Of a stretch of DNA of 64,000 bases, positions 1-64,000 are shown piece by piece. Position 1 is the stretch's first letter. Every line of letters begins with the position of its first letter. The translations under genes and the position numbers were made by a program. The notes under the pieces were generated by a model. The model was not told the DNA's origin and did no database searches. It worked only from the letters and a program-made list of their open reading frames with translations. This stretch comes from Ignavibacteria bacterium. GTDB taxonomy: Bacteria; Bacteroidota; Ignavibacteria; Ignavibacteriales; Melioribacteraceae. The stretch lies in assembly GCA_012719345.1 (NCBI GenBank), contig JAAYAN010000116.1:1-64000 (forward strand). The letters run 5' to 3'.

Positions 1-505
1 AGTGAAGGGGTGTGGTTCTATTGCAATGAATACAAAGTACGTACTGTATTTTTTCTTTGTAAGGAGTAGATATTATAAGTTTGCCGGAAGGTTTTAAAAC
101 TCTAATGAGCTCTTTAACAAAATCGGCGGGAGAAACTACGTGCTCTATAATTTCGGAAGCAACAATACAACTAAAAGAATTACTTCTGAATGGAAGAAAA
201 AATGAATCTGCAGTTAATCCCGAATGATTTGAAAAAGGATAAATACTCAGCGCCTTTTTAGGGTTGGTTACTGAAATATCAAGAGAAATAACTTTTTTAT
301 GTTTCGGCAACATATTTTTAGCAATCCAGGCAGAACCGCATCCAACATCAAGAATCGTATCTACCGAATTGGGAATAAGCGAGATAATATACTCGCGCAG
401 CCTTCTTTCATCGTGTTCTGTTGCTCCGCATCTTTCTTCAAAATAATCAAATTCGGCAGCATCTTTTTTATAGTGTTCGGCATATCTAAAATTAACGGGT
501 TCCAT
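1..505 (-). CDS. Class I SAM-dependent methyltransferase, 3' end outside window
   Basis: The minus strand reads open from an ATG at 505 to the window edge, giving about 168 residues of a truncated protein. Around residues 52-60 it has the glycine-rich SAM-binding loop ILDVGCGSAW, then an acidic strand end (ISLDIS), a strand-4 region with SEIIEHV, and VLKPSGKLIISTPY. These are the classic motif I to motif V blocks of small-molecule methyltransferases of the Methyltransf_11/UbiE-like superfamily. The substrate cannot be told. It is divergent from the pabBC gene, with about 94 bp of AT-rich promoter DNA between. The C-terminal part lies outside the window. Confidence 0.8.
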   Translation of the reverse strand, partial: MEPVNFRYAEHYKKDAAEFDYFEERCGATEHDERRLREYIISLIPNSVDTILDVGCGSAWIAKNMLPKHKKVISLDISVTNPKKALSIYPFSNHSGLTADSFFLPFRSNSFSCIVASEIIEHVVSPADFVKELIRVLKPSGKLIISTPYKEKIQYVLCIHCNRTTPLH

Positions 506-599
506 CAAGTACTTTTTATTTAAAATATTAAAACTAAAATAATAAAAGATTTTTAATTTATATTACAAGCTGTTAAAAACCGTAATATTTTTTTGGAAA

Positions 600-2441
600 A
601 TGAAAACAGAAATAAAAATTCTAATTGACAAAATCCTCAAAAACGAAAACTCGGCTTTTTTCTACACACCGGATTATTACAAAAATGCAGTTTCGTATAT
701 TTTTGAAAATCCCGAAGCGATTATAATAATTAGAAATCAAGATGAAATTAAAAGCGGATTAGAAAAAATTGAAAACTGCTTAGAAAATGGATTGATCGGC
801 TATGGAACAGCAGAATACGAAGCAGGATACTTGTTTGAAGAAAAACTAAATGAATCACACAGAAACCAGAATGATTCAATAAAAATCTGCTTTTTTAGAA
901 AAGGAAATGTTAAGGAAATACAATCGGGTAATTTAAAATGGGAAGACTTTTCCGAAAGCAGAAAACAGATTAAGAACTTCAGACTCAACACAAGTAAAGG
1001 CGAATACAAAAACGCTATTGAAAAAATAAAAGCATTAATTAAAGCCGGAGATACTTATCAGGTTAATTATACAGTAAAAGGCAGATTCGATTTTTGCGGA
1101 AGCGTTTACGAATTGTTCCGGTCAGTGATTTTTAATCAGTCGGCGGAATACTGCGCTTTAATCAATTCCGGTACGAAAATAATAATTTCTGTTTCACCGG
1201 AGCTGTTTTTTAAAGTGAAAAACAATCAAATATTTGCTCAGCCGATGAAAGGCACAGTTAAGCGGGGAAAAAATCAAGAAAATGACATATTGCAAAAACA
1301 GAAACTTGAAGAAAGCAAAAAAGACAGAGCCGAAAATGTTATGATTGTCGATCTTCTCAGAAACGATTTAGGTGTTATAAGCAAACTCGATTCTGTAAAG
1401 CCTGAATCGCTGTATGAAATTCAAAAATACGAATCTGTTTTCCAGATGGTTTCTTCGGTAAGTGCAAAACTAAAAGACAACCGTTTTGGAAATATTTTTC
1501 CGCGAATATTTCCGTGCGGCTCTATCACCGGAGCGCCCAAAATAAGAACTATGCAGATAATAAAAGAAACCGAAAAAGAGAGCAGGGGAATTTATACCGG
1601 CAGTATAGGAATCCTTAAAAAAGATGAAATGATTTTTAATGTTGCAATAAGAACTGCCGAAATTGACCTGAAATCAAATACAGGAGAAATTGGGATTGGC
1701 AGCGGAATTGTTTGGGACAGCAACCCGGATGCAGAATATGAAGAATGCTTATTAAAAAGCAATTTTCTTACAAAACCTGATAAGGAATTCTATATTTTTG
1801 AATCTATGCTGATTGAGAATCGGGAAATATTTCTTAAAGATTTACATATCTCAAGATTAAAAAATGCGGCTGAATTTTTCTTGTTTCCTTTCAACGAAAA
1901 AGAATTACATAAAAAATTGCAGGGAGCTGCAAAAAATACAGAAGAAAAATCGCGTTACAAGCTGAAAATTATTCTATACAAATTTGGCGGATTTCAATCC
2001 TTTCAAGAAATAATTCCGAAAAAAGAAAAGAGAAACTGGAAAGCAGTTATTTCTGAAAGCAGGATAAATTCAGAAAATAAATTCCAATATTTCAAAACAT
2101 CGAACAGGCAGCTTTACGATAAAGAATTAAAAAAATACAGTAAAATGGGATTCGATGAAGTCATTTATTTTAATGAAAAAGAGGAATTAGCTGAAGGAGC
2201 AAGAACAAACATTATTTTAGAAAAAGATAATTGTTATTTCACTCCGCCGGTATCATCCGGAATTCTTGACGGCTGTTACAGGCAGTTTCTGCTCAGGGAT
2301 AAAAAGGTAATCGAAAAGAAATTATACCGGGCAGATTTAGATAATGCAGATAAAATCTATGCTATTAATTCAGTCAGGGAAATGATTGAAATCAGCCAAA
2401 TAATTAAAAAAATACAAAAGGATATTAAAAAAAACGATTAA
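600..2441 (+). CDS. pabB: Fused aminodeoxychorismate synthase component I / aminodeoxychorismate lyase (PabB-PabC)
   Basis: This 613-residue protein joins two steps of p-aminobenzoate (folate) synthesis. Residues 1-390 are a chorismate-binding domain: PMKGTVKRG carries the PabB-type lysine, followed by RAENVMIVDLLRNDLG and GSITGAPKIRTMQII. From about residue 393 (FYIFESMLIE) a class-IV aminotransferase fold begins, with the PLP lysine at K499 in FKTSNR, then EGARTNI and SSGILDG. The first half makes 4-amino-4-deoxychorismate with a glutamine amidotransferase partner (PabA) not seen here. The second half releases pyruvate to give p-aminobenzoate. PabBC fusions are known in several bacterial groups. 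The ATG at 600 has only a weak GGA upstream. It precedes the polyprenyl synthase gene by 52 bp. Confidence 0.9.
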   Translation: MKTEIKILIDKILKNENSAFFYTPDYYKNAVSYIFENPEAIIIIRNQDEIKSGLEKIENCLENGLIGYGTAEYEAGYLFEEKLNESHRNQNDSIKICFFRKGNVKEIQSGNLKWEDFSESRKQIKNFRLNTSKGEYKNAIEKIKALIKAGDTYQVNYTVKGRFDFCGSVYELFRSVIFNQSAEYCALINSGTKIIISVSPELFFKVKNNQIFAQPMKGTVKRGKNQENDILQKQKLEESKKDRAENVMIVDLLRNDLGVISKLDSVKPESLYEIQKYESVFQMVSSVSAKLKDNRFGNIFPRIFPCGSITGAPKIRTMQIIKETEKESRGIYTGSIGILKKDEMIFNVAIRTAEIDLKSNTGEIGIGSGIVWDSNPDAEYEECLLKSNFLTKPDKEFYIFESMLIENREIFLKDLHISRLKNAAEFFLFPFNEKELHKKLQGAAKNTEEKSRYKLKIILYKFGGFQSFQEIIPKKEKRNWKAVISESRINSENKFQYFKTSNRQLYDKELKKYSKMGFDEVIYFNEKEELAEGARTNIILEKDNCYFTPPVSSGILDGCYRQFLLRDKKVIEKKLYRADLDNADKIYAINSVREMIEISQIIKKIQKDIKKND

Positions 2442-2493
2442 GTATAAATGTTTATTATTAAATTTAATATCAAAATTTCAAGCGAAATAAAAA

Positions 2494-3510
2494 GTGATTT
2501 ACACCGGAGACAAAGTGCAAATAAACGATTCAGCTAAATACGAGAAAATATTTAAAAAGCAGATTCAGATTACTGAAGAAAAAATACAATCGGTTTTTAC
2601 AGGTATAAAACCTAGTTCTTTATACGAACCTTGCGCTTATATTATTAACGGAGGAGGAAAAAGACTCCGCCCGTTTTTAGTAATTATTTCGGCTAAAGCT
2701 GCAGGCTCATCTTTTAATAAGGCACGAAATGCTGCTTTGGCAGTTGAACTGCTTCATAACTTTACATTGGCTCACGACGATATTATGGATAACGCGGATA
2801 AAAGAAGAGGAAGGCCGACTGCTCATATAAAATATGATGAAAACACTGCAATTCTTGCCGGCGATAATCTTCTGGCGTATGCATATAAATATCTGCTTAA
2901 TGACTGCAAAGATAATGATAAACAGGTAATAAGCGAAATTACAAGAGGATTGATTGAAGTTTGTGAAGGGCAGGCGCTTGATAAAGAATTTGAAACCCGC
3001 AAAGATGTTTCTATAGAAGAATATAAAGTGATGATTTACAAAAAAACAGCTGCACTTGCTGAATCTTGTTGCGCAATTGGTGCTTTAATAGCCGGTGCCG
3101 ATGTAAAAGTAAAAAAAGCTCTTTCTTCTTTCGGGAAAAATATCGGGATGGCTTTCCAAATTCAGGATGACCTTTTGGATATATCTGCCGATGAAGCCGA
3201 ATTCGGCAAAATGTTGGGTGGCGATTTAATGGAAGGGAAAAAGACGTATTTATTCCTGAAAGCTCTTGAAAAAGCAGAAGGAAGCGACAGGGTTGATCTT
3301 CTGAAAGTAATTGAAAATAAAGGAATTAAAAAGAGCGAAATTAAGAAATACAAGAAAATTTACGAAAAACTGGGCGTTTTTGAGGATGCGCAAAAGGAAA
3401 TATTGGAATATACAAAAAAAGCGATAAGCGGATTAAAAGTGATTAGCAGTATCGAAGACAAAAATCAGCTTATCTGGCTGGCGAACTATTTAATAAAGAG
3501 AAGCAAATAA
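2494..3510 (+). CDS. Polyprenyl diphosphate synthase (trans-isoprenyl)
   Basis: This 338-residue protein has all the landmarks of head-to-tail isoprenyl diphosphate synthases: GGGKRLRP at 53-60, the first aspartate-rich motif DDIMD at 95-99 followed by RRGRPTAH, and the second motif DDLLD at 225-229. These bind Mg and the allylic and isopentenyl diphosphates. Chain length is not certain; length and spacing suit a medium or long chain enzyme (farnesyl, geranylgeranyl or octaprenyl type) for quinone or lipid-carrier synthesis. The start is GTG at 2494. The stop overlaps the next ATG by one base (TAATG), so HPr is translationally coupled to it. Confidence 0.9.
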   Translation: MIYTGDKVQINDSAKYEKIFKKQIQITEEKIQSVFTGIKPSSLYEPCAYIINGGGKRLRPFLVIISAKAAGSSFNKARNAALAVELLHNFTLAHDDIMDNADKRRGRPTAHIKYDENTAILAGDNLLAYAYKYLLNDCKDNDKQVISEITRGLIEVCEGQALDKEFETRKDVSIEEYKVMIYKKTAALAESCCAIGALIAGADVKVKKALSSFGKNIGMAFQIQDDLLDISADEAEFGKMLGGDLMEGKKTYLFLKALEKAEGSDRVDLLKVIENKGIKKSEIKKYKKIYEKLGVFEDAQKEILEYTKKAISGLKVISSIEDKNQLIWLANYLIKRSK

Positions 3511-3776
3511 TGATTGAAAAGGAAGTTACAATAGTAAATAATGCTGGGTTGCACACACGTCCCGCAGCTACACTTGTAAAAATTGCTGCAAAATATCAAT
3601 CGGAATTTTTTATTTACAAAGACGGTCTGGCTATTAACGGTAAAAGCATAATCGGTGTGATGACGCTTGCCGCTGAAAAAGGGAGTATGCTTAATTTATC
3701 ATTCGAAGGACCTGATGAGGAACAGCAGGCGGAAGAAATAGTAAATTACTTTAACAGGGGGTTCGACGAGCTATGA
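3510..3776 (+). CDS. ptsH: Phosphocarrier protein HPr
   Basis: At 88 residues this is a full-length HPr. The phosphorylated histidine is H15 in AGLHTRPA, and the regulatory serine region is INGKSIIGVMTL with S46, the form used by HPr kinase/phosphorylase in many bacteria. HPr takes phosphate from enzyme I. The gene overlaps the polyprenyl synthase stop by one base and the enzyme I start by four bases (ATGA). No sugar permease (EII) gene is present in the window, so HPr may serve a regulatory rather than a transport role here. Confidence 0.95.
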   Translation: MIEKEVTIVNNAGLHTRPAATLVKIAAKYQSEFFIYKDGLAINGKSIIGVMTLAAEKGSMLNLSFEGPDEEQQAEEIVNYFNRGFDEL

Positions 3777-5530
3777 AAAAGTATAAACCTGATGAAACCA
3801 ATATCTTAAATGGTATTGCAGCAGCTCCGGGCATTTCAATATACCGGGCGTTTCTTTATAAAAAAGAAAAAGAAACAGTTAACAAAACAAGAATAAAAGA
3901 TGTTGAAGAAGCTATCCAAAATCTCGAAGAAGCTCTTGAACAATCCAGAAAAGAATTAAAAAAAGTGCTCGGTCTGGCAATTGATAAACTAGGAGAAAAA
4001 CGCGCTGCTATTTTTGAAGCCCAGATAATGATTTTAGATGACCCGATTTTGCTTAAAAATATAAGGGAAAGGATTAAAAAGGAAAAGCTTAATCCCGAAT
4101 ATATTGTTGACGATGAAATATCAAAATATCAAGCGATTATGGCATCTGCGCACGAAAGTTATATGCGGGAAAGATCACACGATATTGAGGACATAAAACA
4201 CAGAATTATAAAAAACTTAAAAAAGAAGAAATGGCGCTCGCGGATAAGCGAAGATGTTATTGTGGTAGTTGATAATTTAACCCCAGCCGATACAGTCCTT
4301 TTTTCAAGATCAAATGTAAAAGGTTATGTAACTGATTTCGGGGGCTTGACTTCGCACGCTGCAATTGTTGCCCGTTCACTCAATATTCCAAGTGTTGTCG
4401 GTTTGCACGACGGTACCGAAAAAATTAAGCAGGACGACCTTTTAATTGTTGACGGATTCCGTGGGAAAGTTGTAATAAACCCTATCGAAAAACAGCTCTC
4501 GTTTTATAAAAAGAAAATCACGGAAATGGAGCATTACGATTCGGAACTGCTGAAATTGAAAAATCTTCCTGCAACTACAACAGACGGCAGAACAATAAAT
4601 ATTTTAGCAAATCTGGATTTATCCGAAGAAATTGAAATAGTTATTCAAAACGGCGGAAAAGGTGTAGGACTTGTAAGAACCGAGCAGCTTTTTGAGGAAT
4701 ACGAAGATTTCCCTGATGAAGAAGAACAGCTTAAAATATATAAAAATCTTGCCGAAGAAATGTATCCAGAAAAAGTTATTATAAGGGCGCTTGATGTAGG
4801 CGGCGATAAAGTTTTGCCTGTTGATGTTAAAGAACCGAACCCTTTCCTCGGATGGCGTGGAATAAGATTTCTTATAGATAACTGCGATTTATTCAAAACA
4901 CAAATAAGAGCAATACTTCGCTCAAGCTGCAATAAAAATGTTGGATTGATGATTCCGATGGTTTCGTCTATTGCCGAAATAAGAAAATTTAAAAAAATTG
5001 TTGCCGAGTGCAAAGAAGAGCTTAAAACACAAGGATGCGAATTTGATAATCATATCCCGTTGGGAATTATGATTGAAGTTCCTTCGGCTGCCGTTCTTGC
5101 CCGCGAATTTGCTGAAGAAGTAACTTTTATAAGCATAGGCACAAACGATCTTATTCAATACCTTCTTGCAGTGGACAGAGGCAATGAAATTGTTTCTCCT
5201 TTATATCAGGAATTCCATCCGGCAGTGATTAAAACTCTGGATCATATCATCAGACATTCGAAACTTGCCAAAGCACGTGTACATATGTGCGGCGAAATGG
5301 CTGCAGATACTGTTGCGACCTCGCTGCTTGTCGGTTTAGGACTTGATGCCTTCAGCGTGTCGCCATCTGTTATTCCGCGATTAAAAAAAATAATTCGAAG
5401 TATTTCATACGAGGATGCAAAAAAACTTGCTTCCGAATGTTTGGAGATGAGAACAGAGCTCGAAATAAAGACAAGAGTAATTCAATTTAATGATGAAAAA
5501 CTGAAAAAAGAAGAGTTGAGATTATTTTGA
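3773..5530 (+). CDS. ptsI: Phosphoenolpyruvate-protein phosphotransferase (PTS enzyme I)
   Basis: Enzyme I transfers phosphate from phosphoenolpyruvate to HPr in the cytoplasm. The 585-residue length fits the family. An HPr-binding helical N-terminal domain leads to the active-site GGLTSHAAIVARSL with phospho-histidine H195. The C-terminal PEP-binding barrel shows GVGLVRTEQLF, RALDVGGDK, LGWRGIRF, IGTNDLIQYLLAVDR and the catalytic cysteine in HMCGEMAAD. All key residues are intact. It overlaps ptsH by four bases and ends 47 bp before the convergent marC-like gene. A GCATCAA/TTGATGC inverted repeat at 5536-5575 may act as a weak two-way terminator. Confidence 0.95.
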   Translation: MKKYKPDETNILNGIAAAPGISIYRAFLYKKEKETVNKTRIKDVEEAIQNLEEALEQSRKELKKVLGLAIDKLGEKRAAIFEAQIMILDDPILLKNIRERIKKEKLNPEYIVDDEISKYQAIMASAHESYMRERSHDIEDIKHRIIKNLKKKKWRSRISEDVIVVVDNLTPADTVLFSRSNVKGYVTDFGGLTSHAAIVARSLNIPSVVGLHDGTEKIKQDDLLIVDGFRGKVVINPIEKQLSFYKKKITEMEHYDSELLKLKNLPATTTDGRTINILANLDLSEEIEIVIQNGGKGVGLVRTEQLFEEYEDFPDEEEQLKIYKNLAEEMYPEKVIIRALDVGGDKVLPVDVKEPNPFLGWRGIRFLIDNCDLFKTQIRAILRSSCNKNVGLMIPMVSSIAEIRKFKKIVAECKEELKTQGCEFDNHIPLGIMIEVPSAAVLAREFAEEVTFISIGTNDLIQYLLAVDRGNEIVSPLYQEFHPAVIKTLDHIIRHSKLAKARVHMCGEMAADTVATSLLVGLGLDAFSVSPSVIPRLKKIIRSISYEDAKKLASECLEMRTELEIKTRVIQFNDEKLKKEELRLF

Positions 5531-5577
5531 TTTGTGCATCAAAAGAAACTGGATATGTAAAATATTGATTGATGCTT

Positions 5578-6222
5578 TTAATTTACTAAATCTTTTATTC
5601 CGTTAATAATAAACTGAATTCCTACACAAACCAAAAGAAATCCCATTATTTTAGAAAGGCTTTCAACCCCGCTTATTCCAAGAACTTTTTTCATAAAACC
5701 GGCGCTTCTTAAAACAATCCACGAAATAACAGCCGTAATAAAAATTGCTATTATTACGCCTGTAAATGCAAACACTTTATCGTATCCGTGTTTCCCTTCG
5801 ATTGACGAAGAAATTGTTATTATTGTGGCAATTGAACCGGGTCCGCTTAAACTGGGTATTGCAAGGGGACTGAATGAAATGTCGGTTTTGCCTCTGGCTT
5901 CGCGCTTTTCGGCAGAGCTTATTTCTTCAGTTGGAAAAAGCATTCTGAACCCAAGATAACAAATTACAAGTCCGCCGGCAATTCTTATTCCGGGAATTGA
6001 AATTCCGAAAAAGATCATAATCAAATGACCGGCAAGGAGAAATAAGATTAAAATTCCGGTCATATAAATACATGCTTGTGTTATCTGCCGGTTTCGTTCT
6101 TTATCAGTAAGATGCCCGCTTATACTTAGTACAAGAATGGCGGTATTTACAGGATTTATAATAGGCAGAAGTGTAATGAGCGTAACAAAAACCCACGATA
6201 TGAAATTTGATAAATCCATCAT
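5578..6222 (-). CDS. MarC family integral membrane protein
   Basis: This 214-residue protein is almost wholly hydrophobic, with about six membrane helices. It carries MarC/UPF0056 marks: LLPIINPVNTAI near the N terminus, ITQACIYMTGILIL, RIAGGLVICYLGFRMLFP, FSPLAIPSLSGPGSIATII and a C-terminal LLVCVGIQFIINGI. The biochemical function of the family is not settled; links to multiple antibiotic resistance were not confirmed in enterobacteria. The start is one of two adjacent ATG codons (6222 or 6219) behind an AAGG. It is the last gene of the minus-strand run beginning with cdd, 15 bp after xthA. Confidence 0.85.
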   Translation of the reverse strand: MMDLSNFISWVFVTLITLLPIINPVNTAILVLSISGHLTDKERNRQITQACIYMTGILILFLLAGHLIMIFFGISIPGIRIAGGLVICYLGFRMLFPTEEISSAEKREARGKTDISFSPLAIPSLSGPGSIATIITISSSIEGKHGYDKVFAFTGVIIAIFITAVISWIVLRSAGFMKKVLGISGVESLSKIMGFLLVCVGIQFIINGIKDLVN

Positions 6223-6237
6223 AAAAAGCCTTAATAA

Positions 6238-7053
6238 TTAAATATTAAACTCTGTCCAAACAGGGCAGTGATCTGAAGGACGTTCCATCCCGCGGATTTC
6301 GTAATCAATTCCGGCTCCGGTAACTTTTTGAAGCAACGTCTGGGTTGCAAGCATCAAATCGATGCGTAAGCCACGTTTAGGTTCGCTTTCAAATCCTTTC
6401 GAGCGGTAATCGAACCAGCTGAAAATATCATATTTCTGAGGATAGACTTTTCTGTAAGTATCAAAAAGTCCCCAATTAAAAACCCGGCTTATCATTTCGC
6501 GTTCTTCAGGAAGAAAACAGCATTTGCCTTCGCGCAGCCATCTTTTAGGGTTATCGCCTCCCAGTCCTATATCAATATTTTCGGGAGCAATATTCATATC
6601 GCCCACAACAAGCAGGTTCTCATCCTTTTTAAAATGATTATTTAAATGAACAAGAATATCGCTGTAAAACTTTTGTTTTGCAGGAAATTTTACAGGATGA
6701 TTCCGGTTTTCGCCCTGAGGGAAATATCCGTTGATAACAGTTAAAGTCTTATTATCCGATAATTTAAACTTACAGGATATTATTCTTCTTTGCGCATCGG
6801 AACTGTCGCTTGAAAAACCTTTAATTATTTCAACAGGATTTTCTTTTGAAAGAACAGCAACTCCGTAATGACCTTTCTGCCCGAAATAATTTGCTGTGTA
6901 ACCTAAATTTTCAATATCGCTTACAGGAAATTCGGAATCGTGTACTTTAGTTTCTTGCAGCGCAATAATAAACGGACTGTGTTTTTTTATCACCCCGTCA
7001 AGCTGATGAAGCCGTGTACGGATGCTGTTAACATTAAAAGAAACTATTTTCAC
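6238..7053 (-). CDS. xthA: Exodeoxyribonuclease III / AP endonuclease
   Basis: This enzyme of the EEP nuclease superfamily cuts DNA 5' of abasic sites and has 3'-exonuclease activity. Motifs in order: FNVNSIRTR, LQETK with metal-ligand E34, GHYGVAVLSK, GYFPQG, VVGDMNIAP, RIDLML and the terminal SDHCPVW with the catalytic histidine. The start is taken as GTG at 7053, because AAAGGAG at 7059-7065 sits five bases upstream. A longer TTG reading from 7068 would bury that site. The resulting 271 residues match the family, and E34 falls at the same position as in E. coli XthA. Confidence 0.93.
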   Translation of the reverse strand: MKIVSFNVNSIRTRLHQLDGVIKKHSPFIIALQETKVHDSEFPVSDIENLGYTANYFGQKGHYGVAVLSKENPVEIIKGFSSDSSDAQRRIISCKFKLSDNKTLTVINGYFPQGENRNHPVKFPAKQKFYSDILVHLNNHFKKDENLLVVGDMNIAPENIDIGLGGDNPKRWLREGKCCFLPEEREMISRVFNWGLFDTYRKVYPQKYDIFSWFDYRSKGFESEPKRGLRIDLMLATQTLLQKVTGAGIDYEIRGMERPSDHCPVWTEFNI

Positions 7054-7087
7054 AAAAACTCCTTTCAATTACCGGAATTAGTATCCG

Positions 7088-7909
7088 CTATAAATTTAAA
7101 ATTATTCTTTTAATTAATTTTTCGAAAATATATTTTGCTTTTTCCGAAGTATCTATTACTTCGGTGTGAGATAGTTTCGATTCGGAAATGCCGGCAGCGT
7201 AGTTTGTTATCAGAGAAATTGAAGCTGTTTCAATACCTAAAGAACCTGCATAAACTGCTTCGTGCGCAGAGGACATTCCAACGGCATCTCCGCCAAATAT
7301 TTTTGCCATCTTAACTTCAGCCGGAGTTTCGTATGCCGGACCTTTATTAAACCAATAAACGCCTTCTTTTAAGTCAATGTTTTCGGAACTTGCTGAAGTT
7401 CTTATTATATTGTTCAGATCAGCCGAAGGACAGTTTAATAAATTATCTTTTTTATAATTATCAGCCAGACCGGTAACTTCCGTCAATTCATTTTTTATAT
7501 TCATAGAATTAAAAGAGGTATTAAGCATCAGGCTTCCGGGGTGCAATTCATTGTTTATTCCTCCGGCGGCATTAGTAATAATTAAATATTTGCATCCTAA
7601 TTTATGCGTGATATGAGTTTGCAAAAGGCAGTCCGAAAGCCGGAATCCTTCGTAAAAATGAATACGTCCTTCAAACAGAAGTAATTTTTTATTGCCGATT
7701 TCCGCAAAATGAATAAATCCACTATGCCCTTCAACAGAAGATAAGGGATAACTTTCAATGGAGCCGCACGGTATTGATTTAACGATTTTTACAGATTTTG
7801 CGAAACTGCCAAGTCCGCTGCCAAGAATTATTGCAATATCCGGATTGAAAGGTTTTAGTCTGTTTAGAATATCAATAATCCCGCTGAATTTATAATCAAG
7901 ATTAACCAT
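7088..7909 (-). CDS. punA: Purine nucleoside phosphorylase (trimeric type)
   Basis: The enzyme splits inosine, guanosine and their deoxy forms with phosphate into base and (deoxy)ribose-1-phosphate. Motifs: ILGSGLGSF (phosphate loop), VEGHSGFIH, GRIHFYEG, ITNAAGGIN, GPAYETPAE with the purine-contacting glutamate, VGMSSAHEA and SLITNYAAG with the base-selecting asparagine. The E/N pair indicates 6-oxopurine substrates and argues against methylthioadenosine phosphorylase. The open frame extends upstream to 8071, but that stretch is the nupC gene in another frame. The ATG at 7909 overlaps the nupC stop by one base (TAATG) and gives 273 residues, the usual size. Confidence 0.92.
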   Translation of the reverse strand: MVNLDYKFSGIIDILNRLKPFNPDIAIILGSGLGSFAKSVKIVKSIPCGSIESYPLSSVEGHSGFIHFAEIGNKKLLLFEGRIHFYEGFRLSDCLLQTHITHKLGCKYLIITNAAGGINNELHPGSLMLNTSFNSMNIKNELTEVTGLADNYKKDNLLNCPSADLNNIIRTSASSENIDLKEGVYWFNKGPAYETPAEVKMAKIFGGDAVGMSSAHEAVYAGSLGIETASISLITNYAAGISESKLSHTEVIDTSEKAKYIFEKLIKRIILNL

Positions 7910-9252
7910 TAAAAAAGTATCCCAGCAAGTGTTGCAGTCATTAATGTTGCCAGACTTCCGCCAAGAACAGCTTTTAATCCCAGCGAAGCAAAATCGCTTC
8001 TTCTTTCGGGAGCCAAAGGTGTTAACCCGCCTACAAGAATAGCTACCGAACTGAAATTTGCAAATCCGCATAAAGCATAAGTTGCCATTAAAATAGTTTT
8101 TTCGTCAACAAGTTTCTTTAAGGCTATAAGATTACTCATATCGGAATAAGCTACAAATTCGTTAAGAGCCACTTTTGTTCCCAAAAGACTTCCAAAATGC
8201 ATTGCGCTTTCCCAGGGCACGCCTATTATAAACGCAAGATATTGAAGAAAAAATCCAAAAATAAACTGAATACTGAATTCCTGATGATATGCAGCTTTAA
8301 TAACAGCATTTAATCCTGTTATATCGCCAACCCAGCCAAGAAGATAATTAAACAAAGCAATTAAAGCTATAAAAGCTATAAGCATTGCTCCTACGTTCAA
8401 AGCCAAGTTCAGTCCGTCTGAAGTTCCCGCTGCCGCAGCTTCAATTAAATTAGATGAATTTTTCTCAAGTTCAACTTTTACTTTCCCTTTAGTTTTTGGA
8501 ACAAGCGTTTCGGGATAAAGTATTTTTGAAATTAGCAAACCGGCAGGTGCAGCCATACAGCTTGCGCCGAGAAGATGAGTTGCAAATAAAATTTTCGCTT
8601 CATTTAAGGGGATATTGTTTGTTGCAGCAAAAGTCTGGCTAAGCATCTGAACATAACTCGCCATAACGCCTCCGGCAATTGTAGCCATTCCGCCAACCAT
8701 TATTGTTAGAATTTCGCTGTTTGTTAAATCCTTAATAAAAGGCTTAACCATAAGCGGGGCCTCGGTTTGCCCCACAAAAATATTTGCTGCACAGGATAAA
8801 GATTCAGCACCGCTTGTCCCCATAAATTTTGCCATAATCCAAGCCATTGCCTGAACAATACGCTGCATTATTCCTAAATAATAAAGTACAGACATCAGAC
8901 AGGCAAAAAATATTATTGTTGGAAGAACCTGAAATGCAAAAAAATACCCCATACTGTTTTCTGTTCCGGGCGACAGTGCCAGACTACCAAAAATAAATTG
9001 AGCGCCTTCGCTTGTAAAGTGGAGCAGAACCACAAATAGATATCCAATCGAGTTGAATGCCTGCTTAGGCCAGGCAAGGGGAGCAAAAAAATTGCCGAGG
9101 GAGTCTCCTTTAATTATTAAAACTGCAAATATAATTTGAAGAATCAGTCCGTTTACAACAAGTTTCCAGTTAATCTTTTTCTTGTTGTTCGAAAAAAGAT
9201 ATGCAATTCCCAAAAGAAAAATAATTCCGATAATGCCGCGGAGAATATTCAT
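7909..9252 (-). CDS. nupC: Concentrative nucleoside transporter (NupC/CNT family)
   Basis: This 447-residue inner-membrane protein has about ten hydrophobic helices. It carries CNT landmarks such as FVFG-like gating segments (AANIFVGQTEAPLMVKPF), GGMATIAGGVMASYV, CMAAPAGLLISK, ALNVGAMLIAF and YALCGFANFSSVAILVGGL. It takes up nucleosides with an ion gradient. The start is ATG at 9252 (MNILRGIIG), preceded by GAGGAC. A longer in-frame reading to 9396 lies inside tdk and is rejected. It starts four bases after the tdk stop, and its stop overlaps the phosphorylase start, so the proteins that import and cleave nucleosides are coupled. Confidence 0.92.
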   Translation of the reverse strand: MNILRGIIGIIFLLGIAYLFSNNKKKINWKLVVNGLILQIIFAVLIIKGDSLGNFFAPLAWPKQAFNSIGYLFVVLLHFTSEGAQFIFGSLALSPGTENSMGYFFAFQVLPTIIFFACLMSVLYYLGIMQRIVQAMAWIMAKFMGTSGAESLSCAANIFVGQTEAPLMVKPFIKDLTNSEILTIMVGGMATIAGGVMASYVQMLSQTFAATNNIPLNEAKILFATHLLGASCMAAPAGLLISKILYPETLVPKTKGKVKVELEKNSSNLIEAAAAGTSDGLNLALNVGAMLIAFIALIALFNYLLGWVGDITGLNAVIKAAYHQEFSIQFIFGFFLQYLAFIIGVPWESAMHFGSLLGTKVALNEFVAYSDMSNLIALKKLVDEKTILMATYALCGFANFSSVAILVGGLTPLAPERRSDFASLGLKAVLGGSLATLMTATLAGILF

Positions 9253-9256
9253 AAAA

Positions 9257-9832
9257 TCAGTCCTCAGTTTGAATGAAATGACATTTGCGGCATCTGGCTT
9301 CGTAAGATTCTGCCGCACCAACAAGAACCCGCTCGGACGAAAAACTCTTTCTCTGGGTTCTGTCGGCAGGGTTCCCGCAAACAACACAAATGGCAAGGGT
9401 TTTAGTTATATATTCAGCTACAGCCAGCAATTGAGGCATAGGTTCAAAAGGCACAGCTTTATAATCCATATCAAGTCCGGCAATAATAACGCGCTTTCCT
9501 TTATCTGCTAAAAAGTTTGCTGTGTCAACAAGTCCGTTGCCGAAAAACTGAGCTTCATCAACTCCTACTACCTGAAAATCTACAGACAGTTCAATCATCT
9601 GCTGCGGGTCTGTTATTGTTACAGAAGGGAGCGATTGCTCGTTATGCGAAACAATATTTCTGTTCGAGTAGCGGTTATCAATAGAAGGCTTAAACACAAT
9701 TACTTTTTGTTTCGCAATTTCGGCTCTTCTAAGTCTGCGGATAAGTTCATCGGTTTTCCCGCTGAACATACATCCTGCTATAACTTCAATCCAGCCGGTT
9801 CCTTTGGGTGATAGATGAGGTTCGTTTATCAT
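9257..9832 (-). CDS. tdk: Thymidine kinase (type II, zinc-binding)
   Basis: It phosphorylates thymidine with ATP for dTTP salvage. At 191 residues it is the standard bacterial size. The P-loop is GCMFSGKT at 20-27, and the catalytic glutamate is E93 in VGVDEAQFF. Four cysteines (C149, C152, C181, C184) form the structural zinc site, and YEARCRKCH closes the lasso loop over thymidine. It lies between cdd (10 bp upstream) and nupC (4 bp downstream) in a salvage operon. Nothing is missing from the active site. Confidence 0.96.
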
Positions 9833-9842
9833 AATTTATTTA

Positions 9843-10250
9843 TTACTTTAAAAGTCCGCTGTTAAACGAAACAGGTAAAAGTTCTTTTAATCTATTTATT
9901 TTAATCTCATTTTTATTATTAACCATTACAATTTCAAGTTCTGGACCGCATAAATCCATTAAAACCTGCAGGCAGGCTCCGCAGGGCGGACAAAAATTTT
10001 CGGAATCGCTTGTAAGTGCAAGAGTTTTAAAAGTTCTTTCTCCTTCGGAAACAGCTTTAAATACTGCATTTCTTTCGGCGCATATCGTTAAACTGTAAGA
10101 AGAAATTTCGATATTGCACCCTTTGTAAATTTTACCTCCGGTTGTTAAAATAGCTGCTCCCACGTGAAATCCAGAATATACGGGCAATGCATTCCCTTTT
10201 GCCTCGATGGCTTTTTGGATTAACAATTTATGGATGTTCATAGTTTGCAT
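9843..10250 (-). CDS. cdd: Cytidine deaminase
   Basis: The enzyme converts cytidine and deoxycytidine to uridine forms. The 135 residues fit the homotetrameric class. The zinc site is CAE at 58-60 (with the catalytic glutamate E60) plus C90 and C93 in PPCGAC. YSGFHVGAA and CNIEISSYSL contact substrate. It is the first gene of the minus-strand salvage operon. The start may be ATG 10250 or the in-frame ATG at 10241 (MNIHKLL); both leave the domain intact. The promoter should lie in the divergent AT-rich gap 10251-10401. Confidence 0.94.
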   Translation of the reverse strand: MQTMNIHKLLIQKAIEAKGNALPVYSGFHVGAAILTTGGKIYKGCNIEISSYSLTICAERNAVFKAVSEGERTFKTLALTSDSENFCPPCGACLQVLMDLCGPELEIVMVNNKNEIKINRLKELLPVSFNSGLLK

Positions 10251-10401
10251 AACCTAAAAGAATGATGCAAAATATATCAAATTGCAGAAAATATTACTAT
10301 CAAAAAAATTTAATAATTAACCTTATATATTGCTTTATTTAATAATTAAAATAGTTTTAATAACAGTGTTTTATTTTTTATTTAAAATAAAAGGTGAAAT
10401 T

Positions 10402-11730
10402 ATGTCCCGAAAAACAAAAAAAACAGAAACAAAAAGCATCGACGATTCAAAATACAAAATAGAAACAAGGCTTATCTACGGCAAAGCTGTTAGTCCAAGC
10501 TGGGATTACTCACATCACTTAACCCCGCCAATTTCGTCAACAACAACATTCCGGCTCGATTCTGTTGAAAGGGGAGCGCAAGGTTTTGCGGAGTTTGCGC
10601 ATTCCGGTAAGGTAAAACCGGATAAAACACCTATTTATATTTACGACAGGCTGGGAGAACCGAATAAGGATATTTTAGAAGAAAATTTAGCTTATGTTGA
10701 AAAAGGGGAAATGGCTGTAACCTTTACAAGCGGAATGGCAGCTATTTCGGCAGTTTTGGGAATACTTGCAAAAAGCGGAGATGAAATAATTTCGCATCAT
10801 ACTCTTTACGGATGCACTATTTCACTTTTTAATAATTGGTATCCCAAATTTAATATTGAAGTTAATTACTCCGATCTTACAAACCTAAAAAATCTTGAAG
10901 AAAAAATATCGGATAAAACAAAAGCAATTTATCTTGAAACACCTGCAAATCCTAATCTTGATATAATAGATATTCCGCAATTAAGAAAAATTATTGATAA
11001 GATTAACGATAAAAGAGACGAAAAAAATAAAATAAACATAGTGGCGGATAACACCTTTGCCACACCTTTTTGTCAGCGCCCTATTGAACTTGGCGCCGAT
11101 TTTACAGTCCACTCGCTTACAAAAGGGATAAGCGGTTTCGGCACAGAAATGGGCGGAGCTGTTATAGGGAAAAAGAAATATTCCGATTTGCTACTTCTTT
11201 ATCGCAAGGATTTCGGTGCGGTATTAAATAACCGTTCGGCTTGGACAATACTTACTTACGGATTGCCAAGTTTAGCATTGCGGCAAAAAAGACAAATTGA
11301 TACTGCTCAGAAAATTGCAGAATTTCTTGAAAGCCACAAACTTATTAAATATGTTAATTACCCCGGATTACAATCATTTAAATATTATAAACTCTCGCAA
11401 AAACTTATGCGCGATTTCGACGGTAATTTTGCTCCCGGAAGTATGATATTTTTTGCATTGAAAGGTAAAGATGCTGCCGACAGCCGCGAAAAAGGCAGAC
11501 AGCTTATGAACTATATCGCAAAAAATGCATACACCATAACACTTGCAGTCAGTCTTGGCAACACGCGTACATTAATTGAGCATCCTGCTTCTATGACTCA
11601 CTCGGTTGTTCCTGCGGATAAACTGGAAGAAAGAGGCATTGACCCCGGAGGCGTACGGGTTGCAGTAGGACTTGAAAATGCAGATGATATTATTAAAGAT
11701 ATAAAAAAAGCGCTGAAGACAATTGAATAA
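10402..11730 (+). CDS. Cys/Met metabolism PLP-dependent enzyme (cystathionine gamma-synthase / methionine gamma-lyase-like)
   Basis: This 442-residue protein belongs to the gamma-family of fold-I PLP enzymes. It shows IYDRLGEPN, VTFTSGMAAISAVL, HHTLYGCTISLF, YLETPANPNLD, VADNTFATPFCQRP and the Schiff-base lysine K241 in VHSLTKGISGFG. The region GNTRTLIEHPASMTHS near the C terminus binds the substrate carboxylate. The exact reaction (methionine gamma-lyase, cystathionine synthase or O-acylhomoserine sulfhydrylase) cannot be fixed from sequence alone. GISGFGTEMGG after the lysine differs from the usual KYxxGH of classical family members. I start it at ATG 10402, behind AAAGGTG. An upstream in-frame extension from 10330 is a hydrophobic AT-rich stretch, probably not translated. 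Confidence 0.85.
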   Translation: MSRKTKKTETKSIDDSKYKIETRLIYGKAVSPSWDYSHHLTPPISSTTTFRLDSVERGAQGFAEFAHSGKVKPDKTPIYIYDRLGEPNKDILEENLAYVEKGEMAVTFTSGMAAISAVLGILAKSGDEIISHHTLYGCTISLFNNWYPKFNIEVNYSDLTNLKNLEEKISDKTKAIYLETPANPNLDIIDIPQLRKIIDKINDKRDEKNKINIVADNTFATPFCQRPIELGADFTVHSLTKGISGFGTEMGGAVIGKKKYSDLLLLYRKDFGAVLNNRSAWTILTYGLPSLALRQKRQIDTAQKIAEFLESHKLIKYVNYPGLQSFKYYKLSQKLMRDFDGNFAPGSMIFFALKGKDAADSREKGRQLMNYIAKNAYTITLAVSLGNTRTLIEHPASMTHSVVPADKLEERGIDPGGVRVAVGLENADDIIKDIKKALKTIE

Positions 11731-11748
11731 AAACATCGGGAAGGAATA

Positions 11749-13044
11749 ATGATTGAAATTGTTGTAATATTGATATTACTTGGAATTAATGGTTTACTGG
11801 CAATGAGTGAAATTGCGTTTGTTTCGGCAAAAAGGTATAAACTGGAAAACCTTGCGCAAAAAGGAATTAAATCTTCAAAAAAGGCTCTTGTTCTGCTTGA
11901 AGAACCTGAAAGATTTTTATCTGCAATACAAATAGGCATTACACTGGTTGGGATTCTTGCCGGAGCATACGGCGGATATGCAATTGCCGAAGATATTACT
12001 CCTTATGTTCAAAAAATAAAACTGCTGGAAAAATATGCTGTGCAAATATCATTTGCAGCGGTTGTAAGCGTAATCACATATTTTTCGCTGGTAATAGGGG
12101 AATTAGTACCCAAAACAATCGCGCTGAAAAATCCCGAAAAAATTACAATTATTTTAGCGCCGCTTATGATTTTATTAGTTAATGCATTCAAACCTTTTGT
12201 TTTTATTTTAAGTGTTTCTACCAAAGTTGTCATCTTCTTTTTCAGAATTAAGAATAATGAAGAACCTCCCGTAACTGAAGATGAGTTGAAATCGCTTATT
12301 GAGCTCGGGAAAAAACACGGTACTTTTGAAAAAGAAGAGTCGGAAATAATTAATAAGATATTCAGTTTCAACGATAAAAAAGTGTCATCTATAATGATTC
12401 CCCGTAAAGAATTGGAATGGATAGACTTTTCGCTTAACAACACAGAAATATTTAATTTTATTTCCACGCATAATTATTCCCGCTATTTTGTTTGCGAAGG
12501 AGAAATTGACAATGTAATGGGATTTGTTGAATCGAAAGAATTTTTAGTTAAATATCATTCCGATACTTTATTCCAATTGAAAACCATTATAAATCAATCG
12601 CTTGTTGTGCCGGAATCGTTATATACTTTTGATCTGCTCGAAAAATTCCGGCAGAATAAAACAAATATTGCTCTTGTTGTTGATGAATACGGCGGAACCC
12701 AGGGACTTGTGACGCTTCACGATTTAATTGAAAACATAATAGGGGAAATTCCTGATAAATTTGATAAAGCCGAAAACAAAATAATTAAAAGAAAAGACGG
12801 CTCGCTGTTAGTTGATGGAATGACTGAATTACAGGTTGTATCCGATTATTTATCCGAGGATTTCAATTCGGATGAATACACAACAATTGGCGGATACTTA
12901 ATGGCGGCATTGGGAAAAGTTCCTGCAGAGGGAGATTTGATAACAAAAGGCAATTATATTTTAGAAGTAATTGATATGGACGGAAAGCGAGTTGATAAAA
13001 TACTTGTAAGAAAGACTGAAATAAATGACGAAACGGAAGCGTAA
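11749..13044 (+). CDS. CNNM/CorC (HlyC) family transporter with CBS pair
   Basis: The order of domains over 431 residues is a DUF21/CNNM membrane domain (1 to about 180, with three to four helices and GELVPKTIALKNPE), a CBS pair (about 200-325, with SIMIPRKELEWID and NIALVVDEYGGTQGLVTLHDLIENIIGE), and a CorC/HlyC-type C-terminal domain (about 335-425). Family members are tied to magnesium or cobalt efflux and resistance. The older haemolysin label is not informative. AAGGA lies before the ATG at 11749. It follows the PLP-enzyme gene by 18 bp and may be cotranscribed with it. It is the last ordinary gene before the accessory island. Confidence 0.88.
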   Translation: MIEIVVILILLGINGLLAMSEIAFVSAKRYKLENLAQKGIKSSKKALVLLEEPERFLSAIQIGITLVGILAGAYGGYAIAEDITPYVQKIKLLEKYAVQISFAAVVSVITYFSLVIGELVPKTIALKNPEKITIILAPLMILLVNAFKPFVFILSVSTKVVIFFFRIKNNEEPPVTEDELKSLIELGKKHGTFEKEESEIINKIFSFNDKKVSSIMIPRKELEWIDFSLNNTEIFNFISTHNYSRYFVCEGEIDNVMGFVESKEFLVKYHSDTLFQLKTIINQSLVVPESLYTFDLLEKFRQNKTNIALVVDEYGGTQGLVTLHDLIENIIGEIPDKFDKAENKIIKRKDGSLLVDGMTELQVVSDYLSEDFNSDEYTTIGGYLMAALGKVPAEGDLITKGNYILEVIDMDGKRVDKILVRKTEINDETEA

Positions 13045-13323
13045 AGCGGAGATCGGAAAAATGGTCAATGGTGAAAGGTAAAGGGTTCAAACTTCGTACT
13101 CTTCCCGTAAAAAACACGGGACAGGCTGAATTTTGAATTTTTAATTCTAAATTTTGAATGATTGTTTGTCCGGCACAAAACGCCGGACTATCTTTTGTGA
13201 AAATGGGAAATCAATTATAAATTATACGTTTTGCATTATAAATTGCATTTAGTGCATTCTTTTGGTAGTTTTACAGAAATTTTTAGGGAATTAAAAGAGC
13301 ATTAAATAACGGGTAAATTTATA
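13045..13323. other. Gene-free stretch with two short inverted repeats
   Basis: No coding signal is visible on either strand in these 279 bases. They hold a weak CCCGT/ACGGG repeat (13104-13120), AT-rich runs resembling repeated TTTTGAAT words, and a perfect seven-base-pair hairpin at 13168-13188. The composition is patchy, unlike the compact spacing to the left, and it marks the left boundary of the accessory island. Confidence 0.5.
13168..13188. repeat. Perfect hairpin, possible terminator
   Basis: GTCCGGC at 13168-13174 pairs with GCCGGAC at 13182-13188 around a seven-base loop, followed by a short T-rich stretch (TATCTTTTG). It lies about 125 bp past the CNNM gene stop. It may end that transcript, or it may be a stray palindromic element like those at 18600-18890. 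Confidence 0.45.
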
Positions 13324-16300
13324 ATGCAGAAAACAAAGCTGATTGAAGAATTTTACAGAAAAATTAAAACCGCAAGCAAAGAATTAACAAAGAAAGAAGC
13401 TTTTAAGGATTTATTAAACAGGCTTTATCATTCCGATGCTGAAATAATTAAGATAGTAGATAAAATTACACTTGGCGCAGAAACAACAGTATTAAACATA
13501 CCCAGAGCCGACCGACTGCATAAAGGCAGCGCGGACACTTTATATAACCGGATTATAATTGAATTTGAAAATGACCTCAGGGTTACAAACGAACATGCTA
13601 AGGAACAATTAGCAGGTTATATGCTCGGTCAGTTTAAAACCGGAGAAGGGTATAATTTTACTTTAATTGCTTCCGATTTTATTAACTGGAAAATTTATTC
13701 GCCCGATTTAAACTGTCTGGATAAATTGGATACATTACTGGAAGATGAAGTGGTATTGAATGAAGTTGAAAGCGCATCTTTCGTATTATCAGAAAAAAGT
13801 ACCGAAGAATTTTATTATTGGATTGACCGCTTTCTTTTCAGGGAAGAAAAACAAAGAGCTACACTTAAACGCATCGAGGAAGCTTTTGGACATCAAAGCA
13901 ATGTTTTTATTGAATCGTTAAGGGAATTAAAAGGCTGGTATAAAGAAGCTAAAAAGTTTGGTGAAGTTCAGGTAGCTTATGAACAGTGGCATAAATTTTT
14001 AAGTTTTGCTTACGGCACATTTGAAGGAAGCGAAGAGAACTTTTTAATTCATACTTACCTTAGCGTGTTTTCAAAAATGCTTGCTTACAGCGTTGTTTCG
14101 AATGATGATTACATTGATAACACCGAACTGAAAGAAATTTTAAGCGGCGAATTATTCCACAGATATAACATCAGAAATTTTGTTGACAGCGATTTTTTCC
14201 ATTGGGTAAACGAGGAAAGGAATTTCAGGAATCTTAAAAAAATGTTCCGGCTGTTAGCTAATGAAATTGCCAATTTCGATTTTGAAAATGTTGATGAAGA
14301 TATACTTAAAGGTGTTTATCAAGAATTAATTGATATTGATACCCGGCATACTTTAGGCGAATATTATACCCCCGACTGGCTTTGTGAAAGAATTGTTAAT
14401 GAATTTGAATTTAAAGAAAGCGATAAAATATTAGACCCGTCCTGCGGTAGCGGTTCCTTCTTAAGGGCTGCGCTTCACAGGATTAAAAAATTAAACCCCG
14501 AATTAAAAAGCGAGCAATTAAATGAAATGATATACGGAATTGATATTCATCCGTTAAGCGTTCAAATTGCCAAAACTACTGTTTTGCTTGCGTTAGGGAA
14601 AGATATAACAAAATCTAAAAAACCTGTGCATATAAATGTAATTCTTGCAAACACACTTCTTGCGCCTGAAGGAGTTCATAGTTTATTCGGCAGCGAATTT
14701 GAAATGAAAATTGACAAAATGAGCTACAAACTTAATACACAGGTATTGGAAGACGTTCAATTGTTTGATGAAGCCCTGGAGATTTGCGAAAAGCTGGCTG
14801 ACCAAACAATGAATATGAAAAATGAAACGATAGAAGTTTTTACCAACATATTGCAGCGGCAATTAAAAAGCGGAATAAACAAACAGATTTCAGATAGTTT
14901 TTACCAGATTTACGACGGGTTTAAAATTGCTAAAGAAAAAGGCAGAGACAGCATCTGGAAATTTATTGTGCAGAACCTTTACAAACCTTATTTCTATAAG
15001 GAAAGATTTAATTACGTGTTAGGCAATCCGCCATGGTTTACATACAGCGCAATAAGAAACGAAGAATACCAAAACACACTTAATGAGCTTGCAGTTAAAT
15101 ACAATGTAAAGCCGGAAAAGGTGGCAAACTTTCCTCATCTGGAAATTGCGGCTATTTTTCTTGCATATTGCAGCAGTTATTTTCTTAAAAACGGAGGGAA
15201 AATTGCTTTTGTACTTCCGCGCAGTTTTTTCAGCGCCGATCATCACGATAATACCCGGAGTGGAAAAGCAGAAGGTTTCAGAATTTCGGGTATATGGGAT
15301 TTTCAGGGAATAAATCCGCTGTTCAGAGTGCCAAGCTGCGCTATATTCGCGGATAAAACAAACGGCAAAAAAGCAATTCCGGCGGCTGGAATTGACGGCA
15401 GCGGGTTTACCGGAAAACTGAAAGAGCATAACTGCAATTTAGAAAATGCAAAAGAATTATTAACGGAAACCCCGGTTAAATGGCATTATGTTAAGCAGGG
15501 CGGTTCTTCTGCTTTTTCGAACATAAAAACAAAAACAAGACTTGAAGAAAATCCGTACAAAAAACTTTTCAGGCAAGGCGCAACCATAGTGCCGAGGTCT
15601 TTTTATTTTGTTGATATAAATCAGGAAATGCCTGATGACTTTGAAGACAGAATAATAAATATTAAAACGGCAGAAGCAATAAAAGCCGATGCAAAAAAAC
15701 CGTGGAAAGATCAGGAAATGAAAGGTAAAATGGAAAGCAGATTTTTCTTCCGCACAGCGTTGGCAAAAAGCATTCTTCCTTTTACGCTTTACAAACCGGA
15801 TATTATTGTTTTGCCCGTGATGATTAAACCGGATGAAACAGGAAAAAGGAAAACCCATCTTTATTCTTCTCTCGAATTAAGAAGGGAAGGTTACCTTGAA
15901 GCTGCAAAATGGTTTAAAAGCGTTGAGGATATTTGGGATTTATTGAAGACAGATAATAACAAGGAAATGACAAGTTTTAATTACTTAAACTGGCAAAACA
16001 AACTCACTGAGCAGAATCTTGATGCAAGGTATTTAGTTCTTTACAACACTTCCGGCAAAGATGCAATCAGTTTGGTACTTGATAGGAATAACATTGATTT
16101 ACAATTTTATGCAGATGCAAAGATATATTTAATGGCAACTGAAAACGAAAAGGAAGCAAAATATTTATCGGCAATACTTAATTCATCAATTCCAAACGAA
16201 AGAATGAAGGATTTCCAAACAACAGGTTTGTTTGGTGCAAGAGACATTCACAAAAAAATCCTCGACATATACTATCCCAAATTTGACGAGAACAACGAAC

Positions 16301-16485
16301 TGCATTTAAAACTTGCAGAGCTAAGCGGCGCTGCACATAAAAAAGCAAAGGAATATCTCGAAGCAAATCCGCCGCAAAAAGAACTTTCGGCAAACCTTCT
16401 CGGCAGACTGCGCCTTGAAATTAAAAAACATCTCTCCGCCGAAATGCAAGAGATTGATAAGCTGGTTAAAAAGGTTGTGGGGTGA
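13324..16485 (+). CDS. Single-chain restriction-modification enzyme (type IIG-like, Eco57I-type N6-adenine methylase)
   Basis: This 1053-residue protein combines nuclease, methylase and probably target recognition. The N-terminal 100 residues look like a PD-(D/E)xK nuclease: D71 leads into IIIEFEND with E80 and E82, then HAKEQLAGYM. The third catalytic position is glutamate rather than the usual lysine. A helical linker leads to GEYYTPDWLCERIV, the SAM-binding motif I ILDPSCGSGSF at 370-379, and the amino-methylase motif IV GNPPW at 567-571. The region after about 700 should hold target recognition; it is a guess by position. No separate S, M or R subunit is nearby. A two-gene accessory pair starts 42 bp downstream, possibly in the same transcript. 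Confidence 0.85.
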   Translation: MQKTKLIEEFYRKIKTASKELTKKEAFKDLLNRLYHSDAEIIKIVDKITLGAETTVLNIPRADRLHKGSADTLYNRIIIEFENDLRVTNEHAKEQLAGYMLGQFKTGEGYNFTLIASDFINWKIYSPDLNCLDKLDTLLEDEVVLNEVESASFVLSEKSTEEFYYWIDRFLFREEKQRATLKRIEEAFGHQSNVFIESLRELKGWYKEAKKFGEVQVAYEQWHKFLSFAYGTFEGSEENFLIHTYLSVFSKMLAYSVVSNDDYIDNTELKEILSGELFHRYNIRNFVDSDFFHWVNEERNFRNLKKMFRLLANEIANFDFENVDEDILKGVYQELIDIDTRHTLGEYYTPDWLCERIVNEFEFKESDKILDPSCGSGSFLRAALHRIKKLNPELKSEQLNEMIYGIDIHPLSVQIAKTTVLLALGKDITKSKKPVHINVILANTLLAPEGVHSLFGSEFEMKIDKMSYKLNTQVLEDVQLFDEALEICEKLADQTMNMKNETIEVFTNILQRQLKSGINKQISDSFYQIYDGFKIAKEKGRDSIWKFIVQNLYKPYFYKERFNYVLGNPPWFTYSAIRNEEYQNTLNELAVKYNVKPEKVANFPHLEIAAIFLAYCSSYFLKNGGKIAFVLPRSFFSADHHDNTRSGKAEGFRISGIWDFQGINPLFRVPSCAIFADKTNGKKAIPAAGIDGSGFTGKLKEHNCNLENAKELLTETPVKWHYVKQGGSSAFSNIKTKTRLEENPYKKLFRQGATIVPRSFYFVDINQEMPDDFEDRIINIKTAEAIKADAKKPWKDQEMKGKMESRFFFRTALAKSILPFTLYKPDIIVLPVMIKPDETGKRKTHLYSSLELRREGYLEAAKWFKSVEDIWDLLKTDNNKEMTSFNYLNWQNKLTEQNLDARYLVLYNTSGKDAISLVLDRNNIDLQFYADAKIYLMATENEKEAKYLSAILNSSIPNERMKDFQTTGLFGARDIHKKILDIYYPKFDENNELHLKLAELSGAAHKKAKEYLEANPPQKELSANLLGRLRLEIKKHLSAEMQEIDKLVKKVVG

Positions 16486-16527
16486 GAGGATAATGAATGA
16501 ACAAATATAATAATATCGGAGTCAATA

Positions 16528-17064
16528 ATGAAAACTACTTCAATCCTTGCAGAATTATTAGTTATAGGAACAGTAAGCTTAGGCTGGATAAAACCTATTA
16601 TTGATGGTTTAATAAAATACGAAGTATTTAAAAATGAATTTTCTGACTACTATATTTACTACCTAATAGTAGTTATTTATTTATTAGGTATTGTGCTAAA
16701 CTATATTTCAGATCGGTTTTTCTATTACTATGATGCAAGACAAGTAAATAAATACGGTAATAAACAAAAGATACAACTTTTAAGATGTAAGCTTCTATTA
16801 TTGTCAGCTGAGGTGAATTCATATATGTCACAAAAAAGAAGTATCATTAGAATTTTTCGTGCAAGTGCGTTTAATTTTCTGATGTATGCGGTAGTGGCTT
16901 TGTGCTCTCTTTATGAACCATATTTAAAAGCAAATTGCTTTGTTTTGTTTTTAATGTCATTATGTCTTTCAATTATATTTTTTTTAGGGTACCATCATAC
17001 ACTTAATGGATATTTTAAATATATAACTGTTATGGGAGATCTTATTAATGAGCGAACAAATTGA
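16528..17064 (+). CDS. Four-helix membrane protein of unknown function, candidate effector
   Basis: I do not recognise this 178-residue protein. It has four likely membrane helices at about 5-24, 42-60, 112-130 and 135-155. Between helices 2 and 3 is a basic stretch (about 62-110, with RFFYYYDARQ and KQKIQLLRCK) that should face the cytoplasm. There is no signal peptide or enzyme motif. CGGAG sits before the ATG. The last 17 bases overlap the start of the kinase-Nudix gene in another frame, so the two are very likely translated together. Small membrane proteins coupled to nucleotide-processing partners are typical effectors of abortive defence modules; that role is inference. Confidence 0.7.
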   Translation: MKTTSILAELLVIGTVSLGWIKPIIDGLIKYEVFKNEFSDYYIYYLIVVIYLLGIVLNYISDRFFYYYDARQVNKYGNKQKIQLLRCKLLLLSAEVNSYMSQKRSIIRIFRASAFNFLMYAVVALCSLYEPYLKANCFVLFLMSLCLSIIFFLGYHHTLNGYFKYITVMGDLINERTN

Positions 17065-18445
17065 TAATATTAAAGAAAAAAAAGAGAAAATTGAACATTA
17101 TAAAAGATTAGCCCAGACAATAAAGGCAAATATCACTTCGCGGAAAAGACCATTAATTGTTGAATTTTCTGGGTTACCTAAATCAGGGAAAACAACAGTA
17201 GTAAATAGTTTGGCTCTTTTTTTGCGCAGAAACGAAATTCCAACAATTATTATTACTGAAAGAGCAACAGTTTGTCCAATAAAGAATAAAGAACATCCTG
17301 ATTTTAATATTTGGACAGGGTGTACATCACTAATAAATATGCTTAATTATAAACAACGGGATGATTATTTTGTAATAATAATCGATAGGGGGATATTTGA
17401 TACCCTTATATGGTTAAATCTTTTAAATCAAAGCGGAAAATTAAATGATAATGATCTTAAAACTTTTGAAAATTTTTTCTTGCTCGAAAGATGGAGAACC
17501 AAAGTAGATTTAGTCATTTGTATGAAAACATCTATTGAGAAATCACTCGAAAGAGAATTTAAAGATCTTCTTACAGATATTGAAGGCTCAATAATGAATA
17601 AGCCATTTCTAACAAAGTTTCTCGAAGTTATGGAGTATGCAGTTAACACTTACAAAACTAAATTTAAAAAACTTATTGAAATAGATACAAGTGATATGTC
17701 AACAATTGTCGGAGTGGAAAAAGTAATTTCTGAAGTAATACAGAGTCTTGAAATCCTTTCTAACGAGGAGCTTATTACAATTCCAAAAGAACATTTTAAA
17801 GACAAGTTAGATAATATTGGTTTTGAAAAAGATAGGAATAAATTTCAAACGCTGGAAAGAATTATTAAAAAGCATCAAAAAATAGTGAGAAGAAAAGATG
17901 CTGAGGAAGATATAGGTCTTGTTCAGATTATTGTATGTGCTATCCTTACTTATAAAAATAAAATTGCAATAGTAACAAAAAATGAAATTGGAAATAGAAG
18001 ATTGCATAATAAAAAAATGATATGGGCTGGTGGTCACCTACAGTTTAATGATGCTGATGAATATCCTGAATTAACAATATTAAAATCAATGAAAAACTGT
18101 TTAAAACGTGAACTTCAAGAAGAATTTGAAATGGACTATGATACTGATATCACTTCTAATTGGAAAGGAATTGTTTATGATAACACGCACCCAAAATCAT
18201 TACTCCATTTAGGTGTTGTATTTCAAATTGATATTAAAGATGAATTTATGATGAGAACACTAGATAAGAAGAATTTTCGCGAACTATCTGGGCAAGGTAA
18301 CTATATTGAGTTTGTAGATTTAGATCAAAAATATTTCAGGGAGAATAATGTTGAACTTGAACCATGGAGTGTTGATATTCTAAGTTCTCTATTTAATATC
18401 ACAACCAAAATAACTAAAGACAGTTCTCAAATGGTTATTTTTTAA
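17048..18445 (+). CDS. P-loop (thymidylate/deoxynucleoside kinase-like) and Nudix hydrolase fusion
   Basis: This 465-residue protein joins two nucleotide-acting domains. Residues 35-235 form a P-loop kinase-like domain: Walker A GLPKSGKT at 42-49, then IIDRGIFDTLIW with D113-R114, as in thymidylate and deoxynucleoside kinases, and VDLVICMKTSIEKSLERE resembling the LID-proximal strand of that group. Residues 288 to about 440 are a Nudix domain: IWAGGHLQF and RELQEEFEM, with R354, E355, E358 and E359 of the Nudix box intact. An insertion of about a dozen residues separates the glycine from this helix, and the usual glycine after EE is absent. Substrates are unknown. The gene overlaps the membrane-protein gene by 17 bases. 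Confidence 0.75.
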   Translation: MSEQIDNIKEKKEKIEHYKRLAQTIKANITSRKRPLIVEFSGLPKSGKTTVVNSLALFLRRNEIPTIIITERATVCPIKNKEHPDFNIWTGCTSLINMLNYKQRDDYFVIIIDRGIFDTLIWLNLLNQSGKLNDNDLKTFENFFLLERWRTKVDLVICMKTSIEKSLEREFKDLLTDIEGSIMNKPFLTKFLEVMEYAVNTYKTKFKKLIEIDTSDMSTIVGVEKVISEVIQSLEILSNEELITIPKEHFKDKLDNIGFEKDRNKFQTLERIIKKHQKIVRRKDAEEDIGLVQIIVCAILTYKNKIAIVTKNEIGNRRLHNKKMIWAGGHLQFNDADEYPELTILKSMKNCLKRELQEEFEMDYDTDITSNWKGIVYDNTHPKSLLHLGVVFQIDIKDEFMMRTLDKKNFRELSGQGNYIEFVDLDQKYFRENNVELEPWSVDILSSLFNITTKITKDSSQMVIF

Positions 18446-18605
18446 CTTTTTCCCAGCCCGGTAGCCGTTGCTCCTGCCGGAATATAAAATTGAGTTAACC
18501 TATTTGTTAATTAAAAACGGAAGTTACGCTGGAAGACGGAAAAATGGCAAAGAGAAATGAAATGGATGAAAATAAAGAAAGTGGTAGTGCACTAACCCAC
18601 CCTTG

Positions 18606-18629
18606 CCCTCCCTTTAACAAAAGGGAGGG
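18606..18629. repeat. Perfect 10-bp palindromic hairpin
   Basis: CCCTCCCTTT at 18606-18615 pairs with AAAGGGAGGG at 18620-18629 around an AACA loop. The shape is that of a small extragenic palindromic element. It could also terminate the defence-gene transcript, but no clean U-run follows. Confidence 0.6.
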
Positions 18630-18636
18630 ATATTTT

Positions 18637-18676
18637 CTCCCCTTTTTGTCCGGCTTTGACAGATGCTAAAGGGGAG
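18637..18676. repeat. Second palindrome, CTCCCCTTT / AAAGGGGAG
   Basis: CTCCCCTTT at 18637-18645 pairs with AAAGGGGAG at 18668-18676 across a 22-base loop that includes GTCCGGC. It is close in sequence to the neighbouring hairpin at 18606-18629, with the arms differing by a base or two. This suggests related mobile palindromes rather than independent terminators. Confidence 0.5.
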
Positions 18677-18719
18677 GACAAAGGCTTGCCCGGCTCTGAC
18701 GCGGAGGGGTTCGGAGAAT

Positions 18720-19060
18720 ATGAATGACAAAACACTATAATTAACCAGAATTCAAAGAGCGCCTCGGGCTTTTACGAAAGGAAATGACATTTTGTGAAAA
18801 GATAGTATGGACACATTTTCGAAAAAAGCAATTAAAAGTACGACTTTTATAGGAGCTATACACACCCCTTTTTCCCTTCTCAAGAGGGGACTTGTTTAAT
18901 TGACGGTGATGTTCATAATTTACCGGAATAAAAGGAATACGATTTAACACGCCAGAAATATTTAGAGAACTTCGGGGTAAGGTTTATAAGAATCACAAAT
19001 AAAGAATTAATTGGCAACCCGTATAAAGAGTTTGAAAATATTGAAAGTGGAATTGAGGGT
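18720..19060 (+). pseudogene. Decayed DUF559-type (Vsr-like) endonuclease gene
   Basis: Pieces of a DUF559 nuclease lie in three frames. ATG at 18720 reads MNDKTL then stops. In the next frame, 18748-18849 gives LLRKEMTFCEKIVWTHFRKK, typical of the family's N-terminal helix, then TAG. In the third frame, 18896-19060 gives LIDGDVHNLPE, a stop, then KYLENFGVRFIRITNKELIG, the family's C-terminal core strands. The middle strand that normally links these parts (KFRRQ to VDFYC in intact members) is missing. In its place is an unrelated CCCC-rich palindromic stretch at about 18853-18895. At least two frameshifts and one internal stop make it non-functional. Confidence 0.75.
18873..18890. repeat. Imperfect palindrome inside the DUF559 remnant
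   Basis: TCCCTTCT and AGAGGGGA are inverted around CA with one G-T pair. The surrounding CACCCCTTTTTCCC resembles the arms of the palindromes at 18606-18676. It sits exactly where the coding core of the nuclease is lost, which suggests insertion of such an element. Confidence 0.45.
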
Positions 19061-19134
19061 TTAATACCAGAAGTTTTTGCCTGCCGCGGGTCATTCCGTG
19101 GCGTACAAAGTGACGGCGGGCTATCAAAACGCCG

Positions 19135-20487
19135 TTATTCAGCTTTAGGTGAAGTATTTAATAATTTTTTCAAGTTAGTTTTTATTCTGAAAATAAAGAA
19201 TACTGCTGCAAATACAAGTCCAACCGAAAGGGCAATCCAAATTCCTGCAACACCCCAATTTATAACAAAACCAAGATAATAGCTTAACGGAATGCTAATT
19301 ATCCAGTAGCAGATAAAAGCTATAATCATCGGGATTTTAACATCAACCATTCCACGTAAAATTCCTAACGAAACGGCTTGCGCCCCGTCAAAAATCTGGA
19401 AAAATGCAGCAATAATCAGCAGTGAAGATGCAATTGAAATAACTTCAGTATCATTAACAAAAATATACGGTAAAATATTTTTGAGAATTATAAAAAGCAC
19501 GCCGAAACAAAACATCAAAGAAACTCCCATCAAAAGAGCAACATAGGCCGTTTTTTTTAGTTCGGTATAATTTTCCCTGCCCAATTCGTTCCCCACTCTT
19601 ATTGTTGCCGTAGAGGCAATTCCAATTGTAGTTAAAAAAGTGAATGATGCAAGACTTAAAGCAATTTGATGAGCTGCAAGAGCTTTGGCGCTTATCCATC
19701 CTACCATTACGGCAGCAAGTGAAAACGCACCGACTTCAAAAAACATTTGCAAAGAGGTAGGTGCACCCACCTGAAAAATTTTTCTCATAACTTTTGCACT
19801 TATTTCTTTGAACTGTATGTAAGGATTATAAACCTTAAACCTGTCAGATTTAGTTACGTACAGCATAATTGCAACCGCAACAAAAATCCTTGTAATTAAT
19901 GTTGCATAACCTGCGCCGTCAAGTTCAAGCCGCGGCATCCCGAATTTCCCGGTAATTAATATCCAATTACCGGCAGCATTAATAAAATTAGCTAAAAAAT
20001 TTACAACCGTTGGCGGAATTGTTTCTCCAAGTCCGTCAAGAAACTGCCTGTAACTTTGAAAAATCATTAACGGGAAAACAGAAAAACTTACTATTCTCAT
20101 ATAGGAGGAAGCGAGATTAACAACTTCCTCGGGCTGATCAAGATATTCTAAATAGAAAGAAACTGTATAACTTGCCGCAAACAAAAAAAATGAAAAGAAT
20201 AAATTGACAATTAAGGAATTCCGCAATAAAATGCCGCAATATTTTTTATTGCCCCCGCCTTTTGCTATTGCCACAAGGGGAGTTATTGCCACGCTCATTC
20301 CTATTCCTAAAACAAGAATAATAATGAATAAACTGTTTACCAATGATGAAGCAGCAAGGGGAACAGGACCTACCAGTTTGCCAACCATCGCGCTGTCAAC
20401 AATTCCCAGCATCATATGAAAAATGAAACCGAGTGAAATGGGAACAGATAGTTTAATTGTCTCTTTTAAGTGATATTTAATATTCAT
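19135..20487 (-). CDS. MATE family multidrug exporter
   Basis: At 450 residues with twelve predicted membrane helices in two similar halves, this is a complete MATE (NorM/DinF-type) antiporter. Marks include SVPISLGFIFHMMLGIVDSAMVGKLVGP at the N terminus (helix 1-2), QAVSLGILRGMVDVKIPM, and QIALSLASFTFLTTIGIASTATIRVGN in the middle. It would expel organic cations or drugs using Na or proton gradients. The neighbouring plus-strand pseudouridine synthase gene diverges from it. It ends about 75 bp beyond the DUF559 remnant, so it flanks the accessory island on the right. Confidence 0.92.
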   Translation of the reverse strand: MNIKYHLKETIKLSVPISLGFIFHMMLGIVDSAMVGKLVGPVPLAASSLVNSLFIIILVLGIGMSVAITPLVAIAKGGGNKKYCGILLRNSLIVNLFFSFFLFAASYTVSFYLEYLDQPEEVVNLASSYMRIVSFSVFPLMIFQSYRQFLDGLGETIPPTVVNFLANFINAAGNWILITGKFGMPRLELDGAGYATLITRIFVAVAIMLYVTKSDRFKVYNPYIQFKEISAKVMRKIFQVGAPTSLQMFFEVGAFSLAAVMVGWISAKALAAHQIALSLASFTFLTTIGIASTATIRVGNELGRENYTELKKTAYVALLMGVSLMFCFGVLFIILKNILPYIFVNDTEVISIASSLLIIAAFFQIFDGAQAVSLGILRGMVDVKIPMIIAFICYWIISIPLSYYLGFVINWGVAGIWIALSVGLVFAAVFFIFRIKTNLKKLLNTSPKAE

Positions 20488-20598
20488 TGGAATAAAAAGG
20501 TGTTAACAATATTTTTTAGAATCCGACTGCAAAGTAACGGAATAATTAAGGAAAAATTAAATGTAAATAATAGTATTTCTTATATTGCACCGATAAAT

Positions 20599-21153
20599 AT
20601 GAAAAAAAATACTAATAACATAATAATCCTATTCAATAAACCTTATTTGGTGGTTTCGCAGTTTACGGGCGAAGGAGTAAAAAAAACATTAGCGGAATAT
20701 ATAAAAATACCGGGTGTTTATCCTGCCGGCAGACTAGATTACGATAGTGAAGGGCTGCTTGTTTTAACAAATTCAGGAGCTTTGCAAAATAAAATTTCTT
20801 CTCCGGAATATAAATTGCCTAAAACCTACTTAGCTCAAGTAGAAAATGAAATTACCGAGAAAAGTCTGGATAACCTGAGAAAAGGAGTTTTATTAAAAGA
20901 CGGATTAACAAAACCTGCAAGTGTTAGAAAAATAACTCCTCCGGATATTTGGGAAAGATTTCCGCCGATACGTGAACGCAAAAATATACCTGTAAGCTGG
21001 CTGGAAATTAAAATAACCGAAGGCAAAAACAGGCAGGTCCGGAGAATGTGCGCATTAGTGGGAAATCCTGTTTTACGGTTAATTCGTTTTTCGGTAGGGA
21101 ATTGGTCAATTGAAAATATCAAACCTGGTGAATATAAAATTATAAAAATATAA
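20599..21153 (+). CDS. rluE: RluE-like 23S rRNA pseudouridine synthase
   Basis: This 184-residue protein belongs to the RsuA/RluB/E/F group of pseudouridine synthases but lacks an S4 RNA-binding domain, as RluE does. The catalytic aspartate is D47 in PAGRLDYDSEGLLVLTN. Further motifs are LPKTYLAQVE and EGKNRQVRRMCALVGNPVLRLIR. By homology it would modify a uridine in 23S rRNA (U2457 in E. coli). I chose ATG 20599; the frame runs open up to 20470, but the extra 43 residues are not conserved-looking and cross the MATE promoter region. Confidence 0.88.
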   Translation: MKKNTNNIIILFNKPYLVVSQFTGEGVKKTLAEYIKIPGVYPAGRLDYDSEGLLVLTNSGALQNKISSPEYKLPKTYLAQVENEITEKSLDNLRKGVLLKDGLTKPASVRKITPPDIWERFPPIRERKNIPVSWLEIKITEGKNRQVRRMCALVGNPVLRLIRFSVGNWSIENIKPGEYKIIKI

Positions 21154-21157
21154 TACT

Positions 21158-22123
21158 TCAGGACTGCCGGTTTTTAATCTCCTCAATCAAATTGGGCAGC
21201 ACCTCCATTGCATCGCCGATAATTCCAAAATCGGCATACCGGAAAATCGGCGCATCTTTATCTTTGTTTATTGCTATTATTTTTTTAGAATTTCTCATTC
21301 CTGCCAAATGCTGTACTGCTTCCGAAATTCCAACGGCAATATATAAATCGGGTGAAACAGATATGCCGGTTTGCCCTACCTGCTCGCTTTGCGGTCTCCA
21401 GCCGGCATCAACCGCTGCCCTGGAAGCTGCAGCCGAGCCGCCTAAAAAAGAGGCAAGTTCTTCAATCAATCTGAAGTTTTCGGGAGAAGTCATACCTCTT
21501 CCGCCGGCTACAATTACTTTCGAATCGGATAGATTTCCGATATTATTTGCGGAAATATTTTTTATCAGATAATTGTTTATTTGAGGAGCTGATTTATTTA
21601 CACTAATTTCATAAGGAGAAACCAGATTTCCGGCTACTGAAAAAGCATTGAAACGGAGAGTAAAAAGTTTAATAGAACTGCTTGCTTTAATTTCGGCAAC
21701 AGCTTTGCCCGAATACACATTTTTTTTAGCTTTAATTTCGTTATCCGAAATTATAAATCCGGTACAGCCGGTAACAATTCCGCTGTTAGTTTTTGCGGAA
21801 ATAAATGAAGCAAGCTCTTTTCCGAAAAACGTATCTCCGAAAAGAATAATTTCCGTATCGGTGTTAAGGACAAAATTCAGCAGAATATTCTGGCAATTAA
21901 AAGAAAAAGGATTTTTAAAACTGTCATCCTCAATAACAGTAAGGGTAAAATCCGAATTTGATTTTATTGAGGTTTTATCAAAATTCTTGCTGCAAAATAT
22001 TACAGCTTCAATTTGCCGGTTGCTATCCTTATTTATATGACCGGCAGCTGCCAGTAATTGTAAGGAAATCTCTTTAATCTTATCATTGTCCTGTTCGAGA
22101 ACAGCAATTATTTTTTTACCCAA
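21158..22123 (-). CDS. etfA: Electron transfer flavoprotein alpha subunit, pair 1
   Basis: The C-terminal FAD-binding domain is clear over the last 120 residues: GGRGMTSPENF, AAASRAAVDAGW, QVGQTGISVSPDLYIAVGISEAVQHLAGM and GDAMEVLP. The N-terminal half is the diverged alpha/beta domain with TGCTGFIIS. The 321 residues fit EtfA. The start is TTG at 22123, six bases behind AGGAG. It lies nine bases after etfB of the same pair. Together they carry electrons from flavin dehydrogenases. No dehydrogenase gene is adjacent here, unlike for the second pair at 29416-31331. Confidence 0.92.
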   Translation of the reverse strand: MGKKIIAVLEQDNDKIKEISLQLLAAAGHINKDSNRQIEAVIFCSKNFDKTSIKSNSDFTLTVIEDDSFKNPFSFNCQNILLNFVLNTDTEIILFGDTFFGKELASFISAKTNSGIVTGCTGFIISDNEIKAKKNVYSGKAVAEIKASSSIKLFTLRFNAFSVAGNLVSPYEISVNKSAPQINNYLIKNISANNIGNLSDSKVIVAGGRGMTSPENFRLIEELASFLGGSAAASRAAVDAGWRPQSEQVGQTGISVSPDLYIAVGISEAVQHLAGMRNSKKIIAINKDKDAPIFRYADFGIIGDAMEVLPNLIEEIKNRQS

Positions 22124-22132
22124 ATGGAGCTC

Positions 22133-22876
22133 CTAAAAATCTTTTGATTCATTTTTCAAAAAGTCAGCTAATTCTTTTACAGAATCTTTGCTGTAATTTA
22201 AAATCTTGCAGACTTTCTTTTCCGAAGATATTTTATAACTTGAAATATCGCAGAAACTTTTGGCAGAATCAGCAGCTATTTCCTCAATCGGTATTTTTTT
22301 TGCATTCATTATTCCCTTTAACGAGGCATATCTTGGTTCGTTCAAACCCTTTTGCGTTGTAATAATTGCAGGACTTGATGTTTCCAAAGACATCACTCCG
22401 TTATCTGTCTGAATTTCCGCGCAAATCGTTTTTTGTGTGATATCTAATTTTACCGCGGGCGGTAAGTAATTAAAATCCAAAATATCTGCAACAATTTTTC
22501 CTGTAACAGCACTGTCAAAGTCAACTTTCTGTTTGCCGAAAAAAACCAAATCAAAATTTCTTTTTTTAATTTCGGATGCCAGCATTTTTGCTACGGATAA
22601 TGAATCAATCCGGTCATCCGTTTTTAATAGAACTGCGTAATCACATCCGATTGCAAGTGCCTTTCGAATAATTTCTTTATTTTGTTCATCGCCAACACTT
22701 ATAACGCATATTTCACCGCCTAGTTTTTCTTTGGTCCTAACAGCTTCTTCAACAGCGTACTCATCATAAGGATTTATAATATATTTTCCGGTAAATGATA
22801 ATGAAGTATTATCCTCGCTGATTATAAGTTCAGATTCTGTTTCGGGAACTTTATCTATGCATACACCGATTTTCAC
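22133..22876 (-). CDS. etfB: Electron transfer flavoprotein beta subunit, pair 1
   Basis: EtfB marks include VKIGVCIDKVPETE at the start, NPYDEYAVEEAVR, CVISVGDEQNKEIIRKALAIGCDYAVLL and FVFFGKQ-like DLVFFGKQKVDFDSAVTG. In the last of these the usual DDDxxQTG AMP-loop is altered to VDFDSAVTG. The start is GTG at 22876, six bases behind AAAGGA; an in-frame upstream reading to 22909 would hide this site. The resulting 247 residues match a typical EtfB. The altered loop differs from the second pair's DGDTAQVGP, so cofactor or partner may differ. It diverges from the histidine kinase gene. Confidence 0.9.
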   Translation of the reverse strand: MKIGVCIDKVPETESELIISEDNTSLSFTGKYIINPYDEYAVEEAVRTKEKLGGEICVISVGDEQNKEIIRKALAIGCDYAVLLKTDDRIDSLSVAKMLASEIKKRNFDLVFFGKQKVDFDSAVTGKIVADILDFNYLPPAVKLDITQKTICAEIQTDNGVMSLETSSPAIITTQKGLNEPRYASLKGIMNAKKIPIEEIAADSAKSFCDISSYKISSEKKVCKILNYSKDSVKELADFLKNESKDF

Positions 22877-22986
22877 AATAATCCTTTGAAATATTAAAAT
22901 AAAGAGCAAATTTAAGTATATACAACAAAAAATAAAATTAAAATAAGAAGAAGTTATTTCGATAATTACTAAAAAATTCTTATTCT

Positions 22987-24213
22987 ATGGATAAAAAGAA
23001 ACCTTCTGTTAACCAGCTTGAAAAGCAGATTAAAATTTTAACTGCACGCGTTAAGGAACTTGAAAAAGAAGAATTGATGCGTACAAAAACAATGAAAGCT
23101 TTAAGCGAAAGCAACGACCGTTTCAGTTCCTTGATAGAAGAAGCTCCGGATGCCATAATTCTTGTAGACCCTAACACTGGTATGGTCCTTTATGCAAATC
23201 CTTTTGCTTCTGAACTATTAAAAGGCGAACACGATGAAATTGTAGGAAAATTTCAAAATGATCTTTTCCCGCAGAATGATAACGAAGAATATTTGCGTGA
23301 ATTTAAAACAGAAGAAAAAAGCCTTTATGTAAAAAAATATCCGAGAAGATTTGAAAATAAAATTAAACGCTGCGACGGTGTTGAAATTCCTGTTGAAGCA
23401 GCTGCAAAAACACTTTTAGTTGATGGCGATCTTTTGCTTATGTGCATCTTAAGGGATATGTCAGTTCATAAAAAAATGGAAGACGATTTAAGGAATGCAA
23501 AGATTAAAGCTGAAATGTCGGATAAGCTTAAAAGTGATTTCCTTTCTCAAATTTCGCACGAAGTCCGTACACCTATAAATACAATTGTTAATTTTACAAA
23601 TATTTACCGAGAAGAAATATTATCTAAATTCAGTCGGGAAGAAGCTGAAGAAATAGATTACGGTTTTAAAGTAATTGACAAAGCGGCAAACAGACTAATC
23701 CGAACTATCGATTTGATGGTTAACTTATCGGAAGTATCAAGCGGCACATACGCAGGAAGACCCGAAATAATTGATTTGGTAAAGGATATTATCAACCCTC
23801 TTGCAAAAAAATATTCTGATTTATGCTTAACGAAAAAAATAAACTTTGAAATTGAAAATCAAACAAGAGCTGTTGTAACAGCCGATATCTTTTCGATAAA
23901 GCAAATATTTGAAAATATTTATAATAACTCAGCACGCTTTACTGAAAATGGAGTTATAAGAACTACTATTTTAAAAGAAAAAGAAAAAATATCAGTTGTT
24001 ATTTCCGATACAGGAATAGGTATATCAAAAGAGTATTTGCCTTATGTATTTGATACGTTTTCTCAGGAAGAACAAGGATATACAAGAAGCTTTGAAGGTA
24101 ATGGATTAGGTTTGGCCTTAGTTAAAAAATACTGCGAACTCAATAAAATTAATATTACGATAAAAAGTGTTAAAGGTCAGGGTACAGAAGTAATTTTAAC
24201 TTTTAATAGATAA
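22987..24213 (+). CDS. PAS-domain sensor histidine kinase
   Basis: This 408-residue protein starts with a coiled coil (about 5-40), then a PAS domain (about 43-165, with FSSLIEEAPDAIILVDPNTG). A HisKA dimerisation helix has phospho-histidine H191 in SQISHEVRTPIN. The HATPase_c domain has an N-box around NIYNNSARFTENG, a G1 box SDTGIGISKEY and a G2 box GNGLGLALVKKY. There are no membrane helices, so it is cytoplasmic. No response regulator lies beside it. It diverges from the first ETF pair and precedes the LIM-peptidase gene by 63 bp. Confidence 0.93.
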   Translation: MDKKKPSVNQLEKQIKILTARVKELEKEELMRTKTMKALSESNDRFSSLIEEAPDAIILVDPNTGMVLYANPFASELLKGEHDEIVGKFQNDLFPQNDNEEYLREFKTEEKSLYVKKYPRRFENKIKRCDGVEIPVEAAAKTLLVDGDLLLMCILRDMSVHKKMEDDLRNAKIKAEMSDKLKSDFLSQISHEVRTPINTIVNFTNIYREEILSKFSREEAEEIDYGFKVIDKAANRLIRTIDLMVNLSEVSSGTYAGRPEIIDLVKDIINPLAKKYSDLCLTKKINFEIENQTRAVVTADIFSIKQIFENIYNNSARFTENGVIRTTILKEKEKISVVISDTGIGISKEYLPYVFDTFSQEEQGYTRSFEGNGLGLALVKKYCELNKINITIKSVKGQGTEVILTFNR

Positions 24214-24276
24214 TTTTACGGATTTAATTCCCAGATTTATTTAAATTTTCTATCATATTAATAAAATATAATAAAC

Positions 24277-25353
24277 ATGCACAATCCCTTAAAATTACTA
24301 CTCTTAATTTGGTCGCTTCTTATTATTACATCTAATTATGCTCAGAATATAATTTGCAGCGGATGTAATAAAAAGATTGAAGGAACATATCTGAAAATTG
24401 ATAATAAGTATTTTCATTCCCAATGCTTTATCTGTGAAAAATGCGGTAAAATGATTGAAGGAAATTATCATAAAGAATCTAATAAGTATTACCATTCTTC
24501 TTGTTATGCCGAGGTATTTATAGGGAAATGCGAAGTATGCAAGAAAGCGATTGAATCGGAATACATTGTAAAAGACGGGAAAAAATACCATCCCGAATGT
24601 TTTAATGAAAGGGTAGCACTAAAATGCAGTATTTGCCGCGAAGTTATAAACGATGAATATTTTAATGACTTTTACGGGAATTCGTATCACGCTATTCACG
24701 AAAAAGAATATCCCAAATGCGATAATTGCAGACGGCTGATTTGCAGTGCAATTACTGGCGGAGGGAAAGTTATATCCGACGGAAGAAACTTGTGCAATAT
24801 TTGCTTAAAAAATGCTGTTAAATCCGAAAAAGAAATAAATAATCTTTATAAAAAAGTTTTATCCCAATTGAACAAAGACGGATTTAAAATTATTACTAAA
24901 GATATAAAAATATTTTCTGCCGATAGAAAGATACTGAAAAAAGCTGCCGGTGATAGCTATATGGAAAATATGAAAGGTTTTTGTGTTTCGGATAAAAAGA
25001 CGATTATCGGTTTGGCAAAAAACAAATCCTGGACAAAGCACTCAATATATATATTGAATAATATTCCTGCTGTATTTATAGAATCTACAATTGCTCACGA
25101 GTTAATGCATATATGGATAACGCAAAATACAAAAGGGGAGCAGGATGATGATTTTATTGAAGGTAGCTGTAACTATTTAAGCTATCATTATCTGCGGAAC
25201 AATAATTCGGAAGATGCAAAAGTTATTAAAGAATTTATTATGAAAGATAATAGTATAATTTACGGTGATGGTTTCAGGAAAGTTTATAAAAAAATGAAAG
25301 GTATGCCGCTTAACCATTTATTCAGTTTATTACGACAGAGAAAAAGTATTTAA
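24277..25353 (+). CDS. Secreted LIM-domain zinc metallopeptidase, DA1-like
   Basis: A signal peptide (1-22, cleaved near NYAQ) leads into zinc fingers. The first LIM domain has C27, C30, H47, C50, C53, C56, H73 and C76 with spacing C-x2-C-x16-H-x2-C-x2-C-x2-C. A second, partly degenerate LIM starts with C85, C88, H105 and C108, then C117, C120 and H138. Another cysteine group is at C148, C151, C173 and C176. From about residue 190 comes a peptidase domain with HELMH at 274-278 and a likely third ligand E295 in DDFIEGS. LIM plus HExxH plus EG is the layout of plant DA1 peptidases and their bacterial relatives. The target is unknown. Confidence 0.85.
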   Translation: MHNPLKLLLLIWSLLIITSNYAQNIICSGCNKKIEGTYLKIDNKYFHSQCFICEKCGKMIEGNYHKESNKYYHSSCYAEVFIGKCEVCKKAIESEYIVKDGKKYHPECFNERVALKCSICREVINDEYFNDFYGNSYHAIHEKEYPKCDNCRRLICSAITGGGKVISDGRNLCNICLKNAVKSEKEINNLYKKVLSQLNKDGFKIITKDIKIFSADRKILKKAAGDSYMENMKGFCVSDKKTIIGLAKNKSWTKHSIYILNNIPAVFIESTIAHELMHIWITQNTKGEQDDDFIEGSCNYLSYHYLRNNNSEDAKVIKEFIMKDNSIIYGDGFRKVYKKMKGMPLNHLFSLLRQRKSI

Positions 25354-25355
25354 AA

Positions 25356-25556
25356 TTAAGCAATATATTCAAATGTTGAATTAGGACTTTTAGGTGTAAC
25401 CTGCTGTGGCTGATTAGATATAAGCATATTAATAATCTGCTGATCCATTTCCATTTGATTTTTTAATATTTTAAAACCGATATTAGATAGAACGTTGTTT
25501 CCTTGCTCAATATTTTTAAGCATTTCGGTATATATATGAGTATCAGTTATTTCCAT
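25356..25556 (-). CDS. Small YjfB-like protein (putative motility family)
   Basis: Reading from ATG 25556 gives 66 residues: MEITDTHIYTEML, a helix with NIGFKILKNQMEMDQQIINMLI, and a polar tail with Q and P residues. The pattern of a short amphipathic helix pair with a Q-rich end resembles the YjfB putative motility family, whose function is unknown. No flagellar genes are in the window. A longer reading from 25589 is less likely. No clear Shine-Dalgarno site is visible, so the gene call is only moderate. It converges on the LIM-peptidase gene with a two-base gap. Confidence 0.5.
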   Translation of the reverse strand: MEITDTHIYTEMLKNIEQGNNVLSNIGFKILKNQMEMDQQIINMLISNQPQQVTPKSPNSTFEYIA

Positions 25557-25710
25557 GTCACTTTTTTTTAATATTATCGAAATTAGCATTAAAAAGTTTA
25601 ATGCTATAATTATTACAATAATTAAAACTTTGTAAAAAAAAAAAAGATTAGTAAGTTTTCGGATACAAAAATAAAAATTATTCTATTATTAAATTTAATG
25701 AGGTTAAAGA

Positions 25711-26010
25711 ATGGCTGTTTTAATTACAGATGAATGTATTTCTTGCGGCGCTTGCGAAGCAGAATGTCCTAATGAAGCTATTTATGAAGCTGGAACTCCC
25801 TGGGTTTTAGGCGGAAAAGAAAATCCTGCATTATCGGATGATTATACTTATGTGGTTCCTGATAAATGTACTGAATGCGTTGGTTTTTATGATGAACCTC
25901 AGTGTATTTCTGCTTGTCCTACTGAAGCGATTATATTGGATCCTAACAGAAAGGAAACTAAAGAAGAACTTATGGCAAAGAAAGAAAAACTTGATCAGAT
26001 TGGAAGATAA
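25711..26010 (+). CDS. 2[4Fe-4S] dicluster ferredoxin
   Basis: This 99-residue protein has two cluster motifs. Cluster 1 uses C9, C12, C15 and C19 (CISCGACEAEC). Cluster 2 uses C53, C56, C65 and C69 (CTECVGFYDEPQC), with the long C-x8-C gap of the Allochromatium/YfhL-type ferredoxins. Low-potential ferredoxins of this type take part in anaerobic redox steps. A strong two-way terminator follows at 26031. The nearby ETF genes make a redox link possible, but nothing here shows a direct partner. Confidence 0.93.
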   Translation: MAVLITDECISCGACEAECPNEAIYEAGTPWVLGGKENPALSDDYTYVVPDKCTECVGFYDEPQCISACPTEAIILDPNRKETKEELMAKKEKLDQIGR

Positions 26011-26030
26011 GATTATCTATTTGATGAAAC

Positions 26031-26058
26031 AAAAAACCCCGGCAATCCGGGGTTTTTT
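26031..26058. terminator. Bidirectional rho-independent terminator
   Basis: AAAAAACCCCGG (26031-26042) and CCGGGGTTTTTT (26047-26058) form a perfect 12-bp stem with a CAAT loop. The A and T tracts let it work from both sides, ending the ferredoxin transcript and the convergent sigma factor transcript. Confidence 0.9.
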
Positions 26059-26062
26059 GTTA

Positions 26063-26923
26063 TCAGCCTAAATAGGCAATTAAATTTTTACTTCTCGAAG
26101 TATGTCTCAGGCGTCTTAAAGCCTTTTCTTTTATCTGTCTCACTCTTTCACGGGTAAGATTAAGTATTTCGCCAATTTCTTCTAAAGTAGCAGAGTGTTC
26201 ACTGTTAAGTCCGAAATAAAGTCTGATGACTTTAGCTTCTTTTTCCGATAATGTTGAAATAGCTCTTTCAATATCATCTTTAAGAGATTCAGTCATTAAA
26301 CTTGTATCTGGTGAAGGCTGCTGATCGTTTGCCATAATATCCAGCAAACTGTTTTTGCTATCGTCACCTTGTCCGATAGGGGCATCAACTGATATATGCC
26401 TGCCCGAATTTTTTAGTGCATTGGCAACTTCGTCAATATCCATATCAAGTTTCTGAGCAATTTCAGAATTGCTGGGAATTCTTTCGTATTCTTGTTCGAG
26501 AGCAATAGAAGCTTTAACAACTTTGTTTAATTCGCCAACTCTGTTCAATGGCAGTCTTACCATTCTTGATTGATCGGCAATTGCCTGAAGAATTGACTGA
26601 CGGATCCACCATACAGCATAAGAAATAAATTTAAAACCTCTTGTTTCATCAAAACGTTTAGCAGCTTTAATTAATCCTAAATTACCTTCATTAATTAAAT
26701 CACTGAGCGATAAACCCTTATTTTGATATTGTTTGGCAACACTTACAACAAATCTTAAATTTGCTTTAACTAATTTTTCAAGTGCCAGCTGATCGCCTTC
26801 TTTAATTTTATTTGCAAGAATTATTTCTTCTTCAGGCGTTATTAAATCGACCTTGCCAATTTCTTGTAAATATTTGTCCAAAGACTGGCTTTCGCGGTTG
26901 GTGTATTGCTTAACTATTTGCAA
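26063..26923 (-). CDS. rpoD: Primary RNA polymerase sigma factor (RpoD/SigA family)
   Basis: At 286 residues this has the short form seen in Bacteroidota and relatives, lacking most of region 1.1 and the non-conserved insert. Region 1.2 starts at [20 protein letters not shown]. Region 2 has [37 protein letters not shown] and the -10 reading segment [11 protein letters not shown]. Region 3 is the ARIALE-like stretch. Region 4 ends with [28 protein letters not shown] for the -35 element. It is very likely the housekeeping sigma. A Crp-like palindrome lies about 170 bp upstream. Confidence 0.93.
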
Positions 26924-27092
26924 ATCAAATCCTCCTTGATTATTATCATAAATAAAAAAATTATTTTACTGCGGCAAAACAATTTTTGAATTTAGTAAGT
27001 CATATTTTCCTCAGAAAATTTTTATAAAATAACATTTAATTTACACAAATTATCGCAAAAAAGACAGCTAAATTGTAGTGCAAAATTTTATA

Positions 27093-27108
27093 TGTAATAT
27101 TAATCACT
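27093..27108. promoter_or_regulatory. Candidate Crp/Fnr-type site upstream of the sigma factor gene
   Basis: TGTAATATTAATCACT keeps the outer TGTAAT/ATCAC arms of the palindromes at 29196 and 49318, but its centre is not symmetric. It lies in the 263-bp gene-free gap 26924-27186, which otherwise shows only AT-rich promoter-like DNA. The match is weak by itself. Confidence 0.3.
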
Positions 27109-27186
27109 TTTAAATATTTTACGATAATTACCCGTTTATACTAATTAAGTATATAAAAAAGTTCAATAGTGATAAATAATAGCACA

Positions 27187-29184
27187 TTATTTAAACTTAA
27201 ACAAAAGAAAGCTCACGTCATCGCTTGGAACTTTACTGTCGCTCCAAACTCTTATACTATTTGTCAGTTCGTCAGCAATTTCTTTAACCGGTTTATTAAC
27301 AACACCTTTCATAATTTCAATTATACGCGAATAGTTTAACTTTTCTCCCTGAGGATTTTCTAATTTGGGAAATCCTTCGGTCATTACTAAAATGATATCA
27401 TCTTTATTAAAAATAAAATGTTTTGTTTCGAATTCATTATAGGATATACTACCTATTGGCGAAGTTCTGAATAAAATTTGTTCGATTTCGGATGTCTTTG
27501 ATCGGTAAAGCAGTATAGCAGGCATTCCAGCGGATATAATCTCGAGTATATTTCCTTTTATCCTTCCAATTGTTAATGCCATTGTAAGAATACCGGAGCC
27601 TAATTTCGAAAGCGTATAATCAAATTCCGATATCAGATTTCCAAGCTCTTCGTTACTTCCGTTTGTTAAAAAAAGACTTTTTGTTGCTGCAGTCATAATT
27701 ACTGATTTTATTCCTCTGCCGTTAGAATCGCCTATTATAAAGGTAAGCGCTTTTTCTTCTTCATCAAGAAAGAAATCGAAATAATTACCACCAACCTCAT
27801 TTGAGGTTTTCATATAAGCATCAATATCAATATTGGGCATTTCAGGAAAAGTGTTAGGAATTAAAGAAAGTTGTATTTGTCGGGCTTCTTCAACTTCATT
27901 TTCTTTTCTTGTGTTTTCGGCTTCTAAAAGCCTTTGGGCTATCTCTTTTTTCTTATATTCTTTTTCTTTTTGAATTGCTTTTTCATTCTGATTCTGCAAA
28001 TCTTCAATTTTCGATTCCAATAATCGGCTTCTTTCGCTGAACATTTTTGCAAGATATAAAGCTATTGCAGCAACATTTATTAAAGTTAAAATCTGACTTA
28101 CATTTACAATGATAAAAATTGCATCCCCGAAGAAAAGCTGATTTGCAAAATTTGCCAGAATTAGAATCCAATTAATTGTAAATACCACTCCGGATATAAT
28201 AATAAATTTACTGCCATTGTAATTTTGACTATAAATAACGTAAGAATTTTTTGAGGCAATTATACAAATACCTGCAAAAACTAATATTATAAAATGCGGA
28301 GAGTATTCGAATTGAGGATAAACTAAGTTAACAATAAATGCTGCCGAAGTTGCTGAAACGTAAATCCAAACTGATTTGGAAAAAGATTCGTTAATAACAA
28401 ATTGGTAAAATAAAAGCATCATAACAGAAGAAAGCAGTAATCCGGCTAAAGCTGTTTTATTCGAAAAATCATTATCAAAAAAAATGAACGAATCGGGATA
28501 AAAAGCTGCAAGAAAAAATATAAATGAACCAAAGAGATAAAAGCTAAAGAACAAGAATGATTTTCTTCTATTAAAAAAATAAAAAATTAAGAATATCAAA
28601 GAAAAAGATAAAAAAGCATAAAAACTGAATATTCCGGTATCTAAACCTTGTAATGGTTTTTCAACTTTTGCGTTAATATTTGCAACTTTTATACTAAAAT
28701 AATCCCAAATGTTTTTGAATCTTAAAAACTTGGAGTGCTTGTCAATATTTTTTATATTGTAATAAATTGCAATAAACTTAGCATCGTTTTTATCGGGAGA
28801 AATCAAGATTTTTCTGTTTTTTGCAATCTCAGGTTTAAATACATCGCTCGAATCATTTTTAAAACCTTCGCGGTAAATAATTTCATTTCCGTAATAAACT
28901 ATAGTGCTGCCGAAGAAACTGAAATCAATTTCCAAAACATCGTTGCTGTTGGACGGTTCAATCTTTCCAACTAGCCAAAAACTTTCACGAATTTTATTTA
29001 CGATATTTTCGGTTATTCCATTCTCTTTGATAATTAAAGAATCGAGAGAAGTATATATTTCCGGAATATCTCTGATTTTAATTTTATCCTGAATTGTATA
29101 ACGCCATATATTTTGTCCGCTTGAAACGGATAAAAACATAAATAAAATTAAAAATCGCAGTAAAAATACTATCGTTGATTTCAA
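27187..29184 (-). CDS. Membrane-anchored PP2C (SpoIIE-type) serine phosphatase with 7TM sensor region
   Basis: This 665-residue protein starts with a signal or anchor helix (STIVFLLRFLILFMFLSVSS). A periplasmic beta-rich region runs to about residue 180, then seven hydrophobic helices to about 385, a coiled coil (about 390-450) and a SpoIIE/PP2C domain to the end (GNYFDFFLDEEEKALTFIIGDSNGRG, LGSGILTMALTIGRI, DDIILVMTEGFPK, PSDDVSFLLFKF). The layout matches 7TMR-DISM phosphatases that work in partner-switching. The start is TTG 29184, six bases behind GGAG. An upstream ATG at 29238 would put the Crp-like palindrome in coding DNA. No anti-sigma gene is adjacent. Confidence 0.85.
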   Translation of the reverse strand: MKSTIVFLLRFLILFMFLSVSSGQNIWRYTIQDKIKIRDIPEIYTSLDSLIIKENGITENIVNKIRESFWLVGKIEPSNSNDVLEIDFSFFGSTIVYYGNEIIYREGFKNDSSDVFKPEIAKNRKILISPDKNDAKFIAIYYNIKNIDKHSKFLRFKNIWDYFSIKVANINAKVEKPLQGLDTGIFSFYAFLSFSLIFLIFYFFNRRKSFLFFSFYLFGSFIFFLAAFYPDSFIFFDNDFSNKTALAGLLLSSVMMLLFYQFVINESFSKSVWIYVSATSAAFIVNLVYPQFEYSPHFIILVFAGICIIASKNSYVIYSQNYNGSKFIIISGVVFTINWILILANFANQLFFGDAIFIIVNVSQILTLINVAAIALYLAKMFSERSRLLESKIEDLQNQNEKAIQKEKEYKKKEIAQRLLEAENTRKENEVEEARQIQLSLIPNTFPEMPNIDIDAYMKTSNEVGGNYFDFFLDEEEKALTFIIGDSNGRGIKSVIMTAATKSLFLTNGSNEELGNLISEFDYTLSKLGSGILTMALTIGRIKGNILEIISAGMPAILLYRSKTSEIEQILFRTSPIGSISYNEFETKHFIFNKDDIILVMTEGFPKLENPQGEKLNYSRIIEIMKGVVNKPVKEIADELTNSIRVWSDSKVPSDDVSFLLFKFK

Positions 29185-29195
29185 TTTTACTCCAA

Positions 29196-29211
29196 TGTAA
29201 TTTAAATCACA
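29196..29211. promoter_or_regulatory. Candidate Crp/Fnr-family operator before the PP2C gene
   Basis: TGTAATTTAAATCACA is nearly a perfect inverted repeat (seven of eight pairs) and shares ATTTAAATCA with the site before the Crp/Fnr-like gene at 49318. It lies just upstream of the GGAG ribosome site of the PP2C gene, so binding there would probably repress. Confidence 0.5.
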
Positions 29212-29415
29212 AAAAGTGCAAATTTTTATTAATTTCATTATCGAAGATCACAGAAAAATTTTTACAATCAATCTAATAAAAAAGATATCTTTTTAAGCTT
29301 TTATCGGCTTAATAAAAAATATTGGAGAATATTAAGTATTATTTCTATTTTTACTAACTGTATTTTTATGTGTTAGCAGAAAATTAAAAAGAATAAATAA
29401 TAATTAAGGAGCAGT

Positions 29416-30306
29416 ATGTTTCATTCAATTGTTATGGTTAAACAAGTGCCTGATACTGCAAATATTTCGGGTAAAGTTATGAAAGATGACGGTACTGTTA
29501 ACCGTGCAAAACTACCTGCAATATTTAATTACGAAGATCAGGTTGCTCTTGAATTTGCACTTCAGATAAAAGAGAAACATGGCGGGAAAGTAACAGTTGT
29601 TACAATGGGTCCTGCCAGAGCATCGGATATGTTGCGTGAATGTTTGTATATGGGAGCAGATGAAGCTTATTTAATAAGCGATAGAAAGTTTGCCGGTTCG
29701 GATACCCTTGCAACTTCGTATGTACTCAGCGAAGCAATAAAAAAAATTGGTGATTACGATTTTATATTTGCCGGCAGACAGGCAATTGATGGCGATACTG
29801 CACAAGTAGGACCGCAGACTGCCGAAAAATTGAAAATACCTCAAATTACTTATGCCGAAGAAATTGTTGATATCAAAAAAGATAAAATAAGAATTAAAAA
29901 GAAAATTGACGGCGGTTTTGAAGTTTTGGAAAGCAAACTTCCTGTTCTTATTACAGTATTGAAAGATGCAGTAAATCCACGACCTTTTTCTGCAAAAAGA
30001 GTAATGGCATACAAAGGTGCAAAATCTCTTATGGATCTTGAAAAAATGGTTGAAGATAATTCTCTGCTCTATATCGATAAACTTTTAGAAGAATACAAGG
30101 ATAAAAATCTTTTTATAAATACTTTAACGATGGATGATTTACAACTTGATGCTGAAAGATGCGGAACAAGCGGATCGCCAACAAAGGTTCATAAAGTTGA
30201 ATCGGTAGTTTTAGCCGGCGGCGGCGATAAAGTGAAAATTGCACCAACCCGTGAAGGTTTGGGTGAACTTATTGAAAAACTTATGTCTGACCATATTTTA
30301 GGGTAA
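29416..30306 (+). CDS. etfB: Electron transfer flavoprotein beta subunit, pair 2
   Basis: This 296-residue EtfB starts with MFHSIVMVKQVPDT behind AAGGAG. Conserved blocks are NYEDQVALEFALQIKEKHGG, TVVTMGPARASDMLRECLYMGADEAYLI and the nucleotide loop AGRQAIDGDTAQVGPQTAEKL at 119-139. The DGDTAQVGP form is characteristic of ETFs of the anaerobic, FixA-like and bifurcating group, in which the AMP site can hold a second flavin. It is longer than the first pair's EtfB by about 50 residues. It heads an operon with etfA (5-bp gap), acyl-CoA dehydrogenase, carboxyltransferase and biotin carrier. Confidence 0.95.
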   Translation: MFHSIVMVKQVPDTANISGKVMKDDGTVNRAKLPAIFNYEDQVALEFALQIKEKHGGKVTVVTMGPARASDMLRECLYMGADEAYLISDRKFAGSDTLATSYVLSEAIKKIGDYDFIFAGRQAIDGDTAQVGPQTAEKLKIPQITYAEEIVDIKKDKIRIKKKIDGGFEVLESKLPVLITVLKDAVNPRPFSAKRVMAYKGAKSLMDLEKMVEDNSLLYIDKLLEEYKDKNLFINTLTMDDLQLDAERCGTSGSPTKVHKVESVVLAGGGDKVKIAPTREGLGELIEKLMSDHILG

Positions 30307-30311
30307 CGGAA

Positions 30312-31331
30312 ATGAAAAATGAAAAAAATGAAGTCTGGGTATTTATTGAAAACAGAAACGGAAAACCTGCAGATGTAAGTATGGAACTTACCTGTAAAGC
30401 CGCAAAGCTGGCTGCCGATATGGACGGTATAGTTAGAACCATTGTTATCGGACATAATGTTAAAAATATTGCGGAAGAGACATTCAAATATGGTGCAAAC
30501 GAATGTTATATTATAGATAACCCGGCATTGGAACAATATTTAACAATGCCATACAGCAGAATAATGAATGATCTCATAAAAACCTATCAGCCGAGGATTG
30601 TACTTTTTGGAGCTACTGTTATTGGCCGGGATCTTGCTCCGCGTGTTGCTTCAAATACTTTAAGCGGATTAACAGCCGATTGCACAGATTTGCAGATAGA
30701 TGATGTTGTGTATTTGAAAAATGAATATCCTAAAATACTTTTGCAGATACGTCCGGCTTTCGGAGGAAACATTATTGCCACTATTATTACTCCCGAAAAT
30801 CCCGTTCAGATGGCAACAGTCCGCGAAGGAGTTATGGAATTATCTCCACTTAAATCGCCTAATAAAATAAATATAACAGAAGTTGAATATATTTCTGATC
30901 CTATTGATGAATTAATTAAAATAATTGAACAGCACAGGGAAGAAAATAAAGTTAATTTAAAAGCTGCTCCTATTATTGTTGCAGGAGGTTATGGATTAGG
31001 AACAAGAGAGAATTTTAAACTTCTTGAAGAACTTGCCCACGTACTTGGCGGGGAAGTTGCAGGAAGCCGCGCCGCTGTTGATGCAGGATTTGTAACTCCC
31101 GACAGGCAGATAGGGCAGACTGGTGTTACAGTTCGTCCGAAACTATATATCGCAGTAGGAATATCCGGCGCAATACAGCATCGTGCCGGAATGCAGGAAT
31201 CAAACAAGATAATTGCAATAAACAACAATTCCGAATCTCCCATATTTGAAATTGCTCATTATGGAATTGTTGGCGATGCAGTTCAAGTAATTCCATTATT
31301 AATTGAAACTTATAAACAAAAATTGAAGTAG
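30312..31331 (+). CDS. etfA: Electron transfer flavoprotein alpha subunit, pair 2
   Basis: The 339 residues hold an N-terminal alpha/beta domain (EVWVFIENRNGKPADVS, FGATVIGRDLAPRVAS, SGLTADCTDL) and the C-terminal FAD domain: AGGYGLGTRENF, EVAGSRAAVDAGF, RQIGQTGVTVRPKLYIAVGISGAIQHRAGM and GDAVQVIPLL. It carries FAD and, with the EtfB before it, passes electrons between flavoproteins and the quinone or ferredoxin pool. The acyl-CoA dehydrogenase begins eight bases downstream and is the most likely electron donor or acceptor. Confidence 0.95.
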   Translation: MKNEKNEVWVFIENRNGKPADVSMELTCKAAKLAADMDGIVRTIVIGHNVKNIAEETFKYGANECYIIDNPALEQYLTMPYSRIMNDLIKTYQPRIVLFGATVIGRDLAPRVASNTLSGLTADCTDLQIDDVVYLKNEYPKILLQIRPAFGGNIIATIITPENPVQMATVREGVMELSPLKSPNKINITEVEYISDPIDELIKIIEQHREENKVNLKAAPIIVAGGYGLGTRENFKLLEELAHVLGGEVAGSRAAVDAGFVTPDRQIGQTGVTVRPKLYIAVGISGAIQHRAGMQESNKIIAINNNSESPIFEIAHYGIVGDAVQVIPLLIETYKQKLK

Positions 31332-31339
31332 AGGAAAAA

Positions 31340-33061
31340 ATGCCAAATTACTTCCTGGATAATCCCGACGTTTTATATCATTTTAATAAATTAAATATTA
31401 AAGATATAGTTGAAATTATTGAAGATAATTACGAAGAATCAAAAAAATATAATTATGCTCCGGTTAATTACGAAGATGCAATGGAAAATTATCGTAAAAT
31501 TCTTGAAGTAACCGGAGATATAGCCGCAAATTACATTGCAGAAAGAGCTGCAAGCGTTGATGAGCAGGGTGCAATGTATAAAAACGGAAAAGTTGAATAT
31601 GCCGACGGTACAAAAGAAAACTTAAAACAGCTTTCGCAAGCCGATTTGATGGGAATGATACTCCCCAAAAAATACGGCGGATTACATTTCCCTTTTGTAA
31701 TTTATGTTATGGCAATTGAGGTGGTTGCACGGGCAGATGCTTCGTTGATGAACATTTTCGGTTTGCAGGATATTGCCGATACAATAAGAAAATTCGGTTC
31801 GGAAGAACAAAAACAAAAGTATCTGCCAAAATTTACTACAGGCGAACATACAGGTGCAATGGCCTTAACAGAACCTGATGCAGGTTCCGATTTGCAGGCT
31901 TGTAAACTTCAGGCTTATCAAAATGAAAAAGGACAATGGTTTCTTAAAGGAGTTAAAAGATTTATTACAAACGGAAACGGAGATGTTCTGCTTGTTTTAG
32001 CCCGCAGCGAAGAAGGCACAAAAGATGCTAGAGGTTTAAGTCTTTTTGTATGCTATGGTGATGAAACTGTAAAAGTCCGGCGCATTGAGCATAAATTAGG
32101 AATTCACGGTTCTCCGACATGTGAATTACAGTTTAACGACACGCCGGCAGAACTTATTGGAAACAGAAGATTCGGACTTATTAAATATGTATTCGATCTT
32201 ATGTATCGTGCAAGAATGGGCGTTTCGGCGCAGGCATTGGGAATTTCGCAAGCGGCTTACGAAGAAGCCTTGAAATATGCAAAAGAAAGAGAACAATTCG
32301 GAAAGTCAATTTATAACATACCTGCTGTAAGCAATATGCTTATTGATATGAGAGTACTTTTAGAAGCCAACAGAAGTCTTTATTACAGCACGGCTGTGCT
32401 AGTTGATAGAAAAGAACTGACTGAAGAAAAAATTGAAAGAATGAAAGCAAAAGGTCTTTCAGTAACAGAAGAAACTGCAAATCTTAAGAATTATACAAAA
32501 ATTGCAAACCTTTTAACACCTTTATGTAAATATCTTATTGCTGAAGGAGCAAATAAAATTACTTATGATGCTCTGCAGATACATGGCGGAACTGGCTATA
32601 TGAAAGAATTTAAGGTAGAACGTTTAGCCCGAGATGCAAGAATTACAAACATATACGAAGGTACTTCCCAATTGCAGATAGTTGCTGCTTCCGGTGGAGT
32701 AATTAATGACGTTCTTTCAGATTATTTTAATAAAAAAGCTGCAAAGGAATATAAAGGAGCATTGGCTTCGTTAGCAGTAAACATTGCTGAAATCCGTGAA
32801 ATATTCAACGAGTGCTTAAAATATGTTATGGATAAAAAAGATAACAACTATCAGGATGTTGCTGCAAAAGATTTAGTTGAACTTTACAGTTATATATTTA
32901 TCGGCTACCTTCTTCTTGAAGAAGCAGAAACTGAACCTTCAAAAGTATTTATTGCAAGAAGATATGTTCTAAAATCACTCGCCGAAGCAAGAAAAAACGC
33001 AGAATCTATTAAAAGTGAAGTTTTTTCGGATGTATATCACGCAGATAAGATTCTTGTGTAA
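31340..33061 (+). CDS. Acyl-CoA dehydrogenase with C-terminal extension
   Basis: At 573 residues this is longer than a classical acyl-CoA dehydrogenase (about 380). It resembles the enlarged forms that have an added helical C-terminal domain. FAD/substrate marks: MALTEPDAGSDLQ, FITNGNGDVLLVLAR, GIHGSPTCELQF, ARMGVSAQALGISQAAYEEALKYAKEREQFGK, LQIHGGTGYMKE and the likely catalytic base E440 in IYEGTSQLQ. It makes a trans-2-enoyl-CoA and reduces ETF. AGAGGA precedes the ATG. The substrate cannot be told; the carboxyltransferase and biotin protein downstream point to a branched-chain, propionyl/methylmalonyl or glutaryl-type route. Confidence 0.92.
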   Translation: MPNYFLDNPDVLYHFNKLNIKDIVEIIEDNYEESKKYNYAPVNYEDAMENYRKILEVTGDIAANYIAERAASVDEQGAMYKNGKVEYADGTKENLKQLSQADLMGMILPKKYGGLHFPFVIYVMAIEVVARADASLMNIFGLQDIADTIRKFGSEEQKQKYLPKFTTGEHTGAMALTEPDAGSDLQACKLQAYQNEKGQWFLKGVKRFITNGNGDVLLVLARSEEGTKDARGLSLFVCYGDETVKVRRIEHKLGIHGSPTCELQFNDTPAELIGNRRFGLIKYVFDLMYRARMGVSAQALGISQAAYEEALKYAKEREQFGKSIYNIPAVSNMLIDMRVLLEANRSLYYSTAVLVDRKELTEEKIERMKAKGLSVTEETANLKNYTKIANLLTPLCKYLIAEGANKITYDALQIHGGTGYMKEFKVERLARDARITNIYEGTSQLQIVAASGGVINDVLSDYFNKKAAKEYKGALASLAVNIAEIREIFNECLKYVMDKKDNNYQDVAAKDLVELYSYIFIGYLLLEEAETEPSKVFIARRYVLKSLAEARKNAESIKSEVFSDVYHADKILV

Positions 33062-33100
33062 TTTAATTGAAATTAATTTAAAGGAGAGAAGGGAAAGAAA

Positions 33101-34645
33101 ATGTCTATAGCAAGTAAAATATTCGATTTTTTTACAAGAAAATCGAAAGTAAAAGAAGGCGGGGGAGTTCAAGCAATTCAAAAACAATACTCGCTTGGTA
33201 AAATGACAGCGCGCGACAGAATTAATTATCTGCTTGATGATAATTCTTTTCACGAATTAGATCTGTTTGTTGAGCATAATTGCAAAGATTTCAATATGGA
33301 TAAAAAATCATTGCCTGCCGACGGTGTAGTAACTGGTACGGGAACAATATTCGGTCAGCCGGTCTGTATTTTTGCACAGGATTTTACAGTTGCTGGAGGT
33401 TCTTTGGGATTAATGCACGCTCGAAAAATTACCAAAGTTATGGATCATGCAATAAAAATGGGTGTACCGTTAATTGGAATAAACGATTCAGGCGGAGCTC
33501 GTATTCAGGAAGGTGTAAATTCACTTGCAGGATACGGTGAAATATTCTATCGCAATACATTAGCTTCGGGAGTTATACCGCAAATATCTGTAATTTTAGG
33601 ACCTTGTGCCGGCGGTGCGGTTTATTCACCTGCTTTAACCGATTTTGTTTTTGTAGTTGATCAGATTTCAAAAATGTTTATTACTGGTCCAGAAGTTATA
33701 AAAACGGTTTTAGGCGAAGAAGTAACAATGGAGGACCTCGGCGGAGCGCGTGTTCAGACCGAGGTAACTGGAAATGCTCATTTTTTTGCTTCCAATGAAA
33801 GAGAATGTTTCGATCAGGTTAAAAAACTACTTTCCTATATTCCTTGGAATAATTATACCAGAGCAAGAAAAACAGATATAAGATTACCAAAAACAAAGCT
33901 TGAAATTGATAAAGTTATACCAGCACAAGTAAATAAACCATACGATATTAAAGATATTATTAGAGCTTTTGCCGATGACTCTGATTTCTTCGAAGTTCAG
34001 GAAGGCTGGGCACAGAATATTGTTGTTGGGTTTGCACGTATTGAAGGCCAGACTGTTGGAATTGTTGGAAATCAGCCTTTATATATGGCAGGCGTACTCG
34101 ATGTTGATTCTTCGGATAAAGCAGCAAGATTTATCCGTTATTGTGATGCATTTAATATCCCATTGGTAACATTAGTTGATTTACCGGGTTATTTGCCTGG
34201 TGTTGATCAGGAACATGCCGGAGTTATAAGACATGGCGCAAAAATATTGTATTCTTACAGCGAAGCAAGCGTCACAAAAATTACTGTAATTTTACGTAAA
34301 GCTTATGGCGGCGGTTATATTGCTATGTGTTCAAAGCATTTAGGCGCTGATTTTGTTTATGCTTGGCCTACTGCCGAAATAGCCGTGATGGGTTCTGAAG
34401 GTGCTGCTAATATTATTTTCAGAAAAGAAATTACAGAAGCAGAAGATCCGGAAATGATGCGCAAGCAAAAAATTGCTGAATATACTCAAAAATTTGCAAA
34501 TCCTTATGTTGCAGCACAAGCAGGTCATATTGATGCAGTTATTAATCCCGAAGAAACACGCGGCTATATAATGCATTCACTAAAACTTGCAGCCAATAAA
34601 AAAGAAATAAGAATTAATAAGAAACATGGAGTTCCGCCATTTTAA
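33101..34645 (+). CDS. Biotin-dependent acyl-CoA carboxyltransferase (PccB/MmdA family)
   Basis: This 514-residue protein has the two crotonase-like halves of the carboxyltransferase family. The first has VTGTGTIFGQPVCIFAQDFTVAGGSLG, NDSGGARIQEGVNSLAGYGEIFYRN and GPCAGGAVYSPALTDFVFV. The second has GIVGNQPLYMAGVLDVDSSDKAARFIRYCD, TLVDLPGYLPGVDQEHAGVIRHGAKILYSY and RKAYGGGYIAMCSKHLGADF. These bind acyl-CoA and carboxybiotin. It could be the beta subunit of propionyl-CoA carboxylase or the alpha subunit of a methylmalonyl- or glutaconyl-CoA decarboxylase. No biotin carboxylase or membrane decarboxylase subunit is in the window. GGAGAG precedes it, and its stop overlaps the next ATG by one base. 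Confidence 0.92.
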   Translation: MSIASKIFDFFTRKSKVKEGGGVQAIQKQYSLGKMTARDRINYLLDDNSFHELDLFVEHNCKDFNMDKKSLPADGVVTGTGTIFGQPVCIFAQDFTVAGGSLGLMHARKITKVMDHAIKMGVPLIGINDSGGARIQEGVNSLAGYGEIFYRNTLASGVIPQISVILGPCAGGAVYSPALTDFVFVVDQISKMFITGPEVIKTVLGEEVTMEDLGGARVQTEVTGNAHFFASNERECFDQVKKLLSYIPWNNYTRARKTDIRLPKTKLEIDKVIPAQVNKPYDIKDIIRAFADDSDFFEVQEGWAQNIVVGFARIEGQTVGIVGNQPLYMAGVLDVDSSDKAARFIRYCDAFNIPLVTLVDLPGYLPGVDQEHAGVIRHGAKILYSYSEASVTKITVILRKAYGGGYIAMCSKHLGADFVYAWPTAEIAVMGSEGAANIIFRKEITEAEDPEMMRKQKIAEYTQKFANPYVAAQAGHIDAVINPEETRGYIMHSLKLAANKKEIRINKKHGVPPF

Positions 34646-34962
34646 TGGAAAATAAAAATTATAGAAGTATTGTTATCGATGATACCGCTTACGAAACAGT
34701 TATTACAAGGAAATATTTGAACCGTAAAAAGTTCAAGCCGGTTAACCCTAATGAATTAAGAGCATTTATTCCGGGTACAGTTGTTAAACTATTTATAAGC
34801 GAGGGACAAAAAGTTGCAAAGGATACAGAGCTTTTAATTCTTGAAGCAATGAAAATGCATAATAAAATTCGTTGCGTAAATGATTGCCGGATTAAAAGGA
34901 TTTATATAAAAGAAGGTGATATGGTCGCTAAAGGTCAACTTTTAATAGAATTTGAGCATTAA
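34645..34962 (+). CDS. Biotin carboxyl carrier protein
   Basis: A 105-residue biotinyl domain. The biotin lysine is K70 in LEAMKMHNK, flanked by the two hairpin glycines (FIPGTV and IYIKEGDMV). The N-terminal 35 residues are charged and may dock to the carboxyltransferase. It starts one base inside the carboxyltransferase stop (TAATG), so their amounts are coupled. A terminator follows at 34971. Confidence 0.93.
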   Translation: MENKNYRSIVIDDTAYETVITRKYLNRKKFKPVNPNELRAFIPGTVVKLFISEGQKVAKDTELLILEAMKMHNKIRCVNDCRIKRIYIKEGDMVAKGQLLIEFEH

Positions 34963-34970
34963 TCAATAAA

Positions 34971-34993
34971 AAAAGCCGCTTTATGCGGCTTTT
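34971..34993 (+). terminator. Rho-independent terminator of the etf-acyl-CoA operon
   Basis: AAAAGCCGC (34971-34979) and GCGGCTTTT (34985-34993) form a nine-pair stem around TTTAT, with the U-run following. It closes the operon from 29416 and separates it from pgi. Confidence 0.9.
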
Positions 34994-35032
34994 TGTTTAA
35001 TATAAAATTTGTTCTATCATCCCGGAGAAAAT

Positions 35033-36682
35033 ATGTTAAAGGCAATAAATCCTGCAAAAACAAAAGCTTGGCAAAAGCTATCTGAAAACTATTTGAATAT
35101 TAAAAAGACCACAATGAATGAAATGTTTGAAAGAAACCCTGAACGTGCGGAAAAATATTCACTTCAGTTTGAAGATATGTATGTGGATTATTCAAAAAAT
35201 ATTATTGATGATTCGATTTTAGAACCTTTACTTCAACTTGCTGATGAATGTGATTTGAAGGATTCAATTACAAAAGTTTTCAGCGGAGATAAAATAAATG
35301 CAACGGAGAACAGGTCTGTTTTGCACACTGCTTTAAGAAACCGTTCAGGAAATCCTGTTTATGTTGACGGAAAAGATGTAATGCCTGAAATTAATTTTGT
35401 TTTAAATAAAATGGAAAAGTTTTCCAATTCCATTATTTCGGGAGAATGGAAAGGATATACAGGGAAAAGAATAAAAAGCATTGTTAATATTGGAATTGGC
35501 GGTTCGGATCTTGGTCCCTTTATGGTAACCGAAGCATTAAAAGCTTATAAAGTTCCTCGAATAAATACATATTTTGTATCAAATGTGGATGGAACACATA
35601 TAGTTGAAACATTAAAAAATGTTGATCCGGAAACAACAATATTTATGATTGCTTCCAAAACATTTACAACTCAGGAAACGATGACAAATGCAAATACTGC
35701 AAGGGAATGGTTTGTGCATAAAACGGGTTCAGAAATTCATATTCCAAAGCATTTTATTGCAATTTCCACAAATGCACAAAAAGTTAGCGAATTTGGGATT
35801 GATACTGAAAATATGTTTGGCTTTTGGGATTGGGTTGGCGGAAGATATTCACTTTGGTCAGCCATAGGTCTTCCCATTGCTTGTACAATCGGATTCGATC
35901 GGTTTATAGAACTATTGGAAGGGGCTCACGCAATGGATATACATTTCTATGAAACTGAGTTCGAAAAGAATATTCCTGTTATTTTAGCATTATTGGGAAT
36001 ATGGTACAATAATTTCTTTGGTGCAGAGTCCCACGCAATTCTTCCATACGATCAATATCTTCATAGATTTGCAGCATATTTCCAGCAAGGCGATATGGAA
36101 AGTAACGGGAAATATATTGACCGTAGTGGAAATGAAGTTGATTATCAAACAGGACCTATTATTTGGGGCGAACCAGGTACTAACGGGCAGCATGCATTTT
36201 ATCAATTAATTCATCAAGGTACAAAAATAATACCCTGCGATTTTATTGCTCCAGCTTTATCGCATAATCCAGTTGGAGACCACCACCAAAAACTGCTGGC
36301 AAACTTTTTTGCACAGCCTGAAGCTTTAATGATGGGAAAAACTGCTGTGGAAGTAATTGCAGAATTAAAAACAGCTGGTAAAAGCGACGATGAAATTAAG
36401 AAACTCCTTCCGCATAAAATATTTAAAGGAAACAGACCAACAAATTCTATTCTTGTTAAAAAAATTACTCCACGTACTTTAGGAAGTTTGATAGCGATGT
36501 ACGAACACAAAATATTTGTTCAGGGAATTATTTGGAATATTTTTAGTTTCGATCAGTGGGGTGTTGAACTTGGCAAGCAATTAGCTAACAAGATACTTCC
36601 TGAATTAGAGAATGATGAAAAAATCATTTCCCACGATTCATCAACAAATAATTTGATAAATGTTTATAAAAGTATGAGATGA
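35033..36682 (+). CDS. pgi: Glucose-6-phosphate isomerase
   Basis: It interconverts glucose-6- and fructose-6-phosphate. The start is ATG 35033 ([13 protein letters not shown]) behind CCGGAG; this gives 549 residues, the standard length of the long bacterial form. Motifs: [42 protein letters not shown], the catalytic-glutamate region around [11 protein letters not shown], and the catalytic-histidine region [35 protein letters not shown] lies near the C terminus. It stands alone after a terminator. Confidence 0.97.
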
Positions 36683-36773
36683 TAATTCAATGTGTGATTA
36701 ATCTCATTTTTAAAGGATGAAATTATAATATTGAAATAGGATTTGCTTTTTAGAAAAATTAAAACTATTTTAC

Positions 36774-36796
36774 CGACCAGAAAACGAAAAAGGTCG
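36774..36796. promoter_or_regulatory. Candidate TetR operator
   Basis: CGACC (36774-36778) and GGTCG (36792-36796) are inverted half-sites 18 bp apart centre to centre, just before the GTG start of the TetR-like gene. They could be an autoregulatory operator covering the pump operon. The arms are short, so the call is tentative. Confidence 0.35.
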
Positions 36797-36800
36797 AAAA

Positions 36801-37373
36801 GTGGAAAAAGATGAAGACGTAAAGAAAAGTATTTTAGATGCTTCCAGAATTGTATTTCAAAAGTGGGGCTTAAATAAAAGTACAATGGAAGATATTGCCC
36901 GCGAAACAGGAAAAGGCAAAAGCACTCTTTATTATTACTTTAAAAACAAAGAAGAAATCTTTGAAACGATTGCTAAACAAGAGTTTACAGCAATTTTAAT
37001 AAAAGTGCAAAGTGTAATTAAACTTGAAAAAAGTGCAAAGGAAAAACTGAAGTTATACCTTATCACTATGATAAAAGAGATTAAAAATACTGTAAGTATT
37101 TATCCTCTTGCAAAAGGTGAATTGAAAGCAAATAAACATTTTTTAAACGAGATTCAGAAATATTTGGCAGATAGGCAAGAAGATATTGTTATGGAAATAT
37201 TGATTGAAGGACAAAAATCGGGAGAGCTTAATTATTTAAAGGCAAATGATTTAAAAAAAGCTGCAGATGTTTTAATTGGTATTGTGAGAGCCTTAAGCTT
37301 GTATTTGTTTTTTGATGTTGACGACGATGAGCAGATTGATATAGCAGTAAAATTTATTACAAGCGGCATTTAA
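36801..37373 (+). CDS. TetR/AcrR family transcriptional regulator
   Basis: At 190 residues with an N-terminal helix-turn-helix (about 8-55: SILDASRIVFQKWGLNKSTMEDIARETGKGKSTLYYYFKNKEEIFE), this is a complete TetR-type repressor. The C-terminal ligand domain is helical and has no recognisable ligand motif. The start is GTG at 36801. It precedes the RND pump operon by 58 bp in the same direction, so it is the probable local repressor, released by a pump substrate. That is inferred from position. Confidence 0.92.
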   Translation: MEKDEDVKKSILDASRIVFQKWGLNKSTMEDIARETGKGKSTLYYYFKNKEEIFETIAKQEFTAILIKVQSVIKLEKSAKEKLKLYLITMIKEIKNTVSIYPLAKGELKANKHFLNEIQKYLADRQEDIVMEILIEGQKSGELNYLKANDLKKAADVLIGIVRALSLYLFFDVDDDEQIDIAVKFITSGI

Positions 37374-37431
37374 AAATTTGTAAAGTGTCGAACAAAAAAC
37401 TTAAAAAGTCAAATAATCTAAAAGGGAATAT

Positions 37432-38478
37432 ATGAAATCGTACAAAATATTCACATTTGCATTGTTATTTGCATTAACTTGGTTTGTACAATCGTGCTCA
37501 AATGACAATTCAGAAACTACTCAAACTAATGAAATTAGAGTGAAAACAATAAAAGTAAGCACTATTTCAGAAAACGAAGCTTTTGCTTACAGTGGAACAA
37601 TAGAAGAATCGGAATCTATACCGATGAGTTTTTCGGTAATTGGAACTGTATCAAGAGTTTATGTATCGGAAGGGGACTATATAAAAAAAGGTCAGTTGCT
37701 GGCGGAATTGGATGCAAGTACGGCAAAAAGCTCTCTTGAAATGGCTGAAGCAACTCTCAAACAAGCAGAGGATGCGTACGAAAGACTTTCCCCGATGTAT
37801 AAAAACGGAAATCTCCCGGAGATAAAATTTATTGAGGCTGAAGCAAATCTTCAAAAAGCAAAGGCAGCTGCAGCCATAGCAAAAAAAAATGCAGATGATT
37901 GTAAGCTTTTTGCTGCTGAAAGCGGAATTATCGGCAAGCGTTCAATAGATCCGGGAATGATTGCAATGCCGAATGTAACTTCCATAAACATTGTTAAAAT
38001 TGAAAAAGTGTTTGCCCGGATTCCTGTTCCTGAAAACGAAATATCGAGTGTTAAAAACGGACAGAAAGCTAAAATTAAAATATCTGCGTTAAAAAATGCT
38101 GTTTTTACCGGAATAATTGAAGAAGTAGGTGTCGTTGCCGATCCGCTTTCGCATTCTTACAAAGTAAAAGCAGGAATAATTAACACAGGTTATCAAATTA
38201 AACCAGGGATGGTTTGCAACGCAGTAATAGAAAGAAAAGATGAAACAAACAGGTGTTTTATCCCGAATAAAGCTTTGATGGTTGACGAAGCTGGTAAAAA
38301 TTTTGTATTCTCAGTTGATACACTTAAAAACAGAGCTGTTCGCAAGTATGTTGAAGCAGGGGAAATATTAAAAAACGGCATTGAAATAAAAAGCGGGTTG
38401 GATGCCGGTGAAGAAATTGTTGTATCGGGACAGCAAAAAATGGTAAATAATTCACTTGTTCGTATAATTAACAATTAA
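37432..38478 (+). CDS. RND efflux periplasmic adaptor (membrane fusion) lipoprotein
   Basis: A 348-residue adaptor with a lipobox ending at C22 (WFVQSC), so anchored to the inner membrane. The barrel-sandwich hybrid region SFSVIGTVSRVYVSEGDYIKKGQLLAELD starts near residue 63 and flanks a helical hairpin (about 95-150). A beta-barrel and membrane-proximal domain end with GLDAGEEIVVSGQQKMVNNSLVRI. It links the inner-membrane pump to the outer-membrane channel. It is followed by the permease gene after 13 bp. Confidence 0.93.
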   Translation: MKSYKIFTFALLFALTWFVQSCSNDNSETTQTNEIRVKTIKVSTISENEAFAYSGTIEESESIPMSFSVIGTVSRVYVSEGDYIKKGQLLAELDASTAKSSLEMAEATLKQAEDAYERLSPMYKNGNLPEIKFIEAEANLQKAKAAAAIAKKNADDCKLFAAESGIIGKRSIDPGMIAMPNVTSINIVKIEKVFARIPVPENEISSVKNGQKAKIKISALKNAVFTGIIEEVGVVADPLSHSYKVKAGIINTGYQIKPGMVCNAVIERKDETNRCFIPNKALMVDEAGKNFVFSVDTLKNRAVRKYVEAGEILKNGIEIKSGLDAGEEIVVSGQQKMVNNSLVRIINN

Positions 38479-38491
38479 TCGGACAAAAAAA

Positions 38492-41400
38492 ATGAAAAAC
38501 AAATTTGAATTAATAGAATCTTTACTTCATCATAAACAGCTTATTTTTATAATAACGGGTATTTTCATTCTGATAGGAATTTTGGGATTGATAGAAATGC
38601 CAAGAGATGAATTTCCGGCATTTACAATCAGACAAGGGATAATTGTAGGTGTTTTTCCGGGTGCATCATCTAACCAGGTGGAAGAACAATTAACAACAAA
38701 AGTTGAAAACTACCTTTTCGAATACAAATCTGTTGAAAGAGCAAAAACTTATTCGGTTTCAAAAGAAAACGTTATGGTAATTTATGTTGAAGTTTCTGAA
38801 AGCGAAAACGATCCGGATGCTTTCTGGGTAAAACTTCGCAAAGGTCTGGATGAACTTAAAAAAGAACTTCCTTCAGGGGTTTCCTCATTAACTGCTGATA
38901 ACGATTTTGGAAATACTTCCGCACTTTTGTTTGCCGTACAGTCCGAAACAAAAACATATAAAGAACTGGAAATGTATGTTAAGGATTTCGAAAAAGATGT
39001 AAGAAGAGTGGAATCGGTATCCAAAGTTAAACATTACGGACTGCAGAAAGAACAAATCAGCGTTTATCTGGATGAAGATAAAATTAAAAATTATGGAATA
39101 AAACCTCTTACGGTTTTTACTTCAATTGTTCCGCAAAACACAGTAAATTATTCCGGCGAGATAGATGATGGAAATCTTATTTATCCGGTAAGAGTACCTT
39201 TGAATTTCAAATCCGAAGAAGATATTGCAAATCAAATTGTCTTTTCCGATCCTTCGGGCAATGTAATCAGACTTAAAGATGTTGCAAAAATTGTTCGGGA
39301 ATATCCTGATCCAGATTCTTATGTAAGAGTTAACGGAAAGAAATGTCTTATTGTATCCTTAGAGATGAAACCAGGATATAATATCGTAAAATTTGGCGGC
39401 GAGGTAAGCGACGCTGTGGAGAAATTCACAAATTCGCTGCCTCAGGATGTGAAACTAATAACTATTTCAGATGTCCCCAATTTTGTTTCGCACGCAATTG
39501 GTAATTTCCTAAAAGAGTTTTTAATAGCGATGATTTCTGTAATATTAGTTACAATTTTGCTTCTTCCCGGAAGAATTGCAGGAATTGCGGCGCTTGCCAT
39601 TCCGACTTCAATTTTAACTGCAATCGGGATAATGTGGGCAATCGGAATGGATCTTCAAACTGTATCGCTGGCAGGATTGATTATTGTTTTAGGAATAAGT
39701 GTTGATGATGCAATAGTAATAATTGATAATTATGTTGAAAAACTGGACAAGGGAATTTCGCCGCGCGAGGCTGCATCAAAAAGTGTAACTGAACTTTTTG
39801 CATCTGTATTTACAGCAACACTTACAATAATTGCATGCTTTATTCCGATTCAGTTTTTTATGATTGGCACTGCCGGAGATTTTGTAAGGTCGTTGCCAAT
39901 TACAATAACATTTGCGCTTGCTATATCCTTAATCATTTCGGTAACTTTATCACCGCTTGTAAGTTATATGTTTATCAAAACCGGGATAAATAATAAAAAG
40001 AAAGATTCCGGGGAAAAATCGTTTTTGGATATTCTTCAGAATAATTACGATAAATTGCTTGAAAAAGTATTTACAAAGAAAAAATTGGTGGTTTTTGTTG
40101 GAGGATTAACTTTTATTATCGGATTATTAATCCTGGCAATCACACCTCAGCAGTCATTCCCAAAAATCGAAAGAAATCAGTTTGCGGTTGAAGTGTATCT
40201 GCCATCAGGTTATTCTTTGAAGCAGACAGATAAAGTTATGAAAGAAATTGAGGAAATTTTATCAAAGGATAAAAGAATTCAGGTTGTTACATCTTTTGTA
40301 GGGACAAGCTCACCAAGGTTTAACGCCTTATATGCGCCGAATTTTCCCGGAAAGAATTACGGACAATTTGTTGTGCTTACAGAATCGAATGAAGCAACTG
40401 TTGAAATTCTTGACGAATACACAAAAAAATACAGAACAATTGCTCCCGAAGCGGATATAAGATGGAAGCAGCTTGAAATGGCTGTATCTAAAGCTCCTAT
40501 CGAAATAAGAATATCGGGAAACGACATAAAAACAATAAAGCAAATTTCCGATTCAGTTAAAAATATTCTTACCGGTATTGAAGGTGTTTCGATGACCAGA
40601 ACTGATTTTGACCACCCGGTTCAATCGATAGACCTTGCAATTAAAAGAGACGAGGCAGCAAGATTAGGATATTCGAATTCTATAATAAGCTACTCTTTAA
40701 TGTTAGGCACAAAAGGATTTCCGATATCAACAATTTGGGAAGGCGATTATCCCGTAAACGTAAATCTGAAAATAGCAAAAAACAGCAGGTGCAATCCGGA
40801 AACAATCAGAAACCAATACATAACATCACCTTATGCGGTTACTTCTGTTCCGCTTAGACAAATAGCGGATTTGAAACCCGGATGGACAGAAGGTCAGATT
40901 GTAAGGAGAAACGGAATAAGAACTTTAACGGTTTTAGCAGATATTGACAGAGATAAATATGCTTCAAAAATATTTGACAAGGCTCGTAACTCAATTGAAG
41001 AAATGGATTTACCGGATGGAATAAGCATAAGCTACGGCGGAGAACATCAGGATAGTATTGAGTACATTACGCCTTTCTATTATGCACTTGCAGTAAGTGT
41101 TGTACTGATATTTCTTATAATAATGTCGCAATTCAGGAATATAAAAACTACTATACTGATTATGCTTACAATGCCTTTAAGCGTTTTTGGAGCAGCTTTG
41201 GGTATGTTTATAACCGGTTATCCTTTCAGTGTTACAGCGTTTATCGGACTTATCGGTTTGATGGGAATTGTTGTAAGAAACGGTATAATTTTAATTTCTT
41301 ATGCTAATGAATTGCAAAGGGAACACGGACATACTTTGGAAGAGGCAGCAATTATGGCTGGGAAAAGAAGGATGCGCCCTATCTTTTTAACTTCTGCCGC

Positions 41401-41575
41401 AGCAGCAGTCGGGGTTATTCCTATGATAGTCAGCGGGTCGTCTTTATGGGGACCTTTAGGCTCGGTAATATGCTTCGGACTTCTATTTGCACTTATTTTA
41501 TCGTTAATCGTTTTACCGGTACTTTACTATTATTTTCATAGAAATGATTTTAACAAAGTTGAAGAGGATATTTAA
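38492..41575 (+). CDS. RND family efflux permease
   Basis: At 1027 residues this is a full inner-membrane RND pump with twelve helices and two large periplasmic loops. Conserved pieces: FPAFTIRQGIIVGVFPGASSNQVEEQLT at the start of the first loop, LAGLIIVLGISVDDAIVIIDNYVEKL with the proton-relay aspartates in helix 4, and GYPFSVTAFIGLIGLMGIVVRNGIILISYANEL in helix 10-11. The AcrB/MexF-like family is mostly drug or bile-type efflux; the substrate is unknown. It sits between adaptor and TolC genes and completes a tripartite pump. Confidence 0.95.
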   Translation: MKNKFELIESLLHHKQLIFIITGIFILIGILGLIEMPRDEFPAFTIRQGIIVGVFPGASSNQVEEQLTTKVENYLFEYKSVERAKTYSVSKENVMVIYVEVSESENDPDAFWVKLRKGLDELKKELPSGVSSLTADNDFGNTSALLFAVQSETKTYKELEMYVKDFEKDVRRVESVSKVKHYGLQKEQISVYLDEDKIKNYGIKPLTVFTSIVPQNTVNYSGEIDDGNLIYPVRVPLNFKSEEDIANQIVFSDPSGNVIRLKDVAKIVREYPDPDSYVRVNGKKCLIVSLEMKPGYNIVKFGGEVSDAVEKFTNSLPQDVKLITISDVPNFVSHAIGNFLKEFLIAMISVILVTILLLPGRIAGIAALAIPTSILTAIGIMWAIGMDLQTVSLAGLIIVLGISVDDAIVIIDNYVEKLDKGISPREAASKSVTELFASVFTATLTIIACFIPIQFFMIGTAGDFVRSLPITITFALAISLIISVTLSPLVSYMFIKTGINNKKKDSGEKSFLDILQNNYDKLLEKVFTKKKLVVFVGGLTFIIGLLILAITPQQSFPKIERNQFAVEVYLPSGYSLKQTDKVMKEIEEILSKDKRIQVVTSFVGTSSPRFNALYAPNFPGKNYGQFVVLTESNEATVEILDEYTKKYRTIAPEADIRWKQLEMAVSKAPIEIRISGNDIKTIKQISDSVKNILTGIEGVSMTRTDFDHPVQSIDLAIKRDEAARLGYSNSIISYSLMLGTKGFPISTIWEGDYPVNVNLKIAKNSRCNPETIRNQYITSPYAVTSVPLRQIADLKPGWTEGQIVRRNGIRTLTVLADIDRDKYASKIFDKARNSIEEMDLPDGISISYGGEHQDSIEYITPFYYALAVSVVLIFLIIMSQFRNIKTTILIMLTMPLSVFGAALGMFITGYPFSVTAFIGLIGLMGIVVRNGIILISYANELQREHGHTLEEAAIMAGKRRMRPIFLTSAAAAVGVIPMIVSGSSLWGPLGSVICFGLLFALILSLIVLPVLYYYFHRNDFNKVEEDI

Positions 41576-41576
41576 T

Positions 41577-42929
41577 ATGAAACAAATATATGTCAGCATA
41601 ATTACTGCAATAATTTTGTCGTCGGAATTGTTTGCGCAAAATTATCTTTCTCTCGAACAAAGCATCCGGCTGGCAATGGAAAATAATGTTGAAAGTAAAA
41701 ACAGCAAGCTCGAAACCGAAGCGGCGGCTCAAACAAGGAAAGCAGCATTTACAAACTATTTTCCTGATGTAAGCGCAGGAGGAATGATTTGGACTTCTAA
41801 AGAAAATCTGATGGAGATTGAAAATCACGGCGGAAATCTTCCGGTTTATGATGGAAATAAAGCTAATTTGAAAAATGCTACACAGTACGCATATCTTCCA
41901 AGTTCTACAATTGGAATGATGAAGAATGGAACCGTGGGATACGTAAATATAGTTCAACCTGTTTTTGCCGGAGGAAGAATTATCAATGGCAACAGACTTG
42001 CTTCGCTGGGCAGGGAAGTGGCAGAAAAAAAAGAAAGTATAGTAAGCAATGAAGTTGTGCTGGAAACCTGGCAGCATTATTGGCAGGTTGTTTCCCTTGA
42101 TGAAAAATATCTGACTGTTAAAAAGTATGAAGAGCTTTTGCAAAGGCTATTATTACAATCCGAAAACGCATATAGTTCGGGATTGATTATGAAAAATGAT
42201 GTTCTGAAAGTAAAACTTAAATTAAGCGAAATTCAGTTAAATCTTTCAAAAATAAACAGCGGTAGAAAGTTATCGAAAATGGCGTTTTGCAGACATCTCG
42301 GAATTGAATATGATTCTTCAATTGTCCTTAATGATAAACTGGAAATATCGGAATTGCCGGCAAAATATTTTGTTGATAAAGATGTAGCCCTTTTGAAAAG
42401 AAATGAATACTCAATGCTCGAAAAATGCGTTGAAGCCGCCGAATTAAATACTTCTATTAAATATGGAGAATATTTGCCGCAAGTTGCAGTGGGATTAAGC
42501 GGAATGTATATGAAATTTGACCAGAATGACAGCCGGAATATCGGTTTGGCTTTCGGTACGGTTTCAATTCCGGTATCCGGTTGGTGGGGAGGTTCTCACG
42601 AGATTCAGGAATCGAATATAAAAGAGCAGATTGCAAGGAATAATTTCGAAGATACAAAAAAACTTCTTCTATTGCAGATGGAAAAATCCTGGCAGGATTT
42701 GAATGATTCGTACAAACAGTATTTGTTAAGTATGGATGCGAAAACCCAGGCTGAAGAAAACTTAAAGGTTAATGAGGACAGCTTTAAAAACGGATTGATT
42801 ACAGTATCCGATTTGCTTGAAGCACAGGCTTTGCAGCAACAGGCAGAAGAACAGTACACAGATGCAAAATCGAACTATAAAATGAAAGTTATTGATTATT
42901 TAATAGTAACCGGGAGAAACGCTGAGTAA
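41577..42929 (+). CDS. TolC-like outer-membrane efflux protein
   Basis: This 450-residue protein begins with a signal peptide (MKQIYVSIITAIILSSELFAQ). It shows two repeated coiled-coil segments of the TolC/OEP family, starting LSLEQSIRLAMENN and later KNGLITVSDLLEAQALQQQAEEQY. I start it at ATG 41577, behind GAAGAGG. An in-frame reading from 41544 lies inside the permease gene. It is the last gene of the TetR-adaptor-permease-channel operon and converges on the ABC-F gene. Confidence 0.92.
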   Translation: MKQIYVSIITAIILSSELFAQNYLSLEQSIRLAMENNVESKNSKLETEAAAQTRKAAFTNYFPDVSAGGMIWTSKENLMEIENHGGNLPVYDGNKANLKNATQYAYLPSSTIGMMKNGTVGYVNIVQPVFAGGRIINGNRLASLGREVAEKKESIVSNEVVLETWQHYWQVVSLDEKYLTVKKYEELLQRLLLQSENAYSSGLIMKNDVLKVKLKLSEIQLNLSKINSGRKLSKMAFCRHLGIEYDSSIVLNDKLEISELPAKYFVDKDVALLKRNEYSMLEKCVEAAELNTSIKYGEYLPQVAVGLSGMYMKFDQNDSRNIGLAFGTVSIPVSGWWGGSHEIQESNIKEQIARNNFEDTKKLLLLQMEKSWQDLNDSYKQYLLSMDAKTQAEENLKVNEDSFKNGLITVSDLLEAQALQQQAEEQYTDAKSNYKMKVIDYLIVTGRNAE

Positions 42930-43025
42930 AATTAGCTTAACCTTCAAGGTTGCTGTTTTTAACCTGTAAGGTATAATGCTTAAGTTGGAAATATAATTTT
43001 AATGGATATTAATAATTACTAAAAC

Positions 43026-44996
43026 CTATCCTGCAATTTCCTTAAATTCTTTCTCAATGGATGATTCAATGTTTTCTAATTCTTCTTGAAGTTCAGTCCA
43101 TTTTTCAAGCATTTGTTCAAGAGAGAGTTTAAGCTCGTTGTAAAACTTGTTTTTATTTTTCACATTTTCCGGATTTAAATAAATTGAAGGATCAGCAAGC
43201 TCTTTTTCAATGAGTACTATATCCTTTTCGGAATCGTGAATGTTTATTTCAAGCGTTTCAATTTGCTGTTTTAAATCTTTTGTAAGCTTGTAACGTTTAT
43301 TTCTTAACTCGGCTTCAATTCTTTTAATATCTTTATTATCGGATAATGCTGATACAGGAAAGCTTTTTTTAGCGGGTAATTCTTTTTCAGGAATATTGCC
43401 TGTCTTGGACAGATAATAATCAATTCCGCCTTCAAACAATTTAAGCTTGTTATTTCTAATTTCTGCTACTTTATTTACTATGGGGCGTAAAAACTCCACA
43501 TCGTGCGAAACAATTATTTCGGTTCCTTTAAAATCAGTAAGAGCTTGCTGAAGAATTCTTTTAGAAGAAAAATCGAGATGGTTTGTAGGTTCATCGAGAA
43601 TAATTAAGTTGGCTTTTGTAATTAAAATTTTTGCAAGTGCCACTCTGCTTTTTTCACCACCCGAAAGCACTTTAACCTTTTTAAAAACATCGTCATCCGA
43701 AAATAAAAAAGAGCCTAATATTTTCCTTATCTGAAGCACTGTAAGGTTTTCCTGGCATTCCGATAGCGATTCAATAAGATCGAGGTCAGTATTAAGATTA
43801 TCAGCCACTTCCTGCGCATAGTACGAAATAAAAGTGTTATGCCCGTATTCCAAACTTCCGGAATCGAATGATATTATTTTGGCAATAATTTTAGCAAAAG
43901 TGGTTTTACCGGCTCCATTCGGGCCGACAAATGCAATTTTATCCCCCCGGTCAACTTTAAAATTAATATTATCTAAAACATTTTTTTTGCCGTAAGATTT
44001 AGAAATGCCAAATGCCAAAAGGGGAGTAACACCGCTTTTTACAGGTTCAGGAAAATGAATTCGAATTTCTTTTTCAGTCTGAGGAGCATCAACAATATCA
44101 ACTTTTTCAAGCTGCTTAATTCTGCTTTGCACTTGTTTTGCTTTAGTTGCTTTATACCGGAATCGTTCAATAAAATCTTGTGTTGCCTTAATCTTTTTCT
44201 GCTGAAGTTTTAATTCTTCTTCCAGCCTTAAATCCCGTTCTTCTTTGAATTGAAGAAATGAATCAAGTTTTCCGTTATAGAAAGAAATTTTCCTGTTAAA
44301 TATTTCGAGCGTTTTGTTAGTAATCTGATTAAGAAAATATCTGTCGTGACTTACGCATATTATTGTTCCCCGATAACTTTTAAAAAAATCGATAAGCCAC
44401 TGCAAGGAGTCAATATCAAGATGGTTTGTCGGTTCATCAAGAAGAATTAAATCGTTATCTGCAGCAAGTATTTTAGCAAGTTCAATACGCATTTGCCATC
44501 CGCCGGAAAATTCGTCAGTATATCTGTCAAGATCGGAATTTGCAAAACCAAGTCCGGTTAGGATTTTTTCTATTGTAGAATTAAGGCTGTAAAATCCGGT
44601 TTCTTCTTTCCGGTGATTTATTTCACCCTGTTGTATTAAAAGTTTATGTCTTTCATCATCAGACAAATCTTTTATTAGCAGCCGGAGATTTATTTTTTCG
44701 TCCATCTCAATGATATCGGCAGCAAAGGGGAGCGAAAATAAAACCTCATCTTTAATTTTTTTACCGCGGAGATTAACAAATTCCTGCGAAAGAAAACCGA
44801 TTTTAATTCCGTTCGGCTTTTGCACCATTCCGGCTTCCGATAGTTCATATCCTTTAATTAATTTTAAAAGCGTTGATTTTCCGGTACCGTTGGAACCGAC
44901 CAATGCAATTTTTTCGCCTTTATTAATTTTAAGATTAACATCTTCGAAAAGGTACTTTCCGGCAAATTGAATTGATAATCCGATCAGGTCAATCAT
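43026..44996 (-). CDS. ABC-F ATPase (ribosome-associated type)
   Basis: This 656-residue protein has two ABC cassettes and no membrane helices. The first Walker A is GSNGTGKS at 34-41, with signature FSGGWQMRIELAKIL and LLDEPTNHLD. A charged interdomain linker (about 240-310) leads to the second cassette with GPNGAGKTT, LSGGEKSRVALAKIL and ILDEPTNHLD. A basic coiled-coil tail follows (about 560-656). The Uup/YdiF-like layout points to an ABC-F translation factor acting on the ribosomal E site. It cannot be assigned to a named subfamily from sequence alone. Confidence 0.92.
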   Translation of the reverse strand: MIDLIGLSIQFAGKYLFEDVNLKINKGEKIALVGSNGTGKSTLLKLIKGYELSEAGMVQKPNGIKIGFLSQEFVNLRGKKIKDEVLFSLPFAADIIEMDEKINLRLLIKDLSDDERHKLLIQQGEINHRKEETGFYSLNSTIEKILTGLGFANSDLDRYTDEFSGGWQMRIELAKILAADNDLILLDEPTNHLDIDSLQWLIDFFKSYRGTIICVSHDRYFLNQITNKTLEIFNRKISFYNGKLDSFLQFKEERDLRLEEELKLQQKKIKATQDFIERFRYKATKAKQVQSRIKQLEKVDIVDAPQTEKEIRIHFPEPVKSGVTPLLAFGISKSYGKKNVLDNINFKVDRGDKIAFVGPNGAGKTTFAKIIAKIISFDSGSLEYGHNTFISYYAQEVADNLNTDLDLIESLSECQENLTVLQIRKILGSFLFSDDDVFKKVKVLSGGEKSRVALAKILITKANLIILDEPTNHLDFSSKRILQQALTDFKGTEIIVSHDVEFLRPIVNKVAEIRNNKLKLFEGGIDYYLSKTGNIPEKELPAKKSFPVSALSDNKDIKRIEAELRNKRYKLTKDLKQQIETLEINIHDSEKDIVLIEKELADPSIYLNPENVKNKNKFYNELKLSLEQMLEKWTELQEELENIESSIEKEFKEIAG

Positions 44997-44998
44997 TT

Positions 44999-47224
44999 TT
45001 ACTTCTTAATAACCGCTAATTTTGTAATACCGATATCGCCGCTGCCATCTTTATTGTATGCTGAAATTATATAAATTCCCGAAGGCACGTAATTGCCGTC
45101 CATATCTTTCCCGTCCCATAAAGCAACAGCTCCTCCGGGACTTTCAAGTTCATTTATTAACGAGCCAGAGATATTGAATATTTTTAATGATGAATTTTCT
45201 ATTAAGCCGTCAATTGTAATTGTTTTATTTGTTCCATCAACAATAAATGGATTTGGATAAACTCCCAACTGCTCAAAATTTTCTTTTGGAGAAACTGATG
45301 TGGTTTGTAAAGCAGAAATACCTGCATTTGTTCCGAAATAAACAATACCGCTTTTCCCGTCAACAGAGATAGAAATAATTTCATCGGAGGGCAAAGGACT
45401 GTTTGCCGATGTATAATTGGCAATAAGTACGCTTCCGTCTTCGGAATAGTGATAAACGCCTTTTGTTGTTCCTATCCATTTTTGATTTAAAGGATCAACT
45501 GCAATTGAAGTTACAGCAATATTATCGAGCCATCGTAATTCGAAAGGGATTGTTATCAGAACGGATTTATCCAACTTCGAAGGATCTCGTATTATATCAA
45601 TTCCTTTGCTGCTGCCAATCCATAATTCTCCCTTTTGGTCGAGTATTAAACATGAAAGATCCAAACTGTTTAATCCAGCATAAGTTGTAAGCAAACCCCA
45701 CTTGTCGTCCTGTAAATCAGACAAAGTACCTTTATCGTTAAAAAATATCAATCCTTTATTTCCTTCCAAGCCGATAAACCATTTTGTTCCGTTTCTGTCT
45801 ATTACCAATTCTTTAACTTCAATATCATTTGTTGTTAAAGGAGACTTAACTCTGAAATGGTGCCAACCACCTGCTGAAGATAAAACACTTACCGGACTTT
45901 GATTTCCGGGTTTAAAGTTAAGCATCCATATATTATTGCTGTTGTCTTTAATAACATCTTCAATTACAACAAATTCGTTATTTTCCGGTGCGCCTATAAG
46001 TTTTGGATTTGTATTATGGTAATCGTAGGTTGTGAACTTTCCGTCTTTTAATTGCGTAAAACCTTGTCCCCAGTTAGAAAAGAAAACATTGTTATCTTCT
46101 GCAGTATTAACTTTATGAAAAGCATTACTTTTAAATTCGGGTACATTTTTAGTAGAGTAATTTGTCCATTTTTTACCATCCCACTTAAATACACCTTTTC
46201 CGCTTATATCTGTTCCGCTGGCACACCATAAATTACCTTCAGAATCGGTTGCCAAATCGACAAAAGAGTTTGAAAGGGGCGAGTTGGGACAAATTAAAGA
46301 AGCATTATTCTGATTAATTCTTGTAACTCCCGAATTTCCGGCAATATAAACTATATTGTTATTTGCAGATAACCTTGAAGGAGTATTCTCGCTTATATTA
46401 TATATTGAGGAAAGGTTTGTCCCATCGTACTTATAAACAGCAATTGATGATAAAATATAAAGATTGTTGCCATCGGAGCACATATCTAAAAGATTTTCAG
46501 TTCCGCTATTAAAAATGAAATTTTCTGCAGCGCCATTTACTAACCGGATAATCCGATTGTTTGAAATAAGCAGAATTTGATTGCTGTATTTCAGCACTTT
46601 TTTACAATCTGTTCCTGATAAAAAAACATCCCATGCAGAAGGTAAAAATAAATTTGCTGCTCCCGGTTTTTGAACGGCTAATCCCATTGCACTGCATACA
46701 TAAAGCAAACCGTTTATTTTTTTTGTGTCTTTAAGAACAACTCCTGCGGGCAGGCTTCCAAAATTTTGATATGTATCGTTGAAAGAAATTGACGAAGCAT
46801 TTATTATAGAAAGTCCTATATTGCTTAAAGCAAGAACAGAATCACCGGAAAAAGAAAAACTGATAATAGATTTGGAAGTGGCTTCTGCCTTGCTAAGGTC
46901 TAGCAAAGAACTAAATTCTTTAGAAACTGTATTGTATACATCAATTGTTCCTGATTTTGAACCAATCCAAATTTGGTTTAAGTTATTGCTGGTAATTGCA
47001 GATAAATTTTGATTGCTTAGTCCGTCGGTCAGAGTAAATTGTTCAAAAGTACTATCTTCAGGAGAAAAACAATAAGCCCCTCCCTCGGTTGCAACCCAAA
47101 GTTTATTTTTGTTTAAGGTTAAATCTGTAGCAACAATCTGAGATGATAAATTTTTCCACTGCGAAAAATTAAAAGAAACAAATAATGATAAAAACAAAAA
47201 ATAAACTATTTTGTTCTTGTACAT
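44999..47224 (-). CDS. Secreted propeller-repeat protein with type IX secretion sorting domain
   Basis: A signal peptide (VYFLFLSLFVSFNFSQ) starts this 741-residue protein. Repeated words such as NQIWIGSKSGTIDV, GELWIGSSKGIDII and KWIGTTKGVYHYSEDG mark two-component-regulator-type beta-propeller repeats across about 25-640. The last 80 residues are a T9SS type A sorting domain: GVYPNPFIVDGTNK, LKIFNISGSLINELESPGG, WDGKDMDGNYVPSGIYIISA and ITKLAVIKK. No kinase domain follows, so it is a surface or extracellular protein whose role is unknown. It is separated from ABC-F by two bases. Confidence 0.88.
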   Translation of the reverse strand: MYKNKIVYFLFLSLFVSFNFSQWKNLSSQIVATDLTLNKNKLWVATEGGAYCFSPEDSTFEQFTLTDGLSNQNLSAITSNNLNQIWIGSKSGTIDVYNTVSKEFSSLLDLSKAEATSKSIISFSFSGDSVLALSNIGLSIINASSISFNDTYQNFGSLPAGVVLKDTKKINGLLYVCSAMGLAVQKPGAANLFLPSAWDVFLSGTDCKKVLKYSNQILLISNNRIIRLVNGAAENFIFNSGTENLLDMCSDGNNLYILSSIAVYKYDGTNLSSIYNISENTPSRLSANNNIVYIAGNSGVTRINQNNASLICPNSPLSNSFVDLATDSEGNLWCASGTDISGKGVFKWDGKKWTNYSTKNVPEFKSNAFHKVNTAEDNNVFFSNWGQGFTQLKDGKFTTYDYHNTNPKLIGAPENNEFVVIEDVIKDNSNNIWMLNFKPGNQSPVSVLSSAGGWHHFRVKSPLTTNDIEVKELVIDRNGTKWFIGLEGNKGLIFFNDKGTLSDLQDDKWGLLTTYAGLNSLDLSCLILDQKGELWIGSSKGIDIIRDPSKLDKSVLITIPFELRWLDNIAVTSIAVDPLNQKWIGTTKGVYHYSEDGSVLIANYTSANSPLPSDEIISISVDGKSGIVYFGTNAGISALQTTSVSPKENFEQLGVYPNPFIVDGTNKTITIDGLIENSSLKIFNISGSLINELESPGGAVALWDGKDMDGNYVPSGIYIISAYNKDGSGDIGITKLAVIKK

Positions 47225-47295
47225 GGCAGTTCCGCTTTAGTTAATGATAAATGTGGTAGAAAAGTTTTCCGATATTGCCTCGAATACTTAAACAA

Positions 47296-47763
47296 TTAAT
47301 ATATTTTTTTCATTAAATCAGCCATTTCAATTGCTGCAAGGGCAGAGTCCCAGCCCTTGTTACCTGATTTTGTTCCGGCTCTTTCAATAGCCTGCTCAAT
47401 TGAATCTGTTGTAAGAACTCCAAAAATAACGGGAATCGAATATTTCAACGAAACCTGTGCTACACCTTTTGAAACTTCGGCTGCAACATAATCGAAATGC
47501 GGGGTTGCGCCTCTTATTACTGCACCAAGACAAATAATTGCATCATATTTTTTTAACTGGGCTAATTTATCCGCTGCCAAAGGTATTTCAAAAGAACCCG
47601 GCACTTTTACAACAGTTATATTTTTTTCATCTGCATGATGGCGTTCAAGACAATCGATTGCCCCTTCTACCAATTTCTGTGAAATAAAATCATTAAAGCG
47701 GCTAACTACCAAAGCAAATTTGAAATCTTTAGCAGATAATTTTCCTTCTAAAATATTTTTCAT
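47296..47763 (-). CDS. ribH: 6,7-dimethyl-8-ribityllumazine synthase
   Basis: This enzyme makes the riboflavin precursor from 3,4-dihydroxy-2-butanone 4-phosphate and aminoribitylaminopyrimidine. The 155 residues fit. Motifs: [57 protein letters not shown] with the catalytic histidine, and [20 protein letters not shown], followed by [20 protein letters not shown] precedes ATG 47763. No FMN riboswitch is seen, and other rib genes are not in the window. Confidence 0.96.
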
Positions 47764-47791
47764 CCTATCTCCGGAACTTTTAAAACTAATT

Positions 47792-48607
47792 TTATAAAAA
47801 ATTCTTGATATAATTTAATTTTTTCTGCGAAATATAATATTTTCCGAAGTTCGATTCATCCCCTTTTTCTCCTCCATGAAAATCTGAACCTCCGGATTCG
47901 GGCAAAGAATGTTTTTCGGCAATACTTTTTAATACTTTAGATCGACTTGGCGACAACATCGGGTGAATTGTTTCCAAGCCGTCAATACCTTGTCCGAAAA
48001 GGGTTATAATGTCATCTTCTTTAATATTTACAGGGTGCGCCAAAAAAACAAGTCCTCCGGCAGAATGAAATATTTGTGTAACTATATCAACCGGCAGAAA
48101 TGTTTTTTTTACATTTGCCGGACCGTTATCTCCGATAAATTTATAAAAAGCATCACCAAAAGAACTAACATATTTTTTTTTAACCATTGCCTGAGCGATA
48201 TGAGGGCGGGTAATTGGAGAATTCCCTGAAAACTCCCTTACATCGTCAATATTAATATTTACATTTAAATTTTGTAATTCTGTAAGAATTTTACGAGCGC
48301 GTTGTTTGCGTTCAATTGTAAAATGAGCAAGAAAATCGGCAACTGACTTATTGTTTATATCAAAAAAATATGAAAGAAGATGAATTTCCTGTGAATTAAT
48401 TGATGAACTTGTTTCGATTCCTGGAATTACCTCTATCCCAAGTTTTTTCCCGTATTCAACAGCTTCGGGAAACGCTTCTACAGTATCGTGATCTGTTATA
48501 CTGATAACAGAAATGTTGTGTTTGAGAGCTTTATTTACTATTTGAATAGGAGATAAAGCCCCGTCGGATTTATTTGTGTGGATATGAAGATCGACCTTAA
48601 AAGGCAT
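47792..48607 (-). CDS. PHP-domain metal-dependent phosphoesterase
   Basis: At 271 residues this is a stand-alone PHP domain, YciV/TrpH-like. Metal ligands are visible in [16 protein letters not shown] (H8, H10, D15), [29 protein letters not shown] and the C-terminal SGGSDFHGG. Relatives cleave 3',5'-nucleoside bisphosphates or short RNA from the 5' end, which is a plausible role here. It starts six bases after the Crp/Fnr-like gene stop, so the two are cotranscribed. Confidence 0.9.
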
Positions 48608-48612
48608 TAAAA

Positions 48613-49293
48613 TTAACCGTAAACTTCCTTAAATTTTTCGTAACACAAAATTCTCAATTTCGAGCCTTCAAGTTCGATAAGCTGTTTCTTTGCAAAAGAA
48701 TGTAAAGTTCTAGAAATAGTTTCGCGTGAAGTTGCAGCCATATTAGCTAAATCCTGTTGAAGAGGAAGTTTTTCAATTTCCACAACACCCTGTTTAATCG
48801 TTCCCATATCATCAGCAAGTTGAAGAAGTACGCTTGCTACTTTACCTTCAGCATCTTTTAACGAAAGAGATTTAATTTTCATATCTGCAGCGCGAAGTCT
48901 TTTGGTAAGTTCCTGCAAAAGTGCAATTGAAACTTCAGGGTGCTGTTTAATAAGTTCAATAAAATCGTTTCTTTGAATCATAAACAATTCGGTATCTTCC
49001 AATGCTACAACTGAAGCAGAACGGGTCATTCCGTCAAGAATTGCCATCTCACCGAAAAAATCAGATTCGTTTAATATTGTTAAAATAACCTCGCGTCCGT
49101 CGTTACTTGTTCGTGAAATCTTTACTTTTCCGCTGATTATTACAAAAAGTCCGCTTCCGGAATCTTCTTCTATTAATATTACACTTTCCTTTTTATAAGT
49201 CTTTTTTGAACCTATATTTACAACCTGTTCAAGTGCATCATCCGGTAAATCGGAAAATATTGGAACATATTGCAGAAAATCACTAGATGACAT
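48613..49293 (-). CDS. Crp/Fnr family transcriptional regulator
   Basis: The 226 residues hold a cyclic-nucleotide-fold domain (about 10-125: VILIEEDSGSGLFVIISGKVKI, FFGEMAILDGMTRSASVVALED), a dimer helix, and a winged helix with LANMAATSRETISRTL. The recognition residues are R190, E191, S194 and R195, which combine the CRP-like RE and FNR-like E-S-R sets. The N-terminal cysteines needed for an FNR iron-sulfur cluster are absent. Whether it binds cAMP, haem or nothing is open. A near-palindromic TGTGATTTAAATCAAA lies 24 bp upstream of its start. Confidence 0.92.
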   Translation of the reverse strand: MSSSDFLQYVPIFSDLPDDALEQVVNIGSKKTYKKESVILIEEDSGSGLFVIISGKVKISRTSNDGREVILTILNESDFFGEMAILDGMTRSASVVALEDTELFMIQRNDFIELIKQHPEVSIALLQELTKRLRAADMKIKSLSLKDAEGKVASVLLQLADDMGTIKQGVVEIEKLPLQQDLANMAATSRETISRTLHSFAKKQLIELEGSKLRILCYEKFKEVYG

Positions 49294-49317
49294 AAATTCT
49301 CCAAAAAAATATAAAAA

Positions 49318-49333
49318 TGTGATTTAAATCAAA
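49318..49333. promoter_or_regulatory. Candidate Crp/Fnr-family operator in the crp-gap divergent region
   Basis: TGTGATTTAAATCAAA contains a perfect 12-base palindrome TGATTTAAATCA (49320-49331). The ATCAA arm fits an FNR half-site, and TGTGA fits a CRP half-site. It lies upstream of the regulator's own start and about 170 bp before gap, so autoregulation is likely. Confidence 0.55.
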
Positions 49334-49488
49334 ATCTTTCTGCAATAATAATATATCTGAAAGAATAATACAAATAATAAATTCAATGAAAAAATAAAGA
49401 GACTATCATTTATTGCAGGCAAAAAATTGAAATTTATGTTTCAATATTGTAATTTACAGTTTTGAATTTTGAACCAATTATTAATTAA

Positions 49489-50502
<1,014 letters not shown>

Positions 50503-50515
50503 GGTAAATAAATAT

Positions 50516-50537
50516 AAGGCGCCGTTTGGCGCCTTTT
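50516..50537 (+). terminator. Hairpin between gap and pgk
   Basis: AAGGCGCC (50516-50523) and GGCGCCTT (50528-50535) form an eight-pair stem around GTTT, followed by a short U-run. It may end or attenuate the gap transcript before pgk. Confidence 0.75.
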
Positions 50538-50569
50538 AATTATTATTTAAGAATTTCGGGGAAACTAAA

Positions 50570-51766
50570 ATGAACAAACTGACAATTGATGATATAAATG
50601 TTAAAGGGAAAAGGGTTTTGGTTCGTGTAGATTTCAACGTTCCGATGAACGAGAAACTTGAAATTACAGATGATATAAGAATTACATCGGCTTTGCCGAC
50701 AATAAGAAAAATATTGAAAGACGGCGGAAGGGCAATACTGATGAGCCATTTGGGCAGACCGAAAGATGCTTACAAGGCTGAATTCAGCTTGAAACCGGTT
50801 GCAGTACGTCTAAGCCAGCTTTTAAATCAGGAAGTAAAATTTGCACCAGATTGTGTGGGACCGGAAGTAAAAAAGATTGTTGATAACTTGAAAGACGGCG
50901 AAGTAGTAATTTTAGAAAATGTCCGTTTCCATGGTCAGGAAACAAAAAACGATCCTGAATTTTCGAAGCAGCTTGCAGAACTTGGCGATGTTTATGTTAA
51001 TGATGCATTCGGCTCGGCTCACCGCGCTCATTGTTCAACTGAAGGTGTTACAAAATTTATAAAAACTTCTGTTTCCGGTTATTTGATGAAAAAAGAATTA
51101 GATTATCTCGGAAAAGCGGTATCGGATCCAAAACGTCCTTTCACTGCTATTCTCGGCGGATCGAAAATATCAGGGAAAATAGATGTTATTGAAAATCTTC
51201 TTCCAAAAGTAGATACATTAATAGTTGGCGGAGGAATGGCTTTTACTTTTTATAAAGCTATGGGATTAGAAATAGGTTCCTCTCTTCTTGAAGCAGATAA
51301 AATTGATCTTGCCAAAGCAGTTTTAGATAAAGCAAAAAACTCAAAAGTTAATTTTCTGCTTCCTAAGGATGTTGTTGTTGCTCCTCAGTTTGCTGCCGAT
51401 GCTCCTTCTAAAGTTGTAGGTATCGATGCAATTCCCGCTGATATGATGGGACTTGATATTGGTCCTGCAACAATCGAACTTTTCAAAGGTGAAATTCTGA
51501 AAAGCAAAACTGTTGTTTGGAACGGTCCTATGGGTGTATTTGAATTTGATGCATTTGCAAAAGGAACTGATGCAATTGCTACATCTCTTGTAAAAGCTAC
51601 TGAAAACGGTGCTATTACAGTTGTGGGAGGCGGTGACTCGGCTGCAGCAATTAAGAAAGCCGGACTTGATGAAAAAGTATCGCACGTTTCAACCGGCGGC
51701 GGAGCTTCACTCGAATTCCTCGAAGGAAAAGTTCTTCCGGGTGTTGATGCTTTGACTAATGCATAA
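50570..51766 (+). CDS. pgk: Phosphoglycerate kinase
   Basis: It transfers phosphate from 1,3-bisphosphoglycerate to ADP. The 398 residues fit. Motifs: [15 protein letters not shown], the substrate arginine region [53 protein letters not shown] and the nucleotide-binding [14 protein letters not shown] and [11 protein letters not shown]. It is adjacent to gap, as in many bacteria, but the hairpin between them may uncouple transcription. Confidence 0.97.
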
Positions 51767-51785
51767 ATTTATTTGAAACTTTTAC

Positions 51786-51823
51786 AGAGGAGATTCGGTT
51801 TTAGAGAATCTTCTCTTTTTTTA
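51786..51823 (+). terminator. Rho-independent terminator after pgk
   Basis: AGAGGAGATTC (51786-51796) pairs with GAATCTTCTCT (51806-51816) with one G-U pair, followed by seven or more T residues. It ends the gap-pgk region; the rhomboid gene starts 18 bp beyond the U-run. Confidence 0.88.
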
Positions 51824-51840
51824 TTTTTTAAGGTTATTTT

Positions 51841-52734
51841 ATGGGAATTGATTCAAGAGATTACTACAGACCGCAAAACAGATTCAGTTTTTTACCTCCT
51901 ATGATAAAAAACTTACTGATTATTAATGTTGTTGTTTTTCTAATCACTCAAATAGGATATTCTTTAATTATCGGTGAATATGAACTGGCATACATAATTC
52001 AGAAATATTTTTCTTTGGTGGGACTTAATGCTCCCGAAGGTTTGCAGTTTTATCCTTGGCAGCTTGTTACATATCAATTCCTTCACGCTGATTTTTCACA
52101 TATTTTCTGGAATATGTTTGCATTATGGATGTTCGGTATGGAATTGGAAAATATATGGGGCTCTGTAAAATTTCTTATATATTACTTAATCAGCGGTGTT
52201 GGTGGCGGATTACTGCATCTTTTCCTTTCGGATTCTTCCGGCATTACGGTTGGCGCATCAGGAGCAATTTATGGCGTTTTGTTGGCTTTTGCAATGTTTT
52301 TTCCGAACAGACCGATTTATATCTATTTTTTACTTCCGGTTAAAGCTAAATATTTAATTGCTTTTTATATTTTAATGGATTTGTTTACCGTTGGCAGCGT
52401 GAGTATGGTAGCAAAGCTTGCCCATTTAGGCGGAGCATTAACAGGTTTTATTTTTATAATGTTAGATTCGGGAAATAATATTTCTCTGTCATCATGGTTA
52501 AATTCGTATAAAAAATCAAAAGAAGAAAGACCATCCTTTAGGAAATCTTATGGTTCGTCCCGCAGAAGTGATGATATCACTGAGGCTGAGTTTTATGATA
52601 TAAGCGAAAAGAAAGAAGATGAAATAACACAAGATGATATTGACCGGATCTTAGATAAAATTTCTGCTTCGGGATATCAGAATCTTACTGAAAAAGAGAA
52701 AAAGATACTTTTTGAGGCAAGCAAAAAGAAATGA
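51841..52734 (+). CDS. Rhomboid family intramembrane serine protease
   Basis: The 297-residue protein has six or seven membrane helices (about 20-205) and a soluble acidic C-terminal tail (about 210-297). The catalytic serine is S140 in VGASGAIYG and the catalytic histidine H195 in LAHLGGALTG. HADFSHIFWNMFALWMFG is the conserved loop-1/helix-2 region. It cuts transmembrane substrates within the bilayer; its substrate is unknown. Its stop overlaps the start of the next lipoprotein gene by four bases (ATGA). Confidence 0.93.
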   Translation: MGIDSRDYYRPQNRFSFLPPMIKNLLIINVVVFLITQIGYSLIIGEYELAYIIQKYFSLVGLNAPEGLQFYPWQLVTYQFLHADFSHIFWNMFALWMFGMELENIWGSVKFLIYYLISGVGGGLLHLFLSDSSGITVGASGAIYGVLLAFAMFFPNRPIYIYFLLPVKAKYLIAFYILMDLFTVGSVSMVAKLAHLGGALTGFIFIMLDSGNNISLSSWLNSYKKSKEERPSFRKSYGSSRRSDDITEAEFYDISEKKEDEITQDDIDRILDKISASGYQNLTEKEKKILFEASKKK

Positions 52735-53036
52735 AAAAAATAATTATTATTATGTTTGTTTCTTTTTTTTCCTGCAGCGATAATAAAAACGATATCGAAA
52801 CAATTTCAAAAATATACGTCGAGGAACTTGTTGTCCGCGAACAGTATGGAGGTAATTATAAACTTTATAAAGAAAATTATTCTGAAATATTAAAAAAATA
52901 CGGGCATACAAAAGAATCATATAAAAACGCGCTAAAACAAATTGGTAATGATCCGGACAAGTGGGAATCTTTTTTTTCGGAGAGTCTGATTTATTTAAAT
53001 GAACTTAAAGAGAAGGCCGATTCTTCTGGGCATTAA
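52731..53036 (+). CDS. Small lipoprotein of unknown function
   Basis: These 101 residues start with a short signal and lipobox (MFVSFFSC, cysteine at 15). The mature part is helical and charged, with VEELVVREQYGGNY, YGHTKESYKNAL and WESFFSESL. The pattern recalls DUF4296-type Bacteroidota lipoproteins, but I cannot assign it firmly. It is coupled to the rhomboid protease by a four-base overlap. Its last 32 bases overlap the 3' end of recQ on the other strand. Confidence 0.75.
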   Translation: MKKIIIIMFVSFFSCSDNKNDIETISKIYVEELVVREQYGGNYKLYKENYSEILKKYGHTKESYKNALKQIGNDPDKWESFFSESLIYLNELKEKADSSGH

Positions 53037-55554
53037 TTTTTGCAACCACAATTCTTATTTCGGGATACGTAACTTTTTCTTGCAGTTTCTCTTTTATTTC
53101 TTTTAAGACGGTATTATTATTATTAACTTCTTTAATAATAAGTCTTATTTTCTCTTTATCGATAATTTTTGTTATGTCGGTTTCGGGTAAATACTGGATA
53201 ATTGTTTCAATTTGTAAACCGGCAACAGCTTCAGTTACCTTAAGCAAACTCGCAATATCTTTTAAATTGTATTTTTTGTTGATTAAGTTTTTTGTTAGTT
53301 CAAGCGAATCGGGCAGATTTATAACTTCTTTTACAGAATGTTCTTTAACAACTTCTAAAATATCATCGCCAAGTTTGTTGAACATTCTTTGATTAAAACC
53401 TTTTACTGTAAGCAGTGCCGATTGGGTATTCGGTTTTTGCGAAGAAATAATTCTTAACAGCTCATCACTGCAAATCAATCCGGGTGACTGCATAAATTTT
53501 TGCGAAGCAGCATCTCGTATATCTTTTAATTTATTAAATAATGCTAAATCGTATGTATTTATTGCAGAAGAAGTATTTTCTTTTAATTTTTCTCCTGGAA
53601 TAAAAAATTTGTTTTTTGTTTTGCCAATTATTTTTCGCGAAAAAAGATTTGCCAATGCATCTTTTAATATTCTTTTGTTGAGATTAGAAAAAGCTCCGAA
53701 TGTTGCCATAGAAGAGTACTTGCTATCATTCCCCCAAAGAATATCTTCTATAGTTTTTTCAGTATTCTCTTCAGTTAAAAATTTTAGAGTGTTTATTATT
53801 TTCTCGTTTATATATTCTTCAAGCTCAGGATCGGTATTTAAAAAATCGGCACAATTATCGCATTTCCCGCATTTATAACTTTCAGTTTCTTCTCCAAAAT
53901 AATCAAGTATAAACTTGAATCTGCAGTTCTTGCTGAAAACATATCTTTCTATTTCCTGAAGTTTATTCAGGGAATATTGTTTGTGTTCATTCATTTTAGA
54001 AAGATCAATTTGAAGCCGTTTTATTTCAACCCTAGGTTCTTTTAATGTATAAGAAGGTGAATCGGAAGGTCTTTGATAATCAAGTATTCCGGCACCGGAA
54101 AGTGTTGTTAAAGCAGAAATGATTTCATCTTGTTCCGTATCAAAAAACGAAGAAATGTCTTTAAGATTTATTCTCTGAGAATTCCTGAAAATTGAACTGC
54201 CGTATTTTTTTAAAAGAAAAACAAGAAGGTCGCTAAAAAATGCAGAAGCCACACTTTTTATATAACTTTTAAGTTCGCTTTGACCCAGATTTATTTTGAT
54301 ATGATGATTTTGTTCGAATTCCGAAATACGGGTAAAAATTCCGGCATTAACCATAAAATTAAGGCACGAATTCAAAATCTGCGATGAAATTCCGTTAGCA
54401 TCGCATATCCTTGTAAATTTATCGTCGGCGGGAACAGGTACTGTATTTACTTCGCCTAAAGCTATTTGTCCGTAATTGCATAGCAGCGAATACACACTTT
54501 TTATCTGTTCAAGTTCGGGATAAGAATTACGGATTAAAAATTCCTGAATATTTTTATCGCGGGGCTCGAAAAGCAAAATGGCTTTCGATTCGTTTCCGTC
54601 GCGTCCGGCGCGCCCGATTTCCTGATAATAATTTTCGATTGTTGACGGCATATTAAAATGTATTATAAGCCTGATATCTTTTTTATCGATGCCCATCCCG
54701 AATGCATTTGTGGAACAGATAACATCAATCCGGTCATTTAAAAAATCATCCTGAACAATTCTCCGGTTTTCCGGTGTCATCCCGGCGTGGTAAAAAGCTG
54801 CATTGATTTTGTTTGCCAGGAGAAAGGAAACTGCCTCTTCAGCATTTTTACGAGTTGAGCAATATACTATTGCGGGATGTCCGAATTGTTTTAAAAGCGA
54901 AAGACATTTCTCTTTTTTTTGAGAAGTTCTTACGGCTCCTATCGAAAGATTTTCCCGCTCAAACCCTTTAATGAATATTTTTGAAGAAATAAACCCGAGC
55001 TGCTTAATAATATCCTGCCGAACTTCAGGTGTAGCAGTCGCAGTAAATCCCGAAATTTTACTAACACCGGTAAAATCGCAGAATTCTTTTATTTTACGGT
55101 AACTGGGACGAAAATTATGTCCCCATTCGCTTATGCAGTGCGCTTCGTCCACAAAAATGTAATCGGGTTTAAGCTCCTTTAATAGTGCAGTTATTTTAAT
55201 ATTTCCAAGTCTTTCGGGGGCAAGATATAAAAGTTTTGTTTTGCCTTCGCTAATATTGCGTAAAACCTTTTCGGTTTCCCGAAACCCGACGGAACTGTTA
55301 ATAAATGCCGCAATTTCTTCTATCTGATTAAGGCTGTCAACCTGATCTTTCATTAAAGCGATTAAGGGCGAAATTACAATAGAATAAGAATTCCCAATGA
55401 TTGCAGGAATCTGGTAACAAAGAGATTTGCCTCCGCCGGTTGGTAAAATTGCTAAAACATTTTCACCGGAAATAATTGATTCAATTATTTCTTCCTGTCC
55501 GGAACGAAAAGATTTATATCCGAAATATTTATTAAGCGCTTCGAAGATGTTCAT
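53005..55554 (-). CDS. recQ: ATP-dependent DNA helicase RecQ
   Basis: This 3'-5' helicase has 849 residues, longer than E. coli RecQ (about 610). Motifs: FGYKSFRSGQEEII (motif 0), ILPTGGGKSLCYQIP (Walker A), FVDEAHCISEWGHNFRPSY (DEAH and the aromatic-rich loop), GFTATATPEVRQDI, FGMGIDKKDIRLIIHFNMP and YYQEIGRAGRDG. An RQC zinc site follows (CRFKFILDYFGE, KCGKCDNC), then an HRDC-like region (about 680-750) and a helix-turn-helix tail (about 755-845). It acts in recombination and fork repair. Its last 32 bases overlap the small lipoprotein gene. Confidence 0.95.
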   Translation of the reverse strand: MNIFEALNKYFGYKSFRSGQEEIIESIISGENVLAILPTGGGKSLCYQIPAIIGNSYSIVISPLIALMKDQVDSLNQIEEIAAFINSSVGFRETEKVLRNISEGKTKLLYLAPERLGNIKITALLKELKPDYIFVDEAHCISEWGHNFRPSYRKIKEFCDFTGVSKISGFTATATPEVRQDIIKQLGFISSKIFIKGFERENLSIGAVRTSQKKEKCLSLLKQFGHPAIVYCSTRKNAEEAVSFLLANKINAAFYHAGMTPENRRIVQDDFLNDRIDVICSTNAFGMGIDKKDIRLIIHFNMPSTIENYYQEIGRAGRDGNESKAILLFEPRDKNIQEFLIRNSYPELEQIKSVYSLLCNYGQIALGEVNTVPVPADDKFTRICDANGISSQILNSCLNFMVNAGIFTRISEFEQNHHIKINLGQSELKSYIKSVASAFFSDLLVFLLKKYGSSIFRNSQRINLKDISSFFDTEQDEIISALTTLSGAGILDYQRPSDSPSYTLKEPRVEIKRLQIDLSKMNEHKQYSLNKLQEIERYVFSKNCRFKFILDYFGEETESYKCGKCDNCADFLNTDPELEEYINEKIINTLKFLTEENTEKTIEDILWGNDSKYSSMATFGAFSNLNKRILKDALANLFSRKIIGKTKNKFFIPGEKLKENTSSAINTYDLALFNKLKDIRDAASQKFMQSPGLICSDELLRIISSQKPNTQSALLTVKGFNQRMFNKLGDDILEVVKEHSVKEVINLPDSLELTKNLINKKYNLKDIASLLKVTEAVAGLQIETIIQYLPETDITKIIDKEKIRLIIKEVNNNNTVLKEIKEKLQEKVTYPEIRIVVAKINAQKNRPSL

Positions 55555-55722
55555 AATTTTAAGATTGAAAAATACAAAATATTACAATTTTAATTCACTT
55601 ATTAAAAAGAAGTTTGTAATAACAGCCAGAGATATTCTAAAAATCTTTTCTCTTTTGGATTTAAACTCTTTTTTTTCGATGTTTAAATACTTCATAAAAT
55701 TAAATTATAAACGGAGAAAAAA

Positions 55723-56631
55723 TTGAGTCTTTTAGTTGTAGGGTCTGTTGCGCTTGACACAGTGGAAACACCATTTGATAAAGCAGAAGATGCGTTGGGA
55801 GGTTCAGCAACATTTATTTCGGTTGCTGCAAGCTATTTTACCGAACCTGTACACCTTGTTGGTGTGGTTGGCGAAGATTTTGCTGATGAACATATTGAAA
55901 TGCTGAAAAATCATAAGATTGATCTTGAAGGTTTGGAAATAATTAAAGGAAGACCGACTTTTAGATGGTCGGGGAAATACCGCGATGATTTTAATACTCG
56001 CGATACAATTTCCACAAATCTAAATGTTTTCGAAAATTTCGATCCTAATATTCCGGAAAAGGCCTTATCCGATAAATTTGTAATTTTAGGGAATATCCAA
56101 CCGTCTCTTCAGATGAAAGTTCTTGAACAGATGAAAAATCCTGAATTTGTAGTTCTCGATACAATGAATTTATGGATAAAACATACAAAAGACGATCTGC
56201 TTAAAGTTCTTCCGAAAATAAAAGTTTTAATAATAAACGATTCGGAAGCAAAAGAACTTTCGGAGGTAACCAATCTGATAAAGGCTGCAAAAATAATAAT
56301 GGCTATGGGTCCGGAATATCTTATAATAAAAAAAGGGGAACATGGTGCTTTGCTTTTTGGCGAAGGAAAAATATTTTCGGCTCCTGCTTTCCCGATAGAA
56401 ACATTATTCGATCCGACTGGAGCGGGTGATACTTTTTTAGGCGGATTTACGGCATATCTTCACAAAAAAGGGAAGGTTGATTTTAACGAAATGAAGAAAG
56501 CTGTGATATACGGAAGTGTAATGGCTTCTTTCTGCTGCGAAAAATTCAGCACAAAAGGGATTGAATATTTAAAGCCCGAAACTATTGAAAAAAGGTACGC
56601 GGAATTTAAGGAGTTATCTCAGTTTGATTAA
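55723..56631 (+). CDS. PfkB family sugar (or nucleoside) kinase
   Basis: A 302-residue ribokinase-like kinase. It shows ALGGSATFISVAASYF near the N terminus and the ATP/catalytic block FDPTGAGDTFLGGF with the catalytic aspartate near the C terminus. The start is TTG 55723 behind ACGGAG. The substrate is not clear. The next gene, mtnA, overlaps it by eight bases, which suggests a pentose-type phosphate such as (methylthio)ribose or deoxyribose as the shared metabolite. That is inference from context. Confidence 0.88.
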   Translation: MSLLVVGSVALDTVETPFDKAEDALGGSATFISVAASYFTEPVHLVGVVGEDFADEHIEMLKNHKIDLEGLEIIKGRPTFRWSGKYRDDFNTRDTISTNLNVFENFDPNIPEKALSDKFVILGNIQPSLQMKVLEQMKNPEFVVLDTMNLWIKHTKDDLLKVLPKIKVLIINDSEAKELSEVTNLIKAAKIIMAMGPEYLIIKKGEHGALLFGEGKIFSAPAFPIETLFDPTGAGDTFLGGFTAYLHKKGKVDFNEMKKAVIYGSVMASFCCEKFSTKGIEYLKPETIEKRYAEFKELSQFD

Positions 56632-57634
56632 TAAAAATACATTAAAAAGTATTGATCTGGCTGATAATAAACTGGTAATATTAAACCAGACAAAGCTGCC
56701 TCACGAAGAAGAATATATTAAAACGGATGATTTTAACCGAATTGCTATGGCAATAGAGCGACTAGAAGTACGGGGAGCTCCTGCCATAGGAATTGCTGCG
56801 GCTTATGCAGTTGCTCTGGGATTTAAAGGCAAGACTTCCAAAGATTATGAGCTGTTTACAAAAATCTACGAACGGCTTTATGTTACAAGACCGACTGCCG
56901 TAAACTTATTCTGGGCATTAAATGAAATGAGGAATAAGTATGATTCAATAAATGACGGCGATATTTTTAATGAATTGCTGAAAAAGGCAAAAATCATTCA
57001 TCAGGATGATATAAAAAAATGCGAGGCAATCGGTAAAAACGGACAAGAGTTGTTCAAAAAAAAGTCTGCTGTTTTAACTCATTGCAACACAGGGGCATTA
57101 GCAACAGGCGGAAGCGGAACAGCTTTAAGTATAATTGTAAAAGCATTTAAAAACAATCTGATTGAAATTGTATATGTTGATGAAACCCGACCTTTGTTCC
57201 AGGGTTCGCGGCTAACTGCATTTGAACTTGAAAAAGCTGAAATACCCTTTAAAATTATTACTGATTCAACCGCTGCTTTTTTAATGAAAAACGGGAAGAT
57301 TGATGTTGTAATTACGGGCGCCGACAGAATTGCCCGAAACGGCGATGCGGCAAATAAAATTGGGACTTACAATCTGGCTGTAAACTGCAATTATCATAAT
57401 GTACCTTTTTATATTGCTGCGCCATCTTCTACATTCGATAAAAATTGCGAAAACGGAAATGCCATTAAAATAGAAGAAAGGTCGTCGAAAGAAATTATAG
57501 AATTAAATTCCATTAAAATAACCAAGGAAAATTACGAAGTTTTCTCTCCATCATTCGATATAACTCCTGCCGGATTGATTACTGGAATAGTTACTGAGGA
57601 AAAAATTTACAAACCTCCTTTTTATTTCGGATGA
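56624..57634 (+). CDS. mtnA: S-methyl-5-thioribose-1-phosphate isomerase
   Basis: This eIF2B-fold sugar isomerase turns methylthioribose-1-phosphate into the ribulose form for methionine salvage; relatives also act on 5-deoxyribose-1-phosphate. Motifs: VRGAPAIGIAAAYAVALG, RPTAVNLFWAL, catalytic cysteine C154 in THCNTGALATGGSGTAL, DETRPLFQGSRLTAFEL and D234 in ITGADRIARNGDAANKIGT. The start is TTG 56624, behind AAGGAG at the end of the kinase gene; the ATG at 56585 would overlap further and adds non-homologous residues. It ends in a four-base overlap with recO. Confidence 0.93.
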   Translation: MINKNTLKSIDLADNKLVILNQTKLPHEEEYIKTDDFNRIAMAIERLEVRGAPAIGIAAAYAVALGFKGKTSKDYELFTKIYERLYVTRPTAVNLFWALNEMRNKYDSINDGDIFNELLKKAKIIHQDDIKKCEAIGKNGQELFKKKSAVLTHCNTGALATGGSGTALSIIVKAFKNNLIEIVYVDETRPLFQGSRLTAFELEKAEIPFKIITDSTAAFLMKNGKIDVVITGADRIARNGDAANKIGTYNLAVNCNYHNVPFYIAAPSSTFDKNCENGNAIKIEERSSKEIIELNSIKITKENYEVFSPSFDITPAGLITGIVTEEKIYKPPFYFG

Positions 57635-58365
57635 AAAACATCGTAAAAACCAATGCCGTAGTGATACGAAAAATCAACTACGGAGATACAAGCAAAATAG
57701 CAACAGTTTTTACCGAAAAGTTAGGGAAAATATCACTTATTGTTAAGGGCGGAAGATCATCAAAAAGCCGGACGGGAAATGTTATTGATATTTTTAATGT
57801 TGTAGAAATTGTATGCAATTTCAAAGAAACAAGAGATATTCAAATACTTAGTCAAACAGAATTGCTTCATTATTTTCCCAAACTGATAGAAGATTTTAAT
57901 AAATCAAAGTATGCTCTGGCAGTGCTTGAACTTATTAATGCTCTCCTCCCCGAAAACGAACCGCATCCTTTAATTTATAAAAGTATAGAAAGGCTTTTTA
58001 TTATATTAAACGAAAGCCAAAGAAATCCAAAAGAACTTTTTACCAGGTTTCTGTTGTTTTTCTGTAAAGAAACCGGATATGAGTTTAATCCCGAATTCTG
58101 CACGTTTTGCGGTAAACATGTGGAAGAATTCAGCTTATACAAATTTAATTACGATTACGGAATCTTATGTCCTGAATGTTCAAAAAATAAGATGATTTCT
58201 TTTGAATTCAGTCAGGAACTTTTTAAAATTCTTAAATGTCTAAGCAGCAAAAATTCTGAAACAAATTACCGTGATAGCGATTTGGATACAGTTATCTCTT
58301 TTATTCAGAGATTTCTGAATTACAATATACCGGAATTTAAAGGTTTGAAATCATTAAAAATCTAA
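57631..58365 (+). CDS. recO: DNA repair protein RecO
   Basis: RecO loads RecA onto SSB-coated DNA in the RecFOR pathway. The 244 residues begin with an OB-fold (TNAVVIRKINYGDTSKIATVFTEKLGKISLIVKGGRSSKS). A zinc-finger region follows (CTFCGKHVEEF and LCPECSK, spaced as in RecO), then a helical tail. The start overlaps the mtnA stop by four bases (ATGA). It is the last gene of the kinase-mtnA-recO run. Confidence 0.93.
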   Translation: MKNIVKTNAVVIRKINYGDTSKIATVFTEKLGKISLIVKGGRSSKSRTGNVIDIFNVVEIVCNFKETRDIQILSQTELLHYFPKLIEDFNKSKYALAVLELINALLPENEPHPLIYKSIERLFIILNESQRNPKELFTRFLLFFCKETGYEFNPEFCTFCGKHVEEFSLYKFNYDYGILCPECSKNKMISFEFSQELFKILKCLSSKNSETNYRDSDLDTVISFIQRFLNYNIPEFKGLKSLKI

Positions 58366-58386
58366 ATAATAAATTGGAGGAAACAG

Positions 58387-59895
58387 ATGAAAAGAAGGAA
58401 TTATTTAGGCGGAATTGCTTTGTTGCTTCTGGGAGCATTTTTTGGCGCAGTATTAATAACAGGGTTTAGCAACAGCAGACCGGGTTATGATGAAGTTAAA
58501 ATTGGCAGCAACAACCCGCCGATACAAAATGTAAATGTTGATGCGCAAGCTTTTAATAACGCGTTTGTAGAAGTTGCAGATAAAGTTACAAAATCAATTG
58601 TACAGATAACAGTTGTAAGCAGATCGGAAGCCAAGGAAGAAATTCCGGAACAGTTTCGTTTCTTTTTCCCTTTCCGCGATGAATCTCCTAAGGAAAGAAT
58701 GGGAAGCGGCAGCGGTGTAATAATCTCGGAGGACGGCTATATTTTAACTAATAATCACGTTGTTGAAAATGCTACGGATGTAAGAGTAGGAATGCTAGAT
58801 AAACGTGAATATAAAGCTACTGTTGTAGGAACAGATCCGTTAACAGATTTGGCTGTAATTAAAATTGAAGCAAAAGATTTACCTGCAGCATATCTCGGTA
58901 ACTCGGATGATGTTAAAGTCGGACAGTGGGTAATGGCTATTGGTAATCCTATGTCGCTTGCTTCAACTGTTACTGCTGGAATTGTAAGTGCAACAAGTCG
59001 AAGTCTTAATATTATCCGAGATAAAGATGGATATGCAATTGAAGACTTTATCCAGACTGACGCTGCAATAAATCCGGGAAACAGCGGCGGGGCTTTAGTT
59101 GATTTAACAGGTTCAGTTATAGGAATAAATTCAGCAATTGCTACAAACGGAATGACCGGCAGTTATATCGGTTATGGGTTTGCAATACCAATTAACATAG
59201 CAAAATCTGTTGCAAAAGATCTTATTGCCGAAGGAAAAGTTCGCAGAGGATACATAGGCGTTCAAATATCCGAAGTTGACGCTTCAACAGCAAAAGCTGT
59301 TGGACTCGATTCACCAAAAGGAATTATGGTGCAAAGTGTTGTTGAAGACGGAGCAGCTTCAATAACCGATATTAAACCAGGTGATATTATTCTAAAAATT
59401 GACGGAAGAGAAGTAAATCGACCAAATGAATTACAAGGTTATGTTGCTTCAAAAAGAGCTGGGCACAAAATTGAGCTTGATGTTTTTAGAGATGGAAAAA
59501 CATTTAAACGGGATGTAATATTAAAAGCTAGGGATAAAGAAGATGATGTTGAAGTTAAACCGACATCTTCAAAAGAAAAATCGAAAAGCAAAGATGAAAT
59601 GAAAGAAATAAAATTTGAGAATATTGGTTTTACAGTAAGAAACCTGACTGAACAAGAAATGAAAAATATTAAGGTTGACAACGGAGTTATTATTACCGAA
59701 GTAAAATCCTACAGTGAAGCTTTTAATAAAAGACTCTCATCTGGACTTGTAATAGTTGAAGTGGATAAGAAAAAGATAGATTCTGTATCCAAACTTGAAG
59801 AAATATTCGAGGAAAAGAAAGGCGATGCAGTGCTTTTAAAGGTTGTAGCAAAGGATGAAGTAACCCGCTTTGTAGGTTTGGAAATAAGTAAATAA
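58387..59895 (+). CDS. degQ: HtrA/DegP-DegQ family periplasmic serine protease
   Basis: The 502 residues start with an uncleaved or signal anchor (about 8-28). The trypsin-like domain has the triad H124 (ILTNNHVVENA), D154 (DPLTDLAVIK) and S233 (NPGNSGGALV). A first PDZ domain follows (about 290-375, GYIGVQISEVDASTAKAVG), then a charged linker (KEKSKSKDEMKE), then a second PDZ (about 410-500). It degrades or refolds damaged envelope proteins. GGAGG precedes the ATG. A terminator follows at 59924. Confidence 0.95.
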   Translation: MKRRNYLGGIALLLLGAFFGAVLITGFSNSRPGYDEVKIGSNNPPIQNVNVDAQAFNNAFVEVADKVTKSIVQITVVSRSEAKEEIPEQFRFFFPFRDESPKERMGSGSGVIISEDGYILTNNHVVENATDVRVGMLDKREYKATVVGTDPLTDLAVIKIEAKDLPAAYLGNSDDVKVGQWVMAIGNPMSLASTVTAGIVSATSRSLNIIRDKDGYAIEDFIQTDAAINPGNSGGALVDLTGSVIGINSAIATNGMTGSYIGYGFAIPINIAKSVAKDLIAEGKVRRGYIGVQISEVDASTAKAVGLDSPKGIMVQSVVEDGAASITDIKPGDIILKIDGREVNRPNELQGYVASKRAGHKIELDVFRDGKTFKRDVILKARDKEDDVEVKPTSSKEKSKSKDEMKEIKFENIGFTVRNLTEQEMKNIKVDNGVIITEVKSYSEAFNKRLSSGLVIVEVDKKKIDSVSKLEEIFEEKKGDAVLLKVVAKDEVTRFVGLEISK

Positions 59896-59923
59896 TTTAG
59901 TAAAATTGGTTTTTAGAATTAAA

Positions 59924-59948
59924 AGCGTCCGGCGCGGACGCTTTTTTT
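59924..59948 (+). terminator. Rho-independent terminator after degQ
   Basis: AGCGTCCG (59924-59931) and CGGACGCT (59935-59942) form an eight-pair stem around GCG, followed by seven T residues. It separates degQ from aroC. Confidence 0.9.
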
Positions 59949-59973
59949 GTAATATCCTTAAACAGGGAAATAT

Positions 59974-61182
59974 ATGATAAGATTTTTAACTGCAGGCGAA
60001 TCACACGGAAAAGCTCTTAGCACAATAATAGAAGGGTTCCCTTCGAATATACCTGTAAAAAATGAATATATTAATATTCACCTTGCCCGCCGCCAAATGG
60101 GATACGGCAGGGGATTGAGGATGAAAATTGAAACGGATAAAGCGGAAATTCTGTCTGGTATAAGATTCCAAAAAACATTAGGCTCGCCTATTTCAATTCT
60201 TATACACAATAAGGATTGGGAAAATTGGACAGAAATAATGACTGCAGATGAAAAGTTAACGGAACCTGAAAAAATTACGATTCCAAGACCGGGACATGCC
60301 GATTTAGTAGGAGTTACAAAATATAATTTTGATGATATTCGCAACTCCATCGATCGTTCCAGTGCGCGGGAAACTGCTGCGAGGGTAGCCGCTTGTTCAA
60401 TAGCCCGAAGATTCCTTGAAGAATTAGGAATAACAATAGGCAGTTTTGTAGAAAGTATTGGAGGAATATTCCCAAAAAATAATTATCGGGAAGAACTATT
60501 TTTGAATACTGATACAGAATTTAATGCGTGGGAATTATCGCAAAAAGCTGATGAAAGTCAGGTAAGGGTTTTAGATATAACCCAAGAAGAAAAAATAATA
60601 CGTAAAATTAAAACCGCAAAGAAAAAGGGAGACACACTTGGCGGCACTTTTTACACAATTGCTTCCGGTATGCCGATAGGTCTTGGCAGTTTTGTTCATT
60701 ACGATACAAAATTAAATGCTGAAATTGCTCATTCAATAATGTCAATAAATGCTGTAAAAGGTATTGAAATCGGTACAGGGTTTGAATCTGCTGATATGTT
60801 CGGCTCGCAATCGCACGATGAAATAAATATTAAGAATGGGAAAATATCCCGTAAAAGCAACAGAGCCGGAGGTATTGAAGGAGGAATGTCCACAGGTCTG
60901 CCGTTAATAGTAAGAGCAGCAATGAAACCGATTGCCACATTAATGACACCTATAAATACTGTTGATTTATCTATAATGGAAGAAACAGAAGCCCGCAGAG
61001 AAAGAAGCGATTTTGTTGCGGTTCCGGCATGCGCTGTTATAGCCGAATCGATGCTTGCTTGGACAATATCTTCGTTTATACTAAAAAAATTCGGTGGCGA
61101 CTCTCTGGAAGAAACAAAAGAAAACTTTAATAATTATAATTCAAAAATCAACGAACGGTTAATAATAAATTTTAAGAAATAA
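59974..61182 (+). CDS. aroC: Chorismate synthase
   Basis: This FMN-dependent enzyme makes chorismate from 5-enolpyruvylshikimate-3-phosphate. The 402 residues fit the monofunctional bacterial class. Motifs: TAGESHGKALSTIIEGFPS, RRQMGYGRG, RPGHADLVGVTKY, DIRNSIDRSSARETAARVAAC, GFESADMFGSQSHDE and NRAGGIEGGMSTGLPLIVRAAMKP. It feeds the PabB part at 600. The 3' end overlaps the next ATG by one base. Confidence 0.97.
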   Translation: MIRFLTAGESHGKALSTIIEGFPSNIPVKNEYINIHLARRQMGYGRGLRMKIETDKAEILSGIRFQKTLGSPISILIHNKDWENWTEIMTADEKLTEPEKITIPRPGHADLVGVTKYNFDDIRNSIDRSSARETAARVAACSIARRFLEELGITIGSFVESIGGIFPKNNYREELFLNTDTEFNAWELSQKADESQVRVLDITQEEKIIRKIKTAKKKGDTLGGTFYTIASGMPIGLGSFVHYDTKLNAEIAHSIMSINAVKGIEIGTGFESADMFGSQSHDEINIKNGKISRKSNRAGGIEGGMSTGLPLIVRAAMKPIATLMTPINTVDLSIMEETEARRERSDFVAVPACAVIAESMLAWTISSFILKKFGGDSLEETKENFNNYNSKINERLIINFKK

Positions 61183-61832
61183 TGCTTCAATATAAATGTT
61201 TTATTTTTAATCCTTTTTACGAAAACACCTACGTCATTTGGAATGAAGATTCAAAAGAAGCCGCAATAATAGATCCCGGTTGTTATGATGTTAAGGAAGA
61301 AAATACTCTTAAAGAATTTATTTCGGATAAACATCTGGACATTAAATATGTTCTTAACACTCACTGTCATATAGACCATATTGTGGGAAATAATTTTTGC
61401 AGGGAACAATTCGATGCTGAAATCTTTATTCCCGAAAAGGATGAGTATTTGATTGAGATAATGAAAGGTTATGCAAAAAATCTTGGCATCAGCTTCGAAC
61501 TTGAAAAAACTAATTTAAAATACCTTTTGGATAATTCTGAAATAACTATTGGAAATGAAATACTGAAATGCTTTTATACACCTGGGCATTCCCCCGGTGA
61601 ATTCTGCTTTTATTCAGAAAACAGCAATATTTGTTTTACGGGCGATGTGCTTTTTAAAGACAGTATTGGAAGAACTGATCTATGGGACGGAAATCTTAAA
61701 CAGTTAATAAATTCTATTAAAAAAAGACTTTTAGTTTTACCGGAAAAAACCGTTATTTTACCTGGACACGGAGATCCCAGCAGCATTAGACAAGAAAAAA
61801 TCAATAATCCTTATTTAGATTTTTATGAATAA
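61182..61832 (+). CDS. Metallo-beta-lactamase-fold hydrolase (glyoxalase II-like)
   Basis: The 216 residues have the zinc motif THCHIDH (H61, H63, D65, H66), FYTPGHSPGEFCFY, CFTGDVLFKDSIGRTDL and ILPGHGDPSS. The layout is that of YcbL/GloB-like hydrolases, a family cutting thioesters such as S-lactoylglutathione. Other roles (persulfide dioxygenase, beta-lactam) are not excluded. It starts on the last base of the aroC stop. Confidence 0.88.
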   Translation: MLQYKCFIFNPFYENTYVIWNEDSKEAAIIDPGCYDVKEENTLKEFISDKHLDIKYVLNTHCHIDHIVGNNFCREQFDAEIFIPEKDEYLIEIMKGYAKNLGISFELEKTNLKYLLDNSEITIGNEILKCFYTPGHSPGEFCFYSENSNICFTGDVLFKDSIGRTDLWDGNLKQLINSIKKRLLVLPEKTVILPGHGDPSSIRQEKINNPYLDFYE

Positions 61833-61963
61833 AGAGAAAAATAATTGCTCTTAAATTATGTTTTACAACAAGCGATAATCGGATTTGAGAGTTTATCGTT
61901 TAATATTTAGATTTGTAACCTGTTTAATAACAAACAAATATACGTCGATAAATAATAAGTTAC

Positions 61964-61992
61964 TTGATTATAAGATTGTAACTGCTTATATT
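61964..61992 (+). promoter_or_regulatory. Candidate sigma-70-type promoter for the lytic transglycosylase gene
   Basis: TTGATT (61964-61969) and TATATT (61987-61992) are spaced by 17 bases, and the gene starts at 62017. The match is good for a housekeeping promoter in form, but AT-rich DNA gives such matches often. Confidence 0.3.
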
Positions 61993-62016
61993 ATATAATA
62001 TTAGAAGTGGAAATAA

Positions 62017-64000
62017 ATGAAAAAATATATTATAGCTTTAAGTGCTCTCTTTTTACTATCCTGCGGCTCAGTTAAAACTGACAAATATGAAAAAACTGAT
62101 CAGGATACAACAGTTGTTTTAAGAACAACTGTTATTGTTGATAACCTCCTTGAAGATGCCCGCCAAAATTATGTAGAGGCCATTAATAATCAGAAACTTG
62201 GGTTTAAAAAAGAAACAATTGCATCGTACGAATCAGCGATGCTTAGTATCAATACTTTATCAAGTTTTCCAGATATTGATGACAATGAAGCATTTCTAGA
62301 ATTGGAAAACTCGATAGTTGATGATTATCAGACTTTTATTGATGGAATGGAATATATTCCGGAAGGATCTGAATTTGTACAGTTTGACGAATGGAAAAGC
62401 AACAGAGTTGAAGATTTTGATATTGATATTGAAACCGGATCTATTGACGATTCAACTCTTATCGATAACACAAATGAAATAATGGTAGGAGACTTTCCTC
62501 TTGAAGTAAATGCTTATGTTGAGCAGTATATCGAATATTTCTCAGGGAAAGGAAGACATCATATGGAAAGATGGCTTTCTCGTTCCGGAAGATTTTTCCC
62601 GATGATGGCTAAAATATTTGCCGAGGAGCAAGTGCCTCAACAATTGATATTTTTAAGTATGATAGAAAGCGGTTTGAATCCTCACGCGCGTTCGTGGGCT
62701 AAAGCTGTTGGAATGTGGCAGTTTATGAAAGGCACTGGCAGACTTTATGACCTAAAAACTGATTTTTATGTTGATGAAAGACGCGATCCTGAAAAAGCAA
62801 CAAGAGCAGCAGCAAGACATTTACGAGACCTTTACATCAGCTTGGGAGATTGGTATTTAGCACTAGCGGCTTACAACAGCGGTGAAGGCAGGGTAAACAG
62901 GGCCGTTAAAAAAAGCAGTTCAAATAATTTTTGGGAGATACGTAAATTTCTTCCTAAAGAAACACGTAATTACGTTCCACAGTATATTGCCGCAACTTTA
63001 ATTGCAAGCCAACCTGAGAAGTACGGATTTACAAATATTAAATACGAAAAACCGATTGAATATAAAGAAAAAGTTATTTACGAAGGAATAGAACTTGAAT
63101 TGCTTGCCCGCTGTGCAGGAATTGATGTACAGCTTTTAAGGGATATGAATCCGTCGCTGGTTCAGCATTGTACGCCTCCCGATAACACAAGGGCATTTGC
63201 TCTTAAAGTTCCCGCTGCCAGTTTCGATGCATTCGAGCAAAATTTAAATAGTATTCCTAAAGAAGCAAAAATGCAGTTTGTTCTGCATACAGTAAAACGC
63301 GGTGAAACGGTATCTAGAATTGCTTCGAATTACGGAATATCTGCGCAAAGTCTTGCAGATTTTAATAATATTTCTACAAGAGCAAAACTTTATCCTAAAG
63401 TAGAATTAAAAATTCCATTAACAAAAGTATCTGAAGAAGATTTTTCAATAAATACTGATATTCTTCCTGCTTATGAAGATATGGTTGCTGCTGCAGATGA
63501 AAATGCTCCTTATAAAATGATAATCAATAAATCTGATGATGACGACAAGTATATGAAAATATATGAGACTTCATTTTCGGATACGTCTTTTGTCATTCCC
63601 GACAGTCTTGATGCACTTAATTATACAGTAAAAAAATCTGATAAGCTTTTAGATATTGCAAAATTGTTCGATTGCAGAGTGTCGGATATAAGAAACTGGA
63701 ACAATCTGCCTTATACAAAAACAATAAGAGTTGGTCAGGAACTAAAAATTTATGTTCCAAAAGATAGAAGTGATTATTTCAGCTCTGTTGAATCAATGAG
63801 TTATTCAGATAAACAGAAAATAATTAATGAGGGATCAGGTGAAAGCGGATGGGTAGAACATAAAATACGTAACGGCGAATCGCTTTCATCTATTGCTACA
63901 AAATACGGTGTAAGGATTAATCAGATAAAAGAGTGGAATGACTTACGTTCGAACAGAATTATGAAAGGCAGAGTTATAAAAATCTATTCAGGTGAAGGAT
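62017..64000 (+). CDS. mltD: LysM-containing membrane-bound lytic murein transglycosylase, 3' end outside window
   Basis: The frame is open from ATG 62017 to the window edge, about 661 codons. A lipobox ends at C16 (LFLLSC). The goose-lysozyme-type transglycosylase domain has catalytic glutamate E217 in [12 protein letters not shown], followed by [26 protein letters not shown] and [17 protein letters not shown]. Three LysM repeats follow, starting [15 protein letters not shown] (about 425), [15 protein letters not shown] (about 535) and [16 protein letters not shown] (about 612). It cleaves peptidoglycan glycan strands in the periplasm. The C terminus is outside the window. Confidence 0.93.

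Follow-up and report, generated by a model that had tools for sequence, protein, structure and literature searches.

The gene at positions 24277–25353 (+) of the window, the whole 64,000-nucleotide stretch of Ignavibacteria bacterium DNA that was analyzed, encodes a 358-residue protein with the features of an exported LIM-DA1-type peptidase, and such proteins constitute a bacterial family that is conserved but has a patchy distribution. We consider it fairly probable that the protein is a zinc endopeptidase of the DA1-like family (MA clan, gluzincin type) that is exported and cleaves selectively, and in which the LIM array would have docking and latency roles. Its domains, export signal, conservation and the purifying selection on its gene were established by computation.

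Domain layout of the LIM-DA1-type protein

The open reading frame of the original prediction was confirmed in the ORF list. The gene is present in a single copy in its genome and encodes the sole LIM protein there. The combination of a LIM zinc pattern and a HELMH-EG peptidase motif in one protein, proposed from the letters of the sequence, was matched by two Pfam profiles above their cut-offs. The LIM match encompassed residues 27–79 (1.2e-14, 54.8 bits versus a cut-off of 22.9) and the DA1-like match (PF12315) residues 255–311 plus a second stretch (3e-12, 46.8 bits versus a cut-off of 25). The LIM pattern was found in 0 of 200,000 shuffled versions of the protein. The SprT-like profile (PF10263) stayed sub-threshold (20.2 bits versus a cut-off of 25.6) and the NCBIfam search of the protein gave no name above the cut-off.

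All features described below lie on the + strand. The signal peptide comprises residues 1–22 (24277–24342; MHNPLKLLLLIWSLLIITSNYA, with the putative cleavage site before Q23) and its h-region has a Kyte-Doolittle mean of 2.8. The canonical LIM domain (PF00412), residues 27–76 (24355–24504), contains two predicted zinc sites, C27 C30 H47 C50 and C53 C56 H73 C76. It is followed by an extra half-LIM of residues 85–108 (24529–24600) with one predicted zinc (C85 C88 H105 C108), recognized by the second LIM match in the genome search, the alignment and the pair count. The next module, LIM-like and encompassing residues 117–176 (24625–24804), adjoins the peptidase and is the counterpart of the LIM-like domain of plant DA1 (PMC5322733). 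Its eight ligands, C117 C120 H138 H141 and C148 C151 C173 C176, are all invariant in 22 aligned sequences. Both of the latter modules had been overlooked in the original prediction, whose quoted residues (C27 to C76, H274, H278 and E295) were correct by the Cys/His list. According to the same list, the protein has five predicted structural zinc sites in addition to the putative catalytic site formed by H274, E275, H278 and E295.

The DA1-type zinc peptidase domain occupies residues 178–358 (24808–25350) and was recognized by the Pfam DA1-like profile also with the domain alone (1.5e-13). The HELMH motif (25096–25110) supplies the predicted zinc ligands H274 and H278 and the predicted general base E275, and E295, the predicted third zinc ligand, is located 16 residues past H278 (25159–25161). 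A YGDGF motif at residues 329–333 (25261–25275) belongs to the second DA1-like stretch, which was matched in relatives. Both the profile score and the zinc-site residues indicate membership in the DA1-like family (PF12315), and the protein is a member of the LIM family by its two-zinc double finger pattern as well as by its fold.

Predicted structure

AF2 models of the mature protein were built from a two-sequence alignment. The best model reached a pLDDT of 84 and a pTM of 0.69, and the other four of the five scored 62–75. The Foldseek comparison with the PDB retrieved tandem LIM structures (PINCH, Lhx and LMO; best E 6.5e-7), and the zinc-finger fold proposed for residues 27–76 was recovered as a clear LIM fold (E about 1e-6). 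The LIM fold is strongly supported by the model.

The zincin fold is moderately supported by modeling. HExxH was placed within one helix and E295 within the following helix, which is the expected gluzincin order. The comparison of the model with a viral fold library revealed SprT-like and IrrE-like proteins and, besides these, a phage protein with a target TM of 0.73 (E 0.02–0.2), and the few hits ranking above them were annotated as E3 ligase/RING or uncharacterized. The isolated peptidase domain was modeled with a pLDDT of only 69, and this weak query gave no significant match in the PDB. The helix placement fits the gluzincin fold anticipated around H274, H278 and E295, but the fold support was not decisive.

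Distribution and conservation

The search with the PF12315 profile matched 30 of 97 related genomes, representing 22 of 61 genera. The same number, 30, was matched among 94 genomes when the alignment of the family itself served as the query, which makes it unlikely that the Pfam model overlooked carriers among the genomes without a match. When genomes were drawn evenly across the phylum, 18 of 395 matched, all from the family or order of the window genome. One relative (L017) was located in a Desulfobacterales MAG. Such a patchy distribution (30/97) suggests that the function is dispensable. No match to the peptidase was found in the plasmids, phages and viral contigs searched, and the gene being phage or plasmid cargo was rejected on these grounds.

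The family alignment (A1) comprised 22 sequences, 29–43% identical to the window protein, all of which (22/22) matched both the LIM and the DA1-like profiles. Invariant in it were H274, E275, L276, H278, E295 and G296, Y329, G330 and G332 of the YGDGF motif, and most of the structural zinc ligands. The pairwise dN/dS values were 0.11, 0.15 and 0.16 for the three sufficiently diverged pairs, indicating that the gene has been kept as a working protein under purifying selection.

Predicted export and compartment

A hydrophobic N-terminal stretch was present in all 22 aligned members, with the best 12-residue Kyte-Doolittle mean ranging from 2.1 to 3.4, which supports the signal peptide of the original prediction. 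The stretch ends shortly before the first CxxC and the predicted new N-terminus is nearly always Gln (AQ/GQ/SQ). The export signal was still clear in two references (L034 and L047) that begin one codon off the likely Met, and the signal-peptide-like N-terminus of the aligned relatives is shared by the Desulfobacterales MAG protein (L017). The window protein is probably cut by signal peptidase I before Q23; an uncleaved N-terminal anchor would not change the side of the membrane on which the LIM array lies. The proteins of alignment A1 stop right after the peptidase and no type IX sorting tail was detected in the family, which makes a periplasmic protein more likely than a released one. Export across the inner membrane is therefore the part of the earlier term "secreted" that stood, whereas release was not upheld, and the periplasm is probably the likeliest location of the window protein. 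Its export and its identity as a peptidase are both well grounded predictions.

LIM cysteines outside the cytoplasm are at risk of oxidation, which counts against an exported enzyme. The window protein's own genome had no match to VKOR or DsbA. VKOR was over the cut-off in none of 94 related genomes and DsbA was present in 16 of them, that is, in 6 of 30 peptidase carriers and 10 of 64 non-carriers (p = 0.57). A link between carriage and the disulfide machinery was rejected, as the DsbA frequency did not differ by this test and VKOR stayed below its cut-off in all 94 genomes. A mostly Dsb-poor envelope would render zinc-thiolate fingers in this location, of which the family is an unusual example, more plausible, although on circumstantial grounds. 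The order holding the window genome may perform little canonical disulfide formation.

Modularity of the zinc array

The array comprised 4, 5 or 6 predicted zinc sites across the family (CxxC/HxxC pair count) and its size changed in steps of single zinc units. Compared with the window protein, one half-LIM of ~32 residues was missing from the short members, and an additional one was present in L041 and L017. Throughout the family, the LIM-like unit beside the peptidase was constant.

A second copy in one genome (G027; L051:5736–6470) consisted of the LIM-like unit and the DA1-like peptidase, with neither a signal peptide nor a canonical LIM domain, and apparently represents a cytoplasmic side branch. 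It overlaps VWA and PP2C genes. The whole row of overlapping genes (L051:4073–9402, where L051 is the stretch 159800–172000 of G027:C20) encodes the DA1-like peptidase, a VWA protein, PP2C_2 and a second VWA protein and recalls TerY-type phosphorylation islands; the PADLOC analysis of this row gave no match.

Relation to plant DA1 and other zincins

Plant DA1 is a ubiquitin-activated peptidase with the HEMMHX15EE motif, whose activity is abolished by the C274Y substitution in the LIM-like domain (Dong et al. 2017, PMC5322733). The order of LIM (27–76), LIM-like (117–176) and HExxH peptidase is common to the window protein and plant DA1/DAR. The HExxH-to-Glu spacing of x16 corresponds to the second Glu of HEMMHX15EE, and the 4-site array of the family corresponds to the arrangement of LIM plus LIM-like domains reported for plant DA1 (PMC5322733). 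The resemblance to plant DA1 with the same domain order, as claimed in the original prediction, was thereby substantiated by curated Pfam matches and by the spacing.

The differences concern the N-terminus, the array and the compartment. Plant DA1/DAR proteins possess N-terminal UIMs, whereas no UIM match (Pfam) was found in the window protein, in which only four residues separate the predicted cleavage site from C27. The window protein has one zinc half-unit more than plant DA1. Plant DA1/DAR act inside the cell, whereas the window protein and its relatives carry a signal peptide and are thus predicted to be located outside the cytoplasm, a compartment in which ubiquitin-dependent activation of the DA1 kind would not be expected. 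Judged by its sequence, the window protein would function as a LIM-linked zinc peptidase of the DA1 type but, with neither UIMs nor predicted cytosolic action, is not a plant-type DA1. That bacteria have a family in which this LIM/LIM-like/peptidase core is devoid of UIMs and placed outside the cytoplasm suggests that the core needs no ubiquitin. Apparently, the activity of plant-like LIM proteases also extends beyond the cytoplasm with its ubiquitin.

The bacterial LIM-DA1 architecture is not new and was known in principle. A single LIM domain of bacterial origin, from Chloroflexus, was noted in 2007 (PMC1781342), and the LIM-like region of plant DAR4/DA1 was described as highly similar to Roseiflexus proteins (PMC5322733, citing Burroughs et al. 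2011). The bacterial Roseiflexus proteins, as cited there, have LIM-like zinc pairs and resemble the conserved C-terminal region of the DA1 family; Roseiflexus belongs to Chloroflexota, a phylum other than that of the window genome (Bacteroidota). Of the oddity originally ascribed to a bacterial LIM-DA1 protein, the exported form remains, but the occurrence of DA1-like and LIM proteins in bacteria had already been reported. A literature search of limited coverage gave no report of export, lack of UIMs or half-LIM modularity in this family.

SprT-like, IrrE-like (M78) and M1 zincins showed a sub-threshold profile likeness to the family, alongside the fold-library neighbors (SprT-like, 1.7e-4, and M1, 0.037, both below the Pfam cut-off in the window protein; M78, 3.7e-6 in a relative). 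To our knowledge, none of these peptidases has an N-terminal LIM array.

The family bears on the source of plant DA1. A far-reaching scenario, which we regard as speculative and rather unlikely, is that proteases of the DA1 kind were first exported bacterial envelope enzymes and preceded ubiquitin. Their stack of half-LIMs (2, 4, 5 or 6 sites) would then serve as an adjustable substrate ruler or a zinc/redox gate, and plants would have later gained the four-zinc form, with UIMs replacing the export signal.

Proposed mode of action and alternatives

As a selective endopeptidase, the protein would be exported across the inner membrane by Sec and then probably cut by signal peptidase I before Q23. 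The mature form would be an array of zinc-bound treble-clef half-units with five zinc sites, ending in the fixed LIM-like module, followed by a peptidase whose catalytic zinc would be held by H274, H278 and E295. Docking of a target protein or a surface is the most likely task of the outer LIM units. For the LIM-like unit, the most likely task is to control or orient the active site, in line with what has been reported on plant DA1. The array may also keep the catalytic domain latent; docking and latency are both guesses by analogy. The outcome would be limited cuts in particular envelope proteins and not bulk protein digestion. The patchy distribution, the weak model of the isolated peptidase domain and the lower scores of four of the five full-length models count against this reading, as does the oxidation risk of the LIM cysteines. 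The small single-copy enzymes of this family offer a chance to probe the effects of LIM and LIM-like units on a protease.

Alternatively, the LIM array could be a zinc/redox sensor, whose reduced, zinc-loaded state blocks the peptidase and in which oxidation or zinc loss opens an envelope stress protease. The many extracytoplasmic cysteines encoded by a genome devoid of matches to DsbA and VKOR, and the lack of VKOR over the cut-off among the 94 relatives, would be consistent with it. However, DsbA occurred at a similar frequency in carriers and non-carriers, and a free "switch" cysteine was never invariant, as the columns of C156, C236 and C298 vary; such a sensor seems improbable. General nutritional breakdown of proteins in the periplasm is less probable still. 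It would suit an exported metallopeptidase, and an M64 peptidase is encoded in the neighborhood of one relative (L032), but the LIM array is long and conserved, the gene is kept as one copy with no amplification, and the nature of LIM domains as binding modules points to a specific target.

We give very little credence to the domain being a scaffold and not a working peptidase, with the LIM array as the active part of an envelope adaptor. The isolated domain indeed lacked a significant match among solved structures, but H274, E275, H278, E295 and G296 are invariant in all 22 aligned sequences, the most divergent of which are about 29% identical, dN/dS is low, and a general base would be needless in a scaffold. 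Equally hard to credit is a released or cell-to-cell effector against other organisms, suggested by export and the eukaryote-like nature of LIM domains but opposed by the missing type IX sorting tail, the lack of conserved immunity-like or secretion-system neighbors and the absence of matches in plasmids, phages and viral contigs.

Genomic neighborhood

The survey of neighbors suggested originally did find relatives, but no conserved partner gene: the family-wide comparison revealed neither a conserved operon partner nor a conserved immunity-like or secretion-system neighbor. A single copy with no fixed operon partner argues for a stand-alone enzyme. In the window, a PAS-HisKA-HATPase sensor kinase gene recognized by Pfam (22987–24213, +) is located 63 bp upstream of the peptidase gene. 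The kinase is a possible partner, although the pairing is not conserved; the L017 gene is also preceded by a kinase and a PilZ gene. A gene for a MATE-family transporter was the divergent neighbor in seven loci (L032, L036, L037, L038, L039, L040 and L054), and its homologue in the window lies at 19135–20487, ~4 kb from the peptidase gene. The transporter was rejected as a conserved partner, as the arrangement was confined to one sub-lineage and looks like inherited gene order.

Some further genes of the window were noted by eye. The gene at 17048–18445 encodes a 465-residue protein, in which a P-loop kinase-like part at the N-terminus seems to be fused to a NUDIX-like part at the C-terminus, and lies near a gene for a large methyltransferase-like protein (13324–16485). 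Electron-transfer-flavoprotein-like gene pairs flank the peptidase gene on opposite strands, at 21158–22909 and 29416–31331.
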